Below are positions 1-37,804 of a DNA stretch of 37,804 nt, one piece after another (positions within the stretch are counted from its first letter, which is position 1; every line of letters starts with the position of its first letter). Location of the stretch: the NCBI GenBank assembly GCA_030613025.1, contig JAUWMT010000029.1, positions 1 to 37,804 of the forward strand, written 5' to 3'. A program made the position numbers and the translations under genes. The notes below the pieces were generated by a model. It searched no databases and was not told the origin of the DNA. It saw only the letters and a list, made by a program, of their open reading frames with translations. The DNA is from Candidatus Cloacimonadota bacterium (GTDB lineage: Bacteria > Cloacimonadota > Cloacimonadia > JGIOTU-2).

Positions 1-81
1 AAAGCGAGTTCAGGAATTTATTTTATGAAATTATTGACGAAAGAAAGGGCAGTTGTTAAAAAATTAATTATAATAAAATAA
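1..81 (+). CDS. 3' end of a T9SS cargo protein (partial)
   Basis: The window opens in frame inside a gene, and only the last 26 codons and a TAA are present. The translation (KASSGIYFMKLLTKERAV...) is the last two strands of a type A T9SS sorting domain. The first 77 bases are identical to 1739-1815, the end of the next gene, and the two diverge only in the last residue and the stop codon. The protein is therefore a paralogue or tandem relative of the downstream beta-helix protein. The body of the gene lies outside the window, so nothing can be said about its function beyond export and surface attachment. Confidence 0.85.
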   Translation, partial: KASSGIYFMKLLTKERAVVKKLIIIK

Positions 82-127
82 ATCGTCTATCGTAAGTTTT
101 CGGAGGATTTGAATACAGGAGGACGAG

Positions 128-1819
128 ATGACAAAAATGCTCATTATCGGAATGGGAATACTATTCCTATGTAGCGGAGTACTCTCAGCAACTATTATTA
201 ATATCCCAAATGATTATCCAACCATTCAGCAAGGTATCGATGCATCGCAAGATGCTGACACGGTTCTGGTTCAGCCGGGAACGTATGTTGAAAATATTAA
301 TTACAACGGGAAGAATATTACTGTCGGCTCTTTGTTCTTAACAACAGCAGATACGAGCTATATCTCGCAGACAATTATTGATGGGAATCAAAGCGGAAGT
401 GTGGTAACATTTGAAAGCGCAGAAGATACAACAGCAGTACTATGTGGATTTACTATCCAGAATGGGCTAGGAAACGATACTCACCCATACACAGGGGGAG
501 GTATTACTTGTCATGACTCATCACCACATTTGCAAAATTTAATAGTCACATATAACGATTCGGATTACATGGGTGGCGGTATTGCTTGTTATTGTCCTTT
601 TATTAGAATGGACGAGATCGTAGTATGTAACAATTCTGCTGCTTCTATGGGCGGAGGTATTTCAATTATTTGTTCGTATGTTGAAATGTATAATTGTACA
701 ATTGCGAATAATAATAAATCAGGAATCTACAGCACTTATTCAACAATTTCAATGCATTATGTAGATATTGAAAATAACACCGATGGTGGTATATACTCAC
801 ATGATGATACGGAGGTTTATCTCGAAAAAGTTAATATTGTAGGAAATTCTTCACAATCCGGTGGAGGTATTTCATCAACTTATTCTGATATTATTCTTAA
901 AAATGTTGTAATTACTGATAATACTGCATCCGATTTTGGAGGTGGTTTATGTTTTGTTAATAATGAACCAATATTTCAAGATTGTATCATATCCAATAAC
1001 GTGGCTGAAAAAGGAGGTGGAATATACTTTCAATTATGTTGTGTTGATATTAAAACTACAGTTATAGAAAATAATGTAGCAAATTATGGAGGTGGTATTT
1101 ACAATAAATGGAGTGCTGGAATAATTGATCAAGTTACGATTGTTTCTAACAATAGAGGAGGAATATATGCGGATTTAGTACAGGGAATGACATGCAATAA
1201 TTCCATTGTAGCAAATAATATAGAATATTATGGGATTTATAATTCTGGTGGAGATTATTCAATTCAATATTCTAATTTCTGGAATAATAGCAGTGGTAAC
1301 TTTTTAGGTCTATATGATTCGACTGGTATTAATGTAACAACAAATGCTAATGGAGATTCATGCGATATTTATTATAATATCCAAATGGATCCAATGTTCG
1401 CAGATCCCTTAACGAATGATTATCACTTGCAGTGGTGTTCACCTTGCATTGATGCCGGAGATCCGAATTCTCCACTTGATCCTGACAGTACTATCGTGGA
1501 CATGGGTGCATATTATTATCATCAAAATGTAGCAATTGATGAACCATCAATTAGTATTGAAGAATATCAAATAATTAACTTCCCCAATCCATTCAAAACC
1601 TCAACACAAATTTCCTTTTCTCTTCCCCATCCTGAAAAAGTTAAAATACAGATATACAACCTCAAAGGACAGCTTGTCGAAACACTTCTCGATGAAAATA
1701 TGCAAGCAGGAAGTCATTCTCTTGAGTGGAATGCAGAAAAAGCGAGTTCAGGAATTTATTTTATGAAATTATTGACGAAAGAAAGGGCAGTTGTTAAAAA
1801 ATTAATTATAATAAATTAG
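128..1819 (+). CDS. Secreted right-handed beta-helix protein with T9SS sorting domain
   Basis: A 563-residue exported protein. Residues 1-20 form a signal peptide ending at VLSA. Residues about 25-460 are beta-helix (PbH1-type) rungs with recurring NN...GGGI turns, as in the pectin-lyase-like 'choice-of-anchor Q' proteins. Residues about 485-563 are a type A T9SS sorting domain (NFPNPF, YNLKGQLV, SSGIYF), which in the family directs transport across the outer membrane and surface attachment. The start is chosen from AGGAGGA at 118-124. No catalytic residues for a lyase are recognisable, so binding or adhesion is more likely than enzymatic activity. The neighbours on both sides carry the same 3' end. 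Confidence 0.88.
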   Translation: MTKMLIIGMGILFLCSGVLSATIINIPNDYPTIQQGIDASQDADTVLVQPGTYVENINYNGKNITVGSLFLTTADTSYISQTIIDGNQSGSVVTFESAEDTTAVLCGFTIQNGLGNDTHPYTGGGITCHDSSPHLQNLIVTYNDSDYMGGGIACYCPFIRMDEIVVCNNSAASMGGGISIICSYVEMYNCTIANNNKSGIYSTYSTISMHYVDIENNTDGGIYSHDDTEVYLEKVNIVGNSSQSGGGISSTYSDIILKNVVITDNTASDFGGGLCFVNNEPIFQDCIISNNVAEKGGGIYFQLCCVDIKTTVIENNVANYGGGIYNKWSAGIIDQVTIVSNNRGGIYADLVQGMTCNNSIVANNIEYYGIYNSGGDYSIQYSNFWNNSSGNFLGLYDSTGINVTTNANGDSCDIYYNIQMDPMFADPLTNDYHLQWCSPCIDAGDPNSPLDPDSTIVDMGAYYYHQNVAIDEPSISIEEYQIINFPNPFKTSTQISFSLPHPEKVKIQIYNLKGQLVETLLDENMQAGSHSLEWNAEKASSGIYFMKLLTKERAVVKKLIIIN

Positions 1820-1874
1820 TGTAAGGTTTAAATAAGTTTTACAAGGATGTAAAAAATCCTTCAGGGGGAGCAAG

Positions 1875-2030
1875 ATGAAAAATGATTTCATCATCGTGCT
1901 GACGAAATGTACTCAACATATATGGTTTATAAGCAAACCACTACTAAAACTCATATTAAAAGAACTTCCCCATTTTAACAACAATTTCTATTCATATTAT
2001 CAATCATTATTATGCAGGAAGGTAAAATAA
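1875..2030 (+). CDS. Possible 51-residue small ORF or leader peptide
   Basis: An ATG preceded by GGGGGAG five bases upstream opens 51 codons (MKNDFIIVLTKC...LLCRKVK). Its TAA overlaps the likely start of the next gene as TAATG at 2030, a typical coupling arrangement. I recognise no family. It could be a degenerate remnant or chance, and composition alone does not prove coding. The chief support is the ribosome site plus the exact overlap. Confidence 0.25.
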   Translation: MKNDFIIVLTKCTQHIWFISKPLLKLILKELPHFNNNFYSYYQSLLCRKVK

Positions 2031-4984
2031 TGAAATACTCCATAAGAAAAATTTTAATCATTTGTCTTTTCATTACGCTCCTTTTAACACAGGGAGCTAT
2101 TTGCGAAGAATTCCCTACCCGCTCTCTCACAAAAAATGAATTTGAAAGTCTTGTTCAGTATTTTGGTATATATGATGTACATACTGATTATGCTAAAAAC
2201 GTAAACGGGCATGGCACGGGACTTGTTCCGCCAACCCAGGAAGAATGGAAATCAATAAAAAATGAAATCCGCATTCTTGACACATCAAGAAAGGCATATC
2301 TTGATCTTAAAGCTTCTATTGATAATTCTGCAACAAACTGGTTCCCTCCCATCGGCAATCAGGGTAGTGAAAATTCATGTACAGCTTGGGCAACCGGCTA
2401 CTATACAAAAACCTTTCAGGAAGCAAAAGAACATAGCTGGGACCTCTCAGGATGCCAGTGGACAGGTGGTTCAACAGGACACCCGACAACCAGCTATCAG
2501 GATAATATCTTTTCTCCTGATTTTATTTATCATCAAATAAATAATGGCGTTGATCAGGGCTCAAAATACTATGATGCCGGCAGATTGCTCTACAATATCG
2601 GTTGCTCTTCATGGGAAAAAATGCCATACAATCCAAGCAATTCTACTTCCTGGCCAGATGAAGAAGCATGGTACGAAGCACCTCTCTATCGTTCAGCTAC
2701 AAATATGAGATATGTATATCTATTTTCAGACACCAATCTCGTAAACCTTAAACAACTTCTATCGAGTGAAAATCTAGGAATCATCAGAGTTAATGCAGAT
2801 TGTTATTCCGATCTTTCTTCTGACGATCTGTGGACACTTGATAATTATGGTGGTGGTGATGAAAATCACGTGAACACGATCGTCGGCTATGATGATGATT
2901 TCGGTCCTTATACAGAAGCAGGGAGCGATTCCGTATATGGTGCATTTAAAGTTGCAAATTCTTGGGGCGTAGGCGGTTGGGAAAATGTGCCTGACGGATT
3001 TTATTATATTTCATATCAATGCCTGAAAGACAGCATGTACTGGGTTGGGTATTATGAAAACCGCATCGATTATGAACCTGAACTCGTTTCTGTTTTCAAA
3101 TTATCGCACGATAAACGGGGAGAATGTTTTATTACCCTCGGCATCGGGGATACTCTTTCCCCTGATTTAACTAAAAACTTCAATGACTTTTTCTATAATG
3201 GTGGAAATCATCCATTCCCATCGAATAATATTGTTTTCGATATAACTGAATTCATGCCATATACTTACAATATTCCGACACCCTACTTTCTGAGTGTTTT
3301 GGATAGTGGTTCAACTACAACAGGAACAATAGACAGTTTTTATGTGGAATACTACGATGATTATACATCCGGTATTCCAATTCAAACCTTGAACTCATAC
3401 AATACTCCTCTCAATACCGTACATGACGACACTGTATATGCACTCATAGAAGACAATAATGTCAGCGGAATATTTTCGTCCGACTATAGTCCCTATTATA
3501 TTTATGATGATCTGACTGTACTCAATGGAGAGGAGCTCAGTATTGAGCCAGGAGTTGAAGTAATATTTATGGATACTTGCATGATTGATATTTATGGACG
3601 ACTTGTTGCAGAAGGAACCCCGTCAGATTCAATATATTTCACCGCCCAAGATACCACATCAGGTTGGAGAGGATTGCGGTTTAATAATCTTGATTCTAAC
3701 CCTCAAGACTCATCAAAAATCGTACATGCTCATATTAAATTTGCGAAAAATACTGCCTGGCTTGCCTATGGAGGTGGTATTTACTGTTCCCAGTCATCCA
3801 AGATTCTTATCAAAGATTGTCTTATCGAAGACTGCCATGCCTACAGCGGTGGAGGAATATTTATGTTTAACCATTCATCTCCCAAAATTTTAAACTGCCT
3901 TATACAAAATAATTCTGCTACTGCTGGAGCTGGAATATTTTGTGATACATACTGCAATCCTATAATCAGGAATTGCACTATAATTTCAAATAATGCTTCA
4001 GGAGCAAATGGCGGTGGCGGAATCTACTGCTATTGGGACTCTAATCCATTGATTGAAAATTGCTTGATCTCGAACAATTTTGGTGATTCTAATGGTGGGG
4101 GGCTCCATCTTCAGAGATCAAGTCCTACAATAATTAACACCGTGATAAAAAATAACGCTGCAAGCTGGTGCGGAGGTGGAATTTGCTGTTATACTTATTC
4201 TAGCCCCAGTTTGAAAAATGTATTGATCGCTAACAATCAAGCTTCCAGTGCTATGGTCAATAACAGGGGAGGTGGACTATATTGTAATTACGAATGCGAT
4301 CCTGTATTAATAAATTGCACCGTAGTTGATAATGATGCTGATGATCTTGGTGGAGGAATGTCCTGTCAGCAAAATTCTCACATCATCATAACAAATGGAA
4401 TCCTATGGGATAATGACCCTGATGATATTCATATTCTACCCAATTCTCAAAGCTCTGTAACAGTTACTTATTCGGATATTCAGGATGGCTGGACTGGAAC
4501 TGGAAATATTTCCAGCGATCCATTATTTTATAATTCGAGTATAGGTGATTATCACCTCACTCAAAATTCCCCTTGCATAAACACCGGCACTCCTGATACC
4601 ACAGGACTTCATCTTCCACCATGGGATCTGGATGGAAATCCTCGCATATATGACAGCAGGATCGATATGGGTGCCTACGAATGGCAGGGAGTGGCTATTG
4701 ATGATACTATTCACAATTATAATATAGTAACACTCCATCAGAATTTCCCCAACCCCTTCAAGACCTCAACGCAAATTTCCTTCTCTCTCCCCCATCCTGA
4801 AAAAGTTAAAATCCAGATATACAACCTAAAAGGACAGCTTGTCGAAACACTTCTTAATGAAAACAAGCAAGCAGGAATTCATACTCTTGAGTGGAATGCA
4901 GAAAAAGCGAGCTCGGGAATTTATTTCATAAAGCTTTCAACAAAGGAAGTATCAAAAATTCAAAAAGTTATTCTGATAAAATGA
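2030..4984 (+). CDS. Secreted papain-like cysteine peptidase with beta-helix and T9SS sorting domain
   Basis: A 984-residue protein when started at the ATG at 2030, which has AGGAAGG eight bases upstream and opens a good signal peptide (residues 1-25). An in-frame ATG at 2012 would add six residues. Residues about 100-345 are a C1-type (papain) peptidase domain with all landmark residues: Q111 (oxyanion), C117 in NSCTAWA, H280 in ENHVNTIVGY and N310 in ANSWG. Residues about 540-880 are right-handed beta-helix rungs with repeated GGGI turns. Residues about 905-984 are a T9SS type A domain about 88% identical at DNA level to that of the upstream gene. Expected role: a surface-exposed peptidase whose beta-helix binds substrate or cell-surface polymer. 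There is no obvious inhibitory propeptide beyond residues 26-95. Confidence 0.88.
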   Translation: MKYSIRKILIICLFITLLLTQGAICEEFPTRSLTKNEFESLVQYFGIYDVHTDYAKNVNGHGTGLVPPTQEEWKSIKNEIRILDTSRKAYLDLKASIDNSATNWFPPIGNQGSENSCTAWATGYYTKTFQEAKEHSWDLSGCQWTGGSTGHPTTSYQDNIFSPDFIYHQINNGVDQGSKYYDAGRLLYNIGCSSWEKMPYNPSNSTSWPDEEAWYEAPLYRSATNMRYVYLFSDTNLVNLKQLLSSENLGIIRVNADCYSDLSSDDLWTLDNYGGGDENHVNTIVGYDDDFGPYTEAGSDSVYGAFKVANSWGVGGWENVPDGFYYISYQCLKDSMYWVGYYENRIDYEPELVSVFKLSHDKRGECFITLGIGDTLSPDLTKNFNDFFYNGGNHPFPSNNIVFDITEFMPYTYNIPTPYFLSVLDSGSTTTGTIDSFYVEYYDDYTSGIPIQTLNSYNTPLNTVHDDTVYALIEDNNVSGIFSSDYSPYYIYDDLTVLNGEELSIEPGVEVIFMDTCMIDIYGRLVAEGTPSDSIYFTAQDTTSGWRGLRFNNLDSNPQDSSKIVHAHIKFAKNTAWLAYGGGIYCSQSSKILIKDCLIEDCHAYSGGGIFMFNHSSPKILNCLIQNNSATAGAGIFCDTYCNPIIRNCTIISNNASGANGGGGIYCYWDSNPLIENCLISNNFGDSNGGGLHLQRSSPTIINTVIKNNAASWCGGGICCYTYSSPSLKNVLIANNQASSAMVNNRGGGLYCNYECDPVLINCTVVDNDADDLGGGMSCQQNSHIIITNGILWDNDPDDIHILPNSQSSVTVTYSDIQDGWTGTGNISSDPLFYNSSIGDYHLTQNSPCINTGTPDTTGLHLPPWDLDGNPRIYDSRIDMGAYEWQGVAIDDTIHNYNIVTLHQNFPNPFKTSTQISFSLPHPEKVKIQIYNLKGQLVETLLNENKQAGIHTLEWNAEKASSGIYFIKLSTKEVSKIQKVILIK

Positions 4985-4998
4985 AAAAAATAATTATA

Positions 4999-5101
4999 CC
5001 AAAACCTTGCGAACGGTTTCTTTTAACCTTCACAAAGGTTGAGTAGAAAAACTGTCGAACCATTGCGAAGGATGCCTTCGGCAACCATTCGCAAGGTTCT
5101 T
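4999..5101 (+). repeat. 103-bp direct repeat, left copy, with REP hairpins
   Basis: This copy contains a short hairpin AACCTT/AAGGTT (5025-5040). It also has a long imperfect palindrome at 5057-5099: GAACC pairs with GGTTC and TTGCGAA with TTCGCAA, separated by one bulged A. The inner helices are GG/CC and TGCC/GGCA around a TTC loop. The 15-mer CAACCATTCGCAAGG (5082-5096) recurs, in either orientation, at 5131-5145, 5812-5826 and 18385-18399. The structure is what a RAYT nuclease recognises in REP systems. Confidence 0.85.
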
Positions 5102-5110
5102 AATCTGGAG

Positions 5111-5143
5111 ACCTTCGCAACGGATGAAATCCTTGCGAATGGT
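5111..5143 (+). repeat. REP-like hairpin upstream of the RAYT gene
   Basis: ACC-TTCGCAA (5111-5120) pairs with TTGCGAA-T-GGT (5133-5143) with one bulged T, and GGAT/ATCC closes the inner loop. It carries the same core words as the flanking 103-bp repeats but in opposite order. It may be the REP directly paired with the nuclease gene that begins 18 bases further on. Confidence 0.75.
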
Positions 5144-5161
5144 TGAACAAAAGGATAAATT

Positions 5162-5725
5162 ATGACTTATCGAAAAGATAATTATTTTCACATCTACAAT
5201 CGCGGATGCAACAAAGAGCTGATTTTTTTCAACGATAGGAATTACAAATATCTCATTAATAGAATGGAACAAACTATATCCTTCTACAATGTAAAAATGA
5301 TAGCGTACTGCCTTATGCCCAATCATTACCATTTTTTGATGAAACAGATTTCAGATAATCCGATTTCGAATTGGCTGAGACATTTGTTCAACCCTTACAC
5401 ACAAAAAGTTAATGCTGAGATTGGAAGAAGTGGAACTCTCTTTGAAGGAAGACCTAAAAACATTTTGATAGATAAAGAAGAATATCTCGCTCACCTCATT
5501 AGATATATTCATTATAATCCTGTTAAAGCATGTCTCGTGGATTCTCCTGAGGAATGGAAATATTCAAATTACTTAGAATGGATTGGTAAAAGAAAGTCCT
5601 TACTATTTGATAAAGAAACATTAAAATATGTTTTTGGAGACTATCACGAATATGAATCTTTTGTTTCTGCCTATCATATTTCCAGAGAACTGGAAAACGA
5701 AATAGGAAAATACACATTAGAATAA
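5162..5725 (+). CDS. REP-associated tyrosine transposase (RAYT, Y1 HUH nuclease)
   Basis: A 187-residue protein of full family length. The HUH metal site is H55-x-H57 in PNHYHFLMK. The catalytic tyrosine is Y115 in RYIHYNPVKA, the classic YIHxNP signature of IS200-like transposases of the RAYT branch. The enzyme cuts and rejoins single-stranded DNA at REP hairpins through a 5'-phosphotyrosine. An AAAGGA at 5150-5155 supports the start. The gene is intact with no internal stops, so it may be active. REP-like repeats lie immediately on both sides and a solo copy occurs at 18383, which fits a local REP-dispersal system. Confidence 0.92.
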   Translation: MTYRKDNYFHIYNRGCNKELIFFNDRNYKYLINRMEQTISFYNVKMIAYCLMPNHYHFLMKQISDNPISNWLRHLFNPYTQKVNAEIGRSGTLFEGRPKNILIDKEEYLAHLIRYIHYNPVKACLVDSPEEWKYSNYLEWIGKRKSLLFDKETLKYVFGDYHEYESFVSAYHISRELENEIGKYTLE

Positions 5726-5728
5726 CTT

Positions 5729-5831
5729 CCAAAACCTTGCGAACGGTTTCTTTTAACCTTCGCAAAGGTTGGGTGGAAAAAATGTCGAACCATTGCGAAG
5801 GATGCCTTCGGCAACCATTCGCAAGGTTCTT
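5729..5831 (+). repeat. 103-bp direct repeat, right copy, with REP hairpins
   Basis: The right copy of the repeat at 4999-5101, in the same orientation and offset by 730 bases. It differs at four positions (5762, 5772, 5775, 5782). It starts four bases after the RAYT stop codon. The long palindrome is unchanged (5787-5829), while three of the four differences fall in the less structured linker and the other in the loop of the first hairpin. Confidence 0.85.
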
Positions 5832-5990
5832 GGGCATCAAGTAGTGTTTATTTCACCAAGACCTATATCAATCTGATATAACATATATCAATAATACCTT
5901 GATTTGAACCGATTTGTGTGGTTCATGTTTTCCTGTTAATTTAACCTATCTTGCTTTCAGTATGCAAATTAACTATTCCTATGATTTTTT

Positions 5991-6006
5991 TGGCACGATA
6001 TTTGAT
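5991..6006 (+). promoter_or_regulatory. Possible sigma-54 (-24/-12) promoter
   Basis: TGGCACG-ATAT-TTGAT matches the sigma-54 consensus TGGCACG-N4-TTGC(A/T) at every element position except the C of the -12 GC. The spacing is exact. It lies in a 350-base gene-free stretch (5832-6187) that otherwise shows no gene. A start here would give a leader of about 170 bases before the gene at 6188. An NtrC-type sigma-54 activator is encoded at 12355-13710. The A in place of C at -12 lowers confidence. Confidence 0.35.
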
Positions 6007-6124
6007 TTATAAAAAAGGAAAAAGTGCATAGAGGTGTTAAGAATGAAACATAATTCAATTATTTTATTATGGAAAGAAAGAAAAAAACTATATAACCTCC
6101 CTAAGAAATAACATAGCTTCACAA

Positions 6125-6155
6125 AGGGAAGCGCCCCCCGCTTCCCTCCCTTTTT
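6125..6155 (+). terminator. Hairpin with T-run in the 5' leader (terminator or attenuator)
   Basis: AGGGAAGCG (6125-6133) pairs perfectly with CGCTTCCCT (6139-6147) around a CCCCC loop, followed by CCC and five Ts (6151-6155). It could end transcripts from the RAYT side or act as an attenuator, because it lies between the sigma-54-like site and the gene at 6188. The three Cs before the T-run make it a weaker terminator than the others in this window. Confidence 0.6.
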
Positions 6156-6187
6156 CAATTTTTCAAAATAATGAAAGGAGAAACGAT

Positions 6188-7411
6188 ATGTTGAATGCAA
6201 TGAAATCCCGAATACGTTCGGGAAAAAAGTTAAGTGTAATCATGGTTGTATTGCTCTTAGGAGCAGCAGCCATGCTCAATGCAGAAGAACCCTTCGTCTT
6301 TTCAGTTGACGGATGGGGACAGGAGGATATCGAAATCGATATTGACCTGTCTGATCTGGAGAAATTAAAACAACTCAAGAAGATCCAGATTTCCATGTCA
6401 GGTGAATACGGCGCAGATACCCCTCTTCTTGGTGTGTATCTTGCTGATATGACCTTTCAAGATGCCTATGAAATGCACTATGATTATAATTATGGTGTCC
6501 TTCTTTCCGGCACTGTCCCCGGTGGTGGAGCTCAGCAAGCCGGCCTTATGAAAGGTGATATCATCATGAAATTCGATGGTCAAAAAGCTCGATATGAGAG
6601 CCAGCTTTCAACAATGATCAAGAGCAAAAAAGTTGGTGAAACAGTCGATATTGTTTTCTTTAGAAATGAACAGATCTATGAAACTCAAGCTGTGCTTCAA
6701 TCTCGCATGAAGCCCAAAGTCGATAAAAAAACAGGTGAAATAATTGTCGCAAAGAAACCCAAATTAGATGTAGGTGGCGGCGGTGGAAGCTGGATCCCTA
6801 TGTGGTTTGTTGATAAGAACAAGTTTGAAGATGTTAACAAAGTTATCAAAGATTTTGGCTTTACTCCGCTTCGTGAAGATGGTATGTTCCTGAATGGATT
6901 TGGCGGTAAAGGTAACATCGGTAAAAACTGGTTCCTTGGCGGAATGGGTGAATGGTATTCGATTGATAGAAAGAAGATCGATTCTACTGGTGTGAAGAGA
7001 ATGAAATATGGTCTTGGATTTGGTGGAGTTACTCTTGATAAGCGTATTATGCTCTCAAAGAATCTTGCCACATCCCTTGGCTTTATGCTTGGCTGGGGAG
7101 GTCATACACTCGAACTTTCTCATGTTGGTGACAACTATGATTGGAACGAGCTGAACAGTCAGCTTGCAAGCTCAACAAATAACTATGTAAAATTAGAGAA
7201 AAGCTACATTCTTTTCCAACCTAAATTAGAAGTTCTGTATCGTTTGACAGATTGGCTTGGAATCCGTGCAGCAGTCGGTTATATGCTCAGCTACTCCTAT
7301 CACAGCGGCTGGAATGCAAATATCTGTGATGATATCTTTGAAGTCACGAACTCACCTGAGACCAAGTTCGATGGTTTGACCGTCAGCGTTGGTCCGTGGT
7401 TTGGATTCTAA
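6188..7411 (+). CDS. Envelope protein: PDZ domain joined to an outer-membrane-type beta-barrel
   Basis: A 407-residue exported protein. AAAGGAG at 6173-6179 fixes the start, and a signal peptide follows a basic head (residues 1-32, ending LNA). Residues about 70-175 form a PDZ domain: LLGVYLAD, then GVLLSGTVPGGGAQQAGLMKGDII. No serine protease triad precedes it. After a GGGGGSW linker, residues about 205-407 alternate aromatic and glycine-rich strands and end in WFGF, as expected of an outer-membrane barrel. I do not know a named family with this order. It is followed by a strong terminator and then a lipoprotein gene. A role in envelope sensing or assembly is inference. Confidence 0.75.
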   Translation: MLNAMKSRIRSGKKLSVIMVVLLLGAAAMLNAEEPFVFSVDGWGQEDIEIDIDLSDLEKLKQLKKIQISMSGEYGADTPLLGVYLADMTFQDAYEMHYDYNYGVLLSGTVPGGGAQQAGLMKGDIIMKFDGQKARYESQLSTMIKSKKVGETVDIVFFRNEQIYETQAVLQSRMKPKVDKKTGEIIVAKKPKLDVGGGGGSWIPMWFVDKNKFEDVNKVIKDFGFTPLREDGMFLNGFGGKGNIGKNWFLGGMGEWYSIDRKKIDSTGVKRMKYGLGFGGVTLDKRIMLSKNLATSLGFMLGWGGHTLELSHVGDNYDWNELNSQLASSTNNYVKLEKSYILFQPKLEVLYRLTDWLGIRAAVGYMLSYSYHSGWNANICDDIFEVTNSPETKFDGLTVSVGPWFGF

Positions 7412-7426
7412 ATTATAAGTTCATAC

Positions 7427-7456
7427 AAAGCCCCGTCCATTACGATGGGGCTTTTT
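7427..7456 (+). terminator. Rho-independent terminator after the PDZ/barrel gene
   Basis: AAAGCCCC (7427-7434) pairs with GGGGCTTT (7447-7454) and runs into five Ts (7452-7456). It sits 15 bases after the stop codon and directly upstream of the ribosome site of the next gene. Read-through may set the level of that gene. Confidence 0.85.
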
Positions 7457-7468
7457 AAAGGAGTCATC

Positions 7469-8170
7469 ATGAAATTTTTGAAAGTTCTGATCCTATTGGT
7501 TCTAATTCCTTTGCTCTTTGCTTCCTGCGAGATCCATTTTGATGGAGATAAAGTGCGCATCAAAGGCATTACACTTGAGCATTCACGCACCATTACTCTA
7601 ACAGACAATGAAAAATATGACACTTTCATTGTTGAAGCCCACTCCGGAAATATCGCACTTGAGGGCGGACAGTCCTATGATCTGGAAGTGAAGATATGGG
7701 AAAAGTATGAAAATGATGTGACACTTTCTATTCAGAACGGAAAGCTTGTAGGAGAAACAGCTTCAGGAAAGCCGTTTGCAATTGCAACAATCGAAGGTGT
7801 CATCCCGATAAATACATCCATTGATATCCAAACCGGAGCTGGAAATATCATGATCAGTGATATGGAGGGCAAGGAATTTGAAGTGGAAACCGGTGCTGGA
7901 AACATCAATGTAACCAATATAAAAACAAACAATATCGAGATAAACACAGGCGCTGGGAATATCCTTATAAAATCCCTTATCGCAATTGAACTGGAATGCA
8001 ATGCTGGTGTGGGCAATATAGATGTATTCAACTCTACCGCAAAGAATGCCGATTGCAATTCCGGCATAGGAAATATCTCCGTGTCCGAATCTCAATTTGA
8101 ACGACATGATTTCAACACAGGTATTGGAAAAGTTAATTATCGAAATAACGGCAAATCTGTAGAACTATAA
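7469..8170 (+). CDS. Lipoprotein of DUF4097 (putative adhesin) beta-helix type
   Basis: A 233-residue lipoprotein. The start at 7469 is preferred to the in-frame ATG at 7445 because AAAGGAG lies at 7457-7463 and the earlier ATG is inside the terminator stem. The lipobox LLFAS-C gives C20 as the lipidated residue. Residues about 110-225 contain at least six short repeats of the GAGNI/GIGNI kind, typical of the DUF4097 family, which folds as a small beta-helix. The family's function is poorly known; many members sit beside envelope-stress or anti-sigma genes. A second terminator follows. Confidence 0.8.
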   Translation: MKFLKVLILLVLIPLLFASCEIHFDGDKVRIKGITLEHSRTITLTDNEKYDTFIVEAHSGNIALEGGQSYDLEVKIWEKYENDVTLSIQNGKLVGETASGKPFAIATIEGVIPINTSIDIQTGAGNIMISDMEGKEFEVETGAGNINVTNIKTNNIEINTGAGNILIKSLIAIELECNAGVGNIDVFNSTAKNADCNSGIGNISVSESQFERHDFNTGIGKVNYRNNGKSVEL

Positions 8171-8185
8171 ACATAGCAATTAATT

Positions 8186-8223
8186 GAGGATAGGTGGCTC
8201 CATCTGCTTATCCTCTTTTTTTA
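8186..8223 (+). terminator. Rho-independent terminator
   Basis: GAGGATA (8186-8192) pairs with TATCCTC (8209-8215), followed by eight Ts (8216-8223). It ends the DUF4097 lipoprotein transcript 15 bases after its stop. Confidence 0.85.
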
Positions 8224-8288
8224 ATTTAAACTTGCCAACTTTTATCGAATTTCAGAATTTATTAACATAATTATCAGGAGTACATAAA

Positions 8289-8846
8289 ATGCTTGAAGCA
8301 CTATCAAAACAAATCACCACGCTCGTTATCGCTGCCGGTTCTCTCTTTTCATCACATGTTACTCCCATTTTTGATAATTGCTCGTATCACCTTCAGGATA
8401 ATGTGCTTGTCTTTTCCGGAAGGATAATCAATTGCTATACCAAGGACATTGACCAGATAATGCAGTCAGGTCAGGAGATCGTGCTGGAATTCACTTACCG
8501 AATACACAAACAAAATCATGAAATGCCACTTCATATGAATTCCGAAACCCACTCGATCAAGTATGATGTAGTTGATAGATTTTTTACTATTGATAAAACA
8601 GAAAGTAGGGAAAACTTCATATTTCTCGATTTCAGTGAAGCAAAACAGAATTTTGTTCTACTCGAAGTCCTGGACATTCAGCATATAGATTTTTTTGAAG
8701 AGGGCAGGGAATATTATTTTGAGGTAACTGCTTATTTACATTCCGTGTATCTCGAAGAAATGGAAAAAAATATTGAATTGATGAAATACTGGAACAATAA
8801 ACCTCCAACCTATCGATCGCCTGCCTTCTCACTTCGCGATCTCTGA
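8289..8846 (+). CDS. DUF4390-like protein ahead of the sensor kinase
   Basis: A 185-residue protein with a hydrophobic N-terminus (residues about 8-22, weak signal or anchor) and a soluble beta-rich body. The pattern of an early 'LVFSGRIINC' strand, a central 'GQEIVLEFTYRI', and a late 'YYFEVTAYLHSVY' resembles DUF4390. In proteobacteria that family lies directly before an NtrY-like kinase and an NtrX regulator, and the same context is seen here, with the kinase starting three bases after this stop. AGGAG at 8276-8280 supports the start. The assignment rests on context plus weak resemblance. Confidence 0.55.
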   Translation: MLEALSKQITTLVIAAGSLFSSHVTPIFDNCSYHLQDNVLVFSGRIINCYTKDIDQIMQSGQEIVLEFTYRIHKQNHEMPLHMNSETHSIKYDVVDRFFTIDKTESRENFIFLDFSEAKQNFVLLEVLDIQHIDFFEEGREYYFEVTAYLHSVYLEEMEKNIELMKYWNNKPPTYRSPAFSLRDL

Positions 8847-8848
8847 TT

Positions 8849-10066
8849 ATGAAACTCCCATCCTTTAAAATACAAATCATTGTCATAATGTTCATTCTCT
8901 TGGTGTTATCAGGACTCTTAACAAGAAATTTTTTCATGACCCAATTTAACGACTATTCGCAAAATATCACATCCCTGAATTTGTATAATAAAGTACACGA
9001 TCTCTACAGCAAACATAAGGATGCTATCGATAAGGAAGAAGTTTCCCCCATTCTCACAGACATAAATCAAATTGAACTCACCACCTACCTTTTCCGTAAA
9101 GACATGACTCTATATTCTACATTGTATGTTGTTATTTCCGGGCTTGTGGTTCTTATAATTCTGCTGATTTTCCTCACACTTATTACCCGTCCTTTGAACC
9201 GTTTGCAGGCAGATACTAAAAAAATTGCTGCCGGCGATTTGAAAGTCAGAGTTCGAGAATCCAAATTTTCACCGATAAACGGGCTTATTGTTTCCTTTAA
9301 TAACATGGTAGAAGAGCTGGAAAGCAATCGTGATAAACTTATTCAAGCAGAGAAAGATATGATGTGGCGCGAAATGGCTCAAGTTATGGCGCATGAGATA
9401 AAGAATCCGCTTACTCCACTCCGATTATCTGCTCAAAGACTTGAACAAAAATATTATAGTGAGAGTTCAGACTTTGATAAAGTTTTCTCAGATTCACTTG
9501 AAATTATAAATGAAGAAATAGATAATCTGCAAACTTTAGTGCAAGAATTCTCAAAGTTTGCCAGAATGCCTTCTGCCAATTTTATCCATTATAATTTGAA
9601 TGACCAGATTAAAGAAATTGTAACTCCTTATGAGAGTAAGGTAAATATCCAACTTGACTTAGACGGGAATCTGCCAAAGTTTTGTGGCGATAAGATGCAG
9701 ATGAAACAGGTTTTTGTGAATCTTATTCAAAACTCTATTCAATCAATCAGGGGTAGCGATGGGGCAATATCAATTATTACAAAATATGAATCCCCAAAAT
9801 TAATCATCACAATAGAAGATAATGGAGAAGGAATACAGGATGAGGATATTAATAAAATTTTCCGACCATATTTTACAAAAAGAGAAAAAGGGACAGGACT
9901 TGGACTTGCAATTGTGAAAAGGATTGTCAGCCAACATAATGGCAAGATAGAAGTAGAAAGTGAGAAAGGAAAATGGACAAAATTTACGATAATCATTCAA
10001 CTGGGAACGAGTCATTATGGATGCAACGACTCGTTTCTGGAAAGATACTCAATTGAAGACAATTGA
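8849..10066 (+). CDS. NtrY-like sensor histidine kinase with an altered C-terminus
   Basis: A 405-residue membrane kinase. TM1 is at residues about 9-26 and TM2 at about 92-113, with a short periplasmic segment between. HAMP lies at about 114-165. HisKA has H182 in MAHEIKNPLTPL, and the ATPase has N295 (NLIQNS), DNGEG (324-328) and GTGLGLA (348-354). The IKNPLTPL phrase is typical of NtrY-type kinases that pair with sigma-54 activators. No PAS domain is present. The last 20 residues or so (after FTIIIQLG) are encoded by a hairpin array starting at 10006 and look unrelated to the domain. The likely partner is the NtrC-type regulator at 12355, separated from it by a broken outer-membrane gene. 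Confidence 0.88.
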   Translation: MKLPSFKIQIIVIMFILLVLSGLLTRNFFMTQFNDYSQNITSLNLYNKVHDLYSKHKDAIDKEEVSPILTDINQIELTTYLFRKDMTLYSTLYVVISGLVVLIILLIFLTLITRPLNRLQADTKKIAAGDLKVRVRESKFSPINGLIVSFNNMVEELESNRDKLIQAEKDMMWREMAQVMAHEIKNPLTPLRLSAQRLEQKYYSESSDFDKVFSDSLEIINEEIDNLQTLVQEFSKFARMPSANFIHYNLNDQIKEIVTPYESKVNIQLDLDGNLPKFCGDKMQMKQVFVNLIQNSIQSIRGSDGAISIITKYESPKLIITIEDNGEGIQDEDINKIFRPYFTKREKGTGLGLAIVKRIVSQHNGKIEVESEKGKWTKFTIIIQLGTSHYGCNDSFLERYSIEDN

Positions 10067-10100
10067 GTTACATATTGTAACACAAGTGTCCTCACTTGTG
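10006..10100 (+). repeat. Array of four consecutive hairpins at the kinase 3' end
   Basis: Four perfect inverted repeats follow one another: AACGAGTC/GACTCGTT (10006-10035, 14-base loop), ACTCAATTG/CAATTGAGT (10047-10068, loop AAGA), GTTAC/GTAAC (10067-10081, loop ATATT) and CACAAGTG/CACTTGTG (10081-10100, loop TCCT). The first two lie inside the kinase reading frame. There is no T-run, so this is not an ordinary terminator. It resembles a mosaic of REP-like or recombination-site units. Confidence 0.75.
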
Positions 10101-10123
10101 ATAATTCAAAGAAATGATTTTGA

Positions 10124-12194
10124 ATGTGGAAATACTTAGTAACATTTCTCGCAATTTTAATTTTATCATCTTCCTTATACGCACTTGTTATCCCATTTTC
10201 AGAAAATGAAATAAAAACAGATAAAAATCACTTATCGCAGTTTGTCCGCATTAGTCCTGATGACTCACTCGCCTGTCCGCTTGCAACCGATGTCTGGTTA
10301 TGGCATAATGGAAAGAATCTATATGTTCTCTGGGAAGCAAAAATTGACGAAAAATTTGAAAAAGGAACCTTTGCTACTAATGATAAATATGTAGATGCAG
10401 ATTTCCTCCGATTGCAAATCCATTACTGATGTAAAAAATTATTATGCTTATATGTTCTATGCATTCCCGCTGGGCAGTAAATATGATGGGATTCGTAATT
10501 CAAATTTGAATATTGATTCTGGCTGGAACAGCACTTATGAATATGAAAACGATATTTCCAACAATTTGTGGAAATGCTTGATGACTATCCCTGTTAAGGA
10601 TCTGCGTTTTTATGGAAAGTCGCCTTATAATTGGAAAATTATCCTGACGCGTCATATTTATAAAGATGATTATTATTACTCCGTGCCTTATGGAACAACA
10701 AAGATGAAAAAAGATTATTTCCGAAAAGCAAAAGATATCACCATAAAAGAAGAAATCACCAAAAGCAGAAATTATCGTTTCAGACCTTATACTATTATCA
10801 ACTATGATGCAATGGATAAAGATATTTCATTTGATTGGGATAATGTTGGTCTGGATTTCTCTTTCAATCCAAGTTTTTCTACGAAAGTAAAATTAAGTAT
10901 AAATCCGGATTTTTCTGATGTGCCGATGGATACAGAACAAGATATTTATAATATGCGATTTGCTCCAACTTATCAGGAAAACCGTTATTTCTTTATTGAA
11001 GATCTGGATGTTTTTGGCGTTGGTGGCAATGGTAGCAGTGAGAAGGTTTTTTATTCCAGACATATTATGCAACCGATATATGCTTTCAAAATTACTGGCA
11101 ATACAGCGCATTATTCGTATGGTTTCCTCTCTGCATTTGATAAGAAAGTAACCACAGATGGCGAAGTTACTAATCCTGATGATTTATATAATATGATTGC
11201 CTACAAACAAAAAGGAGAGAATTTCAATACTCAGTTTACTCTGCTTAATAGAATGAATAAAGATTATCATAATGAAGTGCTTCATATTCAGCCGAACTGG
11301 GAATTTATTAAAAATCATTCTTTGTGGGCTAATGTAAACCTTTCATTAAGGCGAAAAGAGAATGATATTGAAAAAGGATATTATGGACTTTTTGGTTATA
11401 ATGGACAAAAAGGCGACATTGGTTGGTCAACTTGCTTTGCAAAGGTTAGCAAAAATTATGCACCTGATATGGGTTGGATAAATGTAACTGATTTATACGC
11501 ATACAACTTAAATGCCTGGCAAAATAGCGAACCCAATAAAAAATTTCTAAAAGAATATGGCTGGTCATTCTGGTTGCATAAAGCTGCAAAAAATAAATCA
11601 AATGATTTGCTTGAACAAAATGGTGGGATAAATTTCTGGTTTAATACTCCACAGAATATAAACTGCTGGACTAATTTCAATATGGGAAAGGAAGGTTACG
11701 AAAACAAAATCTATGACTGGTATAATTTTTCTATTGCTGGAAAATGGTATAAACTTGAGGAATTTGGATTTATGGTAGGCGGAGGAAGTGGAAAAACTCT
11801 TATTTATAGCCTATCAGAAACTCATAGAAAGGCATATTTGGATTTAAATTGCTGGGGAAACATCAGCCGATATTTTTCCTACAATATCAGTGCCACATTG
11901 AAAAAATATTTTGATCTTCCCACAGATGCGGACTTGGATGATGAATATTGGATTGGTAATGCTGGCTTTAATATAAACCTTTCCAATAATCTGTCTTTTA
12001 CAAATGGCTTGCGATTTAATAATTATGAATATGAAAACCGAACAATGCATCTTGGTTTCTTCTCCAATTTCCGATGGGAATTCAAACCTGACTGTAATTT
12101 GTATCTTGGCTACAAAACTGCGTCTAATGAAATTGACCAAAAATTAAAGAGTGATTACAAACAGACATATATGAAAATCAGTTATACTTTTTAG
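10124..12194 (+). pseudogene. CBM9/DUF5916-type outer-membrane protein, frameshifted
   Basis: Two overlapping frames make one protein of about 690 residues. The first (10124-10429, 101 residues) has a signal peptide and the start of a CBM9-like beta-sandwich (VWLWHNGKNLYVLWEAKID). The second covers the rest to 12194: completion of the sandwich (YAYMFYAFPLGSKYDG) and a DUF5916-like beta-barrel ending in MKISYTF. The frames join near 10418-10422, where LRLQI must continue as ITDVKNYY. One extra base (or two missing) explains the break. The frame is otherwise open for about 590 codons, so this is either a very recent mutation, a sequencing or assembly error, or programmed. The ribosome site is weak. 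It separates the kinase from its presumed regulator. Confidence 0.75.
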
Positions 12195-12312
12195 AAGAAA
12201 GGGAAATGGAAAACGGAGAAGGGAGGACGGAAACAAAATTTTCTTTTCATCTGCGTTTTTCAGAATCGAATTAAAAAGGAATAGCACGCAGAAAAAGGCT
12301 GACCCCATTTCG

Positions 12313-12328
12313 TGCCGAAGCTTCGGCA
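12313..12328. promoter_or_regulatory. 16-base perfect palindrome before the NtrC-type gene
   Basis: TGCCGAAGCTTCGGCA is a perfect 16-base palindrome 26 bases upstream of the regulator start. It could be an operator or a transcript hairpin. It shares the word CTTCGGCA with the REP repeats at 5077 and 5807, so it may instead be a REP relic. The rest of 12195-12354 shows no gene. Confidence 0.35.
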
Positions 12329-12354
12329 TGATGCGATGAATTAAGAAGGCAAAA

Positions 12355-13710
12355 ATGAAAATTTTAGTAATTGACGACGAAAAAAATATTCGCAGAACAC
12401 TCACGGATATTCTGGAGGACGAGGGCTACACAGTTCTCGATGCGTCCTCAGGCGAAGAAGGTTTGCAGGTTCTTGCACGCGAAAATATCGACCTCCTTCT
12501 TCTGGATGTAAAACTGCCGGGTATGGACGGCATCGAAGTACTCAAGAAAGTCCGCAAGGATTTCCCATCCATGGATGTCATTATGATATCCGGGCACAGC
12601 ACTATCAAAACTGCGGTGCAAGCTGTCCAAATGGGCGCTTATAATTTCCTTGAAAAACCGCTCTCTCTTCATAAGATAATTGTTTCTGCGCGGAACATTT
12701 CAAACAAGATAAAGCTCTATAAAAAATATAATGAAGAGCAGAAGGATATCGAATCCCACTACAAAATGATCGGCATCTCGCCGGAATTAGAGCGTGTCAG
12801 AACACTCATTGAACAGGTCAGTAAAACTGACAGCAAAGTGCTCATTCGCGGGGAAAGCGGTACCGGAAAAGAGCTTGTTGCCTATGCAATTCATAATAAG
12901 AGCGACAGAAAGAATGGTCCTTTTGTAAAATTCAATTCTGCAGCTATTCCAAATGAACTGGTGGAAAGCGAGTTGTTCGGTCATGAAAAAGGCGCATTCA
13001 CCGGCGCTGAAGATAAAAAACTCGGAAAACTGGAAGTCGCCCATGAAGGCACGCTTTTCCTCGATGAGATCGGAGACATGAACCTTAATGTCCAGGCAAA
13101 GATGCTGCGCGTCATTCAGGAAGGGAAATTTGAACGTATCGGCTCAAATAAAGTTATCAATATTGATGTACGCATTCTTGCTGCAACCAATAAAAACCTG
13201 GAAAAAATGGTTCAGGAAGGTTCGTTCCGCGAAGACCTTTTTTATCGCTTGAACGTGATCCCGATAATGATTCCGCCTTTGAGAGAACGAAGTTCAGATA
13301 TTCCTGTTCTGCTGGAGTATTATCTCGATTATTATGCAGCAGAATTGAAAGTGCATCCCAAGAGATTTTCCTCACCCGCGATGAAGCTTCTGCAGAGTTA
13401 CTCCTTCCCGGGCAATATTCGGGAACTTAAGAATCTTATTGAGCGACTATATATCATTTCATCTGAAAAGATCATATCTGAAGATGCGGTCGCACCACAT
13501 ATTAAAATTACCCCTTCAGCAAAGCAGAAAGATGCTTTTTTATTTGCTATAACAAATTTTTCAGATGCCAAAAAACAGTTTGAAATAGAATATTTGAAAG
13601 AACAGCTTGACAAATATAATTGGAATATCAGTCTTACGGCTGAAAATATCGGTCTTCAGCAATCAAATCTTTCACGAAAATTGAAGGATATGGAGATCGA
13701 AAAAGAATGA
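12355..13710 (+). CDS. NtrC-family sigma-54-dependent response regulator
   Basis: A 451-residue, full-length protein. The receiver domain (1-120) has phosphorylation site D51 (LLLLDVKLPGMDG), acidic pair D7-D8 and K101. The AAA+ domain (about 137-370) has Walker A GESGTGKE (166-173), the sigma-54 contact loop GAFTGA (213-218) and Walker B GTLFLDEIGD (about 232-241). A Fis-type helix-turn-helix follows at about 410-445 (LTAENIGLQQSNLSRKLKDM). AAGAAGG just upstream supports the start. The protein activates sigma-54 promoters when phosphorylated, most likely by the kinase at 8849. A candidate target is the weak sigma-54-like site at 5991. Confidence 0.95.
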   Translation: MKILVIDDEKNIRRTLTDILEDEGYTVLDASSGEEGLQVLARENIDLLLLDVKLPGMDGIEVLKKVRKDFPSMDVIMISGHSTIKTAVQAVQMGAYNFLEKPLSLHKIIVSARNISNKIKLYKKYNEEQKDIESHYKMIGISPELERVRTLIEQVSKTDSKVLIRGESGTGKELVAYAIHNKSDRKNGPFVKFNSAAIPNELVESELFGHEKGAFTGAEDKKLGKLEVAHEGTLFLDEIGDMNLNVQAKMLRVIQEGKFERIGSNKVINIDVRILAATNKNLEKMVQEGSFREDLFYRLNVIPIMIPPLRERSSDIPVLLEYYLDYYAAELKVHPKRFSSPAMKLLQSYSFPGNIRELKNLIERLYIISSEKIISEDAVAPHIKITPSAKQKDAFLFAITNFSDAKKQFEIEYLKEQLDKYNWNISLTAENIGLQQSNLSRKLKDMEIEKE

Positions 13711-13728
13711 AGCTATATAGGACCGTAT

Positions 13729-14331
13729 ATGAATCTTGAGATATTAAAACTTATCCTTCTTTCAATAGTCGGTTATTTGATCGGCTCACTTTCCTCTAGC
13801 GTAATTGTCACCAAGCTTGTAACAGGAAGAGATATCCGTAATATCGAACTCAAAAACGCAGGAGCTTACAATGTATTCAGAAATATCGGCAAGGGCTGGG
13901 GATGTGTTGTTGCAGTACTTGATGGTTTAAAAGGGCTCTTTCTGATATGTATCGGCTTTCTGCTAAAAATGCAGATCCCTCATATTATTATTGCTGCTTC
14001 TTTTGTAGTCATTGGACATTGCTTTCCAGTTTTTTATCATTTTTACGGCGGTCGTGGAGGAGCAACTACTATAGGGGTGCTCGTTCCATTTTTACCCATC
14101 GAGCTTGTCATCTGGCTCGTCCCTGCGATAATTCTTGGTTTACTTATAAAAAGGCCCGGCTATTTCCCTATTTTCTGGCTCTTATTTGTCTTGATGACCA
14201 TGCTGCTCTTTAACTGGTCTCATAGAAGCCAGGATACTGTTCATGCTCTGCTCTATGTGATGCTCCTCACCGGTGTCCTCAATACTATAATCATCCTCTC
14301 ACGCAGGGATTCCCGGGTTGTAAAAGAATAA
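13729..14331 (+). CDS. plsY: PlsY-like glycerol-3-phosphate acyltransferase, divergent
   Basis: A 200-residue integral membrane protein of usual PlsY length with about five membrane segments. The three PlsY motifs are recognisable but altered: GYLIGSLSSSVIVTK (15-29), RDIRNIELKNAGAYNVFRNIG (34-54, against the usual SGNPGATNV), and GHCFPVFYHFYGGRGGATT (against GGKGVAT). PlsY transfers acyl groups from acyl-phosphate to glycerol-3-phosphate in phospholipid synthesis. The changes from G-N-P-G-A-T-N to K-N-A-G-A-Y-N and from K to R in the last motif suggest a paralogue that may use a different substrate. Only 18 bases separate it from the regulator gene and 4 from the next gene. Confidence 0.75.
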   Translation: MNLEILKLILLSIVGYLIGSLSSSVIVTKLVTGRDIRNIELKNAGAYNVFRNIGKGWGCVVAVLDGLKGLFLICIGFLLKMQIPHIIIAASFVVIGHCFPVFYHFYGGRGGATTIGVLVPFLPIELVIWLVPAIILGLLIKRPGYFPIFWLLFVLMTMLLFNWSHRSQDTVHALLYVMLLTGVLNTIIILSRRDSRVVKE

Positions 14332-14335
14332 AACC

Positions 14336-15118
14336 ATGCGAACCATTCACCTTCGATGCTACGAAGAGCTGAATGAATTTCTTCCATCAGAAAAAAGAAA
14401 AGTACAATTTACTCACACTATTCCGGTGCAAACCTCTGTAAAAGACCTCATAGAATCATTCAACATTCCCCATACCCAGGTTCAGATGATACTCGTCAAT
14501 GGAGTTCAGGAAGATTTTTCCTATGTTGTGCAGAATAATGACAGAATAAGTATTTATCCTTATTTCCACTCCTTTGATGTAAATTCTGTAAGTAAGATTT
14601 ACCATCCAATTCCTGATAAGATCAGATTTCTTGCAGACCGTCATCTTGGCACTCTTGCCCGATATCTTAGAATGCTCGGCATCGATACTGCTTATAATGA
14701 AAACCTATCAGGTCATGAATTTGTGGAAACAGCAAATCAAGAAGAACGTATCCTAATTACAAAAGATCATAATATCCTGAAATGGAATGAACTCAAGTAT
14801 GGCTACTTTATCTATGCAGATGATCTCGATTCACAATTAGAAGAACTGATACTACAGTTCAAACTGAAAGAGTACACCTCCCTATTTTCGCGATGTCTTG
14901 AATGCAATTCATTGCTGCACCCGATTGAAAAAGCAAAGATCGAGCATCGGCTCCCTCCAAAAGTGAAAGAAGGTCATCAGAACTTCACGATCTGCGAGCG
15001 CTGTGATAAGATTTATTGGAAGGGCTCGCATTATGAAAGGATGAAAGAAAAAATTGAAGATATATTAAAAATAGCAAGATGTCAAAAAATGGTCAAAACG
15101 CTTCACTGTAAAATGTAG
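14336..15118 (+). CDS. Mut7-C RNase with N-terminal ubiquitin-like domain and zinc ribbon
   Basis: A 260-residue protein. Residues 1-85 are a beta-grasp (ThiS/MoaD-like) domain. Residues 95-180 are the PIN-like Mut7-C nuclease fold with acidic residues D101 (FLADRHLGTLARYLRMLG) and D144 (ITKDHNIL). Residues 187-223 hold a zinc ribbon with C187/C190 and C220/C223, followed by the family's closing WKGSHYERM. It is thought to act in RNA processing; the physiological substrate is unknown. The final 15 or so residues are extra and run into a small inverted repeat (AAATGT/ACATTT, 15111-15129) at the edge of the AT-rich insertion. Confidence 0.88.
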   Translation: MRTIHLRCYEELNEFLPSEKRKVQFTHTIPVQTSVKDLIESFNIPHTQVQMILVNGVQEDFSYVVQNNDRISIYPYFHSFDVNSVSKIYHPIPDKIRFLADRHLGTLARYLRMLGIDTAYNENLSGHEFVETANQEERILITKDHNILKWNELKYGYFIYADDLDSQLEELILQFKLKEYTSLFSRCLECNSLLHPIEKAKIEHRLPPKVKEGHQNFTICERCDKIYWKGSHYERMKEKIEDILKIARCQKMVKTLHCKM

Positions 15119-15184
15119 TCGTAACATTTCGTTGCAATTGTGTCATTAACTCGCTTAGCTCGTTTAATTAAATTGGAATTAAAT

Positions 15185-15772
15185 ATGTTAAAAATAAAGT
15201 ATTATATTAGTAAATTTATCTTTATAATTATTTTAGTTATTGGAATAATCACTATTTTATCCTTGGCCTCATGTAAAAAAAAGAATGATACAAATTGGAA
15301 AACTTATCAAAATTTAGAACTAAGATACGAGATCCAGTATCCATCAAGTTGGTATTTAAAAGACTATACAAGTAGTTGCAGGTCTAAAAAAAAATGTCTA
15401 GAGAATTTATACATTGAGAACATGGAAGAGAAAGTAATAGTTGCTGGTGGGGGACCAATTACTGAAAATGGCAGTTTTTTTAACATAGTAATTCTTGATG
15501 ATTATCACTTTTCCTCAATTGAGGAAATGATAAGAAATGGACATATCTCATCAAAGATTAAACAAGAAAGATTAAAAGGTGTGAGGATGATGGAGATAGG
15601 GGGGGCAGAAAGGATAGTTCGGAAAGGAGTTGGTTGGGCTGATGGAGGAGTAGATTTTATTCATAGAGGGAGATTATATAAAATTCATTATATGTCAGGT
15701 AGCAAAGAACAATTTAATAAAGATTTGGATACTTATAGAAAGATGCTTAAATCTTTTAAGCTATTTGATTAG
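15185..15772 (+). CDS. Orphan lipoprotein, possibly PsbP-like
   Basis: A 195-residue protein when started at the ATG at 15185, which gives a proper lipoprotein signal (LSLAS-C, C30). An upstream in-frame ATG at 15140 only adds a non-signal extension. The body opens with 'YEIQYPSSWYLKDY', a phrase common in PsbP-like/YPSSW lipoproteins, and ends with 'YRKMLKSFKLF', typical of the same group. It is AT-richer than its neighbours and uses AGA/ATA codons freely, which suggests acquisition by transfer. Function unknown. Confidence 0.65.
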   Translation: MLKIKYYISKFIFIIILVIGIITILSLASCKKKNDTNWKTYQNLELRYEIQYPSSWYLKDYTSSCRSKKKCLENLYIENMEEKVIVAGGGPITENGSFFNIVILDDYHFSSIEEMIRNGHISSKIKQERLKGVRMMEIGGAERIVRKGVGWADGGVDFIHRGRLYKIHYMSGSKEQFNKDLDTYRKMLKSFKLFD

Positions 15773-15799
15773 TATTTGTATTAGCAAGGGATTACTTAT

Positions 15800-16027
15800 A
15801 TGAAATTTATAGAGAAATATAGAAAGATATGTTTAAAGAATAATTCTCTACTTTGTTTTGGATTGGATAGTGACCTCTCAAAAATACCCTCATTCTTAAT
15901 AGAAAATATATTCAGTAAATTTACTAGAACAAACGAATATATTTGCTATTCAGGTAAATTAACGATTTATGATAAAAAAACAAAACCTGTGAAACTTCAA
16001 ATGGATGCAGATAAAGTTGACACATAA
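15800..16027 (+). pseudogene. Truncated pyrF (orotidine 5'-phosphate decarboxylase) remnant
   Basis: Only 75 codons. Residues 1-33 (FIEKYRKICLKNNSLLCFGLDSDLSKIPSFL) closely match the start of the longer (type 2) PyrF family, where the motif is NNSLLCVGLDPD. After about residue 35 the similarity stops, and the rest (GKLTIYDKKTKPVKLQ) is unrelated. A functional PyrF needs about 260-300 residues including the DxKxxD site, which is absent. This is a 5' fragment left by a deletion or insertion. Confidence 0.7.
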
Positions 16028-16082
16028 ATCCGATAATAATAATTTGTATTATTATAATTCATATTATTAAAAGGGGTTATTG

Positions 16083-17462
16083 ATGGAGTTCATTAACAGA
16101 GAAAAAGAATTGGAACTTCTGGAAAGCGAATACAGCCGTGAAACGTCATCTTTTGTTGTATTATTTGGAAGACGAAGAATCGGGAAGACAACATTAATAA
16201 ATCGTTTCCTGAAAGGGAAAAAATCCTTATACTTCTTTGCTGATACTCAAAATGAAGCAGGACAGATCAAGAGATTTCAAGACCAGTTATCAGATCTATT
16301 CGAAGATGACCTTTTCAGAGAAGTAAAAATTGATTCATGGGATCTAATATTTAAATATTTGAGTCAAAAGCTAAATGATAATGAAAGATTTGTGTTAGCA
16401 ATTGATGAGTTCCAATCATTAGTAAAATCAAATAAAAATTTTTCCTCGATCTTCCAGAGAATTTTTGATACTCAGCTTAAGAATAAGAACATAATGATAA
16501 TTCTCTGTGGTTCATTAATAAGTATGATGTATAGTGAAACTCTGGCATATAGCAGTCCTCTTTATGGAAGAAGAACTGCTCAGATCAAACTTCAGGAAAT
16601 TGATTTCTCACATTATCATAAATTTTATAAAGGCATGGATAATGAAGAATTAATACAATACTATAGTGTGACAGGTGGAATTCCAAAATATATCGAATTG
16701 TTTAAAAAGAGAAAAAGATTATTTGAATCAATTAAAACAGAAATTCTAGATAAAAATAAATTTCTTTATTATGAACCCCGATTCTTATTGCATGAAGAAA
16801 TAAGCGATGTATCTACATATTTTTCAATTCTTTCCGTTATTGCAGCAGGAAATTATAAGTTAAATAATATCACCAGCAGATTAGGCGTTCAGGCAAGTAG
16901 TATTACTGCATTTCTAAAAAAATTACTCGATCTGGATATCTTAGAGAAACAAGTTCCGGTAACAGAATCAAATCCATTAAAAAGTAAAAAAGGTTTGTAT
17001 TTTATAAAAGATAATTTTATAAGATTTTGGTTTAAATATGTTTTCCCTTATCAAAGTTATCTTGAGATGGATGATATTACTTCAGTTGAAGAAAAAATTC
17101 AAAATGACTTTGATCATTTTGTTGCTAATGTGTTTGAAACTTTATCAAGGCGAATAATGTATAAATTAAAATTCCCCTTCATGATGAAGAAATGTGGAAG
17201 ATGGTGGGATAAAGATAACGAAATTGATGTTGTAGGGATTGGTGATGATGAAATTGTATTTGGTGAGTGTAAATGGTCTCAGAAACATATTGGAATGAAT
17301 ATTTTAACTGATTTACAGATGAAAAGCAGAAGTGTAAAATGGGGTTCAACAAATCGAAAAGAATATTTTTCTTTATTCTCAAAATCAGGATTTAGCGATG
17401 AATTAATTCAATATTCAAAAGAAAATGGAAATATCTTTTTGATTGATGTAGGTCAGTTTTGA
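16083..17462 (+). CDS. DUF234-type AAA ATPase with C-terminal PD-(D/E)XK-like domain
   Basis: A 459-residue protein; the ATG at 16083 has AAGGGG at a better distance than the ATG at 16080. The first residues (FINREKELELLE) and Walker A GRRRIGKTT (29-37, K34), Walker B FVLAIDEF (103-110) and the 'YSVTGGIPKYIELF' phrase mark the archaeal-type ATPase/DUF234 family. A winged-helix region lies at about 245-300. Residues 380-397 contain E380-I-D382 and E395-C-K397, a PD-(D/E)XK-like arrangement. The family is common in archaea and anaerobes, often alone and in transferred segments. Its function is undefined; a solitary toxin-like or defence role is only a possibility. Confidence 0.8.
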   Translation: MEFINREKELELLESEYSRETSSFVVLFGRRRIGKTTLINRFLKGKKSLYFFADTQNEAGQIKRFQDQLSDLFEDDLFREVKIDSWDLIFKYLSQKLNDNERFVLAIDEFQSLVKSNKNFSSIFQRIFDTQLKNKNIMIILCGSLISMMYSETLAYSSPLYGRRTAQIKLQEIDFSHYHKFYKGMDNEELIQYYSVTGGIPKYIELFKKRKRLFESIKTEILDKNKFLYYEPRFLLHEEISDVSTYFSILSVIAAGNYKLNNITSRLGVQASSITAFLKKLLDLDILEKQVPVTESNPLKSKKGLYFIKDNFIRFWFKYVFPYQSYLEMDDITSVEEKIQNDFDHFVANVFETLSRRIMYKLKFPFMMKKCGRWWDKDNEIDVVGIGDDEIVFGECKWSQKHIGMNILTDLQMKSRSVKWGSTNRKEYFSLFSKSGFSDELIQYSKENGNIFLIDVGQF

Positions 17463-17477
17463 ATCTGCTTTTAACAA

Positions 17478-17506
17478 GAGCTCCCACACTGAGATGTGGC
17501 GTGCTC
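17478..17506 (+). repeat. Stem-loop upstream of elbB
   Basis: GAGC (17478-17481) pairs with GCTC (17503-17506) and CCACA (17484-17488) with TGTGG (17495-17499). No T-run follows. It sits at the right edge of the AT-rich insertion and may be a boundary repeat or an mRNA structure of the elbB leader. Confidence 0.45.
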
Positions 17507-17543
17507 CAATGGTTAACAAAAGTTAGATATACTTGGAGGAATA

Positions 17544-18230
17544 ATGCAAAATGCTAGCAATTTGAATATCGGAGTGGTTCTGTCCGGCTCCGGTTGGAAA
17601 GACGGATCAGAAATACATGAAGCGGTCATTACGCTTCTTCATCTGGACAGAGCACACGCAGGCATTGTGATGATGGCGCCCGACACCAAACAAATGGATG
17701 TTGTGAACCATCTGACAAACAAACCGATTCCTGGTGAAAAAAGAAATATCCTTGTCGAATCTGCAAGAATTGCCCGTGGAGATATTCGGGACATCAAGAA
17801 TGTATCTGCAAGTGAACTGGATGGACTTATCATACCCGGCGGATTTGGCGCTATGAAAAACCTTTGTGATTTCGCAATCAAAGGAAAAAACATGACAGTC
17901 AATTCCCACCTTGAAAAGCTTTTAAAAGAAATGCACGCTCAGAAAAAACCGCTTGGTTTTATATGCATTGCCCCGATGATCGCAGCAAAGGTGTTCGCCT
18001 CTGAGCATCCTAAACTTACTGTGGGTTTTGATAAAGGAACTACTCGCACGATCGAATCCTTTGGCGCCCAGCATGTTGACTGCCCGGTTGATGAAATTGT
18101 TGTTGATGATACTCTAAAAATAGTTACTACCCCTGCTTATATGCTTGGTCCGAGCATTTCTTACATTTCACTCGGCATCGAGAAACTGGTTCAAAAAGTC
18201 CTCGAACTGGCAGACTCAAGAAATACTTAA
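17544..18230 (+). CDS. elbB: ElbB-type DJ-1/PfpI-superfamily glyoxalase
   Basis: A 228-residue protein of usual ElbB length. Diagnostic motifs are GSGWKDGSEIHEAV (14-27, acidic E23), IIPGGFGAMKNL (96-107) and the nucleophile elbow GFICIAP with C141. ElbB homologues are class I glutamine-amidotransferase-like proteins with weak glyoxalase activity, linked to isoprenoid production by overexpression work. TGGAGGA eight bases upstream supports the start. It stands alone between an AT-rich insertion and a repeat-rich spacer. Confidence 0.92.
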   Translation: MQNASNLNIGVVLSGSGWKDGSEIHEAVITLLHLDRAHAGIVMMAPDTKQMDVVNHLTNKPIPGEKRNILVESARIARGDIRDIKNVSASELDGLIIPGGFGAMKNLCDFAIKGKNMTVNSHLEKLLKEMHAQKKPLGFICIAPMIAAKVFASEHPKLTVGFDKGTTRTIESFGAQHVDCPVDEIVVDDTLKIVTTPAYMLGPSISYISLGIEKLVQKVLELADSRNT

Positions 18231-18382
18231 TTCAGGTTTCGCATTAGATATTATAAGTCCACTTTAAAAGGCAATCAACCACACGTCTTCGTTACACTTC
18301 ATTCTTCGCTACGCTTCCCTCTCAGTTACACTACGCCCAGACAGGATGCCGAGGCAGGCGAAAAACGCGAAAAAGAAATTTA

Positions 18383-18420
18383 AACCTTGCGAATGGTTGT
18401 TAAACTTTCGCAATGGTTGG
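18383..18420 (+). repeat. Solo REP-like element
   Basis: Two related half-units follow each other: AACCTTGCGAATGGTT and AACTTTCGCAATGGTT. The 15-mer CCTTGCGAATGGTTG (18385-18399) is identical to 5131-5145 and, reversed, to parts of both 103-bp repeats around the RAYT gene 13 kb away. Confidence 0.75.
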
Positions 18421-18516
18421 AAATAGAATAAATGGAAATTGAAAATTAGAAAATTAGTTTTAATTCTTAATCTGCGTTCATCCGTGAAAATCCGTGTGCT
18501 ATTATTATAATACTGG

Positions 18517-18552
18517 ATTCCCGATGGGGCTCGGGAATGACCGCTCTTTTTT
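18517..18552 (+). terminator. Hairpin with nearby T-run
   Basis: ATTCCCGA (18517-18524) pairs perfectly with TCGGGAAT (18531-18538) around TGGGGC, and seven Ts follow at 18546-18552 after an eight-base spacer. The spacing is long for a terminator. The sequence also resembles widely dispersed 'GGATTCCCG...CGGGAATGAC' repeats, which I consider more likely. Confidence 0.4.
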
Positions 18553-18763
18553 TGGATTTTCAATTTTACAGACTTTTTATATTTGGATCCCCAACAATTA
18601 TAATTAAATCAAGGAATAAATAATTGCTTTGGCATTTAGGTTTTAACATTTTATTTGTAATTAGTAATTTGGATTTAGAAATTAATATAAATACGCTAAA
18701 TAAATTGACATTATAATGTTTATATTTCCAATGAATTCATTAAAAAAAAGATAGGAGCAATAC

Positions 18764-19501
18764 ATGAATAAAAATGTAAAAAAATCAGTTCGACTTGTTA
18801 TCGCAGTTCTTGTTCTTTTTAGTCTCTTCGCATGCAGCACTGCATACAAAAAACTCATTCCCTATACCTTCAATGACAAGACAGTAGCAGCGACTGTTAC
18901 GTCAACCCCCTGGGGCAATGTAACGACAAACAGCTATTTTACGATTTCATCAGGTTCCGGCAAATCGAGCTCTGAAAACCTCTTCGACACTCTCGTTAAT
19001 ATTGGATCAACTGTCATAAATAGTATTGAAGCCGGTAAAACCCAGGCAAAACTTGATAGCGCTATGAAGGATGTGAATGTTGCTGAGATCATTAAAACTC
19101 AGACACTTCAGCAGTGTTCAAACATTCTTCATTTCAACCCCATCAAAGATACGCGATCAGCGGATTTTCTTTTCAGTATCACGATCAACAGCTACGGCAT
19201 AGGCGCGAATTCATGGGCATCATCGGTTAATTTCAATATGGATGTTACTCTTAAAATTTATGATAATCACACCTCAGCATTGATCTGGAAAACCGATGTT
19301 TCGGAATCACGACCGGTGTCTTCATCCTTCTTTCTCACTGGAAGTACTGCTGTAGGGAATGTACTCACTGCAGTACAGCTCTCGCAATTAACACCGGATC
19401 AGATGAAAAATGGATTTGTGCACATGGCTGAGTATTCTGCGAATAAATTGGTTGAAAAACTGCAAAAGGATTACGCAAAGTCACGGGACGTAAAGAAGTA
19501 A
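18764..19501 (+). CDS. Lipoprotein of unknown function
   Basis: A 245-residue protein with a clear lipoprotein signal (SLFA-C, C24) and AGGAG seven bases before the ATG. The body has a Ser/Gly-rich stretch (61-71), a helical region (75-115) and a beta-rich core (130-190, including LKIYDNHTSALIWKTDVSES), which recalls lipoproteins of outer-membrane assembly or of the CsgG type, but I cannot name a family. It ends with a shared bidirectional terminator. Confidence 0.75.
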   Translation: MNKNVKKSVRLVIAVLVLFSLFACSTAYKKLIPYTFNDKTVAATVTSTPWGNVTTNSYFTISSGSGKSSSENLFDTLVNIGSTVINSIEAGKTQAKLDSAMKDVNVAEIIKTQTLQQCSNILHFNPIKDTRSADFLFSITINSYGIGANSWASSVNFNMDVTLKIYDNHTSALIWKTDVSESRPVSSSFFLTGSTAVGNVLTAVQLSQLTPDQMKNGFVHMAEYSANKLVEKLQKDYAKSRDVKK

Positions 19502-19527
19502 TTTTTCTTACACACTCATACTACATA

Positions 19528-19555
19528 AAAAGCCCATATTCATTTGTGGGCTTTT
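19528..19555. terminator. Bidirectional terminator between convergent genes
   Basis: AAAAGCCCA (19528-19536) pairs perfectly with TGGGCTTTT (19547-19555). The A-run on the left and T-run on the right let it serve both the + strand lipoprotein gene and the - strand gene ending at 19575. Confidence 0.88.
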
Positions 19556-19574
19556 GTCTTATTATATTACTCTT

Positions 19575-20159
19575 TTAAAAACTCCCGAAAAGCAAGGTGA
19601 GACTCGCTGAAAAATTAGAAAGATCGCTATTATTTAGAAAACCGCTAAAATTATCAGAATCAACTCCTGATACAAATCGGTAGCTTATTCCGGCAGCTAG
19701 TCTTATACTTGATGTAATATTCAGCACGGCATCAGCACCTGGTTCAAGAACAAATATGATATCATTCTTGCCTGTATCATTGCCATTTCGGGTACTTACT
19801 GATCCAGTTCCGATCAGTCCACCAACCTGCCAATGCATGACATTATCGGACATACCTACAAACTCAACAATAATTCCGCCATAACCAAGATTTATAAAAT
19901 TGGTGTCGGATTGAGCAGTATTAATGGGAATATCATTTGCCAGTCCGTATGCTCCTATACCGATAGTGAATATGCTATTGAATGCCCACCCACCTCGAGC
20001 ACCCAGGATCAACGCATCTTTATTATTGATCTTTGTGTATTTTACGAGGGGTCCGCCAAAAACACCCGAAATCGACCTACTTGAAAAAAGTGAATCGGCT
20101 TGTGCCTTACTTAGTATTGCAGTACTTATTAGTATTATTAGAATTATTATCTTTTTCAT
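19575..20159 (-). CDS. Small outer-membrane beta-barrel protein
   Basis: A 194-residue protein when started at ATG 20159; a TTG one codon upstream is less likely. GAGGA lies five bases ahead. A signal peptide (1-20, ending SKAQA) is followed by alternating strands rich in glycine and aromatics (GVFGGPLVKYTKI, LILGARGGWAF, FTIGIGAYG) and a final SLTLLFGSF, the usual C-terminal barrel signature. It resembles the small eight-strand OMPs of FCB bacteria. No specific function is visible. It follows the serine hydrolase gene with a 69-base gap and may be co-transcribed with it. Confidence 0.75.
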   Translation of the reverse strand: MKKIIILIILISTAILSKAQADSLFSSRSISGVFGGPLVKYTKINNKDALILGARGGWAFNSIFTIGIGAYGLANDIPINTAQSDTNFINLGYGGIIVEFVGMSDNVMHWQVGGLIGTGSVSTRNGNDTGKNDIIFVLEPGADAVLNITSSIRLAAGISYRFVSGVDSDNFSGFLNNSDLSNFSASLTLLFGSF

Positions 20160-20228
20160 CAATCCTCGCTTTCGAAGTTCTACTAAAAAGAATTAGCAAT
20201 TTATGTAATGCTTTATCAGAATTCTGAT

Positions 20229-21446
20229 TTACGGTTTTCCCGGATAGCCAAGCACTTCGCGCGCTTTCCAGGCAGCATCATACATACCCAGAAAACTTGT
20301 GTAAAAATTTGCTTCGGTGGTCATATCGACGGTGGGCACCAACACGATCATAGAAAGGTCATTATCGGGGTCATAAGACATTATGGTGAAGTAACCTCGA
20401 ATACATCCATTGTGACCATAACCGATATTCGTGGTATGTGTGCATCCCAAACCATATCCAGGATTACCCGGTGAAACATCTGTCTGCATCAATGTTACTG
20501 TTGCCGGCTCAAGCACATTCTGTCCTTTCATCAAGGTTCTGATATAGGTGTTGAGTTCTATAAAATTACTATAGCCGTTTCCTTCTGCTACATGAGAACT
20601 TATATTTGTTTCATCAAATAAGATTATTTCTCCATTCGGTTCGTATAACAAGCCACACACATGGGGATCGGGAAGAGCTACATCGGTTGCCAGGTACGGG
20701 AAGTGGACATCTACAGGTACAACCGTTGTTGGACCTGTAACATAATCATAAAGATAATCCGCATATGTCTTCTCATTTTTAGTATGAGCAGAATAAGTCC
20801 GTGCAATGATCTCACTCAAAATTGTATAGCCGGTATTGCTGTAATGATGATCCGTCCCCGGGGTAAAATAGAACAGATCGTTTATTGTAACCTGATTAAC
20901 CAACTCTTCAGCAGTGAACTGGTGGGTTGGATCAGCGCTAAATATAAAATGCACATAAGAATATCCTCCACAATTAGGTACAATATCATTATCTACATCA
21001 TATACCCCTGCACTATGCTGGAGAAGCTGTTCAATCGTTATTTCGTTTTTATATGGAATATCCCAAGCCGGAATTGTGGGTACATAAGGTAAGTTAGTTC
21101 CGGGAATCGTATCCGTGATCGTATCATATATGTCAAGCCAGCCATCCTCATACATATTCAAAATGGCAGTGGCAGTAAAATTTTTTGTATTGCTTGCAAA
21201 ACGAAAATAAGTTTCCGACGTTATCTCATCTCTTTCATGTAGCGTCGTAGTAGCAAAATAGACATCATCTGAAGTTTGGATATACACACTGATGCTCTGG
21301 ACTATATGTCCAAGTTCTGTTTCGAGAGAATCCCGAATGAGTTCCAGCGATTGTGCAATATCCTCGTCCGATGGTTTTGTTGATTTCTCGGAACATGTTA
21401 TAAACAATAGCGAACTGATAATGATAAGTAAGATAATTTTTTTCAC
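20229..21446 (-). CDS. Lipid-anchored serine hydrolase of the class C beta-lactamase fold
   Basis: A 405-residue protein with a GTG start, supported by AAGGAG six bases upstream. A lipoprotein-like signal ends at C18 (LLFIT-C). All three catalytic motifs are present: S85-N-T-K88 (SxxK), Y202-S-N204 (YxN) and H345-N-G347 (the KTG equivalent). Members include D-aminopeptidases, esterases and penicillin-binding proteins; the substrate cannot be deduced. The large insert between residues 110 and 200 has no motif I know. A 14-base palindrome (ATCAGAATTCTGAT, 20215-20228) follows the stop. Confidence 0.88.
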   Translation of the reverse strand: MKKIILLIIISSLLFITCSEKSTKPSDEDIAQSLELIRDSLETELGHIVQSISVYIQTSDDVYFATTTLHERDEITSETYFRFASNTKNFTATAILNMYEDGWLDIYDTITDTIPGTNLPYVPTIPAWDIPYKNEITIEQLLQHSAGVYDVDNDIVPNCGGYSYVHFIFSADPTHQFTAEELVNQVTINDLFYFTPGTDHHYSNTGYTILSEIIARTYSAHTKNEKTYADYLYDYVTGPTTVVPVDVHFPYLATDVALPDPHVCGLLYEPNGEIILFDETNISSHVAEGNGYSNFIELNTYIRTLMKGQNVLEPATVTLMQTDVSPGNPGYGLGCTHTTNIGYGHNGCIRGYFTIMSYDPDNDLSMIVLVPTVDMTTEANFYTSFLGMYDAAWKAREVLGYPGKP

Positions 21447-21474
21447 GTGATACTCCTTGATATTTGATGGAGAA

Positions 21475-21503
21475 AATATTTTCTTTTATAAAAAAGATGT
21501 CAA
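21475..21503 (-). promoter_or_regulatory. Candidate housekeeping promoter of the serine hydrolase gene
   Basis: On the minus strand TTGACA (21503-21498) is followed after 17 bases by AATATT (21480-21475), which matches the -10 consensus at four of six positions. Transcription would begin about 20 bases before the GTG start, leaving room for the AAGGAG site. Confidence 0.4.
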
Positions 21504-21540
21504 ATAAAGTAAGAGGGATTTAATTTCTATTTCAAGTTAT

Positions 21541-21567
21541 AAAAAAAGGGCTGAAGATGTTCAGCCC
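21541..21567 (-). terminator. Rho-independent terminator of the Ntn hydrolase/barrel gene
   Basis: On the minus strand GGGCTGAA (21567-21560) pairs with TTCAGCCC (21555-21548) around a four-base loop, then seven Ts. It lies 15 bases after the stop codon at 21583. Confidence 0.9.
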
Positions 21568-21582
21568 CTACGGAATATTATA

Positions 21583-22842
21583 TTAAAACACGAAATCAAA
21601 ACCAATACTGATAGAATTTACATTTTCTATCTTTGAACCAAAAATGATGTCATTTCTCCATGTTACAAATGGCTTGATGGGAATATGATTATCCGGCTCC
21701 CACCCAAGATTGGAAGTAATTCCGAAAAGCTTATCATTATCTTTGCCATAATCGAAATACCCGATCGTGCCGATTGATGAATTGAGCCATCCAAATAAAA
21801 TCTGCTCCAGGACTATGCCGGCTGAGACGAACTCATCATCCTTACTTTTAAAATAGGTTACATCCAATCCATACCTTTGATTCTTGCCGGAATTCAGCAA
21901 TAGACGAAATCCAGCATGATATATTCCAGCGTTGCCAGTGAGCCCGAAGCCAGCTTCGGGACGGAACAGAAAATTTTGTGTTTTGGGAAGATAATTAATT
22001 GATTTTGCAGCATCCAAATTCGAAAGAGAATACCCATGAGCGCCCTTATAGAGCTGGTCTTTCAAACTAAAGACAACCGGCTGCTCATCCTTATAAGAAA
22101 TATAGGTGTATTGATCATTAAGATCATAAACATTTGACCATATCGTACTTTTTTGTGACACTTCCTCTAATAATTTCCAGACTAATTCCTGAGATGGCTT
22201 CTCCTTTGCACAAGTTTCGTCAATTATTGCATATCTTTTCCCTGAATTTGAAGTTTGTAAAAGCGTTTCAGTTTCGCTAACATAGTGATTTGTCATGACT
22301 TGATATTTTTTTTCATTCCTGGTTACCACCATCTTTTTATCTACAAACTCCACAATCGCAGAATTACATTCCTTATCAACTATCATATAATGAATGAGTG
22401 GATATCCAAGATGAGTGCCGAATATTATGGAATATTTATGAAAAAGCGGGATTGCCTGCTCGACAGTACCGGCTCTCTGCAATACTATTGTTACCATTTC
22501 GCAGCTTATTCGGATCTGCTTCAGAATAGAAAAAGGGGTTTTCGTTTTGGGAACTGCTGCAATTGCAATGAATAGCCCTTGATCGTTCATGCCTTCATAG
22601 GGATAGTCAAAACCTTCCTGCTCAATGATAAGAAATCCATGATCCTCAGCTTGTGCAGGAATGAACCAGATAGTACCGCCATCCTTATTCCAATCAAAAT
22701 TTCTCCCGCAGCGCACATTTCCGGCTTCATCAGTAACCTGAAAAACTGTGCAGGCATGGGCTTTTAGTGAAGATGAACATAAAAACAAAATACAAATAAA
22801 TAACGCTTTCATTACATTCTTAATACTTGTTACTTCTACCAT
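21583..22842 (-). CDS. Choloylglycine-hydrolase-like Ntn amidohydrolase fused to a probable beta-barrel
   Basis: A 419-residue protein. The signal peptide ends AHA, so cleavage would expose C31 as the N-terminal nucleophile. The active-site pattern of bile-salt hydrolase/penicillin V acylase is complete: C31, R47 and D50 (spacing 16 and 19, as in the family), N86 in GMNDQGL and N185 in MTNHY. Substrates in the family are linear amides such as conjugated bile salts, N-acyl-homoserine lactones or penicillin V. After about residue 280 the sequence changes to amphipathic strands (GFGLTGNAGIYHAGFRLLL, QRYGLDVTYF) and ends GFDFVF, like an outer-membrane barrel of roughly eight strands. The start overlaps the upstream stop (ATGGTAG). 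Confidence 0.82.
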   Translation of the reverse strand: MVEVTSIKNVMKALFICILFLCSSSLKAHACTVFQVTDEAGNVRCGRNFDWNKDGGTIWFIPAQAEDHGFLIIEQEGFDYPYEGMNDQGLFIAIAAVPKTKTPFSILKQIRISCEMVTIVLQRAGTVEQAIPLFHKYSIIFGTHLGYPLIHYMIVDKECNSAIVEFVDKKMVVTRNEKKYQVMTNHYVSETETLLQTSNSGKRYAIIDETCAKEKPSQELVWKLLEEVSQKSTIWSNVYDLNDQYTYISYKDEQPVVFSLKDQLYKGAHGYSLSNLDAAKSINYLPKTQNFLFRPEAGFGLTGNAGIYHAGFRLLLNSGKNQRYGLDVTYFKSKDDEFVSAGIVLEQILFGWLNSSIGTIGYFDYGKDNDKLFGITSNLGWEPDNHIPIKPFVTWRNDIIFGSKIENVNSISIGFDFVF

Positions 22843-23237
22843 TTCTCTTTATTTTTGTACATCCAATTAGTGGCATTGCCATGAGTACACCATTTGATCG
22901 CTTTGTAAATCTCATAACATATCTTTGATTTTTTCGGATCATCTTCGCAGGTGTATTCTTTCTGTAAGTCTTCCAAAAAAGCTATCGCTTCTTTATCCGC
23001 AAGTTGACCTAAAGCCCATACTGCATGTGTCTTCTGCTTCTGCGAATGGCCATCTGATCGTATGAACAGGATCAGAGACTGTACACAATCTTGTCCGAAC
23101 TCCTGCTTTGCTTCAACACACACATTTTTCACACCGGTATAGATCGCATGAAACGAAAAAATTACCGATAATACGACAAAAAATATTGTTATTATGAGAA
23201 TATAAGTAATGAATTTTTTGAGTCTCTTCTTATCCAT
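22836..23237 (-). CDS. Small membrane-anchored HEAT-like repeat protein
   Basis: A 133-residue protein from the ATG at 23237; an upstream TTG at 23261 lies inside a dispersed repeat and is rejected. Residues 8-32 are a membrane segment (FITYILIITIFFVVLSVIF). Residues 50-85 show a HEAT-type helical pair (SLILFIRSD...KTHAVWALGQLADKEAIAFLEDL), as in PBS-lyase HEAT proteins. Five cysteines occur in the outer part, possibly disulfide-bonded. Its stop overlaps the start of the Ntn hydrolase gene, so the two are probably translated together. Function unknown. Confidence 0.65.
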   Translation of the reverse strand: MDKKRLKKFITYILIITIFFVVLSVIFSFHAIYTGVKNVCVEAKQEFGQDCVQSLILFIRSDGHSQKQKTHAVWALGQLADKEAIAFLEDLQKEYTCEDDPKKSKICYEIYKAIKWCTHGNATNWMYKNKEKW

Positions 23238-23247
23238 ATTTGAGTTC

Positions 23248-23269
23248 ACTTTAAAAAGCAATCAACCAC
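23248..23269 (+). repeat. 22-base dispersed repeat
   Basis: ACTTTAAAAAGCAATCAACC and two further bases match 18261-18282 with one mismatch. Both copies are intergenic. Here it continues into CACGAAAATTACGAAAAAACACG, a phrase common upstream of GxxExxY genes. Confidence 0.6.
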
Positions 23270-23366
23270 GAAAATTACGAAAAAACACGAAAATGGACTT
23301 TAAGAAAATTATTTCATAAAGCTTCATTTTAAATTTTTGTATTTCGAGATTCATAATATAATACTA

Positions 23367-23453
23367 TTAAAAGTCTGAACCCATTTTTCTATATACTTCA
23401 AAAATTGCTCCCTGAAGCACGTAACTTTTTTCTTTGAAAATAATTTTTTCGTG
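23367..23453 (-). pseudogene. Remnant of a GxxExxY-family gene (5' end)
   Basis: The minus-strand reading HEKIIFKEKSYVLQGAIFEVYRKMGSDF followed by a stop matches the first 28 or so residues of GxxExxY proteins (usual phrase: KEESYKIIGAAFEVHRELGPGFLE). Everything after GSDF, including the GxxExxY motif, is missing. Upstream the open frame runs into unrelated repetitive DNA (23454-23549). Intact GxxExxY proteins are about 125 residues long with a PDDEXK-like fold. Confidence 0.7.
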
Positions 23454-23558
23454 TCTTTCGCCTGCCCTGTAAGGAGGAACGACTGTATCAGGGTGTATTT
23501 CGCCTGCAACGGCGTATCCGCTAGCGGGTGGAGAAGACGTGTGGTTCATAATATTCGT

Positions 23559-23981
23559 TTAGATCGTCAACACTACGATACCGCTGATAGTAAGGAGGAT
23601 ACCAACTCCTGTTTTTATAGTCAATGGTTCACCTGCAAAAATGATACCCATCAATGCACCAAATAATGGAGACGTAAATGCAATCGGCATAACTTGCTCG
23701 AGATTTCCGCCTTTGAGTGCGTGATAAAAGCAGAGCATTCCGACTGATCCGGCAACGATTCCCCCACCAACTATCATATATGCAAGTGCTTTTGTTCCGG
23801 CTTGCGGAACGGTCTTCCAATAAGGAATACTCACGATACCAAGTATTATGAGGGCAACGAATGTGCGAATAGTAATCCCCATTTGCGGTGCGAGATTTCC
23901 CAGGTGAAGTCCCTTTTTCTCAAAGTATCCGCCCACTCCCCATGCAATAGCGGTCACAAGCGCAAATAATTGCGGTTTCAT
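23559..23981 (-). CDS. Half-size EamA/DMT-family transporter
   Basis: A 140-residue membrane protein, started at the ATG at 23981 because GGAGG lies eight bases upstream; a GTG three codons earlier overlaps that site. Five hydrophobic segments are visible, with motifs ALVTAIAWGVGGYFEKKGL and the closing GEPLTIKTGVGILLTISGIVVL typical of one EamA repeat. Standard family members have two repeats (about 300 residues), so this one would work as a dimer. Substrate unknown. The stop is immediately next to repetitive DNA. Confidence 0.85.
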   Translation of the reverse strand: MKPQLFALVTAIAWGVGGYFEKKGLHLGNLAPQMGITIRTFVALIILGIVSIPYWKTVPQAGTKALAYMIVGGGIVAGSVGMLCFYHALKGGNLEQVMPIAFTSPLFGALMGIIFAGEPLTIKTGVGILLTISGIVVLTI

Positions 23982-24007
23982 CAGCCGCACCTCCGGGATT
24001 TTTTATT

Positions 24008-24661
24008 TCATGATCTGTTCTTAAATCGAAATCGGATAAATTTATGAATTATGGGAATAAACAGATATGGGATTGAGGAATAAGCAGGGATGATAAAAGC
24101 CATACCCATGCAAAAGATTGCAACTATAGGTGTCACCCATGCTTTGAGAGTTGTATATCTCACTAAACTTTCTGACACGTCATCCTTTAGGAGACGCCGC
24201 TCTTTTGATGTATACAGCCAACTCATAAGGAAGGTGATACTGATAAGGAACATATTGATGTGAAAGGGAATTTGGCTAAGCCAATAAATCGGTAGTTCTC
24301 CAGCTAGATCTGATGTAAAAGGAAGCAGTGCAGTAAACATCAAAAATAAAATATTTAACCACAGATGTGTCGGATTTGTAGCTTTTAAATGAGAGAATTG
24401 TGAATGGTGAGCTGTCCAGAATTTAGCTAGGATCAGGAAGCTTAACATATATATGAAGAGCACATGCCACTGGGAGTTAAGAAACTCTCTTATATCTGCA
24501 TGGTTCATTAACTCGACCTTTTCCGGCAGGTCGAGGGTTAGCACCAAAAGAGTCATAACGATGGCAAAGATGCCATCCGTCAGCGCAGCAATTCGGTTGA
24601 GCGTCAACCAGCGATGATGTTTTTCAACCTGATTCACATCAGAATTTTTCTCTGTGGGCAT
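24008..24661 (-). CDS. TMEM175-like (DUF1211) cation channel protein
   Basis: A 217-residue protein with six hydrophobic segments. The family signature RxxxFSDGVFAIxxTLL appears as R23-IAALTDGIFAIVMTLLVLTLDLP (first membrane helix), with F replaced by L and S by T. Bacterial members have one six-helix repeat and form tetrameric potassium-permeable channels. It ends 27 bases before the EamA gene start and starts 18 bases after the lipoprotein gene, so the three may form one transcript. Confidence 0.85.
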   Translation of the reverse strand: MPTEKNSDVNQVEKHHRWLTLNRIAALTDGIFAIVMTLLVLTLDLPEKVELMNHADIREFLNSQWHVLFIYMLSFLILAKFWTAHHSQFSHLKATNPTHLWLNILFLMFTALLPFTSDLAGELPIYWLSQIPFHINMFLISITFLMSWLYTSKERRLLKDDVSESLVRYTTLKAWVTPIVAIFCMGMAFIIPAYSSIPYLFIPIIHKFIRFRFKNRS

Positions 24662-24678
24662 ATTTTTTTAATCCGGAT

Positions 24679-25317
24679 TTAATCAGTTAATGTAAAATGA
24701 AATTCCTGACTATAATTACTATAAAAACTCCAAAAATTTTGGGCTCTTACCTTCCATGTAAATTCACCTGTCAGTGTGGGAAAATCTTTTGTGATAGTTG
24801 TATCAGTAGGTGTATGCAGAAATGTCAGAGTGTCCTTTTTTATGATAACTTCATATAGAATTGCTTCCGGCAAACTCCTCCATTTAAATAGTATAGGATT
24901 TGTTACATTAGCGCTGTCTGCCGGCTCTAAAAGGGTTGGATTAGATGAAGCATCTTCAGAGACCTTAACGCTTATACTGTCCGAACCTGGAACTCCTTCA
25001 CTATTGTATGCTGTCACTTTTATTTCATGCAATTGATCATCAGCCCAATAAAAATTGTTCCATTCATACTCATAGGGGCTCGTACTATCTGCATTCACGA
25101 CCTCATTATCAACAATAAACTGCACATATAATATAGTTTCTTTAGCTGTTACCTCTGCTTGAATAAGCGTAGTTGGATTAGAGATCGTTTGCCCATTATT
25201 TGGGGATGAAATCGTAACATGAGGAGGGTTTGAACTATGCTCAGTACTGCTCGAGCAAAAAGAAAAAGCCAGAGCGATAAGTACGATCACTATCACTATT
25301 GCGAATTTTTTTTTCAT
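24679..25317 (-). CDS. Exported protein with Ig-like and fibronectin-like domains
   Basis: A 212-residue protein from the ATG at 25317 (GGGAG five bases upstream). The signal region ends AFSFCSSST; C21 may be lipidated although F before the Cys is unusual. Residues 32-120 look like a bacterial Ig domain (VTISSPNNGQTISNPTTLIQAEV...VKVSEDA), residues 122-212 like a fibronectin III-type strand set (PTLLEPADSANVTNPILFKW...FTWKVRAQN). No enzyme motif. Probably a surface-exposed structural or binding protein. Confidence 0.7.
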   Translation of the reverse strand: MKKKFAIVIVIVLIALAFSFCSSSTEHSSNPPHVTISSPNNGQTISNPTTLIQAEVTAKETILYVQFIVDNEVVNADSTSPYEYEWNNFYWADDQLHEIKVTAYNSEGVPGSDSISVKVSEDASSNPTLLEPADSANVTNPILFKWRSLPEAILYEVIIKKDTLTFLHTPTDTTITKDFPTLTGEFTWKVRAQNFWSFYSNYSQEFHFTLTD

Positions 25318-25538
25318 TGTTTCTCCCATAATTTTATTAGGAATAAATTCCTGTATATTCTTTATTTAGTTTTATTGAAAAATCAACTTAATTTCTGTCA
25401 ACATCTTTGAATAATTCCCGAATTTCTTCATAGTGCATGCCGTGAGATTTTTATTCGGTTCGCGAATGTATATCTTTCCTTCCAGTTTTAAAATTCGTGA
25501 AATCTGCCCTGTCAATACTACTCATAATACACTTTTTT

Positions 25539-26660
25539 TCAGGAACCTGTGACTTCCCGAATATAATGCAAGGTTTTTTCTACATCTTCTTCATTATTGT
25601 AGAGATGGAATGAAAATCGGATATTTCCTTCACGCAGAGAGCATAACACTTTTTGCTCCAGTAATGTTTCAAACACTTTTTCGCTGTTATGAAAATGTAC
25701 GGAAACAATTGCCGACCTCCTCTTTCCGCCTGAACTTACAACTTCATATCCCAAACTTTTACATTCATCAGCAAAATAGTTTGCCAGTTTCAATGCATGT
25801 TTTTCAATATTTTGAATACCCAGATCATTAATAAGTTCCAGTGATTTGTTCATAGCAAAGAGCGCTTGAAAAGTCAAGCTGCCGATCTCGAAGCGAGTTG
25901 CATTATCCGGTTCGGGAATATCATATCTTCGAACATTTGAGAAGTCCTTCGTTTCCATGAATCTCTGCAACCATCCCTGAAATAGAGATCGGATCGGAGC
26001 ATCCTTTCTGACGTAAAGAGCACCTGTTCCATAGGGTGAAAGCAACCATTTCTGTCCACTGGCAGAAAATGTATCTACCCCCGATTTTTCAAGCTCAGGA
26101 TAGAGAACACCTGCTCCCTGAATGCCGTCAACGCAGAGAAGAGCATTATTCTTTTGTGCAATTTCTGCACAGTGCTTGAGATCAAACCGAAAACCGTCAT
26201 AAAACCGTACCCATGACGGAGCGATAACCTTTGCACCGACTTGATCAAAATATACTTCATCTGATGTGTCATTTATAATAATTTCTGCTCCACGGGATTC
26301 ATGGATTTTCCACGGATAAAAATTTGCAGGGAACTCATTTGATGGGATCAGTATTTTATCGCCCTTTGGGAAATCGATACCCCAGGCAACCATGTTAATA
26401 CCATAAGAAGTATTATTGATAAGAGCAATATCCTCAGCAGGTGCCCCCAAAATTATGCTCAATTTTTCTCTGATCTGCTCGATCACCTCAAATGTTTCCG
26501 GCTGGGATTGTATGGTTTCTCCACGATAGAAATTCATGAATCGATTCTGCTCCGCAATAGCAGTTTCGGGCACGACCCCTGTGGAGGCAGTATTTAAATA
26601 AGTACAAGTTTTGAAGATCGGAAAAAGTTCGTTGCGTTCTTTATTGGTCAGTAAATCCAT
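25539..26660 (-). CDS. Class V PLP aminotransferase / cysteine desulfurase-like enzyme
   Basis: A 373-residue protein. PLP-binding residues are D178 and Q181 (CVDGIQGAG) and K204 (SGQKWLLSPYGTGALYV), with YLNTASTGVVP (21-31) at the substrate entrance. The pattern resembles isopenicillin-N-epimerase-like class V enzymes more than IscS/NifS, because no conserved active-site Cys loop is visible. No isc/suf partners lie nearby. The reaction is undefined (aminotransfer, desulfuration or epimerisation). Confidence 0.85.
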   Translation of the reverse strand: MDLLTNKERNELFPIFKTCTYLNTASTGVVPETAIAEQNRFMNFYRGETIQSQPETFEVIEQIREKLSIILGAPAEDIALINNTSYGINMVAWGIDFPKGDKILIPSNEFPANFYPWKIHESRGAEIIINDTSDEVYFDQVGAKVIAPSWVRFYDGFRFDLKHCAEIAQKNNALLCVDGIQGAGVLYPELEKSGVDTFSASGQKWLLSPYGTGALYVRKDAPIRSLFQGWLQRFMETKDFSNVRRYDIPEPDNATRFEIGSLTFQALFAMNKSLELINDLGIQNIEKHALKLANYFADECKSLGYEVVSSGGKRRSAIVSVHFHNSEKVFETLLEQKVLCSLREGNIRFSFHLYNNEEDVEKTLHYIREVTGS

Positions 26661-26691
26661 TTTTGCCTAAATGTTCTTGAGATATTACTCC

Positions 26692-26795
26692 CAAGAATTC
26701 TGAATCCGTTTTCAATATTCTTTAACATTGCTCTCTGAATAATTTAAGTTTTTCCGTTAAATTATTTTTCGCACCTTTCGTGTTTTTCGTGGTTC
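26692..26795 (-). pseudogene. Second decayed GxxExxY remnant
   Basis: Minus-strand DNA reads CCACGAAAAACACGAAAGG (the HEKHE start of such genes) and then a stretch that aligns base by base with the remnant at 23367-23453, for example TTCAGAGAGCAATGTT against TTCAGGGAGCAATTTT and CGGATTCAGAATTCTT against GGGTTCAGACTTTT. A stop and frame changes interrupt it. It lies just upstream of the aminotransferase gene. Confidence 0.6.
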
Positions 26796-26852
26796 CAATT
26801 TGTTCATCAATTGTAGATGGATGTTTTTTTTCATATTTGTTTCTTATAGCGT

Positions 26853-27734
26853 TTATTTTGGCAGATTATCTTCAATGAGTTTTTGGAAATCGGGAACGAA
26901 TTCTTCAGAGAAACCCACCTCTTTCTTTAACAGTTTTCCTTCAGGAGATATAAAAAAAGTGGTTGGAATGCTTTTGATCCCGAACATTGTTGAAACTTCT
27001 CTATCACTATCCACAAGGATGAGATAAGTGATATTTGTTCCCCCGGCTGCAAGATCTTCTTTAAAACCAATTTGAGTTTCAGCGTCTTCTGAACTCACTC
27101 CAATAACTGTGAGTCCTCTGTTTTTATAATTGTCATAGAATTCTACAAGATATGGGATCTCAGCTTTACAGGGAGGACACCAGGTAGCCCAGAAATCCAG
27201 GATGATCAGTCCGTCCACTTCACTTAAAGTAACATCGTTGCCATCGATATCTTTCAGTGTAAAATCAAAGGCATCCATGAAGGAGACCCTTCCTGCTTCC
27301 ACATCTTCCCAGATATGCAGGTTGGCTTTGACTTTGTTTATTTTTTCAACAATTGTCTCTTTGCTCTCTGCTCCCATGAAATAATCCTGAACATCACCGT
27401 TACTGAACATTACGACGGTTGGCACTCCGTCTTTCACACGAAATCTTATTTCATTTAAAAATTGTTCATTCTTTTTAACATCCATTTTCGCCACTATGAT
27501 ATCCTGCATTTCATCCTGAATTCCCTCGAGAGCGGTGAGCACTTCATCACAGCTATCGCAATCTGCAGGAATAAATACTACGACAAGGAGTTCGTTCTTG
27601 ATCAGTTCCTCAAAATTCTCACCGGTCATTTCTATTATTGAACTAGTTTGGGCTGAGCAACCGAATGCCACGAGCAATCCAGCGATAAAAATAGCAAGTC
27701 CAAATTTTTGCATGATCGTTTTCGTACTTTTCAT
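26853..27734 (-). CDS. Lipoprotein with two thioredoxin-fold domains (TlpA/ResA-like)
   Basis: A 293-residue protein from the ATG at 27734 with AGGAG upstream. Lipoprotein-type signal to C26. The first thioredoxin domain (about 35-140) has C59-D-S-C62 and a cis-proline region GVPTVVMF. The second (about 155-293) has WATWC186-PPC189 and SIPTTFFI, the usual TlpA/ResA arrangement. It would handle thiol-disulfide exchange on the outside of the cell membrane. It begins 43 bases after the FAD-subunit gene with no terminator between, so it may be the last gene of the molybdenum-hydroxylase operon. Two redox-active domains in one lipoprotein is uncommon. Confidence 0.85.
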   Translation of the reverse strand: MKSTKTIMQKFGLAIFIAGLLVAFGCSAQTSSIIEMTGENFEELIKNELLVVVFIPADCDSCDEVLTALEGIQDEMQDIIVAKMDVKKNEQFLNEIRFRVKDGVPTVVMFSNGDVQDYFMGAESKETIVEKINKVKANLHIWEDVEAGRVSFMDAFDFTLKDIDGNDVTLSEVDGLIILDFWATWCPPCKAEIPYLVEFYDNYKNRGLTVIGVSSEDAETQIGFKEDLAAGGTNITYLILVDSDREVSTMFGIKSIPTTFFISPEGKLLKKEVGFSEEFVPDFQKLIEDNLPK

Positions 27735-27777
27735 CAATTCTCCTGATTATTTAATTATTTACAATAAAATTTACTTA

Positions 27778-28638
27778 TTAAGTCAAATCCATTAAGCTTG
27801 TGTAGAAAAGCTGCTGCAGAGCGGGGATTTTGTAGAAAGTGGACCAGCGGACTCCGGTTTCATCAAGGATTTTTTGGGCGACCTTTCTGCTCACTTCTTT
27901 CCATAGATCCGCAGATATTGATTGCTGCTTTAGTTCCTTCTCAATATCTTTTAATCTTTGGGGAACTGAGAATAATGCTCCAAAGGCAAAACGGATATCC
28001 TCGATCTTATCTTTGTTTGTTTTAAGAAGGATAGCATAACTCAATCTGCTTATTGAAACTCCGGATCTTCGACCTAGTTTGTAAAAGCAATATTTCCAGT
28101 CTTTAACGGGTAGCGGAAGATGAATTTCAGCCAAAATTTCATCGGGATGAATGTCCGTTTTGTATGGTTTTATAAGAATATTTTCCAAAGGTACAATTCT
28201 TTCATCTCCAACTGAGCAAAGTCTGACCTGTACATCATACACAAGAAGAGGTGCGATGCTGTCTGCGCAGGCAGCAAGATTACAAATGTTCCCACCGATC
28301 GTGGCTACATTTCTTATCTGTGGAGATCCGATCCGGTCAACTGCCATTTTCAAAACTGGAAAATATGATCTTACATCCTCACTAATACCGATCTCTTTGA
28401 AAGTGCAGCATGCTCCGATCCTGCAAACATTACCTTTGATCTCGATATTTCTGAATTCCTGAATGTCATGAATATCGACAATATGCTTCACTGGATCGAG
28501 TTTGCTGGCTCCTTTACGTATATCTACAAGCATATCAGTACCGCCGGCAATAATCTTACTCTGCGCACCATTTTTGTTCATAAATTCAAGAGCTGGTCTT
28601 AATTTGGTAAATTTATGAAAAGAATATTGTTTTTTCAT
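27778..28638 (-). CDS. FAD-binding subunit of a xanthine-dehydrogenase-family molybdenum hydroxylase
   Basis: A 286-residue protein of normal medium-subunit length. FAD contacts are IIAGGTDMLVDIRKG (29-43) and TIGGNICNLAACADS (113-127). It passes electrons from the Mo/Fe-S subunits to an acceptor. Its start overlaps the large-subunit stop by four bases (ATGA), a sign of coupled translation. No [2Fe-2S] subunit gene follows; the next gene is a thioredoxin-like lipoprotein. Substrate identity cannot be read from this subunit. Confidence 0.92.
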   Translation of the reverse strand: MKKQYSFHKFTKLRPALEFMNKNGAQSKIIAGGTDMLVDIRKGASKLDPVKHIVDIHDIQEFRNIEIKGNVCRIGACCTFKEIGISEDVRSYFPVLKMAVDRIGSPQIRNVATIGGNICNLAACADSIAPLLVYDVQVRLCSVGDERIVPLENILIKPYKTDIHPDEILAEIHLPLPVKDWKYCFYKLGRRSGVSISRLSYAILLKTNKDKIEDIRFAFGALFSVPQRLKDIEKELKQQSISADLWKEVSRKVAQKILDETGVRWSTFYKIPALQQLFYTSLMDLT

Positions 28639-31001
28639 TTTTTTATTTGGTATAATGTTTTCCCTGTCTTAATCTGCTCAAGATCGAGGGGAAGATGGTA
28701 GAATCTTTTGCCAAGCGCATTAGCGACAGCATTATTGATCGCTGCAGCAGTAATTTCAAGTGTGGGCTCACCAAGACTTTTTGCTCCGAAGGGTCCAAAT
28801 CTGTCGGGATTTTCTACAAAGAATGCCCTTATTTCTCCAACATCAACGCTGGTCGGGATAAGATATTCATCGAAATTAATATTCTGTATTTCTGCATTTT
28901 TAACGATCACTTCTTCCATGATTCCGTATCCTGCGCCCATGGAAACTCCTCCATATATCTGCCCAAGAGCGCCCAGTCTGTTGATTATTTGTCCTGCATC
29001 ATGAACTGCCGTAACTCTTTTTACCAATATTTTACCGGATGCGGCGTTCACCTCCACTTCTGCGATCTGGCAGCCATACACATAAGTGAAATAGGCAGGA
29101 CCTTGACCGATCTCTTCATCCCAGTCAACTTCAGGTGCTTTGAACCATCCATAGGCGCTGAGATTCACGCCATTTAGATATGCTTTATCGCATGCTTCAG
29201 AAACAGCAATTTTCTTTCCCGATCCTTCATGTACAATATAATGATCAGCAAACTTGAACGTCGCCCTTTCACTAAGCTCCCATTCATCTATCAGCATTTT
29301 TTCAATTCTTTTTTTAACAATTTCAGCCGCATTTTTTACTGCTTCTCCACCCACTAAGGTTGATCGTGAGGCGACAGTTGGACCACCATCAGCCACCCTG
29401 CTCGTATCCTGTTCAAGATAGTAGATATCATCAGGAGAAATGCCGAGAGTTTCTGCAGCGATCATGGAAAAGGTCATGCGTAAGCCCTGACCATTCTCAG
29501 CTAATCCTGATATGAGATATACACTTCCATCTTTCTGAATACTAATAAGAGATCCAGTGGCATCAACACCTTCCGCACCAAGTGAACACCCACGGAAACT
29601 ACACGCAAGCCCGATTCCCTCTTTAATATTTGATCCCGCTGAAAACTGATTGTCATTCAATATGAGATTTATAGAATGGGAATTCCCCTCAACTGAATAT
29701 TTGGCTTTGTATGTCTCATACTTTTTCTCAAAATCCGATTCTTTCGTTGCCTTATCAATAACTTGATTCAAGCTCACAACGTGATTTGACAAAATTTGTC
29801 CGCTGGCAGTTTCCGAATCCTGCTTATAGCCGTTTATCCTTCGGATTTCAATCGGCGACATATGTAACTCATCCGCCAACTCATCCATCAGAGATTCCTG
29901 GGCAAAAATGATCTGCGGAGAACCAAAACCTCTCATTGCGCCTGTGTATGGATTGTTTGTATAAACAGCCCGGACATCGGTATGGACATTCTTCACCTCG
30001 TAAGGACCTGTTGCCTGTACAACCGAACGCCATGTTACAAATGGACTCATCGAGGCATAGGCACCACCGTCAGCGAGTATATCTATCTTCATTGCTTTCA
30101 GGATGCCTTTATTTGAAACGCCAACTTTATAATTCATAGTGTAAGGATGACGTTTATAACTTTCAATTATGGATTCTTCACGCGAAAGATGTATCCGAAC
30201 AGGTTTGCCAACTTTTTTACAGGCAACGCAAGCTCGGGCAGCTAGCATGTCCATAGTGTCGTCTTTGCCGCCGAAAGAGCCACCCAGTTCATTTTGTATA
30301 ATATGAATATTCGCAAGAGGCACCTTCATTACTTGGGCGACAATTCTCCTGCAGGTAAATGGATTTTGTACCGAACCATAAATTTTATAAACATCTTTCC
30401 TGAAATCAGGCACCGCAGTAATGCATTCCGGCTCTATGTAAGCATGCTCGATAGCAGGTGTGGTGTATGTTCTCTCGATGATGACATCGGATTCCTGAAA
30501 ACCCTTCTCAATATTGCCCTTTCTTAAGGGATAATGATTGATGAGATTCGATTTATTTTCAGGATGAATAAGCAGCGCATCCTTATCCAAAGCATGTGTA
30601 TAATCTGATAAAACAGGAAGCTCCTCAACCTCGATCTTAATTAGTGTGAGCGCTTTCTGAACGGCTTCCTTATCTTCTCCCACCACCAGCGATACTACAT
30701 CCGCAGGGCAATAGATCTTATCGAAGGAAAACACCGGCTGGTCATACTTTATCACACCTGAGATATTGTTTCCGGGTACATCCTTGTGAGTAATGATTAC
30801 CTCAACTCCCGTAACTCTCTCTGCCTGAGAAATGTCGATATTCTTGATTATGCCGTGGGGAACTGTAGTCTTTTTTTGTGCAGCAAAACACATACCCGGG
30901 AAGGAGATATCGGCAGCGTATTGTGCTCTGCCGGTAACTTTTTCATAGGCATCAGTTCTCGGCAAATTCTTCCCTACTACACTAAATATATTATTTTTCA
31001 T
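28635..31001 (-). CDS. Molybdenum-binding large subunit of a xanthine-dehydrogenase-family hydroxylase
   Basis: A 788-residue protein. It starts directly with the aldehyde oxidase/xanthine dehydrogenase hammerhead domain (VTGRAQYAADI), so no Fe-S domain is fused at its N-terminus. Molybdopterin-site landmarks are GGSFGGKDD (about 240-248), AMRGFGSPQ (about 355), GQGLR and the catalytic E745 in SLGEPTLEITAAA. The enzyme would hydroxylate a purine or other N-heterocycle. It overlaps both neighbours by four bases (ATGA). Linkage to ssnA is characteristic of the selenium-dependent molybdenum-hydroxylase clusters of anaerobes, but selenium maturation genes (selD, yqeB, yqeC) are not in the window. 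Confidence 0.93.
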   Translation of the reverse strand: MKNNIFSVVGKNLPRTDAYEKVTGRAQYAADISFPGMCFAAQKKTTVPHGIIKNIDISQAERVTGVEVIITHKDVPGNNISGVIKYDQPVFSFDKIYCPADVVSLVVGEDKEAVQKALTLIKIEVEELPVLSDYTHALDKDALLIHPENKSNLINHYPLRKGNIEKGFQESDVIIERTYTTPAIEHAYIEPECITAVPDFRKDVYKIYGSVQNPFTCRRIVAQVMKVPLANIHIIQNELGGSFGGKDDTMDMLAARACVACKKVGKPVRIHLSREESIIESYKRHPYTMNYKVGVSNKGILKAMKIDILADGGAYASMSPFVTWRSVVQATGPYEVKNVHTDVRAVYTNNPYTGAMRGFGSPQIIFAQESLMDELADELHMSPIEIRRINGYKQDSETASGQILSNHVVSLNQVIDKATKESDFEKKYETYKAKYSVEGNSHSINLILNDNQFSAGSNIKEGIGLACSFRGCSLGAEGVDATGSLISIQKDGSVYLISGLAENGQGLRMTFSMIAAETLGISPDDIYYLEQDTSRVADGGPTVASRSTLVGGEAVKNAAEIVKKRIEKMLIDEWELSERATFKFADHYIVHEGSGKKIAVSEACDKAYLNGVNLSAYGWFKAPEVDWDEEIGQGPAYFTYVYGCQIAEVEVNAASGKILVKRVTAVHDAGQIINRLGALGQIYGGVSMGAGYGIMEEVIVKNAEIQNINFDEYLIPTSVDVGEIRAFFVENPDRFGPFGAKSLGEPTLEITAAAINNAVANALGKRFYHLPLDLEQIKTGKTLYQIKK

Positions 31002-32359
31002 TTTTGCAGGAATTCAAATTTCTCACGAACTATTTCGGCGACTTCATAAGCTTTTTTATAAACTTCTTCTTCAGGATCAATGATAAAATCTTTCATCAGA
31101 TAATGTCCTTTTTTACAGACTGTTCGAACAGCCGTTTCACACGCTCCATAGATAAAATGACCAAGGAAATTATCCACATCCATTGGTGTGTACGGACAAT
31201 AATCAAGCACAATGAGATCAGCAGAATCACCCTTTTGAAGCATCGGGGTATTTCCAAAAAATCGGTCATGGATATCAAAGCTGTTCTTCAAAATACGCGC
31301 CACAATATCAAATCCGATCTCTGAACTCTGATTAAGATGGCGACAAGTGAGAAATGCCATTTTGATCGTTTTGAGCATATTACAATGCATGCCATCTGTG
31401 CCAAGTAATAAAGGAATTTCTTCGGGTACTTTTGCGAGATTAAGCGTACCAACTGCATTATTGAAGTTTGAATCTGGATTATGAATAAGCGATGCATTGT
31501 GCTTTGAAATAATCTCGAAATCCTTGTCCACCAGGTGATTCCCATGAGCAAGAAAAGTGAGATCGTTCAACAAATTGAATTTCTCCAATCTTTCGCAAAT
31601 CGACAATCCGTATTTTTCTTCAGAATAGCGGACATCAAAGGCATCTTCGGCTGCATGGATATGATATCCACACCCCAGATCCTTTGTCTTCTCTCGTATA
31701 AAGTCCAGCGTTTCATCCGATAAGGTAAAAAGTGCGTGCAGACCAAACTGTCCCTTGAAATCTGCGGTGGTACGATATTTAATGAAAGTCAGATTTTCCC
31801 TAACTGCACTCTTCGTGTTTTCTTTGCCATTCCGATCTGACACTTCGTAGGAAAGAACAGCATTTATCTCTCGAGCTTTTAACACTTTCTTAATAATGTT
31901 TTCACTATCTTCAGGGAAATCCGGAGATGAGTGATGGTCGAACAGGGTGAGCACACCGTTTTTTATTGCCTCGATCGCTGCGAGTTCAGCGCTTACTTCA
32001 ATTGCCTTTTCATTCAGAGCTATATCAAACTTCCACCAGAGATTCTCAAGAATTTCAACGAAATTACTCATCTTTCCCGTTACGGGCAATCCCTTGCTCA
32101 ATCGGGAATAGATATGTTCGTGAAAATTGGTTAAAGGGGGCAAAACCATACGTCCCTGAGCGTCGTACTCTCCCAAATCCTTGTCGTCGGTTATAGAATC
32201 TTTTCGTTTAACCGGACCCTTTAAAAAATTAGCGTAAGATGTTTCTTTGATCTCATGAATGAGTTCATCCTCAATAATAATATCGCCAAATAACGGAACA
32301 AATGCCCCATTTTTAAATTGGCAGATAAAGGCATTTTTTATGTACAAGTTATTATTCAT
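30998..32359 (-). CDS. ssnA: SsnA-type amidohydrolase
   Basis: A 453-residue metal-dependent hydrolase. Ligand motifs are H80-E-H82 (NFHEHIYSRLSKG), HIHAAED, AHGNHL and LGTDGMHCNM, in the order of the cytosine/guanine-deaminase-like group and matching SsnA. SsnA proteins accompany selenium-dependent molybdenum hydroxylases and are thought to deaminate or open an aromatic N-heterocycle. The stop overlaps the start of the large-subunit gene (ATGA). The ribosome site is weak, which fits a start driven by the promoter region in the 170-base gap upstream. Confidence 0.87.
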   Translation of the reverse strand: MNNNLYIKNAFICQFKNGAFVPLFGDIIIEDELIHEIKETSYANFLKGPVKRKDSITDDKDLGEYDAQGRMVLPPLTNFHEHIYSRLSKGLPVTGKMSNFVEILENLWWKFDIALNEKAIEVSAELAAIEAIKNGVLTLFDHHSSPDFPEDSENIIKKVLKAREINAVLSYEVSDRNGKENTKSAVRENLTFIKYRTTADFKGQFGLHALFTLSDETLDFIREKTKDLGCGYHIHAAEDAFDVRYSEEKYGLSICERLEKFNLLNDLTFLAHGNHLVDKDFEIISKHNASLIHNPDSNFNNAVGTLNLAKVPEEIPLLLGTDGMHCNMLKTIKMAFLTCRHLNQSSEIGFDIVARILKNSFDIHDRFFGNTPMLQKGDSADLIVLDYCPYTPMDVDNFLGHFIYGACETAVRTVCKKGHYLMKDFIIDPEEEVYKKAYEVAEIVREKFEFLQK

Positions 32360-32399
32360 AATATTTTCTCAACAATCGTTTTGAATTAGATTCCCATCC

Positions 32400-32416
32400 A
32401 AATTTGTGTCAAATTT
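32400..32416. promoter_or_regulatory. Operator-like inverted repeat upstream of ssnA
   Basis: AAATTTG-TGT-CAAATTT is a perfect 7-3-7 inverted repeat 41 bases ahead of the ssnA start, in the only sizeable gap (32360-32529) of the catabolic gene set. On the minus strand it includes a TTGACA, but no convincing -10 follows. It may be a regulator site. Confidence 0.35.
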
Positions 32417-32529
32417 ATTGAATGGGTACGGGAAAAATAATTACTCTGCTTTCTTTGTTGAAGCAATGATATTTTTTTTAATTCTCTATAACTAAGCAAT
32501 GTCTATAACCCCCTTGACTGTTCTTATCA

Positions 32530-33957
32530 TCACGTATGATCTTCGCTTTTACGATACGTGCCGTACCCGGCTTTACCTAAAAATTTACCATCTTCTATAA
32601 TGACCTCTCCCCTGATGATGGTCTTTATAATTTTGTCTTGAAAAGTCCGACCATTGAAAGGAGTATATTTTCCTTTAGAATGAAGATTCTCATTTTTCAT
32701 GAGCGTTTTTGCAATTGGATCGATTAACACGAAATCTGCATCTTTGCCAATGTTAATGCTTCCTTTATGAGAATCCAATCTGTAGTTTTGGGCTGCATTT
32801 TCACTGAGAATTTTCTGCATCTCCTGAAGACTCAACCGATTTTTCATGAATCCTTCGGAAAAAATAAAGGGAACCATAAGCTCACTTCCGGGTATGCCGC
32901 CATAATCGGTCCAGATACTCCCCGTGCTTTTTTCTTTTGGATAATCACAACCAGCATGGTCAGTGGCAACAAAGCTGATAATGCCGCTTCTCAGTCCTTC
33001 CCAAAGCGCTTCTTTATCTTCTGCAAATCTCACAGGTGGCGCTGTCTTTAGGATGCTTCCCCGCTGCTCAAAATCATCTTGTGTAAAAGCAAGAAAATGA
33101 GTGCAGGTCTCGGTCGTGATATAAATTCCTTGTGCTTGAGCTTTTTCGATCAACTCCAATCCCCTTTTACTGGTCAGGTGAACAATATGGAAGTGTGCAC
33201 AGGTTTTCTGAGCAATACTAATCACTGTTTTGATTGCCAGAACCTCTGCTTCGATACCTCGTGCCTGGCAATAATGTGTTATTTCATTTTTATTTTCTTT
33301 TTGAAATTGTGCCCGCCTGCTCTCAACAAATGCCTTATCCTCAGCATGAACTGCAACCGGCAGATCCAACTCTTTTGCAATAAACGCAACTTCTTCAAGC
33401 TGTGATGGGACAAGTGCAGTAAAATCATCCATTCCTGAGATCAGATAAGTTTTGAATCCGATAACTCCCTGCTCTTTAAGTTCATGCATATTATCTCTTA
33501 CTGAATTATCCTCAAACTCTGTTCCGGAAACCCCTCCCCACAAAGTGAAATCAACAACTGCCTTTTTGCTGATAACATTAAGTTTATGCTGCAAATTCAC
33601 AGCATTTATTATAGGTGGAATTGATGTGCATGGCATATCTGCAACTGTGGTAACGCCGCCGAATGCTGCTGCTAATGTGCCTGTGTAAAAATCCTCCCGC
33701 CACTCAAAACCCGGGTCATCATAGTGCACATGCGGATCGATAGCTCCGGGTAGTACAACACAGTAATTCGCATCAACGCAATGAGTTGAGTCTCTTTTAA
33801 TCTTTCTTTTTGAACGAATGTAATCAGATAATTCAACAGGAGTAGCAGGAACTTCTTCTTTCTCGATGACATTCACTATTTGAGAATCATAAAGTATGTT
33901 GCAAAGAACAGCTCTGTTTCCACGGGAGAGAATTGCATTGATAATTTTTGGGGGCAT
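32530..33957 (-). CDS. Cyclic amidohydrolase (allantoinase/hydantoinase/dihydroorotase type)
   Basis: A 475-residue protein with a full set of binuclear metal ligands: H76 and H78 (PGAIDPHVHYDDPG), carboxylated lysine K169 (GVIGFKTYL), H204 (AVHAED), H260 (HIVHLTS) and D333 (ATDHAG). The sentence GTLAAAFGGVTTVADMP is typical of allantoinase and hydantoinase. These enzymes open a cyclic ureide or imide ring. Its start is one base after the stop of the PLP enzyme gene. The substrate is inferred to be a ring produced during purine or hydantoin breakdown. The first 60 residues are longer than usual. Confidence 0.88.
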   Translation of the reverse strand: MPPKIINAILSRGNRAVLCNILYDSQIVNVIEKEEVPATPVELSDYIRSKRKIKRDSTHCVDANYCVVLPGAIDPHVHYDDPGFEWREDFYTGTLAAAFGGVTTVADMPCTSIPPIINAVNLQHKLNVISKKAVVDFTLWGGVSGTEFEDNSVRDNMHELKEQGVIGFKTYLISGMDDFTALVPSQLEEVAFIAKELDLPVAVHAEDKAFVESRRAQFQKENKNEITHYCQARGIEAEVLAIKTVISIAQKTCAHFHIVHLTSKRGLELIEKAQAQGIYITTETCTHFLAFTQDDFEQRGSILKTAPPVRFAEDKEALWEGLRSGIISFVATDHAGCDYPKEKSTGSIWTDYGGIPGSELMVPFIFSEGFMKNRLSLQEMQKILSENAAQNYRLDSHKGSINIGKDADFVLIDPIAKTLMKNENLHSKGKYTPFNGRTFQDKIIKTIIRGEVIIEDGKFLGKAGYGTYRKSEDHT

Positions 33958-33958
33958 T

Positions 33959-35443
33959 TTATTTATATTGTTTCAACAGTCCTGTTCTATCGTTGAATTC
34001 TCTAATAGAATCATCCCACTGCTCATAAGAATGCATTTTTTCTTTCCAATAATTTTCATCATACCATTGAGCATTGAGCTCCTCGACTGTCTTTCCCTGT
34101 TGCTCGATCCATGTGAAATACTTCAGATTATGCATACGCTTCTTATCCCAATAGGAAAGCTCAAGCATATAATCGATCGTCACGCCCATGAGATAGCGCT
34201 CAAAATCACCAACAGCATTGTAAGGAGTATATTCCCCAAATTGTTCACGCAGCTCTTTCATTCTGGATTGATATAGCTCCATCGAGTCGGTTGCTACTGT
34301 TAAGAGCACATCATTTTCGTCCATCTCATAGTATTTTGCCATCTTAATAGTACCAAGAAGATTTGCAATGGATGAGATGCCAAGCAAGTGAAGTTCATCA
34401 ACAAATTTCTTATCAATTCCTTGAGCGATCAAATATTCCTTTCCAGCAGGTTCATTGAATAACCTAAGCAGATTCATACATGCGTCATCATCAATATCTG
34501 CTACCATATCCATATTTTTCATGTTATGTATCCAGGGCACATGCTTGTCGCCAATACCTTCAATACGATGACCGCCATAACCATTGAACAGAAGAGTGGG
34601 ACACTGTAGAGCTTCACCTGCACAGACTTTTATTGTCGGATACATTTCTCTAAGATATTCAGCGCAGCCAAGTGTTCCTGCAGAACCTTGAGTAAGGAAT
34701 AATCCGCTCATTCGCTGTCCTTCAAATTTATTATGTTCAAAGACTTCTTCCATTGCATGACCGGTCACCGCATAATGCCAGATAGCATTGCCAAATTCGC
34801 TGAACTGGTTGAGCACAACGATCTCGTCGCCCCGGGCTTCTTTGAGCTCTTTTGTTTTGTCATATACTTCTTTTACATTGCTTTCGCAGCCGGGTGTTGG
34901 ATATATCTCCGCGCCGACTTTTTCGAGCCATTCAAAACGCTCTCGGGACATACCTTCGGGCAAAACTGCGATAGAGGGACACGCAAGTAAATATGAATCA
35001 TACGCACCACCTCTGCAATAATTTCCAGTTGAGGGCCAAAGTGCTTTCTGCTTAGTCGGGTCAAAAGCACCTCGAATCAGTTTTTCGACAAGAGGTCCGA
35101 AGGTCGCCCCAACTTTATGTGAACCGGTTGGAAAATATTTCCCCAGCAGGATAAAAATTCGTGCTTTAACGCCGGTAAGTTCGGATGGTACTTCCATATA
35201 ATTCACACCACCATAACCGCCCCCTTTTTCTTTTGGCTCATTCTTCCAGGTAATTCTATAAAGATTTCTTGGGTGCAGATCCCATAATCCTATGTTTAAA
35301 AGTTCCTTCCTGATTTTCTCGGGTACTTTTTCAGGATTGATCATCTCTTCATAGGTCGGAATTATGATATTCCTTTCCCTGCACCGCTGAACGATATTCT
35401 CCAAAACTTTTTTATCCACGACTTCGAAATTTTTGTTGTTCAT
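33959..35443 (-). CDS. PLP-dependent fold-type-II enzyme (tryptophan-synthase-beta superfamily)
   Basis: A 494-residue protein from ATG 35443; a GTG three codons upstream is possible. PLP lysine K110 is in PTGSHKVGATFG, and the phosphate/substrate loop is STGNYCRGGAYDS (138-150). The order matches the PALP superfamily (cysteine synthase, threonine dehydratase, ammonia lyases), but with about 100 extra residues at each end. The gene family is often unnamed. It is not YgeX (diaminopropionate ammonia-lyase), whose motifs differ. It is the first gene of the catabolic set, so it may release ammonia from, or elongate, an amino acid formed after ring opening. Confidence 0.85.
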   Translation of the reverse strand: MNNKNFEVVDKKVLENIVQRCRERNIIIPTYEEMINPEKVPEKIRKELLNIGLWDLHPRNLYRITWKNEPKEKGGGYGGVNYMEVPSELTGVKARIFILLGKYFPTGSHKVGATFGPLVEKLIRGAFDPTKQKALWPSTGNYCRGGAYDSYLLACPSIAVLPEGMSRERFEWLEKVGAEIYPTPGCESNVKEVYDKTKELKEARGDEIVVLNQFSEFGNAIWHYAVTGHAMEEVFEHNKFEGQRMSGLFLTQGSAGTLGCAEYLREMYPTIKVCAGEALQCPTLLFNGYGGHRIEGIGDKHVPWIHNMKNMDMVADIDDDACMNLLRLFNEPAGKEYLIAQGIDKKFVDELHLLGISSIANLLGTIKMAKYYEMDENDVLLTVATDSMELYQSRMKELREQFGEYTPYNAVGDFERYLMGVTIDYMLELSYWDKKRMHNLKYFTWIEQQGKTVEELNAQWYDENYWKEKMHSYEQWDDSIREFNDRTGLLKQYK

Positions 35444-35619
35444 AGCAATCACTCTTTCTTATATTTCTAATTTTTTTTCAATTACGAAAAATTTCAACGG
35501 GTTCAACACGTCAATTTTTTCTATCAGCAAATTGACTTATTCTTAAGAAATTTGACAAAGGAATGTGCATTATCCTTTTTTATTTCATGGAAATATTTAT
35601 AAAAATATCCACTTAAGCA

Positions 35620-37056
35620 ATGCCCATGACGAAGAAAAAAATTAATATCTTTTTTACTGCACTCAAAATTACGAATGATATTTTTGTAGTTGCTTTGAGT
35701 TTCACGCTCGCTTATAAGATGAAATTCCGCTGGATGCTGCATCTCAGTGATGTGGAAGCGTACCCGGATGTGTACATTGATATGTATCTTAAGATATTCT
35801 GGCTGATCGTATTTATCTGGATTTTTTCGTTTATTATTTCCGGTTTATACAAAGAATACGGCGGACCTCTTAAGGGGATGAACGAGTTAACAGCCATTGG
35901 TAAAGGTGCGATATTTGCGACTCTACTCACACTTGCATTCACTTACGCTTATCAGGGTTTACCTCAATCCCGTTACGTGATAATCTACTCGCTGCCCGTA
36001 TCATTTGTAATATTGGTCATTTCTCACTGGATTATCAATAAACTGAAAAAGTTTGTGCTGCGTCATAATATCGGTAATAAGAAAGCTGTTATTATCGGTG
36101 TGAGTTCAATGGGACAGGAGCTCGTGGAGAAAATGTTCCTTTATCCTGATCTTGGGTTCAATTATGCGGGAAACATCTCGAACGTTACTCCAGATAAACT
36201 TCGTTATCATCTAAAAGATCACTATATCAATCTGGGAATTGTTAAAGATTATAAGAAGATCATTGAATCGACCAGTGCAGAAGCACTCTTTATTGCTGTT
36301 GATGACATCAGTCAGAAGTTGCTCAACAATATCATTATTTACTGTAAAGACAATGACATTTTCCTGAGATTCACACCCACTCGTTACCAATTTAAAACTG
36401 GCTCAACAGATTTCGATGACATGGACGGAATACCCCTGATCGGCGTAACCTACATCACTTTCAGTAAATGGCGAAGCTTTGTAAAACGTATCTTCGACCT
36501 TCTTCTCGCTATTCCACTGATCATTCTCACCTCTCCTGTAATGCTTGTACTTGCACTTCTTGTGAAATTCAGCTCCAAAGGAACTATCCTCCATAAACAA
36601 AAAAGAGTCACTCTGCACGGCAGAGAATTCTGGTTCCTTAAATTCAGATCAATGTATGTGGATGCTGAAGATGAGACCGGTCCTACTTATTCCACTTCCG
36701 ATCAGCAAGACAGAACTACTAAAATTGGCAATTTCCTTCGTAAAACATCACTCGACGAGCTACCTCAATTCTTTAATGTGTTCCTGGGTGAAATGTCACT
36801 GGTCGGACCTCGTCCGGAGCGCCCATACTTTCATGATAAATTTTCTAAAGAGATACAAAATTGGGATGACAGACTTCTTATGCGAGGTGGAATGACTGGA
36901 TGGGCTCAGATCAATGGAAGAGCAGAGCTGACGACTGAGCCACTTGAAAAACTCGCTTACGATCTTTACTACATTGAGAACTGGTCACTGATCTTTGACC
37001 TTAAGATCATGCTGCGTACTGTTACCGATGTTATTCAGCAAAAGAACGTATATTAA
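35620..37056 (+). CDS. Undecaprenyl-phosphate sugar phosphotransferase (WcaJ/WbaP type)
   Basis: A 478-residue membrane enzyme; an ATG two codons later (35626) is equally possible. Four membrane segments lie at about 12-32, 58-77, 92-112 and 118-140, followed by a nucleotide-binding-like domain (150-265), a re-entrant hydrophobic helix (290-312) and the catalytic bacterial sugar transferase domain (to 478). Motifs: FLKFRSMYVDA, TSLDELPQFFNVFLGEMSLVGPRPERP and GMTGWAQINGR. It transfers a sugar-1-phosphate to the lipid carrier, the first step in making exopolysaccharide or O-antigen units. It begins the + strand genes after the divergent spacer. Confidence 0.93.
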   Translation: MPMTKKKINIFFTALKITNDIFVVALSFTLAYKMKFRWMLHLSDVEAYPDVYIDMYLKIFWLIVFIWIFSFIISGLYKEYGGPLKGMNELTAIGKGAIFATLLTLAFTYAYQGLPQSRYVIIYSLPVSFVILVISHWIINKLKKFVLRHNIGNKKAVIIGVSSMGQELVEKMFLYPDLGFNYAGNISNVTPDKLRYHLKDHYINLGIVKDYKKIIESTSAEALFIAVDDISQKLLNNIIIYCKDNDIFLRFTPTRYQFKTGSTDFDDMDGIPLIGVTYITFSKWRSFVKRIFDLLLAIPLIILTSPVMLVLALLVKFSSKGTILHKQKRVTLHGREFWFLKFRSMYVDAEDETGPTYSTSDQQDRTTKIGNFLRKTSLDELPQFFNVFLGEMSLVGPRPERPYFHDKFSKEIQNWDDRLLMRGGMTGWAQINGRAELTTEPLEKLAYDLYYIENWSLIFDLKIMLRTVTDVIQQKNVY

Positions 37057-37102
37057 TCAACATACTACATAATAACAAATAATTCTGACAAAAAAACTTA
37101 CA

Positions 37103-37642
37103 ATGAACCGAATTGCTATCATCGGCACAAGTTGTTCAGATAAAACAACGCTTGCTTGTAAGATTTCAAAAATCCTTCATATTCCCCATTTCGAGCTTGA
37201 TCATCTGTACTGGCAGCCGGACTGGCAGCATCTTGAGAGAAAATTGTTCAGAGAGAAAGTGAAGAAAGCAGTTCAATATAAGCGATGGGTTATTGATGGG
37301 AATTTCAGTATTGTGCGTGACCTTATTTGGGAAAATGCTGATACAATAATCTGGCTGAACTATTCATTTGATGTGGTTTTTCTGCAGGCACTCGCCCGTT
37401 CAATAAAAAGAATTGTAACTAAAGAGCGATTATTCGGTGATAATGTTGAAAGTTTCCGGCAGACCTTTTTCACGAAAAACTCCATCCTATACTGGATCTT
37501 GCATACTCATTGGAAATATAAGAGCACATACTCACATTTAATAAGAAATTCAAAGAAACAAGTTATCGAATTGAACAGCACGAGGGAGAAGAATAATTTT
37601 CTGAGGGCTCTGACTAATCAAAAGGGAACTTATTACAGATAA
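37103..37642 (+). CDS. P-loop kinase-like protein (FlaR/topology-modulation type) with degenerate Walker A
   Basis: A 179-residue protein of the adenylate-kinase-like group often labelled 'FlaR' or 'topology modulation protein': HIPHFELDHLYWQPDW and WVIDGNFSIVRDLIWENADTIIWLN are its hallmarks. The Walker A should be GxSGSGKST, but reads G8-TSCSD-K14-T (GTSCSDKTT), with two glycine codons (GGT) apparently changed to TGT and GAT. ATP binding may be weakened or lost. It follows the sugar transferase by 46 bases. Confidence 0.8.
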   Translation: MNRIAIIGTSCSDKTTLACKISKILHIPHFELDHLYWQPDWQHLERKLFREKVKKAVQYKRWVIDGNFSIVRDLIWENADTIIWLNYSFDVVFLQALARSIKRIVTKERLFGDNVESFRQTFFTKNSILYWILHTHWKYKSTYSHLIRNSKKQVIELNSTREKNNFLRALTNQKGTYYR

Positions 37643-37649
37643 TGAATCG

Positions 37650-37804
37650 TAGAGCGAAGAGGGAAGAGAGAAAAGCGAAGAGAGAAAAGAGAAAAGAGAA
37701 AAGTGAAGAGCGAAGAGGGAAGAGAGAAAAGAGAAAAGATAAAAGATAATAGCGAAAACAGAATAGAGAAAAACGAAGAGAGAAAAGATAAAAGAAAAAA
37801 AATA
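37650..37804 (+). repeat. Homopurine low-complexity tract at the right end
   Basis: From about 37650 to the window end the + strand is almost pure A and G with units like GAGAAAA and GAAGAGG. A 24-base block (37652-37675) recurs exactly at 37708-37731, 56 bases later. No coding frame is supported. Such tracts can form triplexes and often come from slippage; they also confuse assembly. Confidence 0.85.

Follow-up and report, generated by a model that had tools for sequence, protein, structure and literature searches.

The analysed DNA is a window of 37,804 nt, the contig JAUWMT010000029.1 (hereafter C28), from the 98-contig assembly GCA_030613025.1 of a Candidatus Cloacimonadota bacterium. A set of catabolic genes lies there on the reverse strand (Table 1). 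The gene and domain calls agree with the order given in a first-pass annotation: PLP enzyme, amidohydrolase, SsnA, Mo subunit, FAD subunit, and thioredoxin lipoprotein. That annotation described the genes as mostly overlapping, which is slightly generous. The SsnA/Mo and Mo/FAD pairs overlap by 4 nt, and PLP1 and the amidohydrolase are 1 nt apart. However, a gap of 170 nt separates the amidohydrolase from SsnA. For PLP1, an in-frame ATG gives 35443, the end coordinate chosen in the first pass.

Table 1. Positions of the genes discussed, on C28 unless another contig is named.
Feature	Position	Strand	Supporting match or context
PLP1, fold-type II PLP enzyme (PALP), 497 aa	33959..35452	-	Pfam PALP
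Cyclic amidohydrolase, allantoinase/hydantoinase superfamily, putative HyuA-like ring opener	32530..33957	-	TIGR03178
SsnA-like aminohydrolase	30998..32359	-	Best models PRK07203 / TIGR03314
Mo1, Mo subunit of xanthine-dehydrogenase-type molybdenum hydroxylase	28635..31001	-	Ald_Xan_dh_C + MoCoBD_1 + MoCoBD_2
FAD subunit, partner of Mo1	27778..28638	-	FAD_binding_5 + CO_deh_flav_C
Double-thioredoxin lipoprotein	26853..27737	-	Two thioredoxin-fold domains
Class V aminotransferase / cysteine-desulfurase-like protein	25539..26660	-	Aminotran_5
Orphan two-[2Fe-2S] subunit (FeS)	C35:11052-11516		Adjoins ygfK
Carbamate kinase (YqeA role)	C35:21073-22035		arcC, 412.6 vs 358 bits

The best model for the amidohydrolase is the allantoinase AllB (TIGR03178, 367.9 bits; cut-off 357.85), and the D-hydantoinase model stays below its cut-off. 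The metal-ligand motifs (HxH, K, H, H, D) can be read in the translation. Compared with HyuA, the protein belongs to the right superfamily, with the allantoinase model scoring highest. The SsnA-like protein reaches 386 and 342 bits with PRK07203 and TIGR03314, below the cut-offs of 444 and 455.5. Orthologs in relatives share about 30-34% identity with E. coli SsnA. The aminotransferase is kept near the cluster in the same-genus genomes G002, G003, G004, and G007, and may have a tie to the pathway discussed below.

The molybdenum hydroxylase and its probable [2Fe-2S] subunit

The best model for Mo1 is XdhA, with a score below its cut-off, and the protein is nearer to E. coli XdhA than to XdhD. 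In orthologs of Mo1 (49-57% identity), an FAD domain forms the C-terminal part, and an FeS gene lies in the neighbourhood. The FAD subunit of the window matches the domain fused to Mo1 in relatives of the class (36-39%).

The first-pass annotation found no [2Fe-2S] subunit encoded or fused in the cluster. This is correct: the Mo subunit lacks Fer2, and a genome-wide Fer2_2 search gave no match on C28. Two explanations were then offered, a subunit encoded elsewhere or an unusual electron path. The same search returned three matches, on C35, C73, and C62. MoCoBD_1 and FAD_binding_5 likewise have three matches each, on C28, C73, and C62. The genome therefore counts Mo, FAD, and FeS genes as 3:3:3. 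C73 and C62 hold complete trios; C35 holds a lone standard FeS gene without a Mo or FAD neighbour of its own, followed by YgfK. This orphan presents all eight cysteine ligands (C40, 45, 48, 60, 99, 102, 134, and 136). It is unnecessary to suppose that FeS is borrowed from the other two hydroxylases, both being complete, with FeS genes only 47-49% identical to the orphan.

The relatives show the same association. Within the genus, the split locus with the orphan FeS recurs in G001, G003, G005, and G007. Of the other genomes in the class, 11 have the FeS gene adjacent to Mo1 or near it. One contig (C45) of G015 holds SsnA, Mo1-FAD, FeS, YgfK, the two carbamoyltransferases OTC1 and OTC2, carbamate kinase, and PLP1 together, with FeS placed exactly between Mo1-FAD and YgfK. 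In the FeS tree, a single clade (96/94) unites the C35-type genes, and the FeS partnered with Mo2 and Mo3 fall outside it. The tree gives no supported grouping of the C35-type genes with those partnered with Mo1.

Since the orphan FeS lies on C35 and its counterparts lie next to Mo(-FAD) in relatives, we read the arrangement as gene relocation and not as a new electron path. An unusual path is not needed when a standard small-subunit gene is found elsewhere in the genome with the same distribution. From this gene content, orthology, counts, and synteny, we infer that FeS partners the Mo and FAD subunits in the cell. The product would be a Mo / 2x[2Fe-2S] / FAD heterotrimer built from two loci. 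We consider it likely that this is an ordinary heterotrimer and that the window is half of a split reductive urate gene set. It resembles the XdhABC-type xanthine dehydrogenase (heterotrimeric xanthine oxidase family) in its separate Mo, FAD, and 2x[2Fe-2S] subunits with standard domains. However, its FeS gene is on another contig, next to ygfK.

The alternative is that Mo and FAD of C28 work without [2Fe-2S] clusters, passing electrons directly or through another carrier such as the thioredoxin protein. The window cluster has no FeS gene, and a precedent exists in the family. In E. coli XdhD, no cysteine is left in the Fe-S-like domain, and XdhD-YgfM is nevertheless reported as active with NADH (PMC12507026). 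So, the family's need for two [2Fe-2S] clusters, a premise of the first pass, may have exceptions. XdhD-YgfM, too, belongs to a urate cluster, with SsnA and YgfK as neighbours. In contrast with its fused, cysteine-free domain, the FeS of the window system is separate and intact. Against a cluster-free enzyme, the lone FeS and the locus are conserved together across the genus, and FeS genes stay close to the orthologous Mo1-FAD fusions.

The translation of the double-thioredoxin lipoprotein shows a lipobox and two CxxC motifs, CDSC and CPPC. The protein does follow the FAD gene, the position of a small subunit as the first-pass annotation remarked, and it is kept there in the genus (G001-G007 and G009). 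Nevertheless, it is exported according to its lipoprotein signal, and the N-terminus of the Mo subunit has no signal peptide, so the lipoprotein would be in the wrong compartment to replace the small subunit. It is probably not part of the hydroxylase. With an intact orphan FeS and a carrier in the wrong compartment, we rejected the cluster-free enzyme as highly improbable.

A reading of the substrate through XdhD E606, proposed for yanthine formation, failed. This residue is inside an XdhD insert absent from the Mo subunit of the window. A search for selD, suggested in the first pass and expected alongside a selenium-dependent Mo hydroxylase, found it on C65 (399.9 bits). The XdhC-type protein of C62 matched other XdhC models.

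A probable reductive urate gene set in two loci

In E. coli, the urate set consists of XdhD-YgfK-SsnA-HyuA-YgeW-YgeY-YgeX, and we took the reductive (anaerobic) pathway as template (PMC12507026, PMC12990295). The window would be one half of such a set, which this Cloacimonadota lineage has divided between two places in the genome. The second locus would be C35, with glutaredoxin-TrxR-Trx, FeS, YgfK, two carbamoyltransferases, and carbamate kinase. It is probably continued by C62, which has PLP2, MocA, the XdhC-type chaperone, and the second complete Mo hydroxylase. YgfK is assigned by TIGR03315 (1310 bits; curated cut-off 835).

The substrates and the direction of the two-locus pathway are those that we infer from sequence. 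A Mo hydroxylase would interconvert purines and urate, and YgfK would reduce the dioxopurine. SsnA and the amidohydrolase would then open the rings to give 2,3-diureidopropionate. The carbamoyltransferase or carbamoyltransferases, with carbamate kinase, would remove the ureido groups and make ATP. Finally, a PLP lyase would yield pyruvate and ammonia.

The likeness to the pathway of E. coli and C. difficile (PMC12507026) covers the Mo hydroxylase, YgfK, the SsnA-like and HyuA-like enzymes, a carbamoyltransferase with carbamate kinase, and a PALP enzyme. The differences are the two loci, PLP1 and PLP2 instead of YgeX, OTC1 and OTC2 without YgeY or a true YgeW, and an FeS subunit separate from Mo, unlike XdhD. 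The arrangement also differs from the published variants with UacX, UacY, or an F420-type reductase. The first-pass suggestion that the PLP enzyme and amidohydrolase may define a variant pathway thus finds support in a modified form: the cluster would be one of two halves of a reductive urate pathway that departs from the standard one.

The locus might instead serve another catabolic route, for hydantoins, allantoin-like ureides, or pyrimidines. The amidohydrolase above the allantoinase cut-off and SsnA below its own would suit such a route. Likewise, PLP1 has no pathway gene in view at 15 of 80 loci (some on short contigs), and we do not claim a universal urate role for it. The neighbours of ten sparsely linked PLP1 loci show no common theme. 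However, YgfK is over its cut-off and linked to the partner FeS gene. Relatives repeatedly combine SsnA and YgfK with a carbamoyltransferase, carbamate kinase, PLP enzymes, and Mo hydroxylases, and some of them have genuine YgeW and YgeY. We regard a non-urate route as quite improbable.

Carbamoyltransferases and PLP enzymes

Family models found no true YgeW in the genome (OTC1 scores 167 bits where 500 are needed) and no YgeY over the cut-off (top score 26.9 vs 321.5 bits). In the tree, OTC1 and OTC2 are clades separate from YgeW. OTC1 is just over the cut-off for AOTCase (289.6 vs 288 bits), and AOTCase is the nearest solved structure for both proteins. These matches are what an arginine-metabolism role (N-acetylornithine carbamoyltransferase type), unrelated to urate, would predict. 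On the other hand, OTC2 is below every carbamoyltransferase cut-off. OTC1 and OTC2 also lie where G025 and G033 have YgeW-YgeY, with YgfK on one side and carbamate kinase/PLP1 on the other, and OTC2 and YgeY are nearly exclusive (they rarely co-occur). An arginine role seems unlikely.

PLP1 adds about 160 residues to a CysK/CBS-like core, and matches CysK models weakly, far below the cut-offs. Its AlphaFold model (pLDDT 91.7) has CBS/OAS sulfhydrylase as top PDB fold matches; this comparison shows the CBS/OASS core only and says nothing on substrate. YgeX is absent from the genome by its family model, the top score being that of PLP2 (32 bits; cut-off 532). PLP1 as YgeX (2,3-diaminopropionate ammonia-lyase) was rejected for want of a match to this model. 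PLP1 as a replacement of YgeY was rejected as well, since it is found both with and without YgeY. It is present in 38 of 43 SsnA-positive relatives (Fisher p 3e-7, without phylogeny correction). Like YgeX, it would be a PLP enzyme ending the pathway, and it looks like the occupant of the YgeX position, not YgeX itself.

Together, these genes allow us to propose, tentatively, a fully phosphorolytic variant. OTC1 and OTC2, in place of YgeW and the hydrolase YgeY, may strip both ureido groups of 2,3-diureidopropionate. PLP1, as a CysK-like lyase with or without PLP2, may cleave diaminopropionate (or a ureido intermediate) in place of YgeX. Two carbamoyl phosphates would then give two ATP via carbamate kinase. 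As part of the same tentative proposal, the modules OTC1+OTC2 and YgeW+YgeY could have been swapped repeatedly among anaerobic phyla. A chemical parallel is the L-2,3-diaminopropionate transcarbamylase of viomycin and zwittermicin biosynthesis (reviewed in PMC4581275). It converts diaminopropionate and carbamoyl phosphate to beta-ureidoalanine (albizziin), the reverse of what we propose for one carbamoyltransferase. That enzyme is biosynthetic and has another gene context; the likeness is one of chemistry.

If true, the carbamoyl-phosphate-derived ATP gained per urate would be doubled in some environmental anaerobes, and a previously unassigned, widespread CysK-like family would gain a role. 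The puzzle of the electron path dissolves, and a candidate variant appears of a pathway whose biochemistry was published only in 2025. It would escape surveys that score every neighbouring PF00291 or PF00185 protein as YgeX or YgeW. In the literature searched, we found no paper joining Cloacimonadota with purine degradation; a prior account is possible in PMC12666987 (Liu et al. 2025) or PMC10421625 (Liu et al. 2023).

PMC12990295 asks whether the reductive urate pathway is of ancient origin or was invented in the gut. The distribution of PLP1 bears on this question. PLP1 with linked pathway genes is found in Cloacimonadota, Bipolaricaulota, Caldisericota, Bacteroidota, Marinimicrobia, and Chloroflexota, among others, in uncultured and mostly environmental lineages.

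The missing subunit and its contig

The first-pass annotation described a molybdenum hydroxylase cluster with SsnA but no [2Fe-2S] (FeS) subunit. Open reading frames and domain matches of the window confirm its gene list. The SsnA/Mo and Mo/FAD gene pairs overlap by 4 nt, and a genome-wide Fer2_2 search found no [2Fe-2S] domain of the xanthine-dehydrogenase-type family on this contig (C28). C28 is entirely the window. The assembly (G000) has 2.83 Mb in 98 contigs and is 98% complete; its nearest named genomes are Candidatus Cloacimonadota. In several same-genus genomes, ExbB- and TonB-like genes (recognised by eye) separate the amidohydrolase from SsnA (L077:12973-14477, L080:8111-9619). The window has only a 170-nt gap at this position (32360-32529).

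Two options had been raised, a subunit encoded elsewhere or an unusual electron path, together with a genome search. This search supports the first. G000 has exactly three Fer2_2 domains, on contigs C35, C73, and C62. Likewise, MoCoBD_1 and FAD_binding_5 each occur three times, on C28, C73, and C62. Complete Mo/FAD/FeS trios are found on C73 and C62, and the FeS gene of C35 is an orphan. It keeps all eight ligand-position cysteines. With the missing subunit located and domain counts of 3:3:3 (Mo:FAD:FeS), an unusual electron path is not required.

The C35 FeS gene is followed by a 431-aa ORF, YgfK (TIGR03315, 1310 bits versus a cut-off of 835), two carbamoyltransferases (OTC1 and OTC2), and a carbamate kinase. 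The FeS-ygfK spacing in same-genus genomes is only about 13-22 bases, versus this ORF in G000.

Coordinates of the features (C, contigs of G000; L, individual loci)
Feature	Location	Strand	Remark
PLP1, PLP enzyme, 497 aa	C28:33959-35452	minus	first in transcription order
Cyclic amidohydrolase	C28:32530-33957	minus	second; putatively HyuA-type
SsnA-like aminohydrolase	C28:30998-32359	minus	third
Mo subunit	C28:28635-31001	minus	fourth
FAD subunit	C28:27778-28638	minus	fifth
Double-thioredoxin lipoprotein	C28:26853-27737	minus	sixth
Glutaredoxin (Grx), thioredoxin reductase (TrxR), thioredoxin (Trx)	L010:9337-10977 (C35)		directly before relocated FeS gene
FeS gene	C35:11052-11516 (in L010)		Fer2_2; no adjoining Mo or FAD gene
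ORF, 431 aa	L010:11533-12828 (C35)		between FeS gene and ygfK; no Pfam or NCBIfam match
OTC1	C35:18218-19294		carbamoyl-phosphate motifs SLRTR, HPCQ intact
OTC2	C35:19842-20879		carbamoyl-phosphate motifs SLRTR, HPCQ intact
selD match	C65:51561-52487		inside 743-aa open frame
Third Mo hydroxylase trio region	L011:2775-15012 (C73)		
E. coli K-12 xdhD	L116:23317-26187		
PyrB-like transcarbamylases	L171:2766-3722, L175:2363-3343, L188:388-1338		

The split operon in relatives

We traced orthologs of the Mo subunit (Mo1) and of the C35 FeS subunit in 60 relatives and read their loci. Within the genus, locus A (PLP1-amidohydrolase-SsnA-Mo-FAD-Trx) and locus B (Grx-TrxR-Trx-FeS-YgfK-OTC1) are arranged as in G000. 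The Grx-TrxR-Trx position before FeS is kept in G001, G003, G005, G007, G008, and G009, and that of TrxR and Trx in G011. On one contig of G003, locus B continues with OTC2, carbamate kinase, a second PLP enzyme (PLP2, threonine-synthase-like), MocA, an XdhC-type protein, and the second Mo hydroxylase. Because of this continuity, C35 and C62 are probably one locus. G001 (L216) is consistent with it.

In other class members (G010, G014, G015, G025, G026, G029, G034, G045, G050, G057, and G059), FeS adjoins the Mo gene or lies near it. In most of these 11, the Mo gene carries a fused C-terminal FAD domain. One contig of G015 carries SsnA, Mo1-FAD, FeS, YgfK, OTC1, OTC2, carbamate kinase, and PLP1; its FeS gene separates Mo1-FAD from YgfK. 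By gene order, G015 is the link between the split and joined arrangements. In the FeS tree, C35-type genes form one clade (96/94), apart from FeS partnered with the other two hydroxylases; they are not joined with support to the Mo1-adjacent FeS genes. Identity to the C35 FeS is mostly 52-59%; the two remaining FeS genes of G000 reach 47-49%. Gene counts, identity, and G015 argue for the link of C35-type FeS with Mo1. The operon most likely broke, so the FeS subunit is supplied in trans and no new electron path is needed.

A probable variant of the reductive urate pathway

The main interest is pathway variation instead of electron transfer: a probable variant of a known pathway. In E. coli, XdhD-YgfM converts urate to yanthine, and YgfK then reduces. 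SsnA and HyuA open the ring to 2,3-diureidopropionate. YgeW removes one ureido group by phosphorolysis and YgeY the other by hydrolysis; finally, YgeX cleaves diaminopropionate (PMC12507026; comment PMC12990295). Of these components, G000 encodes YgfK, an SsnA-like aminohydrolase, and a putatively HyuA-type amidohydrolase, together with carbamoyltransferases, carbamate kinase, Mo hydroxylases, and a PALP enzyme. From these genes, we infer that the Cloacimonadota lineage carries a set related to this pathway. The C28 Mo subunit is closer to E. coli XdhA than to XdhD, and E606 of XdhD has no counterpart in it. SelD may be a fusion protein. Since selD is present, labile selenium in the Mo hydroxylase is possible.

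Family model searches found genuine YgeX essentially absent from the class (near cut-off in only 2/60 genomes). The best YgeX-model match in G000 is PLP2, with 32 bits. PLP1 is present in 38 of the 43 SsnA-positive relatives (Fisher p 3e-7, kinship ignored). PLP1 was examined at 80 loci spanning many phyla: 65 carry one or more pathway genes within 10 kb, 42 carry PLP2, and just two carry YgeX. The predicted PLP1 model (pLDDT 91.7) confidently suggests a cystathionine-beta-synthase/O-acetylserine-sulfhydrylase core with extra segments. PLP1 clusters would look ordinary in a published neighbourhood survey, because YgeX was counted there by PF00291 (PMC12507026), which PLP1 would satisfy. Some PLP1 genes stand alone, so the role of PLP1 may be wider than urate.

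Likewise, G000 has no YgeY by family model search, and no true YgeW. OTC1 and OTC2 each form their own clade, both separate from YgeW, and occupy the YgeW/YgeY slot in relatives. The order is PLP2 ... PLP1-(carbamate kinase)-YgeW-YgeY-YgfK-SsnA in G025 and G033, and PLP2-PLP1-carbamate kinase-OTC2-OTC1-YgfK in G034. Of 38 relatives with PLP1 and SsnA, 11 have only OTC2, 24 only YgeY, two both, and one neither (p 7e-7, kinship ignored). The two with both (G004, G010) carry the modules on separate contigs; locus L157 has both modules. The PLP1 tree requires at least seven changes of module state, of which well-supported branches force three. Cloacimonadota and Chloroflexota each include both states.

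The simplest reading predicts that one ureido group is removed by OTC1 and the other by OTC2. Alternatively, OTC1 could have an arginine role. Removal by both transferases has a chemical precedent for one half. In viomycin and zwittermicin biosynthesis, transcarbamylases convert diaminopropionate to beta-ureidoalanine (albizziin) (PMC4581275), and the reverse reaction is the YgeY step by phosphorolysis. If true, double phosphorolysis would double the ATP yield at the ureido-removal stage.

Some PLP1 loci of Anaerolineae lack YgeY but have a PyrB-like transcarbamylase, 35-37% to E. coli PyrB, adjoining the other carbamoyltransferase. It is possibly another two-transferase arrangement.

Other molybdenum hydroxylases

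The C73 trio is flanked by an FdrA/DUF1116-type set plus a cyclase-like gene on one side, and by genes for an amidase and a CaiB-type transferase on the other. The FdrA/DUF1116-type set presumably resembles the oxamate transcarbamylase AllFGH (PMC11326118). G002 and G003 have kept the whole block.

In E. coli XdhD, the N-terminal [2Fe-2S]-like domain aligns with FeS subunits over its length, and residues 1-189 contain zero cysteines. E. coli XdhD may be a genuine hydroxylase that lacks cluster ligands, because XdhD-YgfM was reported active with NADH (PMC12507026). In other phyla, the FeS proteins encoded next to XdhD-like genes retain about eight cysteines.
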